A stretch of 33,954 nt of DNA from an uncultured Methylococcales bacterium. Its GTDB lineage: Bacteria; Pseudomonadota; Gammaproteobacteria; Methylococcales; Methylomonadaceae. Location: NCBI GenBank assembly GCA_913009265.1, contig CAJVYL010000006.1, forward strand, positions 1-33,954, written 5' to 3'. This document shows, piece after piece, positions 1 to 33,954 of the stretch (its first letter is position 1; each line of letters starts with the position of its first letter). Both the position numbers and the translations under genes were made by a program. A model generated the notes under the pieces. It ran no database searches. It had not been told where the DNA came from and saw only the letters and a program-made list of their open reading frames with translations.

Positions 1-68
1 CCAGGCGGGATCGAACCGCCGACCTCAACACTGCCAGTGTTGCGCTCTCCCAATTGAGCTATGGCCCC
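1..68 (-). tRNA. tRNA-Ala (anticodon GGC), 3' end cut off by window edge
   Basis: Reverse complement GGGGCCATAGCTCAATTGGGAGAGCGCAACACTGGCAGTGTTGAGGTCGGCGGTTCGATCCCGCCTGG: D-arm, anticodon stem CAACA/TGTTG with loop CTGGCAG, and GGTTCGATCCC T-arm. Confidence 0.95.
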
Positions 69-101
69 TTAGTTGAGTTCCATTATTATACAGCTTAATT
101 A

Positions 102-1499
102 TTACTTGTCTAGTTTTTCTTTTATAAATTCTATTGCTGTTTGCATTCTGGCTAAAGTTTTTTCTCTGCCCAATAAAGATAATGTTATATCTATTGCTGG
201 CGAGACCCCTGCCCCTGAAATAGCAACTCTTAAAGGTTGGGCAACTTTACCCAACTTCAACTCCATTGCTTCAGCAGTATCAAGCACAATTTGATGAAGT
301 TTTTCACCGTCCCATTCTTCCGTTTGGCTAAATGCATCTAATAGTGCTTGTAATACTTCATCAGATCCAGCTTTAAAGTTCTTTTTAGCCGCTTTTTCGT
401 CATAAGATTCAAAATCCTGATAAAAATAGTGACTTGCCGCCGCCATTTCAACCAATGTTTTACTACGTTCTCTTTGTGCTTTAACGACTTCAACCAAAGC
501 AGGGCCATTTGCAACATCTAAACCTTGATTGTTCATATGCCATTCTAAATGCTTAGCAACATACTCTGGCTCATCATTCATGATGTATTGATGATTTAAC
601 CATAATAGTTTTTCAGGGTTAAAAGTAGAGGCTGAGACATTGCATCCATCAAGATCAAATAACTCAATCATTTCATCGATAGAAAAAACTTCTTGATCAC
701 CATGAGACCAACCTAATCTAACCAAATAATTTAACAATGCATCAGGTAGAAAACCGTCATCACGATATTGCATTACACTTACAGCACCATGTCTTTTAGA
801 TAATCTTGCACCATCAGAACCTAAAATCATAGGTACGTGTGCATATTTTGGTAATTCAGCACCTAGCGCATTAAGAATATTAATTTGTCTAGGTGTATTG
901 TTGATATGGTCATCACCTCTGATAACATGACTGATCCCCATATCCATATCATCAACTACAACTGTTAAGTTATAAGTAGGTGTGCCATCTGATCGAGCAA
1001 TAATTAAGTCATCCAACTCTTTATTCGCGACAACAATATCACCCTTGACTAAATCATTTATAACGACTTCACCATCAACAGGGTTTTTAAAGCGGATAAC
1101 ACCTTCAGAGTGGTTAGCTGCTTTACATTTTCCGTTATAACGAGGTTTCTCTTTATTGGCTTTTTGCTGTTCCCTTAACGTATCCAATTCTTCACGTGTA
1201 CAAGTACAGTGGTAAGCATCACCTTGATCTAATAATTGTTGAATAATTTCTTTATAACGATCAAAACGTTGCGTTTGATAAAATGGCCCTTCATCGTGTG
1301 TTAAACCTAACCAATTCATACCATCAAAAATAGCATCTACTGATGCTTGAGTTGAACGTTCTAAATCAGTATCTTCTATTCTTAAAATAAACTTTCCGCC
1401 TTTTTTCTTGGCATATAACCATGAAAAAAGTGCAGTTCTGGCACCACCTACATGAAGGTAGCCTGTTGGACTTGGAGCAAAGCGAGTTTTAATTGTCAT
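102..1499 (-). CDS. gltX: Glutamyl-tRNA synthetase
   Basis: [25 protein letters not shown] start and KLSKRHGA-type motif ([11 protein letters not shown]). Confidence 0.97.
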
Positions 1500-1599
1500 T
1501 TATAAAAGGTGATAAATTGTTTAGGTAATCGTAACAAAAGTTGTTGAATAGAGAGGGAATCGAATGCTCCCCCTATTAGTGTGACTAAGTAAGTCAACT

Positions 1600-2058
1600 T
1601 TACTTCATCATTAAAATATTAAGTGCATATTTCTTTGGTATTTGGCGAGAGGCACTAAAACGCATCTTTTTATAATCAAACTTTACACTTCCTTTTGCCG
1701 CTGGATTTTTCCCTAAAATAGCCAGTGAAGTGCCATGCCCTTGTTTAGCTGCTTTTTCATACCAACGAGTTGCCATCGCCTTATTCCCAGCAACACCTTC
1801 TCCCATATCATACATTGCAGCAATAACTACCTGAGCCTCAACAAAACCCTGTCTTGCTGATTTTTCCATCAACTGAGCTGCTCGTCTATTATCGACTTCT
1901 ACACCGCGACCTAAAATATACAATGATGCTAATTTAGCTTGCCCTAAAGCACTGCCCTGCTCTGCACTTTGCTTAATTTCTTCAGTTGTATCAGCCTTAG
2001 AAATTGCACTGAACGACAACAAGCTGACCAATAAAAATAATTTTAATAATTTATTCAT
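1600..2058 (-). CDS. Sel1-repeat (TPR-like) secreted/periplasmic protein
   Basis: Signal peptide plus Sel1-type repeats (ALGQAKLASLYILGRGVEVDNRRAAQLMEKSARQGFVEAQVVIAAMYDMGEGV). Confidence 0.85.
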   Translation of the reverse strand: MNKLLKLFLLVSLLSFSAISKADTTEEIKQSAEQGSALGQAKLASLYILGRGVEVDNRRAAQLMEKSARQGFVEAQVVIAAMYDMGEGVAGNKAMATRWYEKAAKQGHGTSLAILGKNPAAKGSVKFDYKKMRFSASRQIPKKYALNILMMK

Positions 2059-2071
2059 AACTCACCTCAGA

Positions 2072-3352
<1,281 letters not shown>

Positions 3353-3537
3353 TTACCTAAAAATGAAAATTTATATTTGATATCTATTATATAAATACCT
3401 CGTTACAGGGGTGAGAATATATAAAAGAGAGTTTTTGTAGATGCTTATTTATATGAATAAGCAGTAAATAAGGTGGATATAGAAACAATACTTTAACTAA
3501 TAAACACAGGGTTATAAAAAATTAGCGTTTCTTATCC

Positions 3538-3605
3538 GTAAGAGCGGGCCTATTTGGTCGCGAATGGAAAACCAAGAGCTGTCGCGGCCAATAAGCCCCT
3601 CCTAC
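3538..3605. repeat. REP-like imperfect inverted repeat
   Basis: Arms gtaagagcgggcctatttggtcgcga (3538-3563) and tcgcggccaataagcccctcctac (3582-3605), GC-rich within AT-rich spacer between serS and dsbC. Confidence 0.7.
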
Positions 3606-3673
3606 TGTAAATCTAATCATGCCTATAATTTATCGCAACTTTGTTAAATAAATTAACTACAGCATAAGGAGTA

Positions 3674-4390
3674 TTATTCGCTCGCTAGAGCTTGAGCTAG
3701 TCGATCTGCTGGAACATAACCTGGAAGAACAGTGCCACTTTCAGTAACAATCATTGGTGTCCCTCTTACTTCAAACTTTGTAGCTAATTCCATATGTTTA
3801 TCAATTGGGTTTTCACAAGTTTTTTCCTCTAAATCCCCACCATTTTTAGCAATTGTTAATGCTTTATTTCGGTCATCTGCACACCAAACAGATACTGCTT
3901 TTTTATAAGAAGCTGATCCTTTACCTGCTCTTGGGTAAAACATATATTGAATGGCAATACCTTCAGCCAAGTACTTATCCATTTCTGTATGTAATTTACG
4001 ACAATAGCCACAATCAATATCAGTAAAAATAAAAACTTTATATTTGCTTTTTTCTGGCTTAAAAATAATCATGTTGTCTTCACCCATCTCAGTAAGTGCA
4101 ACACTTCTAGCCCCAGCCATTTTTTGCTCGGTTAAATCTTTTTTGGCAACAAGGTCAATTAAATGCCCTTGCAATAAATACTGCCCACTATCTGAAACAT
4201 AAAGTATATTTGGCCCAGCAATTACTTCATATAAGCCTTTAACAGCTGACGGTGTTATTGAATCAACTTTTAAGCTTGGCATTGCTTTTTTAACTGATTG
4301 CCTAACAGCATCTTCATCAGCACGAATTTGCATTGATACTAATAAAGAACAGGCTAACAAAGTTGATATGAGCGTTTTAAATGATTTCAT
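3674..4390 (-). CDS. dsbC: Thiol:disulfide interchange protein DsbC
   Basis: Signal peptide, CGYC active site (FTDIDCGYCRKLHTEM), VRGTPMIVTESG cis-Pro loop. Confidence 0.93.
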   Translation of the reverse strand: MKSFKTLISTLLACSLLVSMQIRADEDAVRQSVKKAMPSLKVDSITPSAVKGLYEVIAGPNILYVSDSGQYLLQGHLIDLVAKKDLTEQKMAGARSVALTEMGEDNMIIFKPEKSKYKVFIFTDIDCGYCRKLHTEMDKYLAEGIAIQYMFYPRAGKGSASYKKAVSVWCADDRNKALTIAKNGGDLEEKTCENPIDKHMELATKFEVRGTPMIVTESGTVLPGYVPADRLAQALASE

Positions 4391-4533
4391 AATCCGTTTA
4401 CAGTAAATTGAATGTCCTTGATGGACTATTAAAATTTATTTTTGTTCCAGTCAAAGTGAGTTTATTTATCACACCCCCACCCAAACACTTGCTTAATTAA
4501 TGTTAATTGTAGTTTTGTAAAAAAATATAACCT

Positions 4534-5895
4534 TTATTGAAAAAGCCGACTTATATCGAGAAAAACTGCAAAAATCATTAAAGACATTAACATCAGCATT
4601 CCTGCTTGCTGAAAATACATTTGTATTGTTTCTGAGACAGGACTGCCTTTTATTGCCTCAATCGCAATAAACATTAAATGCCCACCATCTAATACAGGCA
4701 CGGGTAATAAATTTAAAACACCAAGACTAATACTAACTAACGCTAAAAACTTGAAGAATGGAACAATTCCCAGTTCAGCAGATTGCCCTGCATACTGAGC
4801 AATGCTGATAGGGCCACTTAGGTTTTTAGCTGAGGCTTTCCCTACAATCATTTTACCCATCATTTCTACAGTCGTTTTTGAATAAAACCAAGTTTTATCA
4901 AATGCTGCTACTAATGCTTCAAAAGGCGCCAAAGAATAAGATGTTTGCATTGAACTAAGCAAGTCTTCAGGGACATCAACACCTGCACCAATACGTCCGT
5001 AACTATTGTCTTCTGTTTCAATTCTTTCTGGCACAATAACCATGGGAAGATGAACACCTTCTCTCTCAACTATTAGCTGTATTGATACTTCTGGGCGACT
5101 TTTAACGTACTCAACCCATTGTATCCAATCAATCATAACTTGTTGATCAGCTGAAATGATTAAATCGCCAATTTGTAAACCTGCAGTTTGAGCCGGTGAC
5201 TGATCAATCACTTTTCCTATAATCGGTTCTAGAGTCGGTGACCAAGGCTTTAGGCCTAATTTTCCGTACAGCTTCTCGGGAGTTTCCGCATCATCTTCAG
5301 ATAACAAAAGCGTATATGATTGTTCTATTTCATCTTTATTTTTAACGACAACATGAATGTTTTGCTCTCCCTGCATAGCAGATGAAAACAATAAATTCAT
5401 AGCTTCAGGCCATGTTGGTGCATTCTCACCATTAACTTGAAGAATCTCATCGCCTTCAGAGAAACCTGCTGCACTTGCAAGGGTATCTTGCTGTATTTCC
5501 CCAATTATTGGCCTCATGCCTGTTTCACCAATAATAAAAACAGCCCATAACAAAATGACAGCTAACAATAAATTAAAGATTGGGCCTGCTGCAATAATAG
5601 CAGCCCGAGCTATTACTGATTTACGATTAAAAGAATAAGGCAGGTCTTCATCACTCACCACTCCTTCTCTTTCATCAACCATTTTTACATAGCCACCTAA
5701 AGGAATTGCTGACAACACATATTCAGTTGAATCAGCTGATCCTTGATATGACCAAATTACTTTTCCAAAACCGATAGAAAACCGAAGAACTTTAACACCT
5801 GCTTTCCTAGCAACCCAAAAGTGACCAAATTCATGGATTGCAACTAATAAGCCAATCGCTACAATAAAATGGAAAACAGTATATAAAAACTCCAT
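4534..5895 (-). CDS. rseP: RIP metalloprotease RseP (site-2 protease)
   Basis: HEFGH zinc motif, two PDZ-like regions, NLLPVPVLDGGHL motif. Confidence 0.96.
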   Translation of the reverse strand: MEFLYTVFHFIVAIGLLVAIHEFGHFWVARKAGVKVLRFSIGFGKVIWSYQGSADSTEYVLSAIPLGGYVKMVDEREGVVSDEDLPYSFNRKSVIARAAIIAAGPIFNLLLAVILLWAVFIIGETGMRPIIGEIQQDTLASAAGFSEGDEILQVNGENAPTWPEAMNLLFSSAMQGEQNIHVVVKNKDEIEQSYTLLLSEDDAETPEKLYGKLGLKPWSPTLEPIIGKVIDQSPAQTAGLQIGDLIISADQQVMIDWIQWVEYVKSRPEVSIQLIVEREGVHLPMVIVPERIETEDNSYGRIGAGVDVPEDLLSSMQTSYSLAPFEALVAAFDKTWFYSKTTVEMMGKMIVGKASAKNLSGPISIAQYAGQSAELGIVPFFKFLALVSISLGVLNLLPVPVLDGGHLMFIAIEAIKGSPVSETIQMYFQQAGMLMLMSLMIFAVFLDISRLFQ

Positions 5896-5897
5896 TA

Positions 5898-7079
5898 TTA
5901 AGACATTTCCTTAATAATTTTATAGGATTGATCTCTTGCTTGTTTATCTGCGTCTAAAATATGTTCTAAACTATCTGCTTTATCAGCAGAAAAATTCGAC
6001 ATACATTGCTCAATAACAACAGAAATATCAGTAAATTTTATGCGTTCATTTAAAAACTCATCTACCGCAATTTCATTAGCTGCATTTAGCACTGTTGGCA
6101 TGATGCCACCGGCTTTAATTGCCTCATAAGCAAGCCTTAAACAAGGAAACCTTTCAAGACTAGGCTCTGCGAAATCCATTTGTTTTACATCAAAAATATT
6201 TAATGGCTCAACGCCTGACTCAAAACGATCAGGCCAAGCCATTGCATGAGCGATAGGCACTCTCATATCTGGATTACCCATTTGAGCTAAAACAGTACCG
6301 TCTACATAATCAACCATTGAGTGGATAATGCTTTGCTTGTGAATAACAACTTGAATGTCATCCGGTGACATATTAAATAACAAGCAGGCTTCAATTAATT
6401 CCAAGCCTTTATTCATCATCGTCGCAGAATCAACAGATATTTTACGCCCCATAGACCATTTTGGGTGCGCAACAGCTTGAGCAACTGTTACATCATGTAA
6501 CTCTTCAACAGGCGTTTCTCTAAAGGGGCCACCAGAAGCTGTTAATAAAATTCTTCGTGCTTCTTTAACATCATTACCTGCAACATAGCCTGCTGGCATA
6601 CATTGAAAAATAGCATTATGTTCACTATCAATGGGTAATAATTTAGCTCCAGACTCACGTACAGCTTGCATAAAAATATCACCAGACATAACTAATGATT
6701 CTTTATTTGCCAGCAATACAGTTTTACCCGCTTTTGCTGCTGCTAAACTTGATAATAACCCTGCAGCTCCAACAATAGCCGCCATGACAGAATCTACATT
6801 ATCTAAAGTTGAGACAATTTCTAATGACTTGGCTCCTGACATAACCTTAGTATCAGATACAGCTGAGTTTTTAATCTTCTGTTTGAATAACTCAGCCTTT
6901 TCTTCATTAACAACAACGACATATTCAGGCGTATGAGCAATACATTGTTCATACAAAACATCAATATTTGTATTGGCTGTTAAGGCAATAACTTTATATT
7001 TATCAGAATGCCTAGCTACTACATCTAAAGTACTTACTCCAATTGAACCTGTTGCTCCAAGAATACATATTCCCTTCAT
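5898..7079 (-). CDS. dxr: 1-deoxy-D-xylulose 5-phosphate reductoisomerase
   Basis: GATGSIGVSTLDVV, LLPIDSEHNAIFQC, ASGGPFRETP, HPKWSMGRKISVDSATMMNKGLE. Confidence 0.97.
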   Translation of the reverse strand: MKGICILGATGSIGVSTLDVVARHSDKYKVIALTANTNIDVLYEQCIAHTPEYVVVVNEEKAELFKQKIKNSAVSDTKVMSGAKSLEIVSTLDNVDSVMAAIVGAAGLLSSLAAAKAGKTVLLANKESLVMSGDIFMQAVRESGAKLLPIDSEHNAIFQCMPAGYVAGNDVKEARRILLTASGGPFRETPVEELHDVTVAQAVAHPKWSMGRKISVDSATMMNKGLELIEACLLFNMSPDDIQVVIHKQSIIHSMVDYVDGTVLAQMGNPDMRVPIAHAMAWPDRFESGVEPLNIFDVKQMDFAEPSLERFPCLRLAYEAIKAGGIMPTVLNAANEIAVDEFLNERIKFTDISVVIEQCMSNFSADKADSLEHILDADKQARDQSYKIIKEMS

Positions 7080-7951
7080 GAAAACACTCCTCGTCCAATT
7101 AAAATAACACCTGCATAATAAAAAGGTGCCGCTGCAATTACACTGTCAATACGATCAAGAACACCACCATGACCAGGTAAAATTGTTCCACTATCTTTTA
7201 CATTGTTTTTACGTTTAACGAGACTAAAAAACAAATCACCATAAATTGACACTAACACTGTCAATAAAGACAGCATGATAAAGTCAGTTGCGATCATAAT
7301 CGGGTAACCATAATATAAGGCTAAAACGATTCCACAAACGAGTGCTGACCCCATAGCTCCATACATACCTTGTACTGTTTTCCCTGGGCTAATTAATGGT
7401 GCTAACTTATCAACACCAAACTTTTTACCAGAAAAGTAAGCGGCTATATCGGCTGCCCAGATAAGTATTAAGAAATACATCACAGCACCTGGGCCATAAA
7501 AAGCTCTTAACTTAACAATAAACATCCATGCTGCAAATAAAACAAACCATCCAATAAAAACTTTATATCGTGTTTTTAATTCTAGAGCTAATAACTCTTC
7601 TGGTGCTTTTCTAATGAGTAACATCATCATTACCCAGAATATTACAGGGCCAATTACCAACCACTCTAGAATACCTGAATAATCTTTAATTGCAGGCCAT
7701 TCTAATAAAACAGATAAAAACTCTAAAATATAAGTCCAAAATGCAATAAATAGCATTGGTAAAATCAATGATAATAAAAAGAGTACTTTACCTGTAACGC
7801 TATTAATTGATGATAATCCCGTCCATTCCCATGCTGCGATCAATACGATCACACCTATAAATGGGTAAAAATACATAATAGGAAGTGTGAAGATAGCTGT
7901 TATAGCAACTGCGGCTAAAATCAAGGCTGTTGTAATTCGTTGTAATAACAT
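7076..7951 (-). CDS. cdsA: Phosphatidate cytidylyltransferase
   Basis: C-terminal CdsA signature SLVKRKNNVKDSGTILPGHGGVLDRIDS; overlaps dxr by 4 bp. Confidence 0.96.
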   Translation of the reverse strand: MLLQRITTALILAAVAITAIFTLPIMYFYPFIGVIVLIAAWEWTGLSSINSVTGKVLFLLSLILPMLFIAFWTYILEFLSVLLEWPAIKDYSGILEWLVIGPVIFWVMMMLLIRKAPEELLALELKTRYKVFIGWFVLFAAWMFIVKLRAFYGPGAVMYFLILIWAADIAAYFSGKKFGVDKLAPLISPGKTVQGMYGAMGSALVCGIVLALYYGYPIMIATDFIMLSLLTVLVSIYGDLFFSLVKRKNNVKDSGTILPGHGGVLDRIDSVIAAAPFYYAGVILIGRGVFS

Positions 7952-7962
7952 CGTTTTAATTA

Positions 7963-8727
7963 TTATTGTGTATTAGAATTAGCAGATTCAATGATTTGTT
8001 CACCTGTATGACCAAATCGTCTCTGCCTATTTTTAAAACTATTAATAGCATCTGCTAATAAAGTTTGATTAAAGTCTGGCCATAAAGTTTCTGTAAAATA
8101 AAATTCTGTATACGCTAGTTGCCATAACAAAAAATTACTTATTCTCTCTTCACCACCCGACCGAATAAATAGATCTGGCTCAGGAAGACCCGCAGTAGTA
8201 ATGTGGTCATTAATAACTGACTCATCAACATCCTCAGCCTTCAACTCACCTGTAGAAATTTTTTCTGCAATTTTCTGGAATGCTTGAGTAATATCCCAGC
8301 GACCACCATAATTAGCGGCTATAACAAGGTTAAGCCCCGTATTATTTTCGGTTTGTTTTTCAGCTGAAGCTATTTTTTCTTGCAGCGTTTCAGAAAAAGC
8401 ACTTTTATCACCAACAATATGTAACTTGATATTATTTTTATCAAGTTTATCAACCTGTGATTGAAGTGTTCCCATAAACAGCTCCATTAACATGTTGACT
8501 TCTTTTTTAGGTCGGCGCCAGTTTTCACTACTGAAAGCAAATAAAGATAAAACTTCTATCTTTTCTTGGACACAGAACTCAACAACCTTCCTAACTGTTT
8601 TTACACCAGCCCTGTGGCCAATAATCCTTGGCATCAATTTCTTTTTTGCCCAGCGACCATTACCATCCATGATAATAGCAATATGCCGTGGATTACCGTT
8701 ATCTGTCATAGATTTGTCCATTATCAA
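7963..8727 (-). CDS. uppS: Polyprenyl (undecaprenyl) diphosphate synthase
   Basis: HIAIIMDGNGRWAKKK, LFAFSSENWRRPKKEV, PDLFIRSGGEERISNFLLWQLAYTEFYF. Confidence 0.96.
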   Translation of the reverse strand: MIMDKSMTDNGNPRHIAIIMDGNGRWAKKKLMPRIIGHRAGVKTVRKVVEFCVQEKIEVLSLFAFSSENWRRPKKEVNMLMELFMGTLQSQVDKLDKNNIKLHIVGDKSAFSETLQEKIASAEKQTENNTGLNLVIAANYGGRWDITQAFQKIAEKISTGELKAEDVDESVINDHITTAGLPEPDLFIRSGGEERISNFLLWQLAYTEFYFTETLWPDFNQTLLADAINSFKNRQRRFGHTGEQIIESANSNTQ

Positions 8728-8746
8728 TCGTTATATTTCCAAGAAA

Positions 8747-9304
8747 TCACATTGAAAGTAGGTCAGCCTCTTTAACTTCAAGGTACTTTTCAATCTCTTT
8801 TATGAATTTATCTGTAATTTGCTGGATTTTTTCTTCACCATCATGCGCTTCATCCTCTGAAACCATTTTCTCTTTTAATGCTTCTTTAATTTCAGAGTTG
8901 GCATCACGGCGAATATTTCTAACAGCTACCCGGCCTTGTTCAGCTTCACCTTTAACAACTTTAACTAAGTCACGACGTCGCTCTTCTGTTAAAGGTGGCA
9001 AAGGAATTCTAATAGTTAAACCTTGAGTCGTTGGGTTTAAACCTAAATCTGAACCCATAATAGCTTTCTCAATTGCCTTAACCATATCTTTTTCCCATGG
9101 CGATACTTTAAGGGTACGAGAATCTTCAACTGATACGTTTGCAACTTGAGATAACGGTGTATCAGATCCGTAATAAGAAACGGTAATTTGATCTAACAAA
9201 CTTGGATGTGCACGGCCTGTTCTTATTTTTGTAAATGCTTTTTGTAGTGCATCTACACTTTTACCCATCCGCACTGACGCATCTTGCTCTATATCATTAA
9301 TCAT
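8747..9304 (-). CDS. frr: Ribosome recycling factor
   Basis: [49 protein letters not shown]. Confidence 0.97.
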
Positions 9305-9314
9305 TTATTTATTC

Positions 9315-10034
9315 CTAACCTTTTTCTATCAGAGAACCGATGTCTTCGCCTTGCATAAGGCGCATAATTGATCCTGGTTCAAAAACATTCATAACTCGCA
9401 TTGGGAGGTCATTTTCACGGCATAAGACTAAAGCCGTTGTATCCATTACGTTTAAACGTTGATCTAGCGCCTCATCATACGTTACTCTTGAATAAAACTT
9501 AGCGTTTTCATCTTTTTCAGGATCAGCTGAAAAAACACCTTTAACTTTTGTCGCTTTAATCATTAATTCAGCATCAATTTCTATCGCTCTAAGGCTTGCT
9601 GCTGAATCAGTCGTAAAAAATGGATTTCCAGTACCTGCAGCAAAAATCACAACACGCCCTTTTTCTAAATGTCTTACTGCTTTACGACGAATATAATCTT
9701 CACAAACTTGATTTATTTTTAGTGCAGTCATTACGCGAACTTGTTGCCCTAAATGCTCAAGTGAGTCTTGCATAGCCAGCGCATTAATTACAGTTGCAAG
9801 CATCCCCATCTGGTCGCCTGTCACTCTATTTAAGCCTTCTGCAGCTTGTTCCTTGCCTCGCAATATATTTCCACCACCGATTACAAGTCCAACTTCAACA
9901 CCGGCATCACATAATTCTTTAACTTCAGCTGCAAGACGTTTGACTATTTTAGCGTCAATACTTCCACCTGTTTCGCTCATTAAAGCTTCGCCACTTAATT
10001 TAAGTAAAATTCGTTTGCATATCATTTGAGTCAT
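9315..10034 (-). CDS. pyrH: Uridylate kinase (UMP kinase)
   Basis: [25 protein letters not shown]. Start placed at internal Met ([15 protein letters not shown]) rather than ORF start 10103, whose first 23 codons look like non-coding spacer. Confidence 0.93.
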
Positions 10035-10124
10035 GATCAAAAATCCTATAAATAATAAATTAAGTGTAAATTTAAAAACTATATACAAATACTGTATTAG
10101 CATAAATTCTAAATACTACTTCCC

Positions 10125-10282
10125 TGTTGCTTGCAGTTTCTTGCTCCTGAAAAAACCGCACGTACTAATTCCTTGTGGCTCACAGTTTTTTGCTCCTGCA
10201 AAAACTGCATGTCCTAACTCCTTATGGCTCACAGTTTTTTGCTCCTGCAAAAACTGCATTCGCCACTTCCTTGTGGCTCATA
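10125..10282. repeat. 49-bp tandem repeat, three full copies plus a partial fourth
   Basis: Units 10125-10173, 10174-10222, 10223-10271 (e.g. tgtggctcacagttttttgctcctgcaaaaactgcatgtcctaactcct) then partial tgtggctcat from 10272. Each unit contains an inverted repeat (cagtttttt gctcctgc aaaaactg). Confidence 0.93.
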
Positions 10283-10306
10283 AAAAACCCAGTAGAAACT
10301 GAGTTT
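10282..10306 (-). terminator. Rho-independent terminator after tsf
   Basis: Minus-strand AAACTCAG TTTCTA CTGGGTTTTTT: 8-bp stem (one G-T), 6-nt loop, T-run, 10-35 nt after tsf stop. Confidence 0.75.
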
Positions 10307-10315
10307 CTTAGTCAA

Positions 10316-11200
10316 TTAAGCAGAAGCTTGCGCCTGAGCTTTTACTTCTTCAGCAAAATCTAGCTCTTCTTTTTCGATACCTTCGCCTACTTCAAAACGA
10401 GTAAAACGAACAACAGAATTATCTTTAGACTTAGTTAATTGCGCAACAGTCATTTTGTCGTCTTTAATAAACGCTTGACCTTCAAGTGTTGTTTCAGCTA
10501 AGAATTTTTTAATTCTACCAACAATCATTTTTTCTACGATTTCTGGTTTTTTGCCACTTTCTAGTGCTTGAGCCGTAAAGATATCTTTTTCTTTCTGAAT
10601 AACGTCTTCAGAAACTTGATCTTCAGATACACATGCTGGGTTAACAGCAGCCACATGCATTGCGATATCTTTACCTAGTTCAGCATCATTTTTTGCCAAT
10701 TCGATAATGACAGCAATTTTACCACCATGTAAATAACAAGCTGTTCCGCCTTCAACGTTTGAATATTTTTCAAAACGTCTAATTGAAATATTTTCACCAA
10801 CTTTAGCAATTAAAGCACGACGAGTAGTTTCAACTGAATCACCGCTTGCTAATACTGTTTCAGCTAATTGCTCAGTATCTTTTAAATCGTTGTTTAATAC
10901 AGCCTCTGTTACTGCTGTTAAAAAACCATTAAAGTCTTCACTTTTTACCACAAAATCTGTTTCACTATTTATTTCGATCATAGCAACAGTTTTGCCATCA
11001 TCACTTGCTTTAATGCCAATAGCGCCTTCAGCTGCTACACGACCTGCTTTTTTATCTGCTTTGGCAAGGCCTGATTTACGCATATTTTCAATAGCTAATT
11101 CCATATCGCCATTAGCTTCAGTCAAGTTCTTTTTACATTCCATCATTCCAGAACCTGTTCTTTCACGAAGTTCCTTAACCATTACAGCCGTAATTTTCAT
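10316..11200 (-). CDS. tsf: Elongation factor Ts
   Basis: MKITAVMVKELRERTGSGMMECKKNLTEANGDMELAIENMRKSGLAKADKKAGRVAAEG. Confidence 0.98.
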   Translation of the reverse strand: MKITAVMVKELRERTGSGMMECKKNLTEANGDMELAIENMRKSGLAKADKKAGRVAAEGAIGIKASDDGKTVAMIEINSETDFVVKSEDFNGFLTAVTEAVLNNDLKDTEQLAETVLASGDSVETTRRALIAKVGENISIRRFEKYSNVEGGTACYLHGGKIAVIIELAKNDAELGKDIAMHVAAVNPACVSEDQVSEDVIQKEKDIFTAQALESGKKPEIVEKMIVGRIKKFLAETTLEGQAFIKDDKMTVAQLTKSKDNSVVRFTRFEVGEGIEKEELDFAEEVKAQAQASA

Positions 11201-11227
11201 TCTATCTAACCCTTAAATTCTTTACTA

Positions 11228-11265
11228 AAAAAACGCCCCCAATAGTTAATAAAGGAGGCGTTTAA
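11228..11265 (-). terminator. Intrinsic terminator/attenuator between rpsB and tsf
   Basis: Minus-strand AAACGCCTCC...GGGGGCGTTTTTTT hairpin with T-tract. Confidence 0.8.
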
Positions 11266-11305
11266 AATGGTTATATGAACTATAACCAAAATTTTACATC
11301 AGCGA

Positions 11306-12052
11306 TTAAGCTTCTTCAGTTTTAACTTCTTCAACAAAATCTTCAGATTTTGCTGAGTTAGCCAAGCCAGCAGATTTTGCTTCTAAAACTGCAGCTGAAG
11401 CAGTTTGACAATATAATTTAACTGCACGGATTGAATCATCGTTACCAGGGATAACGTAATCAATACCTTCAGGTGAGTTATTTGAGTCAACGATGCCAAC
11501 AACTGGAATACCTAGTTTTTTCGCTTCATTTACTGCATTTTTTTCGTAACCTACGTCCAATACGAATAGTACATCTGGTGTACCACGCATATCTTTAATA
11601 CCACCAAGACTACGATCAAGTTTTTCCATTTCACGTTCCATACCTAAAGCTTCTTTCTTACTGAACTTTTGGTATAAAGTGCCATCAGCTTTCATTGCTT
11701 CTAACTCTTTTAAACGATTAATTGATTTTTTAATTGTTTTAAAGTTAGTCAACATACCACCTAACCAACGATGGTTTACATAAGGCATCCCACAACGTAC
11801 TGCTTCTTCAGCAACTGTTTTACGCGCAGATTTTTTTGTTCCAACAAATAAGATATTGCCTTTATTTGCTGTCATTTGACCTAGATAGTTCATCGCATCA
11901 TTAAATAATGGAAGAGTTTGCTCTAAATCGATAATATAAATCTTGTTACGCGCACCAAAAAGGTATGAAGCCATTTTTGGGTTCCAGTAACGTGTTTGAT
12001 GTCCAAAGTGAACACCTGCTTCTAGCATTTGACGCATTGACACTGCTGCCAT
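11306..12052 (-). CDS. rpsB: 30S ribosomal protein S2
   Basis: [41 protein letters not shown]. Confidence 0.98.
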
Positions 12053-12196
12053 TTGTTTCTCCTAAAGTTATTCGGTTATCGCTTTAACAAGCGACAAACC
12101 TGGGTTTCGCCTCCACCTATCCCGCCTAGAAACCAGTTAAAAAACTAGCACCCTACCAGCCGTGTCGATAAATGTGAGTATTAATACAAAAATGAA
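12053..12196 (-). promoter_or_regulatory. Structured 5' leader of rpsB, candidate S2 autoregulatory leader
   Basis: Minus-strand stem-loops CTGGTTTC-TAGGCGGGATAGGTGGAGGC-GAAACCCAG (12100-12136) and TCGCTT-GTTA-AAGCGA (12079-12094) between the predicted promoter and the start codon. E. coli rpsB leader is known to be S2-regulated. Confidence 0.6.
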
Positions 12197-12202
12197 CTTA
12201 CC

Positions 12203-12231
12203 TTTATACCATGCATAATAAATTACAGCAA
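12203..12231 (-). promoter_or_regulatory. Sigma70-type promoter of rpsB
   Basis: Minus-strand TTGCTG - 17 nt - TATAAA, about 150 nt upstream of rpsB. Confidence 0.65.
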
Positions 12232-12366
12232 TAAAATCCGAAAGATATTGCCATATATTTAATGATAGTTAATAATTCAAAACATACGACCTTCCACACT
12301 GTTTTAGCAAAGAGCGATTAGCTAAAACTTAAAACCAACCTATAACATGCTCATAAACATGGAGAT

Positions 12367-12840
12367 TTATAAGTGCTTATCAATCTCATGGGCTTTTAAC
12401 CCCCACGCCATAAGAGTTTCTACCGTATGATTGGCATTATTTAAACGTCCAATAACAATACCAAATAGGTTTTTATAGAATAAATAACCTTTAATAGGGT
12501 TGTCGTCTAAATATATACTTAACCTTTCCCCGTCCAATTCTAACAACGATACTTCGGTAGTGGCCATAACCGTTGCAATACGTGGCAAGGCTGAATGCAA
12601 ACAACTTTCACCAAAAATAGCCCCTTCTTTCAACTCACCGACTCCTGGCTGAATCCCTTTATCCCCGCCCAAGTCAACATGCCTTGTAACTCTTAACTCA
12701 CCTTTTTCAACAAAGAAAAGTGAAGTTGCTATTTCCCCTTCCTTTACCACCAGATCATTTGCATTAAATTCTCTACGATTCCACGCAGTCCCTTCAGCAA
12801 ACTGCGGGGATTTAATAATATCTTTTAATATATTTTTCAA
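12367..12840 (-). CDS. Stand-alone cyclic nucleotide-binding domain protein
   Basis: cNMP-binding fold pattern (LVVKEGEIATSLFFVEKGELRV...LKEGAIFGESCLHSALPRIATVMATTEVSLLELDGERL); no C-terminal HTH evident. Confidence 0.8.
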   Translation of the reverse strand: MKNILKDIIKSPQFAEGTAWNRREFNANDLVVKEGEIATSLFFVEKGELRVTRHVDLGGDKGIQPGVGELKEGAIFGESCLHSALPRIATVMATTEVSLLELDGERLSIYLDDNPIKGYLFYKNLFGIVIGRLNNANHTVETLMAWGLKAHEIDKHL

Positions 12841-12870
12841 ACTATCAACCTATATTCAGAAACAACCTAA

Positions 12871-13773
12871 CTATTTAACAAGCTTTCCTTGCAAGCCACC
12901 CGTGTGGACCGCTATTATTTTTTGCCCCTTTTTAAAATAGTCACGTTCAATTAAATCAAACAATCCATAAAACATCTTTCCCGTATACACTTGCTCCAGC
13001 TCGATTCCATGCTGGTTAAAGAAATGTTCTATAAATAATAATAGCTCATTACTAGACTTTGCAAATCCTCCAAAATGATAATCTAACTGAATTGACCAAT
13101 TTTGTTTATTATTTTTCAATAATGGTTCGATATCATCAGCCAAAAAAACCCCGCCTTTTAACGCTGAAAAACCTAAAACAGAGCAATCATCTGAACATAC
13201 ATTTATTAACCCAGCCATTGTTGTACCCGTCCCGCATGGTACACACAGAAAGTCATAATTACCATCAAGCTCAGAGACTATTTCTGCAATACCTTTAAGA
13301 GCCAACTGAGTTGCTCCACCTTCAGGAAGCCAATATTCATCAGCTTTAATACCAGGCAAGGCATCATGATTTTTATATTGCCGTAATTCCCTATAATCTG
13401 ATCGAGAAACAAATCTCAATTTCATCCCCCAGCGCTCAAGATCACTCAAGGTTGAACTGAACTTTTTTGGTCGCTCTCCTCTAATATAGGCAACCGTTTG
13501 TAAATCTAACTGTTTACCCACATACGCCAACGCATGCAAATGATTGGAATACGCTCCCCCCATACTGACTATAGTATCAGCCTTTATTGATAAAGCATGA
13601 TCCAGAATATATTTAAGTTTTCGCCACTTATTCCCAGAAATAACAGGGTGAATTAAATCATCCCTTTTAATCCACAACTCTATCTGTTTTTGCTCTAGAA
13701 GTGGATCAAACAGTTGTATCAATATAGAGGGTTTAAAGCTCTCTTCTAATTCAATTAACTTAGGATGTAACAT
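12871..13773 (-). CDS. PLP-dependent 1-aminocyclopropane-1-carboxylate deaminase/D-cysteine desulfhydrase family protein
   Basis: IKRDDLIHPVISGNKWRKLKYIL, SMGGAYSNHLHALAYVG, PCGTGTTMAGL. Confidence 0.85.
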   Translation of the reverse strand: MLHPKLIELEESFKPSILIQLFDPLLEQKQIELWIKRDDLIHPVISGNKWRKLKYILDHALSIKADTIVSMGGAYSNHLHALAYVGKQLDLQTVAYIRGERPKKFSSTLSDLERWGMKLRFVSRSDYRELRQYKNHDALPGIKADEYWLPEGGATQLALKGIAEIVSELDGNYDFLCVPCGTGTTMAGLINVCSDDCSVLGFSALKGGVFLADDIEPLLKNNKQNWSIQLDYHFGGFAKSSNELLLFIEHFFNQHGIELEQVYTGKMFYGLFDLIERDYFKKGQKIIAVHTGGLQGKLVK

Positions 13774-14596
13774 TTTCTCTAGCTTTTTTTATGGCCCAAG
13801 CCACATCAACAGCTTGTCTATTTTCTTTTACATCATGCACTCTAAACATAGTGACACCAGACATAACTCCTAATGCTGTAGTGACAGCTGTTGCAGTAAT
13901 TAATTCAGCAGGCTCTGATACATCACACAAACTCCCCATAAAACGCTTTCTACTGGTCCCAAGTAAAACAGGATAACCAAGTAAAACAATTTTATCTAAA
14001 TTAGCCAATAAATTAATATTGTCTTCCCTTCTTTTACCAAACCCAATGCCTGGGTCTAATGCAATGTTTTGTTTTTTTATGCCTGCTGCAAGCGCATCAT
14101 CCACTCTACTCTTCAATGAATCACATACCTCAGCTACCACATCGATATAGCTAGGATTATCCTGCATATTTTGTGGTGTTCCTTTCATATGCATCAAAAT
14201 AATAGGCACATCATATTCACTTGCTACAGACAGAATATCCTTATCTCCCTGTCCTGCTGAAATATCATTAATAATGTTCGCTCCTGCGTCTAAAGCAGCT
14301 TTTGCAACAAGACTTAGTGTTGTATCTATACTTATCAACAATTCTTTAGGCAACTCAGCTTTTATAGCTTTAATTACTGGAATAACTCTTGAAATTTGCT
14401 CTTCAGCAGAAACAGATTTTGAACCTGGTCGCGTCGACTCACCGCCAATATCAATAATATCAGCACCTTCAGTCACCATTAATTTAACTTGTGAAATAGC
14501 AGCATCAACCTGAGTATATTCTCCACCATCAGAAAAACTGTCTGGTGTTACATTTAATATACCCATAACAAGTGGTTTTTTGATTTTACTGAACAT
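13760..14596 (-). CDS. folP: Dihydropteroate synthase (folate pathway)
   Basis: VMGILNVTPDSFSDGGEY, IIDIGGESTRPGS, ALDPGIGFGKRREDN, LLGTSRKRFMG. Confidence 0.96.
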   Translation of the reverse strand: MFSKIKKPLVMGILNVTPDSFSDGGEYTQVDAAISQVKLMVTEGADIIDIGGESTRPGSKSVSAEEQISRVIPVIKAIKAELPKELLISIDTTLSLVAKAALDAGANIINDISAGQGDKDILSVASEYDVPIILMHMKGTPQNMQDNPSYIDVVAEVCDSLKSRVDDALAAGIKKQNIALDPGIGFGKRREDNINLLANLDKIVLLGYPVLLGTSRKRFMGSLCDVSEPAELITATAVTTALGVMSGVTMFRVHDVKENRQAVDVAWAIKKARENVTS

Positions 14597-14679
14597 AAAC
14601 CTCTTCTCTATTCATAAAAAAGCTCTTCTTTAAATAAAATAATCAATAAATTCCAAGCTAATGATTAATTTTCATCAGG

Positions 14680-14685
14680 TATAAT
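14680..14685 (+). promoter_or_regulatory. Candidate -10 box of the H4MPT operon
   Basis: Consensus TATAAT 8-13 nt upstream of the likely ATG at 14693; no convincing -35. Confidence 0.35.
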
Positions 14686-15244
14686 GCCCCACATGAGCAA
14701 CCTAAATAAAAATCAACCAAAAATTGCCTGGGCTATTACTGGCTCTGGCCATTATATAGAAGAATGCCTTGAATTCCTGCTAACTGTGGATAATGTTGAT
14801 TTATATTTAAGTCAAGCTGGTGAAGAAGTATTAAAAATGTATGGTGTAGACCTTAAAGAAGTACGAGCTAGACATTCTGTCTATCGTGATAAAGCCGCAT
14901 CTTCACCACCTGTTGGGCACTTTTACAAAGGCTATTACCACACCTTTGTTATGGCGCCGACTACATCAAACACAATTGCTAAATGTGTTTTAGGTATTGC
15001 TGATTCTTTAGTGACTAATTTATATTCCCAAGCGGGTAAATGCAGAGTACCCAGTATTGTTTATCCTTGTGATATAGCACCTGAGATGGAAACAACCGCG
15101 CCTGGAGGTAAAGTAATGGTTTACCCCCGTAAAATTGACCTTGAAGCAACAGATAAAATCCGCACTTTTGAATATACCGAGGTGGTTGAAAGTGTTGATG
15201 AATTAATTGATAGTGTTAAACAGCGCATTAAATCGTTAGCATAA
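14684..15244 (+). CDS. AfpA/DmrB-like flavoprotein, putative dihydromethanopterin reductase (acceptor)
   Basis: KIAWAITGSGHYIEECLEFL flavoprotein N-terminus, MAPTTSNTIAKCVLGIADSLVTN; operon context with H4MPT genes. Start possibly 14693 (MSNLNKN). Confidence 0.75.
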   Translation: MPHMSNLNKNQPKIAWAITGSGHYIEECLEFLLTVDNVDLYLSQAGEEVLKMYGVDLKEVRARHSVYRDKAASSPPVGHFYKGYYHTFVMAPTTSNTIAKCVLGIADSLVTNLYSQAGKCRVPSIVYPCDIAPEMETTAPGGKVMVYPRKIDLEATDKIRTFEYTEVVESVDELIDSVKQRIKSLA

Positions 15245-16644
15245 TGACTGATAAACCTGAACATATTCTATTTTTGACTGGCAAACTTGCTGAAAAGCAA
15301 TTAAATCAAATTTTAGAAAAAATGCAGCCAGAATTCACTTATACAGTGCATCAACTGGGGCTAAAAGTAGCCGCTTTAATGACGACAGATATGATTGCTC
15401 GCCGCCTCAAAGAAACATTTAATGCTGATAAAATTGTACTACCAGGTCGTTGTCGCGGTGATATAGAGGTTTTATCTGCTGAATTAGGTTTACCAATAGA
15501 ACGTGGGCCAGAAGAATTAAAAGACTTACCTATCTATTTTGGTAAAGCCGCCCACCAATACGATTTATCTAGCTATAAGGTTAAAATATTTGCCGAAATT
15601 GTTGATGCTCCCAATGTAACAGTTGATGAAGTAGTAAAACGTGCTTACTACTACCAACGACAAGGGGCTAATGTGATAGATATTGGCTGCTTACCTGGCA
15701 CCAAATTCCCTCTTATGGAAGAAATTATTGTCACCTTAAAACAAGAAGGCTTTACTGTCAGTATTGATTCTTTAGAGGATGACGATTTACTTCGTGGTGC
15801 AAAAGCTGGGGCAGATTATATGCTGAGCTTAACCAACAAAAGTATTTGGATAGCCGATGAAGTTGATGCCACTCCCATTTTAATACCCGAAATACACGGT
15901 GACTTATCTTCACTTGAGCATGCCATTTCTGTATTACAGAGTAAAAATAAAGATTTTATTGTTGACCCTATTTTAGACCCGATTCACTTTGGCTTTACTG
16001 AATCGGTTGCAAGAAACTTCAAGTTTAGACAACAACATCCAGAAATTGAAATGATGATGGGTGTTGGCAATATTACCGAATTAACTCATGCCGACACCTC
16101 TGGTATGAACACTTTACTACTAGGTATGTGTTCTGAATTAAATATTAATCATATTCTAGCCACAGAAGTTAGTCAGCATGCTCGTCGCGCCATCAAAGAA
16201 GCTGATTGTGCTAGACGTATTATGTTCGCGGCAGAACAACACAACACTCTGCCCAAGCATATCGATTCTAATTTAATGACAGTGCATGACACATCACCTT
16301 TCCCTTATCGATTAGATGAAATAGAAGAGTTTGCCTCTGCTATTAGAGACCCTAGCTTTCGGATTCAAACCAGTACAGAAGGGGTTCATATTTATAATCG
16401 TGATGGCTTACATACAGCTACCGACCCTTTTGATCTATTTCCATCCTTAAAAGTAGACGATGATGCTAGCCATGCCTTTTATTTAGGTGTGGAATTAGCT
16501 CGCGCTGAAATTGCATGGGAATTAGGTAAACGATTCAATCAAGATCAATCATTAACATGGGGCTGTGCAACTGAGCTCAATGAATCAACAATTGATTTGC
16601 ACACTTTTAAACCCGCCGGAACCACTTTACAAAAGAATAAATGA
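15244..16644 (+). CDS. Dihydropteroate synthase-related protein of the H4MPT pathway (DUF6513/TIGR00284-type)
   Basis: DHPS-like TIM-barrel signatures (GANVIDIGCLPGTKFP, GFTVSIDSLEDDDLLRGAKAGADYMLSLT); TAATG junction with upstream gene. Confidence 0.8.
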   Translation: MTDKPEHILFLTGKLAEKQLNQILEKMQPEFTYTVHQLGLKVAALMTTDMIARRLKETFNADKIVLPGRCRGDIEVLSAELGLPIERGPEELKDLPIYFGKAAHQYDLSSYKVKIFAEIVDAPNVTVDEVVKRAYYYQRQGANVIDIGCLPGTKFPLMEEIIVTLKQEGFTVSIDSLEDDDLLRGAKAGADYMLSLTNKSIWIADEVDATPILIPEIHGDLSSLEHAISVLQSKNKDFIVDPILDPIHFGFTESVARNFKFRQQHPEIEMMMGVGNITELTHADTSGMNTLLLGMCSELNINHILATEVSQHARRAIKEADCARRIMFAAEQHNTLPKHIDSNLMTVHDTSPFPYRLDEIEEFASAIRDPSFRIQTSTEGVHIYNRDGLHTATDPFDLFPSLKVDDDASHAFYLGVELARAEIAWELGKRFNQDQSLTWGCATELNESTIDLHTFKPAGTTLQKNK

Positions 16645-17207
16645 TACAAGAAGTTTTAGTTACCACTCAAAATGCAGAAGGTATACCTCATATTGCACCC
16701 ATGGGCATACATATCAGTAATGATGAATTTATCATCCTCCCCTTTCGTCCCTCGACCACTCTTAATAATATTCTACAATCAGAATCAGTGGTAATAAATT
16801 ATTGTGATGATGTACGTATCTTTGCAGGTTGCTTAACAGGCAGGCGTGACTGGCCTTTAACGCCAACAGAAAAAATCACAGGAAATTATCTTTCTTCTGC
16901 ATTAGCACATAAAGAATTAAAGCTAATCCGAGTTGAAGATGACGAAACACGCCCTAAGCTTTTTTGCAAAGCTATTCACAGCGTGAATCATGCCGCTTTT
17001 GCAGGTTTTAACCGTGCACAATTTGCCGTCTTAGAAGCTGCTATATTAGTTAGTCGATTAAAAATGCTTCCCTTAGATAAAATACAACCTGAGATTGATT
17101 ATTTAAGCATTGGTTTAAATAAAACAGCGGGTGAAAAAGAACTTGAAGCATGGGGCTGGTTAATGGAGATAGTTGAAGAGCATAAGCAGGAGCAAGAAAA
17201 AACATGA
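16641..17207 (+). CDS. DUF447 family protein, H4MPT/methanofuran-associated
   Basis: EVLVTTQNAEGIPHIAPMGIHISNDEFIILPFRPSTTLNNI plus operon context; ATGA overlap with upstream gene. Confidence 0.78.
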   Translation: MIQEVLVTTQNAEGIPHIAPMGIHISNDEFIILPFRPSTTLNNILQSESVVINYCDDVRIFAGCLTGRRDWPLTPTEKITGNYLSSALAHKELKLIRVEDDETRPKLFCKAIHSVNHAAFAGFNRAQFAVLEAAILVSRLKMLPLDKIQPEIDYLSIGLNKTAGEKELEAWGWLMEIVEEHKQEQEKT

Positions 17208-17875
17208 CAGGAATGCTCGCAAGTGTGAACAGTCTTGAGGAAGCAAGGCTAATTCTAAACACAACTGTTGATATTATTGACCTAAAACAACCGGAGCAAG
17301 GCGCACTAGGTGCATTATCAATTGAAGAAGTTACCACTATTGTTAATGAAATTAAGCAACAAAAACCTGTCAGTGCAACCGTAGGTGACCTACCTATGCA
17401 AGCAGATATTGTCTTTGATGCTGTAAAAGCCATGGTTAAAACTGGCGTTGATTATACTAAAATTGGTTTTTTTCCTGGTGGAGACTGGCAAGGAACTATA
17501 TCCAAACTATCAGAGATAAACCAACAAGGACACAAATTAATTGCAGTGCTATTTGCTGATACCAGTCCAGATATCGAAACCATAGACGTACTTAAACAAG
17601 CTGGATTTCATGGTGTAATGCTAGATACTATGGACAAAAATAATGGCTCATTATCACAAGTGATGGATGATACAAATATTAAACAATTTGTCAGCCAAGC
17701 AAAATCTGCTCAGCTGCTTTGTGGTTTAGCGGGTTCACTAAAGCAACAGGATATAGCGGAACTCATTAGTTTAAATGCCGATTATTTAGGCTTTAGAGGC
17801 GCTTTATGTCAAAAACATATTAGAACATCTGAATTAGATATAAATTCAATTAATTCGATCTTAAAATATTTTTAA
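17204..17875 (+). CDS. mfnB: (5-formylfuran-3-yl)methyl phosphate synthase (methanofuran biosynthesis)
   Basis: MLASVNSLEEARLILNTTVDIIDLKQPEQGALGALS, VSATVGDLPM, VDYTKIGFFPGGDW; ATGA overlap with upstream gene. Confidence 0.88.
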   Translation: MTGMLASVNSLEEARLILNTTVDIIDLKQPEQGALGALSIEEVTTIVNEIKQQKPVSATVGDLPMQADIVFDAVKAMVKTGVDYTKIGFFPGGDWQGTISKLSEINQQGHKLIAVLFADTSPDIETIDVLKQAGFHGVMLDTMDKNNGSLSQVMDDTNIKQFVSQAKSAQLLCGLAGSLKQQDIAELISLNADYLGFRGALCQKHIRTSELDINSINSILKYF

Positions 17876-17916
17876 GAAACCTTACAGTTACATCATAAAT
17901 AAAGAGCCATTCTCAT

Positions 17917-19212
17917 ATGAATAATAAAATGTCTATTACCACAAAAATCCTTATTGCTATGGGGATTGGCTTAATCACGGGTAGCCTAATAAATGCCTTT
18001 GCTAGTGATATAAATTTTATACAAACTTACTTTGTTAATGGCTTATTTCATGTTGTAGGTGCTGCTTTTGTTAATTCCTTAAAAATGCTAGTAGTGCCAT
18101 TAGTTACATTTTCTTTAATTTGCGGTGTTTGTGGTATTGGCGATATAGCCGTTCTTGGCCGTGTTGGTTTCAAAGCCTTTGCTTTATATATTTTAACAAC
18201 AGGCTTAGCCATTACTCTAGCTTTAGTAGTTGCCATTTTAATAGCACCAGGAGAAGGGTTTGAGCAAGTTACGGGGGCAGCTAGTTTCACCCCAAAGCCA
18301 GCCCCACCACTTACCGATGTATTTATCAACATAGTTCCCAGCAATCCTATAAATGCCTTTGCTGAAGGCAATATGTTACAAATCATTTTCTTTGTGATTA
18401 TATTTGCTATTGCCATGTTAATGACGGGAGAAATTGGCCGCCAATTAGCAGCAACCGCCGAAAAATTAAATGAAGTTATGATGAATGTCGTCACTTTAGT
18501 GATGGACTTTGCCCCTATCGGAGTTTTCTTTTTAATGGCAAAAACTTTTTCAATTCAAGGTATTGGACTAGTTTTACCAATGATTGGTTATTTCTCAGTG
18601 GTTGTTTTGTGCTTGTTACTACATGGTTTTGGTACTTTTAGCTTATTACTTACCCTATTTGCTAAATTAAACCCATGGCTATTTATAAAAAAAATGCGCC
18701 CTGCACATATCTTCGCTTTTAGTACTGCAAGCTCAAATGCCACTATTCCTGTCACCTTACAAGTCGTTGAAAAACGTTTAGGTGTTGATAACTCCACAGC
18801 AGCATTTACCGTTCCTTTAGGTGCGACCATTAATATGGATGGCACAGCCATTATGCAAGGCGTTGCCACTGTATTTATAGCCAATGTTTATGGGATTGAT
18901 TTAGGTGTCGCCGACTATTTAACCGTTGTCGGCATGTCTATTTTGGCATCTATTGGTACTGCAGGCGTTCCTGGTGTTGGCTTAATAATGCTAGCCATGG
19001 TATTTAACCAGGTTGGCTTACCTGTTGAAGGGATTGGTTTAATTCTTGGTGTTGATAGAATATTAGATATGATACGCACAGCCGTTAATATTACAGGCGA
19101 TGCAACGGTTAGCTGTATTGTTGCCAGAAGTGAAAATAATATTGATGATACTATTTTTCAAAACCCTGATGCCGGTGTTATCACTGAAGTAGAATTGCCT
19201 CATAAAGGCTAA
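17917..19212 (+). CDS. Dicarboxylate/amino acid:cation symporter (DAACS family)
   Basis: VNSLKMLVVPLVTFSLICGV, AFSTASSNATIPVTLQ, TVPLGATINMDGTAI, DRILDMIRTAVNITGDA. Confidence 0.93.
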   Translation: MNNKMSITTKILIAMGIGLITGSLINAFASDINFIQTYFVNGLFHVVGAAFVNSLKMLVVPLVTFSLICGVCGIGDIAVLGRVGFKAFALYILTTGLAITLALVVAILIAPGEGFEQVTGAASFTPKPAPPLTDVFINIVPSNPINAFAEGNMLQIIFFVIIFAIAMLMTGEIGRQLAATAEKLNEVMMNVVTLVMDFAPIGVFFLMAKTFSIQGIGLVLPMIGYFSVVVLCLLLHGFGTFSLLLTLFAKLNPWLFIKKMRPAHIFAFSTASSNATIPVTLQVVEKRLGVDNSTAAFTVPLGATINMDGTAIMQGVATVFIANVYGIDLGVADYLTVVGMSILASIGTAGVPGVGLIMLAMVFNQVGLPVEGIGLILGVDRILDMIRTAVNITGDATVSCIVARSENNIDDTIFQNPDAGVITEVELPHKG

Positions 19213-19311
19213 ATTAATCTAATAACTTTTGAATATTGATGCTGCTTATAGTATTTATTGTAAAATACGCATAACAAATTCAATTTATTTAAAATACAGG
19301 CTAATTACTAA

Positions 19312-19557
19312 ATGGAAATCTCTTCTGATATATCTGCTGAAATCAAACAACTTATTGAACAAGCTATTGCCAATTCTCAAGTTGAGGTACTTTGTGGTGG
19401 AAACAGGCACTATACTTTAACCGTTACTTCAAATACATTTGATGGGCTTAGCCAAGTAAAACAACATCAACTGGTATATGCCGCTATTAAAGACTTAATG
19501 GCTGGCAACGACGCGCCTATTCATGCGATAGATCAGATGAATATAAAAATAGATTAA
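19312..19557 (+). CDS. BolA family protein, IbaG/YrbA-like
   Basis: 81 aa, VEVLCGGNRHYTLTVTSNTFDGLSQVKQHQLVYAAIKDLMAGNDAPIHAIDQMNI. Confidence 0.85.
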   Translation: MEISSDISAEIKQLIEQAIANSQVEVLCGGNRHYTLTVTSNTFDGLSQVKQHQLVYAAIKDLMAGNDAPIHAIDQMNIKID

Positions 19558-19587
19558 CTATACAATCAAGCAAACAAAGAGGAAATC

Positions 19588-20013
19588 ATGACTAGAAAAT
19601 TTAATGGGCTATCTTCAGTTTCAACAGTTGCACTCGCAGGGCTATTTTTATTTACAACATCAATCCCTGTCATAGCGTCATCTAATTGCGAAAATTTAAA
19701 TGGCTGCGAAAAGAAATTCTGTGAGATAGAAAAGCAACTTAAAATCTCTCAAGAAAAAGGCAATGAGCATAAAGCAGATGGATTAAGAAGAGCATTGAAT
19801 AATTCCAAGGAAAACTGTAGCGACAAAGCTCTTAAGGATGACCTAATCAAAGAGATAAGAGACGAAAAAAAAGAGATTGTAGAGCATGAATCTGATCTGA
19901 AGGAAGCTGAGCAATACCAAGAAATTGATAAGGTTCGTAAGTATCTAAATAAAATCGAAGAAAAGGAAGTCAAGATAAATCGTCTTGAAGATGAAATTTC
20001 AGAGTTAGAATAA
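19588..20013 (+). CDS. DUF1090 (YqjC-like) periplasmic coiled-coil protein
   Basis: Signal peptide, conserved Cys pattern NCENLNGCEKKFCEIEKQL, coiled-coil C-terminus. Confidence 0.7.
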   Translation: MTRKFNGLSSVSTVALAGLFLFTTSIPVIASSNCENLNGCEKKFCEIEKQLKISQEKGNEHKADGLRRALNNSKENCSDKALKDDLIKEIRDEKKEIVEHESDLKEAEQYQEIDKVRKYLNKIEEKEVKINRLEDEISELE

Positions 20014-20157
20014 ATTAAGCCACATAAAATATCTATCTGACCGTTGATAGCTCAGTTTATTTTAAAAGGTCAGTTTTATATCAAAAGTTAGCGTGTTTTC
20101 ATAGGGCACCAAACTCCTGCCAACAATACCTAATTTGGTCTTTAAGGCTTTTAAATA

Positions 20158-20186
20158 ATACTTCGTATAAAAACCATACGAAGTAT
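20158..20186. repeat. Perfect 11-bp inverted repeat with 7-nt spacer
   Basis: ATACTTCGTAT AAAAACC ATACGAAGTAT in the DUF1090-DUF748 intergenic region. Confidence 0.85.
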
Positions 20187-20227
20187 CAATAAATGCTGTT
20201 GACACACCTGCCTATATGGAAATTAAT

Positions 20228-23170
20228 ATGCCTACTTTCATCCTTTCTTCGAAAATCAAGACAACTTTACTTTTTGTTGTCATATTAATATCAATATATG
20301 CCATTATTGGTTTTTCTATCTTGCCGGCTGTTCTATCCAACAAAATCCCCAGCCTAGTTCAAGAACAATTACAAAGAAATGCTTCAGTAAAGCAGGTAAA
20401 GTTTAATCCTTTTTCTATAGAACTTTCTATTGATGGCCTGCAAATTGATGAACTAGATAGTAATGCATTTGTTAAATTTGATCGGTTTTATCTCAACCTC
20501 GCTGTATTAGATTCAATTTCCACACAATCCTTAAAAATTGATCAATTATCACTTCAAACACCTTATATTTCAGTTATACGTGATAAAAAAGCTAATTTTA
20601 ATTTTTCTGATTTAATCCCTGAAGAAGAACAAAAAAAGAAAGATAATAAAGAATCATCAGACGACCTTTTTCCAGTTACTATTGGGCAACTATCAATATC
20701 AGAAGGGAAAATAAGCTGGACTGACAATATTAAATCCCAAGGCCAGCAAGAAGATATTTATCCTTTAAACCTAGACATAAAAAACTTTACAACTATTGTT
20801 GATAAACAATCAAACCTAGGTTTCTCATTAAAATTTGCTTCGGGCGGATATTTTGATTGGCGAGGTAAAATAAAACTTAACCCTCTTGAATCTAAAGGAC
20901 ATATAAAACTAAACAATCTTGATCTCCATAGAGTTTGGGAGCTTTTTCTTAAAGATTCAGTAGCTTTTAATATCTTAAAAGGCTCTGAATTAATTAAAGC
21001 TGATTATCAATTTACTAGCACAAGACATTCAACTCAATTACTAATTAATAATGCCGATGTATCCCTTATAGATTTTCAACTAGTCGAAAAAGGGCTTAAA
21101 GATTCACTCATTGATATTCCAAGTTTTACGATTTCTGGCATTGCTGTTGATTTATTGCAACAGAGTATTGAAATTAATAAAGTTTCTTCAAAAAATGCTC
21201 ACTTTAAAGCTTGGTTAAATTCGGATGGCAGCATTAATTATCAGTCACTTTTTTCAACAAATACTGATCCAACAGCAACAAACAACACACCAATCCCAGC
21301 AGATAATAGTAAATCCAAACCATGGAATGTATTAGTTAAACAATTTGAACTGAATAACTTTACTTTTAACTTTATCGATAAAACATTTTCTCCAGCTGTT
21401 CCCACCAACTTAAGCTCAATTAATATAAGTTCAACACAATTATCAACAAAAAAAGGGGTAGCTCTCCCCTTTAACCTAGCATTTGATTTTAATAACACAG
21501 GTCATTTAGCTGCCCAAGGAAGTGCTGTTCTTGAACCGCTTGAGAGTAACCTTAAGTTGGACATTAGTAATATCCCACTAAAAGACTTTCAACATTATGC
21601 CAGTCAATTTGCCAAGCTTGATATTATTTCAGGCTTATTTAATTTAAATCTGGATATTGCTTTACAACAAATAAAAGAACAACCTTTGGCTATTACTTTA
21701 ACAGGGAATAGTCATATAGATAAGTTCAGCACTCGCGACCAAATTTCTAATAAAGACTTTGTTAAATGGAAAAAACTAAGTATCAATAATATTGATATAG
21801 ACGTAGCCAAAAACAAGTATGTTATAGACGCTATAAAAATTGACCGCCCCTATGCTCGCGTAATAATCAAAAAAGATAAAACCACCAATATTAGTGATAT
21901 CGTTATTGATAATAGCAAAGCTGAAAAACCACATTCTGATGAAAAACCAACAGAAAAAACTTCACCAGTTAATTTTAAAATCAAACATTTTGTAATGACA
22001 GATGGCATATCTGACTTTTCAGATAAATCATTGATACTGCCATTTTCAGCTCATATCAATCACTTAAAAGGGTCAGTGAATGGTATTTCTTCAGAAAAAG
22101 ATGCCAATATAAAAATTAATTTAGATGGCCGAATTGCCAATTATGCCCCTGTTACCATTAAAGGAAAAGTTTTACCCAGCAAAGGTGATTCTGACTTTAA
22201 AGTTGCCTTTAATAGCATGCCGTTACCTTTAATAACCCCCTATATGGTTGAGTTTTCTGGACGAAAAATTGAAAAAGGCAATGTAACCTTAAAATTTGAA
22301 TACAAAATCCGCGATAATCAACTCAATGCTTCAAATAGCTTATTTATTGATCAGTTACTTTTAGGTGAAGAAGTAGAAAGCCCAAACGCAGTTTCCTTAC
22401 CACTAGATTTAGCCATAGCATTATTACAAGATAATGAAGGAAAAATAGCCTTAAGTGTACCTATAGTAGGAGACCTTGATAATCCTGAATTTAGTGTTGC
22501 AGGTATAATTTTTGATTCCTTAGCTAACGTTTTAACTAAAATTATAAGCTCTCCATTTAATGCCATCGCTTCATTATTTAGTAGTGACAAAGATATTAGT
22601 AAAGTTACTTTCTCAGCAGGTAGAGCAGAACTTGATGCCGAGCAGCTAAAAAAACTAGATGAATTAAGCAATGCTCTTTCTAAACGTCCAGCATTAAAAC
22701 TAGAAATTGAAGGAACAGCATTTTCAGCGAAAGATTGGCCTCAAATGCAAGCCGTGGCATTAGATAAACAAATCTTAGAATTACGTATTAATGAATTAAC
22801 TCAAGAAAAAAGTAAAAAAGAATTACCAAAAAAATTAGCGCATAAAGATGAAAATTATCAGCGCCTATTGGCCAACCTGTTTATACAACAGTTTCCAAAC
22901 TTAGCTGAAAAATCTTTATTTGGTACTCCTAGGCTAATAGCCCCACAATCAGGTAATTTTTATACCGTTGCACAGGAGAAATTAGCAGCATTAATACCAC
23001 CAGATAATTATGCTTTACAATATTTAGCAGCCTCTCGCGCAAAGGCAATAGCCACGTATTTAGTAAACAATAAAATTGAAATAGATAGAGTGTTTTTACT
23101 TGGTGTTAAAGTAGATGAAGAAAACCCAGAGAATTTAATTGCCTCTAACTTAAACCTAATCGTTGATTAG
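20228..23170 (+). CDS. DUF748/AsmA-like envelope protein with OmpA-like C-terminal segments
   Basis: N-terminal TM, repeated beta-rich AsmA-like segments, DUF748-type C-terminus (VTFSAGRAELDAEQLKKLDELSNALSKRPALKLEIEG). ORF opens at 20216; MPTFILSS at 20228 is an alternative start. Confidence 0.82.
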   Translation: MPTFILSSKIKTTLLFVVILISIYAIIGFSILPAVLSNKIPSLVQEQLQRNASVKQVKFNPFSIELSIDGLQIDELDSNAFVKFDRFYLNLAVLDSISTQSLKIDQLSLQTPYISVIRDKKANFNFSDLIPEEEQKKKDNKESSDDLFPVTIGQLSISEGKISWTDNIKSQGQQEDIYPLNLDIKNFTTIVDKQSNLGFSLKFASGGYFDWRGKIKLNPLESKGHIKLNNLDLHRVWELFLKDSVAFNILKGSELIKADYQFTSTRHSTQLLINNADVSLIDFQLVEKGLKDSLIDIPSFTISGIAVDLLQQSIEINKVSSKNAHFKAWLNSDGSINYQSLFSTNTDPTATNNTPIPADNSKSKPWNVLVKQFELNNFTFNFIDKTFSPAVPTNLSSINISSTQLSTKKGVALPFNLAFDFNNTGHLAAQGSAVLEPLESNLKLDISNIPLKDFQHYASQFAKLDIISGLFNLNLDIALQQIKEQPLAITLTGNSHIDKFSTRDQISNKDFVKWKKLSINNIDIDVAKNKYVIDAIKIDRPYARVIIKKDKTTNISDIVIDNSKAEKPHSDEKPTEKTSPVNFKIKHFVMTDGISDFSDKSLILPFSAHINHLKGSVNGISSEKDANIKINLDGRIANYAPVTIKGKVLPSKGDSDFKVAFNSMPLPLITPYMVEFSGRKIEKGNVTLKFEYKIRDNQLNASNSLFIDQLLLGEEVESPNAVSLPLDLAIALLQDNEGKIALSVPIVGDLDNPEFSVAGIIFDSLANVLTKIISSPFNAIASLFSSDKDISKVTFSAGRAELDAEQLKKLDELSNALSKRPALKLEIEGTAFSAKDWPQMQAVALDKQILELRINELTQEKSKKELPKKLAHKDENYQRLLANLFIQQFPNLAEKSLFGTPRLIAPQSGNFYTVAQEKLAALIPPDNYALQYLAASRAKAIATYLVNNKIEIDRVFLLGVKVDEENPENLIASNLNLIVD

Positions 23171-23207
23171 CTTATTACTAATTTTTCTTAAGGCGTAATA
23201 CAAATAG

Positions 23208-23657
23208 TCATTTCTTTCTACGACTTAAAAACTTATCAAGCTGGTTAGCAAAAGCCTGCCTATCAGCTTGGTTCATTGCCGAAGGACCTCCCGTTTCTAA
23301 ACCACTAGATCGCAACGTATCCATAAAGTCTCTCATATTAAGAGTTTCTTTAATATTCTGAGTTGTATAAAGCTCCCCTCTATGATTTAAAGCAACAGCA
23401 CCCTTTTCTATAACTTCAGCAGCTAAAGGAATATCCCCTGTTATCACTAAGTCCCCTTCTTCAACTCTTAATACAATTTCATTGTCAGCTACATCAAAGC
23501 CTTTTGCGACTTGAATAAACTTAAGTTGTCGCGAAGGAGGTATTCTAATAAATTGATTAGCCACAAAAGTTGTTAATACTTCTGTTCTTTCAGCGGCTCT
23601 ACATAATATATCTTTATTTACAACAGGACATGCATCAGCATCAACCCAAATTTTCAT
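23208..23657 (-). CDS. YaiI/YqxD (DUF188) family protein
   Basis: [54 protein letters not shown]. Confidence 0.92.
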
Positions 23658-23693
23658 ATCTTATTCTAGTGTTTTATTGTTAATAACAATTCA

Positions 23694-24101
23694 TTAATCT
23701 TTTATATCACTTTCTTTTATTAATATTGGTTTAGCTTCTTTAAGTCTCCACATAAAGACCAATAACAAACTACCCAAAAATAACAAGCCAAACTGCAACT
23801 GAAGCCTTCCATGTAATATACCAATAGAAACAGCGAAAGTTACAACAATTAAAACCATCGCTTTAATTTTTGAACTACGTGCAATTGACCTGTTTTCTTC
23901 CCATTGCTGTAGATCAGCTCCAAACCATCTATTATTCAGTAAGATCTTATGGAACTTGGGAGAACTATTAGCAAAACAAGCAAGCGCAAGAAGCAGAAAG
24001 GGAGTAGTTGGTAAAATAGGTAATATTGCACCTATCACACCCAATATTACAAACATTATTCCTAAGAAAATTAATACATATTTTTTAATTCTTTTACGCA
24101 T
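23694..24101 (-). CDS. YbaN (DUF454) family inner membrane protein
   Basis: LGVIGAILPILPTTPFLLLALACFANSSPKFHKILLNNRWFG. Confidence 0.92.
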   Translation of the reverse strand: MRKRIKKYVLIFLGIMFVILGVIGAILPILPTTPFLLLALACFANSSPKFHKILLNNRWFGADLQQWEENRSIARSSKIKAMVLIVVTFAVSIGILHGRLQLQFGLLFLGSLLLVFMWRLKEAKPILIKESDIKD

Positions 24102-24364
24102 CGTTGTTAAGAACTGATATTTTAATATCCAATATTATACCAATCTTCAAGGCAAATAAACTAAAGCAAGCTCTGCTGAAATCAGGATTTTATTAAAACC
24201 ATTGAGACAGAGCGCTAGGCAATTGTTATCTAACCATTTTTTAACTAATACATACACTATAAATACTATTTATAAACACTTTATTATCACTATAAAATTT
24301 ATAATAAACATAGAGAAAATAAACTATACTCAAATGAAGCGTAATTGGAAATTGTAATTAAAAA

Positions 24365-26992
24365 ATGGCAACTCAAATAGATATTTTCCCTTGGAACAAA
24401 AATTTCGATACCGGCATATCTGAAATTGATGAACAACATAAAGTACTTGTCAGTTTAATCAACCAACTTGCTTCCCATCTAGGTAATGACTCTGACCTTA
24501 GCTTATTAGATCAAACTTTTGAAAAATTATCTGAGTATGCCGTTTATCATTTTCAGTCAGAAGAACTTATTTGGGAAAAATATTTCCCTACAGATTCAAG
24601 TTTAAAAGGCCATAAACAAACTCATGCAAATTTCATAGAAGCAGTTAAGGATTTAAAAAAAGAAGAATCAGTTAAACCTATTAATGAAGTTGTTGAAGAT
24701 GTTCTTTCTTTTCTTACCCATTGGTTAGCTCACCATATCCTAGATAGTGATATGCGTATGAGTAAAATTGTTTTATTTATGAGATCAGGGCTATCCCTAG
24801 AAAGCTCTCAACTACAAGCTAATAAAGAAATGTCAGGTGTAATGAGTACGATGCTTGATACTACGCTGGCAATGTACGATCACCTATGTACGCGTACACT
24901 TGATTTAAAAAAAGAAATTACCGAAAGAAAAAAAGTTGAAAAACAGCTGCTTTTGGCTTCAAGTGTTTTTGAAAATACTTTAGATGGTATTTGTATTACT
25001 GATACAAATAAACTTATTGTTAATATTAACCCTGCTTTTCAACACATAACTGGCTATAGTGCTGAAGAAGTCATTGGTAAAAACCCAAGTATTCTCAGTT
25101 CTGGTAAGCAAGATGCTACATTTTATAAACAAATGTGGAAAACTATTGGAGAAAAAGGTTTTTGGCAAGGTGAAATATGGAATCGAAAAAAAGATGGTGA
25201 GATCTATCCTGAGTTACTCACAATATCACCAATAGTAGATGAAAATAGGGTAATTACTCACTATATTGGCTTATTTAGAGACATTTCAACAAGTAAAAAA
25301 CAACAAGAAAAACTTGAGTTAATGGCTCATTTTGATGTTTTAACTCAATTACCTAACAGGATATTGCTTGCTGACCGTTTTACCAGAGCAATTAGCCATA
25401 GTAAAAGATCAAATAACCAGCTTGCCGTTTGTTTTCTTGATCTCGATAACTTTAAACCTGTTAATGATACTTTGGGGCACGAAGTGGGTGATCATTTACT
25501 CATCAAGGTTGCCGAAAGAATTGGCCTTAATTTAAGAGAAGAAGACACTGTTTCTCGTCATGGTGGCGATGAGTTTGTACTTTTATTAGGAGATATAGAA
25601 TCCTTTTCCCAATGTGCACAAATGCTAGATCGCCTTATTCACTTTCTTGCTCAACCTTATCTTATTGACGGTCATTCAATAGTTATAAGTGCTTCTATTG
25701 GAGTTACTTTATATCCAAACGATAATAGCGATTTAGATACTTTAATGAGACATGCAGATCAAGCAATGTATCAAGCAAAGTTGGCGGGTAAAAACCAATT
25801 TTACGTATTTAATACTGAACAAGATCAATTGGTTATTCAAAAAAACATTCAACTGCAAGAAATTGAACAAGCTATATCCAATCATGAATTAAAATTATAC
25901 TATCAACCTAAAGTTGATATAAAAACAGGCAATGTATTTGGTGCAGAGGCTTTGATTCGTTGGATTCACCCAGAAAAAGGCCTTATCCCCCCTTTAAAAT
26001 TTTTACCTATAATTGAAGCAACAAATTTAGAAATAAAACTTGGAAACTGGGTAATTAATGACGCATTAAAACAGCTTAACTACTGGAAAGACCAAGGGAT
26101 TGAATTAGAAGTCAGCGTTAATATTTCTTCTTTTCATCTTCAATCATCAACATTTATTGCCGACTTAGAGGCATCACTTGCTCTATACCCAACAGTTAAT
26201 TCAAAATTTTTACAACTAGAAATCCTTGAAAGTAGTGCTCTAGGGGATCTTCAATCTATTGCTAACTGTGTCCAAACATGTATTGACACCCTAGGTGTAA
26301 ATATTGCTCTAGATGATTTTGGGACTGGATACTCGTCTTTAACGCATTTAAGACATTTAGCAGCAAAAACTATAAAAATTGACCAATCCTTCGTTAGAGA
26401 CTTATTGGATGACCCCGATGATCATGCCATTATTGATGGCGTTATTGGGCTGGCCAATTCTTTTAATCGTTTCGTTATTGCGGAAGGCGTTGAAACAACA
26501 GAACATGGTTTAATGTTACTTTTAATGGGATGCAATAAAGTTCAGGGCTATGGAATTGCAAAGCCAATGCCAGCTGATATTTTTCCAAAATGGCTAAAAG
26601 ATTACCAACCAAATGAAGAATGGATATCATGTGCAAATAAAACCCTCTCCTTGAAAGAAAACAAGATCAAACTATTAAAACTAACCCTTAGTCAATGGCA
26701 ACAGTTATTTAAGAAAAACATACAAATGACTGTGACTGAATCAAAATCATGGCCAGCACCTAACCGTACAAAGTGTCATGCTGGTATTTGGTTAAAACGA
26801 ATGGAACAAGAACAATTATTTGATACTGAGTGGCTTATAAAGCTAAATGAATCTCACAACTTAATGCACAACATTGCCGATAATTTGTTTGATTTATACC
26901 AACAAGGAAAATTAGATGCGGCTAGAGATGGACTCAAAGATATTGATTTAGCTTTTAAAAATATACATAATCTTTTAATTCACTATAAATAA
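24365..26992 (+). CDS. Bacteriohemerythrin-PAS-GGDEF-EAL-CZB multidomain c-di-GMP signalling protein
   Basis: Hemerythrin ligands (DEQHK, YHFQSEE, GHKQTH, AHHILDSD), PAS (NPAFQHITGYSAEEVIGKNPSIL), SRHGGDEFVLLLG, GAEALIRWIHP, ALDDFGTGYSSL, C-terminal CZB-like CHAGIWLKRMEQ...LNESHNLMHNIAD. Confidence 0.9.
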   Translation: MATQIDIFPWNKNFDTGISEIDEQHKVLVSLINQLASHLGNDSDLSLLDQTFEKLSEYAVYHFQSEELIWEKYFPTDSSLKGHKQTHANFIEAVKDLKKEESVKPINEVVEDVLSFLTHWLAHHILDSDMRMSKIVLFMRSGLSLESSQLQANKEMSGVMSTMLDTTLAMYDHLCTRTLDLKKEITERKKVEKQLLLASSVFENTLDGICITDTNKLIVNINPAFQHITGYSAEEVIGKNPSILSSGKQDATFYKQMWKTIGEKGFWQGEIWNRKKDGEIYPELLTISPIVDENRVITHYIGLFRDISTSKKQQEKLELMAHFDVLTQLPNRILLADRFTRAISHSKRSNNQLAVCFLDLDNFKPVNDTLGHEVGDHLLIKVAERIGLNLREEDTVSRHGGDEFVLLLGDIESFSQCAQMLDRLIHFLAQPYLIDGHSIVISASIGVTLYPNDNSDLDTLMRHADQAMYQAKLAGKNQFYVFNTEQDQLVIQKNIQLQEIEQAISNHELKLYYQPKVDIKTGNVFGAEALIRWIHPEKGLIPPLKFLPIIEATNLEIKLGNWVINDALKQLNYWKDQGIELEVSVNISSFHLQSSTFIADLEASLALYPTVNSKFLQLEILESSALGDLQSIANCVQTCIDTLGVNIALDDFGTGYSSLTHLRHLAAKTIKIDQSFVRDLLDDPDDHAIIDGVIGLANSFNRFVIAEGVETTEHGLMLLLMGCNKVQGYGIAKPMPADIFPKWLKDYQPNEEWISCANKTLSLKENKIKLLKLTLSQWQQLFKKNIQMTVTESKSWPAPNRTKCHAGIWLKRMEQEQLFDTEWLIKLNESHNLMHNIADNLFDLYQQGKLDAARDGLKDIDLAFKNIHNLLIHYK

Positions 26993-27010
26993 ATTAGATT
27001 GCGCTTTTTA

Positions 27011-27076
27011 GCTTTATTCGACCAACTGTGGCTGTTTTTTTTGAAAACAAACCAATCCACAACAGCCAAATAAAGC
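27011..27076. terminator. Candidate bidirectional terminator/imperfect hairpin between convergent genes
   Basis: GCTTTATT(27011)/AATAAAGC(27069) outer and TGGCTGT(27029)/ACAGCCA(27062) inner arms; asymmetric, no clean external U-tract. Confidence 0.35.
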
Positions 27077-27091
27077 CAACCTTCCTGTGTA

Positions 27092-27107
27092 TGGGTAATA
27101 TTACCCA
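27092..27107. repeat. Perfect 16-bp palindrome
   Basis: TGGGTAATATTACCCA, just downstream of nnrS. Confidence 0.85.
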
Positions 27108-27118
27108 CATAATCCCTT

Positions 27119-28291
27119 TTAACCCTCTTTACCATCCACTCTAACTGAACTTAAAATAGGTGTATAAATAAATACAAATAAGGAGAATGCTGCTAACCAG
27201 CAATAAGTAGATAGTGTTAAAAAGTTACCGTACCAATCAGGTAATAAAGCAGGCAATAACACTCTAAATAGAGCAGCTATGTTAATAAATACAAATGCTA
27301 AAGCTATTGTATTTGATGCTTTCATAGCGCGACCCGTATGTCCTAGCGATACACGCGCCATCATTCCCAATGTTAATACACCAATCCCACCCACTGTAAA
27401 TGCATGCGTGGCTACTGAGACAGGCATTATATTCATTGAGCCTAAAGCTACAAATGCTAAGCCAAGTATAATCCATGCATAGCCTAAATAAAGTACCCAC
27501 AATAAAGGCACATACAAAATTCTATGGTCATACCATCCCGAGACGCGGATAACATTAGCTATAATCGCTACGATAGCTGTTATAGTTAAGATTATGCCAG
27601 TAACATCAAAAATAAGTAATATAAAAACCAAGGCACTAGATAAAATAGCGGCTCCATCCAAAGCTGGGTTTCTAATGGCCATAACCCCTTTTATTCCTCT
27701 TTCTGTAAAAAAAGGAAATACACGCCCAGCAATAACTAAAATCATCATAATAATGATTGCTACCACTAAGTCTAAGCCTAAACCTGCAGAGTTTTCATAA
27801 ATACCTAAAATATCAGCATGAATACAGGCGTTTCCAAAAGCCATTAATAACAATAAGCCAACAAAAAAAAGATTTCTTAAATTACCTGACTTAATAATCG
27901 GCTGAGCAATAAAATAAGCTAAAGTAGGTAAAAATGAAAAATCTATTAAAGCAATTATGCCATCAGGGATTAACTCTGAATAAAAAGGAACAATTCGTCC
28001 ATATACCCATAACAAGCAAAGCCCAAATAATTTACGGCCTTGTAGGGTTTTAATACCCGTCCAGTTTTGAACTGCGGTAAGTAAAAAACCAGCAATTACA
28101 GCAACTGAATAGCCTAATAACATTTCATGTGCATGCCAATAAGTAGTGGGGTAATAGTTATCTGTAACTAATACCCCTTTATAAATTGACGACCACAAAG
28201 CAATTAAAATTAGAGCAAAGAGTCCTGCTAAGGCAAAAAAAGCTCTAAACCCTAAAGCGAAAAGCGGATATTCTAAAATCTGTTTATTCAT
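27119..28291 (-). CDS. nnrS: NnrS family heme-copper membrane protein (NO-stress related)
   Basis: Polytopic; YPLFALGFRAFFALAG, YWHAHEMLLGYSVAVIAGFLLTAVQNWTG, HAFTVGGIGVLTLGMMARVSLGHTGR. Confidence 0.93.
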   Translation of the reverse strand: MNKQILEYPLFALGFRAFFALAGLFALILIALWSSIYKGVLVTDNYYPTTYWHAHEMLLGYSVAVIAGFLLTAVQNWTGIKTLQGRKLFGLCLLWVYGRIVPFYSELIPDGIIALIDFSFLPTLAYFIAQPIIKSGNLRNLFFVGLLLLMAFGNACIHADILGIYENSAGLGLDLVVAIIIMMILVIAGRVFPFFTERGIKGVMAIRNPALDGAAILSSALVFILLIFDVTGIILTITAIVAIIANVIRVSGWYDHRILYVPLLWVLYLGYAWIILGLAFVALGSMNIMPVSVATHAFTVGGIGVLTLGMMARVSLGHTGRAMKASNTIALAFVFINIAALFRVLLPALLPDWYGNFLTLSTYCWLAAFSLFVFIYTPILSSVRVDGKEG

Positions 28292-29085
28292 ATACTCTCT
28301 TCCAGCCAGTCTAATTCTGCATTTGAGAAACCTGCAATTATACGCAATTCTCTGTTAAAAGGTCCTTTTGGTTTTCCTACATAAAATTTTTTGATCAATT
28401 CTATGTATTTTTCTTCTTGGTTTAAGCCTCTTTGCTCACAAATAGCTTTAAACCAATATGAACCAATTTTTACATGTCCAATTTCATCTTGCAGAATCCG
28501 ACTTAATAAATCGACACTTTTATCATCACCTTGTACCTTAAATTTATCAATCATTTGAGGGGTTATATCCAGCCCTCTAGCTTCCATACACCGTGGAACT
28601 ATAGCGAGTCTATCAAGTACATCATTCTGTGTTTCTTCGGCATGATCCCATAAACCTCTGTGAGCAGGTAATTCACCATAATCAGCTCCCATATCCAATA
28701 AATGCTTTCTAATTAGTGTAAAGTGCTGAGCTTCTTCATCAGCCACTTGTAACCAATCTTGATAAAATTTTGGAGGTAGTCCTCTAAATCGATATAAAAT
28801 ATCCCACGCTAAATAAATAGCTACAAATTCGATATGAGCTAAAGCATGAAAAAAAGCGATCTTTCCAGCAGGGGAATTAACCTTTCGTTTTGGCATATCC
28901 CTAGGCGATAATAACTGAGGATTATCAGGAAATTTAGTAAGGCTTATTGATTGTATTGGTTCTATTGAATCAAATGATAATAGACCACTTTCAGTTAATT
29001 TTTTTGCTTTGTGAGTGTTTTTAATCTTTTGTTCAAATTCAGCGTGATGCAAACAAAACTCAGCTATTGTAAAAATATTTTCCAC
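28288..29085 (-). CDS. DUF455 ferritin-like protein
   Basis: RDMPKRKVNSPAGKIAFFHALAHIEFVAIYLAWDILYRF...DEEAQHFTLI...RILQDEIGHVKIG. GTG at 29085 preferred over the ORF Met at 29112, whose MFLALFFFK is not typical and overlaps vanZ. Confidence 0.88.
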   Translation of the reverse strand: MENIFTIAEFCLHHAEFEQKIKNTHKAKKLTESGLLSFDSIEPIQSISLTKFPDNPQLLSPRDMPKRKVNSPAGKIAFFHALAHIEFVAIYLAWDILYRFRGLPPKFYQDWLQVADEEAQHFTLIRKHLLDMGADYGELPAHRGLWDHAEETQNDVLDRLAIVPRCMEARGLDITPQMIDKFKVQGDDKSVDLLSRILQDEIGHVKIGSYWFKAICEQRGLNQEEKYIELIKKFYVGKPKGPFNRELRIIAGFSNAELDWLEESI

Positions 29086-29099
29086 TTTAAAAAAGAATA

Positions 29100-29477
29100 A
29101 TGCTAAAAACAATCAATGTAACCTTTTTAACAACATATTGCAGTTTAATATTTTGGCTTTCTTCAAAATCAGTACTTCCGACACCTATGCTATTTACTCA
29201 TCAAGATAAACTTCATCATCTTGGGGCTTATTTTATTATGGGAGTTTTGGCTTGGCGATTTTTTAATGATTACTTGCAAAAACCTTGGCTAGTTTTCATG
29301 CTAAGCCTATGCTTTTGTAGTTTATACGGAATTTCTGATGAACTTCATCAGTCTTATGTGCCTAATCGAGAAGCAGATATTCTAGATTGGATAGCTGATA
29401 CTTTGGGGGCGTTAATAGCATTAATAACAATACATTTAACAAAAGAGAAATTTAAATTTGAAAGACAAGCCAGCTAA
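29100..29477 (+). CDS. VanZ family membrane protein
   Basis: DKLHHLGAYFIMGVLAWRFF, LYGISDELHQSYVPNREADILDWIADTLGALIAL. Confidence 0.9.
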   Translation: MLKTINVTFLTTYCSLIFWLSSKSVLPTPMLFTHQDKLHHLGAYFIMGVLAWRFFNDYLQKPWLVFMLSLCFCSLYGISDELHQSYVPNREADILDWIADTLGALIALITIHLTKEKFKFERQAS

Positions 29478-29487
29478 ATAGCTGGCT
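29468..29487. terminator. Hairpin shared by the 3' ends of vanZ and rpoS
   Basis: AGCCAGC TAAATA GCTGGCT, overlapping the vanZ stop codon; weak T-tract on minus strand only. Confidence 0.5.
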
Positions 29488-29515
29488 ATTGTCTAACAGG
29501 AACTAATTAGAATGC

Positions 29516-30499
29516 TTATTGAAAAATAGCTTCAAATGAATAACCACCCATTTCTAAAATTTCTTTCAATCTTTTAAGGGCATCCATTTGTATTTGTCTA
29601 ACGCGCTCTCTAGTTACACCTAATTCTTGAGCAACCTGTTCTAATGTAGAGTTTTCATGCCCACATAGACCGTAACGTCTACAGATAACTTCACGTTGCT
29701 TATCTGATAATTGATACACCCAACCTGTAATATTATCTTTGATATTATCTTTTTGTAACAAATCAGTAGGAGACTGATCTGCTTCGTCAGAAATAGAATC
29801 TAATAAAGGTTTATCATAATCTTTACCAACAGGAACATCGACAGATGTAACACGTTCATTAAGCTTTAGCATCTTAATAACGGTTTTAACTGGCTTATCC
29901 ATATACTCAGCAATATCTTCTGCACGAGGATCATGATCAAGTTTTTGTGCTAAAAAACGTTGAGCTTTGATATAACCATTCATTTCTTTAATAATATGAA
30001 TCGGCAAACGTATCGTTCTAGTTTGATTCATAATTGCACGCTCAATAGTTTGTCTTATCCACCATGTTGCGTAAGTTGAAAAACGGAAGCCTCTATCTGG
30101 ATCAAATTTTTCTACCGCTCTAATCAGACCTAAATTCCCTTCTTCAATTAAATCTAATAAAGGTAACCCTCTATTTAAATAACGACGAGAAATTTTAACG
30201 ACTAAACGTAAATTACTCTCTATCATTATTTTACGTGCTTCTTGATCGCCTCTTAAAACACGTTTACCATAAATTTTTTCTTCATCTGCTGTAAGTAACT
30301 TTGACTTACCTAACTCATTAAGATAAACCCTAGTTGCGTCAGCGGTAGAAGTATTCTTTGCATCTTCTACAGTAACATTTTCTATCTTAGGTTCTTCATT
30401 AAGAGTTTTAGCAGCAAATTCAAAATTCAGCATTTGAGATGCGCCATTAGTAGTATCATCAGCTGATACCAATTCAACAATTTCTTCTGTCATTTTCAA
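29516..30499 (-). CDS. rpoS: RNA polymerase sigma factor RpoS
   Basis: [96 protein letters not shown]; next to nlpD. Confidence 0.93.
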
Positions 30500-30523
30500 C
30501 CCTCCGGGTAACTTGGCAATATA

Positions 30524-31297
30524 TCATTTCGGTAAATAATTAAGAGGATTTACCGGTTTTCCATTCTTTCTAATTTCAAAATGTAATGAAGCTTTTTTGC
30601 CTCCAATGAGACCAACTTCTGCAATAACCTGACCTTTTTTAACCCACTGCCCTTCTTTAACAAGTAATCGTCTATTATTTGCATAAGCACTTAAATATAA
30701 ATAGTTATGTTTAATAATTAGTAAATTTCCATACCCTTTAAGAGCTGAGCCACTGTATACAACTTTTCCAGATGAGGCTGATTTAACTTTCTGCCCAACT
30801 TTTCCAGAAATATCAATCCCTTTGTAACCAGTTTGTGTAAAAGTCTTTAAAATCCTTTTTTGTATCGGCCACTGCCAAAACAACTTTAACACCTTTTTCT
30901 TATCTATTGAATTTGTAGAAGTTTTTTGTGACGTATATCTCTTTTTTTTGCTTTGATTCTGTTTTTTTTGTGACGAATTTCTCTTTTTATAAAAAGTTTT
31001 CTGGGTGCTCTTGACCTGTTTTTTAGCCTTGGAACTGAGCCTTGGTTTAAAAAGCTTTATTTTTTGACCAATATGTAAAACATAAGGAGCTGAAATCTTA
31101 TTCCACTTTGATAATTTCTGATACCCAAAGTTAGAACGAAAACCAATAGAATATAAAGTATCACCTTTTACAACAGTATAATACTTAGCCCCTGGAACTA
31201 AATCACGCTGATATGACTTAACTGGCGCATAGTTCCGTGTAGAACTACAAGCACCTAAAAAAACAATTATAAATACAAAAATAATGTGTTTATTCAT
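30524..31297 (-). CDS. nlpD: NlpD-like lipoprotein, LysM + degenerate M23
   Basis: Lipobox LGACSS, LysM YTVVKGDTLYSIGFRSNFGYQKLSKWN, C-terminal M23 fold with KGIDISG in place of HxGxD; lysine-rich linker. Confidence 0.87.
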   Translation of the reverse strand: MNKHIIFVFIIVFLGACSSTRNYAPVKSYQRDLVPGAKYYTVVKGDTLYSIGFRSNFGYQKLSKWNKISAPYVLHIGQKIKLFKPRLSSKAKKQVKSTQKTFYKKRNSSQKKQNQSKKKRYTSQKTSTNSIDKKKVLKLFWQWPIQKRILKTFTQTGYKGIDISGKVGQKVKSASSGKVVYSGSALKGYGNLLIIKHNYLYLSAYANNRRLLVKEGQWVKKGQVIAEVGLIGGKKASLHFEIRKNGKPVNPLNYLPK

Positions 31298-31783
31298 TTA
31301 TTTCTGTAACAACACCTTTTTGGCTTGATTAATCTTCGCAGCCAGAAAATCTGACCCACCCTTATCAGGATGCATTTTTAGCATAAGTTTTTTATGTGCC
31401 AAAATAATTTCTTTTTCTGATGCCAAGGGCGACAGCCCTAAAACATCAAAGGCTTCTTGTCTGGACATTTGTCCTTTATGGTTTGAAGGCGGGGTATTAG
31501 AAGTTTTATTTTGATTAAAAGTCTGCCATAAACCATGTAACTGAGGAAAATAACGTACGATAGTAGGTAACATTCTACTGATGAATGCAATCAAAACGCC
31601 AACTAAAGCAAATAACCAATTTAATCTTCCCGTTGCAGCAAGAAGAATGATAACAAGCAGAAATAGCCCTATAGCCGCTTTCTTAATTATTTTAGTTAAT
31701 ATTTCTGGGGGTGTTTTTAAAAACTTATTTAAAGCCCAAAAAGCTAAAACAATTAATGCTAAAACTAAATAAATCCTAATCAA
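31298..31783 (-). CDS. Membrane-anchored DnaJ-domain protein
   Basis: Two hydrophobic N-terminal segments, C-terminal J domain with HPD motif (LMLKMHPDKGGSDFLAAKINQA). Confidence 0.85.
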   Translation of the reverse strand: MIRIYLVLALIVLAFWALNKFLKTPPEILTKIIKKAAIGLFLLVIILLAATGRLNWLFALVGVLIAFISRMLPTIVRYFPQLHGLWQTFNQNKTSNTPPSNHKGQMSRQEAFDVLGLSPLASEKEIILAHKKLMLKMHPDKGGSDFLAAKINQAKKVLLQK

Positions 31784-31944
31784 TGTACTTTCCCAATTAA
31801 TTTTTGTTTATCATAAAAATATAGGCTTACAGTAAATGTGATGTAGATATAGTTAGTTTAGTTTCATTTATCGGCATATATAATAGTGTGAAGTATAATA
31901 CATCAGAAATAAACCTATCATAATTTTAGTAGATAAACATCCCA

Positions 31945-32472
31945 ATGAAAAATGCCCACGTTCCTATCCTAGGATTTGCAGCCTATAGTGGTACAGGCAA
32001 GACAACCTTACTCACTAAATTAATCCCGTTATTAAAAGAACATGGCTTACGAGTGGCCTTAATAAAACACAGCCATCATAACTTTGAAATAGATAAGCCA
32101 GGGAAGGATAGTTACCGACTAAGAGAAGCTGGAGCAACACCCGTGATGTTAGTATCCAGTCATAGGCGTGCAATTATTACCGAATTTGACTCAATTATTG
32201 AACCAAAGCTTGATGACCAACTAAAAGCCTTGGATCAATCAGACCTAGATTTAATCTTAGTTGAGGGTTTTAAAGCAGAAAACTTTCCTAAAATTGAGTT
32301 ACACAGACCCAGCTTAGAGAAACCACTAATTTTTCCTAAAGACCCTAGCATAATTGCAATTGCAACAGATAGTAAGGCCTTAGAACTGAATTCTCCTACT
32401 CATTTAGATATAAATAATCCTCTACTTATTACTGATTTTATTATTAATACCTTTTTAGAAAAGACTGTTTGA
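31945..32472 (+). CDS. mobB: Molybdopterin-guanine dinucleotide biosynthesis protein B
   Basis: ILGFAAYSGTGKTTLLTKLIPLL Walker A, ALIKHSHHNFEIDKPGKDSYRLREAGA, DLILVEGFK. Confidence 0.95.
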   Translation: MKNAHVPILGFAAYSGTGKTTLLTKLIPLLKEHGLRVALIKHSHHNFEIDKPGKDSYRLREAGATPVMLVSSHRRAIITEFDSIIEPKLDDQLKALDQSDLDLILVEGFKAENFPKIELHRPSLEKPLIFPKDPSIIAIATDSKALELNSPTHLDINNPLLITDFIINTFLEKTV

Positions 32473-32618
32473 TATTTGGGGGATGGAATCTTCCGATAAA
32501 ATCCCATGGATTGCCAAAGTTTCGATAACTGAAAACAATTTTTCAGTATTTTGCCTTGGATTCTTTGGTAGTGGGTCAAACCTGTTGTTAAAGCTGCTTC
32601 AATAAAAAAATAGCATTA

Positions 32619-32680
32619 TTGGGGCGCAGGCTTTAGCCTGCTCTTACACTCAAGAATGCAGGTTAAAACCTGCGCCCCAA
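32619..32680. repeat. Nested palindromic element (REP/MITE-like)
   Basis: Arms TTGGGGCGCAGGCTTTAGCCTGC (32619-32641) and GCAGGTTAAAACCTGCGCCCCAA (32658-32680), two mismatches across 23 bp; each arm carries an internal GCAGG(C/T)TTTA(A/G)CCTGC dyad. Confidence 0.85.
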
Positions 32681-32874
32681 AAGGAAGTTACTAATGACAC
32701 TATATTTGTTAAAATTACACATTTAACCCAGCACCGATTCTTTTTTCTTTAAAGTATTTTATAGGCCAGACAAGTGATAGCATCATCCACACAAATTGTA
32801 TTGAGTTTTATGAATAATGGTTCATGACGCTATCGTTTATACACCCTACCGTCCCAAATAGACTCCATCGGATA

Positions 32875-33843
32875 TCAATCATATACTTTCTCTAATGTAT
32901 TAATACTCACATGCGGCCATTGGGCAAGACCTGGTAACTGATCAAGACGACCGAAAAATTCCAGTATAACCACTTGTGCATATTGCAAGCGCAACTTCGG
33001 GTAGCCATGTTTATCTTTCTCGCAAAGTTCTTCAATCCAGAAAGTTGATTTCATTGCACTTGCATTAGCTTGCTTGGTAACAAATGGAATGTTTTTAATT
33101 CCACCTGTTTCAATCTCAGTATCAACAGAAAGAGTTGTTGTCCTCTTAATATCAACCCCATCATTGGATTCAACTAGTAATTTTGTTGGGTTGACAGGGT
33201 CATATACTCCCTTAAACGGATTATCATGAAAGTGCTTGTAAGGCGCTAGATAAGGATTAGTATCAATATCAACGGGCACAGTACCAATGGGCAACCCTCT
33301 TATCATTGGAATATCAGGTGCACCATCCTTTCTACTGCTTGATCCTAAAGCCAATAGAGAATCCCCATGTGGAATGGTTGCCAAACGAGCAAGGTCTATA
33401 TCATTTGTCGTTTCATTAATCATATGCAACCAAAGGCCAGGTTCATGATGAATAGCAAGACCAGGAGGTCCTGCCAAACCACTAACAGGGAAATCAGCAC
33501 TATCAGTTTGGGTAATCATTTGTTCATAATCAAGGGTAACAACCAATTGATCAGTATTAAACCTTACGTCTCCAGTTTTATTATGTCCGAGACCACGATT
33601 AGGAACGGCTTTATCCACCACCGAAAATTTCAGCTCTTCTTCAAATGAATTTACAAGAACACGATAGTTAAATCGATCCTTGGGAGCGGAGTCCTTATCA
33701 AAAAAAGGAAGCGCAATCATATTCCAACCTTGCTCGGGTACACTTTTCCATTTTCCCGGAAGCAATTTTAATGGCCCCAAGTCATCATCACCTGTTCTGG
33801 CCGTGCAAATACAACGTTCTTTAGACTTTTTCATAAAACACAC
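32875..33843 (-). CDS. Putative heme-binding (lipocalin/nitrobindin-like beta-barrel) family protein
   Basis: LGPLKLLPGKWKS, VPNRGLG, IHHEPGLWLHM, ARLATIPHGDSLLALG resemble motifs recalled from heme-binding proteins; recognition from memory only. Confidence 0.45.
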   Translation of the reverse strand: MCFMKKSKERCICTARTGDDDLGPLKLLPGKWKSVPEQGWNMIALPFFDKDSAPKDRFNYRVLVNSFEEELKFSVVDKAVPNRGLGHNKTGDVRFNTDQLVVTLDYEQMITQTDSADFPVSGLAGPPGLAIHHEPGLWLHMINETTNDIDLARLATIPHGDSLLALGSSSRKDGAPDIPMIRGLPIGTVPVDIDTNPYLAPYKHFHDNPFKGVYDPVNPTKLLVESNDGVDIKRTTTLSVDTEIETGGIKNIPFVTKQANASAMKSTFWIEELCEKDKHGYPKLRLQYAQVVILEFFGRLDQLPGLAQWPHVSINTLEKVYD

Positions 33844-33954
33844 CTTTTATGTGTCCTATTGATTGAATTACATTAGGGCTCACCACAGGACAAAAACAAA
33901 CCCTAACCATTAAATAACTTGCTGTTTGTAGCGTCAGAACTAGGCCGGATGCTG

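Follow-up and report, generated by a model that had tools for sequence, protein, structure and literature searches.

Organization of the tsf-pyrH Spacer

The window analyzed here, that is, the whole stretch of 33,954 nt from an uncultured Methylococcales bacterium, carries on its minus strand the genes tsf and pyrH, and the spacer between them is the site of a tandem array whose first base lies directly 3′ of a terminator-like hairpin following tsf and whose 3′ end falls ~80 nt upstream of the pyrH start. TRF finds a 49-bp unit tandemly present 3.4 times at 10114-10280 on the minus strand, which confirms the 49-bp units with AGGA-loop hairpins that an earlier sequence-only reading had described between the two genes. 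The features are given below in their minus-strand order, where R1 denotes a covariance model built from 34 copies of the repeat (alignment A1).

10316..11200, minus strand: tsf, the 5′-side gene (ORF translation)
10281..10312, minus strand: tsf terminator-like hairpin, AAGAAACUCAGU-UUCU-ACUGGGUUUUUU (RNA fold; not scored by the consensus scan)
10230..10280, minus strand: unit 1, complete element (R1 model match, E 1e-13; fold z -4.3)
10181..10231, minus strand: unit 2, with an intact hairpin 2 and a hairpin 1 that has lost its stem but not its GGA (fold z -1.3; R1 model match at 10180-10233, E 5.7e-9)
10132..10182, minus strand: unit 3, with a diverged hairpin 2 whose pairing is preserved by two G-U pairs and a broken hairpin 1 that still has its GGA (fold z -0.7)
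10114..10133, minus strand: fourth unit, partial (AAGCAACAGGGAAGTAGTA; array end at 10114 by TRF)
9315..10034, minus strand: pyrH, the 3′-side gene, start MTQMICKRI (ORF translation and family search)

On the minus strand, hairpin 2 reads GCAGUUUUUGC-AGGA-GCAAAAAACUGU in two units, unit 1 among them, and GCGGUUUUUUC-AGGA-GCAAGAAACUGC in one, and its stem runs for 9 bp to a bulged A, beyond which two G-C pairs close the AGGA loop. The sequence-only reading had assigned one hairpin to each unit; its AGGA hairpin stands, but it overlooked a second one, hairpin 1, which reads GCCAC-AAGGAA-GUGGC in unit 1 and is intact in that unit only among the three full units. The G-U pairing that had been noticed in the most diverged (third) copy is real, and the minus-strand array RNA, once folded as that reading had proposed, proves more stable than its shuffles (z = -3.5, 0/200), as does the plus strand (z = -3.8), which is what a palindrome would lead one to expect. 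The minus strand of 10114-10282 (169 nt) holds eight GGA, in line with the count of the sequence-only reading, and zero TCC, the GGA count by itself being unremarkable (P ~0.07, mononucleotide shuffling). A consensus scan detected neither a promoter-like site upstream of the array nor a terminator at its far end, the same scan having left the tsf terminator-like hairpin unscored, and cmscan of the window and five loci gave the repeat no match to CsrB, CsrC, RsmY, RsmZ, or any Rfam family.

Two further observations concern the surroundings of the array. An 89-aa ORF on the plus strand (10033-10302) reads the repeats in antisense and is probably not a genuine gene; the ORFs that overlap copies of the element in Methylotuvimicrobium buryatense are antisense in 12 cases and sense in 2. 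The t44 RNA (RF00127), a known leader element upstream of rpsB, lies at 12104-12196 of the window (minus strand).

The Spacer in Related Genomes

Among the congeners, the array is present at tsf-pyrH only in our own genome (G000) and in G006, where the hairpin-2 stem is altered on both sides (CAGT/ACTG to CCAT/ATGG). It is missing at this site in G001-G005, in G008, and in nearly all the other family members examined, and the spacers of G003 and G004, the closest congeners by PyrH (95%), are without it, while G007 retains a decayed copy that has lost the GGA. In another genus, these hairpins have entered the tsf-pyrH spacer of G089 independently, oriented as in the array studied here, and its sister G067 has none. 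Because the spacer differs in this way among G006, G007, G003, and G089, the array is not a conserved component of the operon; in all likelihood it was inserted in this lineage specifically and is now in part decaying, and, to judge from the sequences compared, the tsf-pyrH spacer is a recipient of repeat insertions. The G003 spacer (L088) also holds what remains of another inverted-repeat element, GTAACTATTTAGC...GCTAAATAGTTAC, whose intact relatives in the same genome enclose GGA hairpins.

Serial hairpins with GGA loops are the hallmark of CsrB/RsmY-type sponges and of CsrA-controlled leaders, and the sequence-only reading had accordingly proposed a CsrA-responsive segment in the rpsB-tsf-pyrH operon. 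That such a leader or sponge is dedicated to this operon now appears improbable: the GGA strand is indeed the operon-sense one, the G006 array is homologous, sits in the same spacer, and shows compensatory stem changes, and the independent G089 insertion has the same orientation, but the array is absent from the spacer of most relatives, closest congeners included, the G007 copy is devoid of GGA, hairpin 1 is broken in 2/3 units, and the consensus scan shows no separate promoter upstream. We therefore rejected a CsrA-regulated tsf-pyrH leader, for which there is neither conservation nor orientation bias.

Dispersal of the Two-Hairpin Element

Our own genome is represented by a 2.17-Mb assembly of 166 contigs that is 64% complete, and belongs to the same family as M. 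buryatense (G017). Besides the array it has a single locus, C30:17118-17171, where the stem (CATCA/TGATG) is a third compensated version. Elsewhere the repeat is abundant. BLAST matches the 49-bp unit in 7/61 relatives and the R1 model in 18/61, with at least 94 R1 copies in M. buryatense, 46 in G003, 29 in G012, and 17 in G006; beyond the relatives, R1 matches 36/276 sampled Gammaproteobacteria and 16/299 genomes of the phylum, 14 of the 16 being from the same class. Tandem arrays with the 49-bp period recur in M. buryatense (positions 2620608/657/706). In a scan of genome_contigs a 17-base core was found, among the matches listed, in Methylotuvimicrobium, Methylomonas, Methylovulum, Marinobacter, Microbulbifer, Saccharospirillum, Colwellia, Shewanella, Paraglaciecola, Endozoicomonas, Thalassolituus, and others, part of these being chance coding-sequence matches that lack the stem; the matches in viral contigs are of this kind and were rejected as true copies. 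Phage records yielded no element and plasmid records a single one, which amounts to a chromosomal bias.

It is thus well supported that the array is a tandem insertion of a widespread two-hairpin repeat, which is apparently undescribed, no description having been found in the open-access literature. The alternative that the sequence-only reading had itself named, a dispersed repeat family, is borne out by copies in random orientation across relatives and other Gammaproteobacteria. Chance palindromes, or plain tandem duplication without wider relatives, might be suggested by an incomplete genome with only one array and one further locus, but are scarcely credible in the face of hundreds of homologous, covarying copies in other genomes.

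Several loci show the repeat in larger contexts. At L305 (1501-1660, G000:C30) a composite GGA-rich array begins right after a stop codon, its nested hairpins ending in CGAGGAGC and resembling the G006 tsf-pyrH array, and on an Endozoicomonas acroporae contig (L177) several group II introns adjoin copies of the element.

Insertion and Mobility

Discrete insertion is most directly seen in genes that the element interrupts. In IS66-type tnpC, taking out exactly 49 bp restores the canonical HDHW-KPYY frame in 3/4 loci tested, the remaining one being shifted; the empty site was reconstructed by joining the flanks, and it has no match in the plasmid collection. A 49-bp insert occurs at the same tnpC site (HDHW|KPYY) in several Methylococcales genomes (L009, L010, L011/L284, L015/L301, and L197), and may reflect either one old event that the IS has since distributed or a site that the element prefers. 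The second case is the tmRNA gene of G006 (L007/L404, G006:C59:189-616, minus strand), in which a copy of ~50 bp lies inside the loop of a UUCG hairpin; the site is empty in G001, G003, and G007, and the G006 tmRNA with its insert, a natural extension of a tmRNA hairpin, is still predicted as a tmRNA by ARAGORN. Both the IS66 and the tmRNA insertions place the GGA strand antisense to the gene they interrupt. No terminal inverted repeats were seen on the 49-bp unit; the IS66 insertion shows no target-site duplication, and TCGG may be one at the tmRNA. Many copies are nested in larger palindromic, inverted-repeat, or MITE-like units, such as a larger host unit in M. buryatense with the terminal inverted repeats CAGCAATTCCCA...TGGGAATTGCTG, and some of the spread is therefore probably due to hitchhiking.

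REP hairpins are recognized by Y1 transposases. The present hairpins could likewise be read as single-stranded DNA by a mobility enzyme, their likeness to CsrA sites being coincidental, and we regard such a DNA-level mobile repeat as having close to an even chance. It would account for the discrete ~49-bp insertions and their random orientation, for the recurrence of 49-bp tandem arrays in M. buryatense, and for a bias toward chromosomes in which phages give no match and plasmids one record, but would leave the match of the A-N-GGA-U hexaloop to coincidence and is without a linked enzyme. The Y1 transposase (PF01797) is missing from the carriers G001 and G282 and is found in several non-carriers, and this inconsistent presence across carriers led us to reject it as the mobilizer; the genomes examined yielded no mobility enzyme linked to the element.

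Orientation Relative to Genes

Where copies fall in gaps between tandem genes, the wide set has 12 with the GGA strand in the sense direction and 15 with it antisense; the corresponding counts in M. buryatense are 16 and 9. Pooled, same/same stands at 28 against opposite/opposite at 24 (p = 0.68), the genes having been called by a simple longest-ORF rule that makes single orientation calls rough. This absence of bias argues against a general cis-acting role in mRNA and also against transcription-linked mutation as the source of the G-U excess described below.

Structural Constraint on Stems and Loops

The stems of the element vary, and the GGA in its loops is conserved. In alignment A1, 94.3% of the cells are paired, against 79.6% when shuffled, and double-sided, compensatory changes occur in 9/16 pairs; the covariation score is 0.404 compared with 0.140 for shuffled alignments, none of 500 shuffles reaching 0.404 and the slid controls staying at or below 0.082. 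For hairpin 2, a raw census of all hairpin loops was too noisy, and hairpins of the form N5-GC-loop-GC-A-N5 were counted instead: among the gammaproteobacterial loci fetched, AGGA fills 103/108 such loops on 15 different stems, and the variety of stems is the stronger point of the two because this set was partly fetched by its own AGGA core. In an evenly stepped sample of 400 kb of the M. buryatense genome, AGGA is present in 7/9 hairpins of this form.

Hairpin 1 played no part in the selection of copies. In the 46 copies examined, its GGA positions are 93-98% conserved, compared with 57% for the adjacent loop base and 41-85% for the 5′ stem arm; the GGA is kept in 42/46 and a hexaloop with at least three closing pairs in 37, and the loop reads A-N-GGA-U/A/C in most copies (ATGGAT in 21/42, AAGGAT in 7/42). 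The two GGAs of the element lie 22 nt apart on the same strand. The wobble pairs, in turn, indicate which strand folds, and the bias that had been noticed in a single copy holds family-wide: in a sequence-selected set G-U pairs outnumber A-C by 33 to 3 overall and by 14 to 2 once the outermost pair of each hairpin is left aside, and in a model-selected set by 33 to 11 with outermost pairs excluded (18 to 5 in M. buryatense alone). The corresponding p values of 0.001-0.01 are optimistic because the copies counted share ancestry and certain wobble pairs are markers of whole subfamilies.

Taken as sequence evidence, these patterns support structural constraint on the GGA-loop strand. The importance that the sequence-only reading had attached to the GGA loops is upheld, as they are the most conserved letters family-wide over covarying stems. 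That reading had associated a repeat family of no CsrA role with a lack of both strand bias and GGA conservation; orientation is in fact random (28 vs 24), but GGA is conserved in the loops.

CsrA as a Possible Reader

The CsrA consensus derived by SELEX is RUACARGGAUGU, mainly in six-base loops closed by AC/GU, with short stems favored, and the CsrA dimer bridges sites separated by at least 10 and at most 63 nt, with an optimum above 18 nt (PMC7652899). Set beside this consensus, unit 1 reads ACAAGGAAGU. Hairpin 1, with its ANGGAU hexaloop and free stem, together with the 22-nt spacing of the GGAs, closely matches the SELEX and bridging data, and hairpin 2, with a tetraloop on a long, very stable stem, is the poorer match. 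The gene csrA is present in 52/54 good-quality relatives and in 7/8 congeners. It was not found in our own assembly, but a completeness of 64% and the presence of the gene in 7/8 congeners make this uninformative, and the missing csrA was for the same reasons rejected as a refutation of a CsrA reading.

CsrA is thus a plausible, though tentatively proposed, reader of the GGA loops. A portable CsrA-binding element, that is, a mobile module whose GGA loops are kept by CsrA binding to its transcripts and whose dual site is bridged by one dimer, so that it serves as a dispersed sponge or a local docking site, seems quite possible without being probable. It is suggested by the ANGGAU hexaloop and the 22-nt spacing (PMC7652899), by a loop that is fixed over a stem free in sequence, by the G-U bias that points to the GGA strand as the folded one, and by the prevalence of csrA among the relatives, but it has to contend with an orientation that is unbiased with respect to genes, with a GGA strand that is antisense in the IS66 and tmRNA insertions, with the very stable tetraloop hairpin 2 where SELEX preferred short stems, and with the lack of any CsrB/RsmY/RsmZ match in Rfam. 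More speculative is the full proposal of a mobile gammaproteobacterial element that acts as a dual CsrA-binding RNA module, docking site or sponge, in up to ~100 copies per genome, with CsrA preserving the loops and the stems free to drift as long as changes are compensated. CsrA-like recognition may accordingly be regarded as a live idea for the element and not for the tsf-pyrH locus.

Interpretation and Implications

Building on what is demonstrated here, namely that the copies are dispersed, that they insert as ~49-bp pieces, that their stems covary, and that their loops are conserved, we interpret the array as the tandem amplification of a ~49-bp non-coding mobile element, REP/MITE-like and with CsrA-like loops, and put the probability of this reading at roughly 0.8; recognition of the hairpins by CsrA or as single-stranded DNA would be two more specific versions of it. 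The element would consist of two serial hairpins, one with an ANGGAN loop and one with a GC-AGGA-GC(A) loop, the GGAs being on one strand, and its copies would enter many different sites, facing either way, in Methylococcales and other Gammaproteobacteria. We infer that the element spreads or persists by way of a folded single strand, on which the GGA loops and not the stem sequence are what is recognized, the candidate readers being CsrA acting on element transcripts, which is the most specific one, or a mobility enzyme. At the locus itself, read-through from tsf would expose about eight GGA and might make the array a minor CsrA decoy, not a conserved regulator of pyrH.

If CsrA does bind, a mobile repeat could rewire or titrate the network of a global regulator through its copy number, and M. 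buryatense, a cultivable methanotroph with at least 94 copies, offers a direct test system. Even without CsrA, this is a widespread structured element with no Rfam match, in which fixed loops over free stems point to a loop-reading partner, and which would explain some of the spurious small ORFs in carrier genomes.

Comparison with Known Systems

The element resembles REP/REPIN, BIME, ERIC, NEMIS, and RU sequences in being short, non-coding, palindromic, multi-copy, and mainly extragenic, in occurring in either orientation, and in forming tandem clusters. It differs from them in that its stem sequence is free whereas the GGA loop and the bulged A are fixed, and in that it comprises two unlike hairpins in direct series; unlike in REP/RAYT systems, the 5′ GTAG foot is not seen in A1, where the unit starts near GAC/TTA and the stems vary with compensation, and the Y1 transposase is not in every carrier. 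With bacterial MITEs it shares the character of a non-autonomous insertion unit with empty and filled sites (IS66, tmRNA, and the G067/G089 spacer), and many of its copies are carried inside larger units bounded by terminal inverted repeats, although the 49-bp unit itself has neither such repeats nor a clear target duplication. Its serial GGA-loop hairpins on one strand, and a hairpin 1 near the CsrA SELEX consensus, recall CsrB/CsrC/RsmY/RsmZ, from which it is set apart by being dispersed, multi-copy, and randomly oriented, with no Rfam match and with no promoter or terminator of its own found by the consensus scan. Finally, the two GGAs ~22 nt apart fall inside the bridging range and liken the element to a glgC-type CsrA dual-site leader (PMC7652899), whereas the array is not tied to a ribosome-binding site, stops ~80 nt short of the pyrH start, and is unconserved there.
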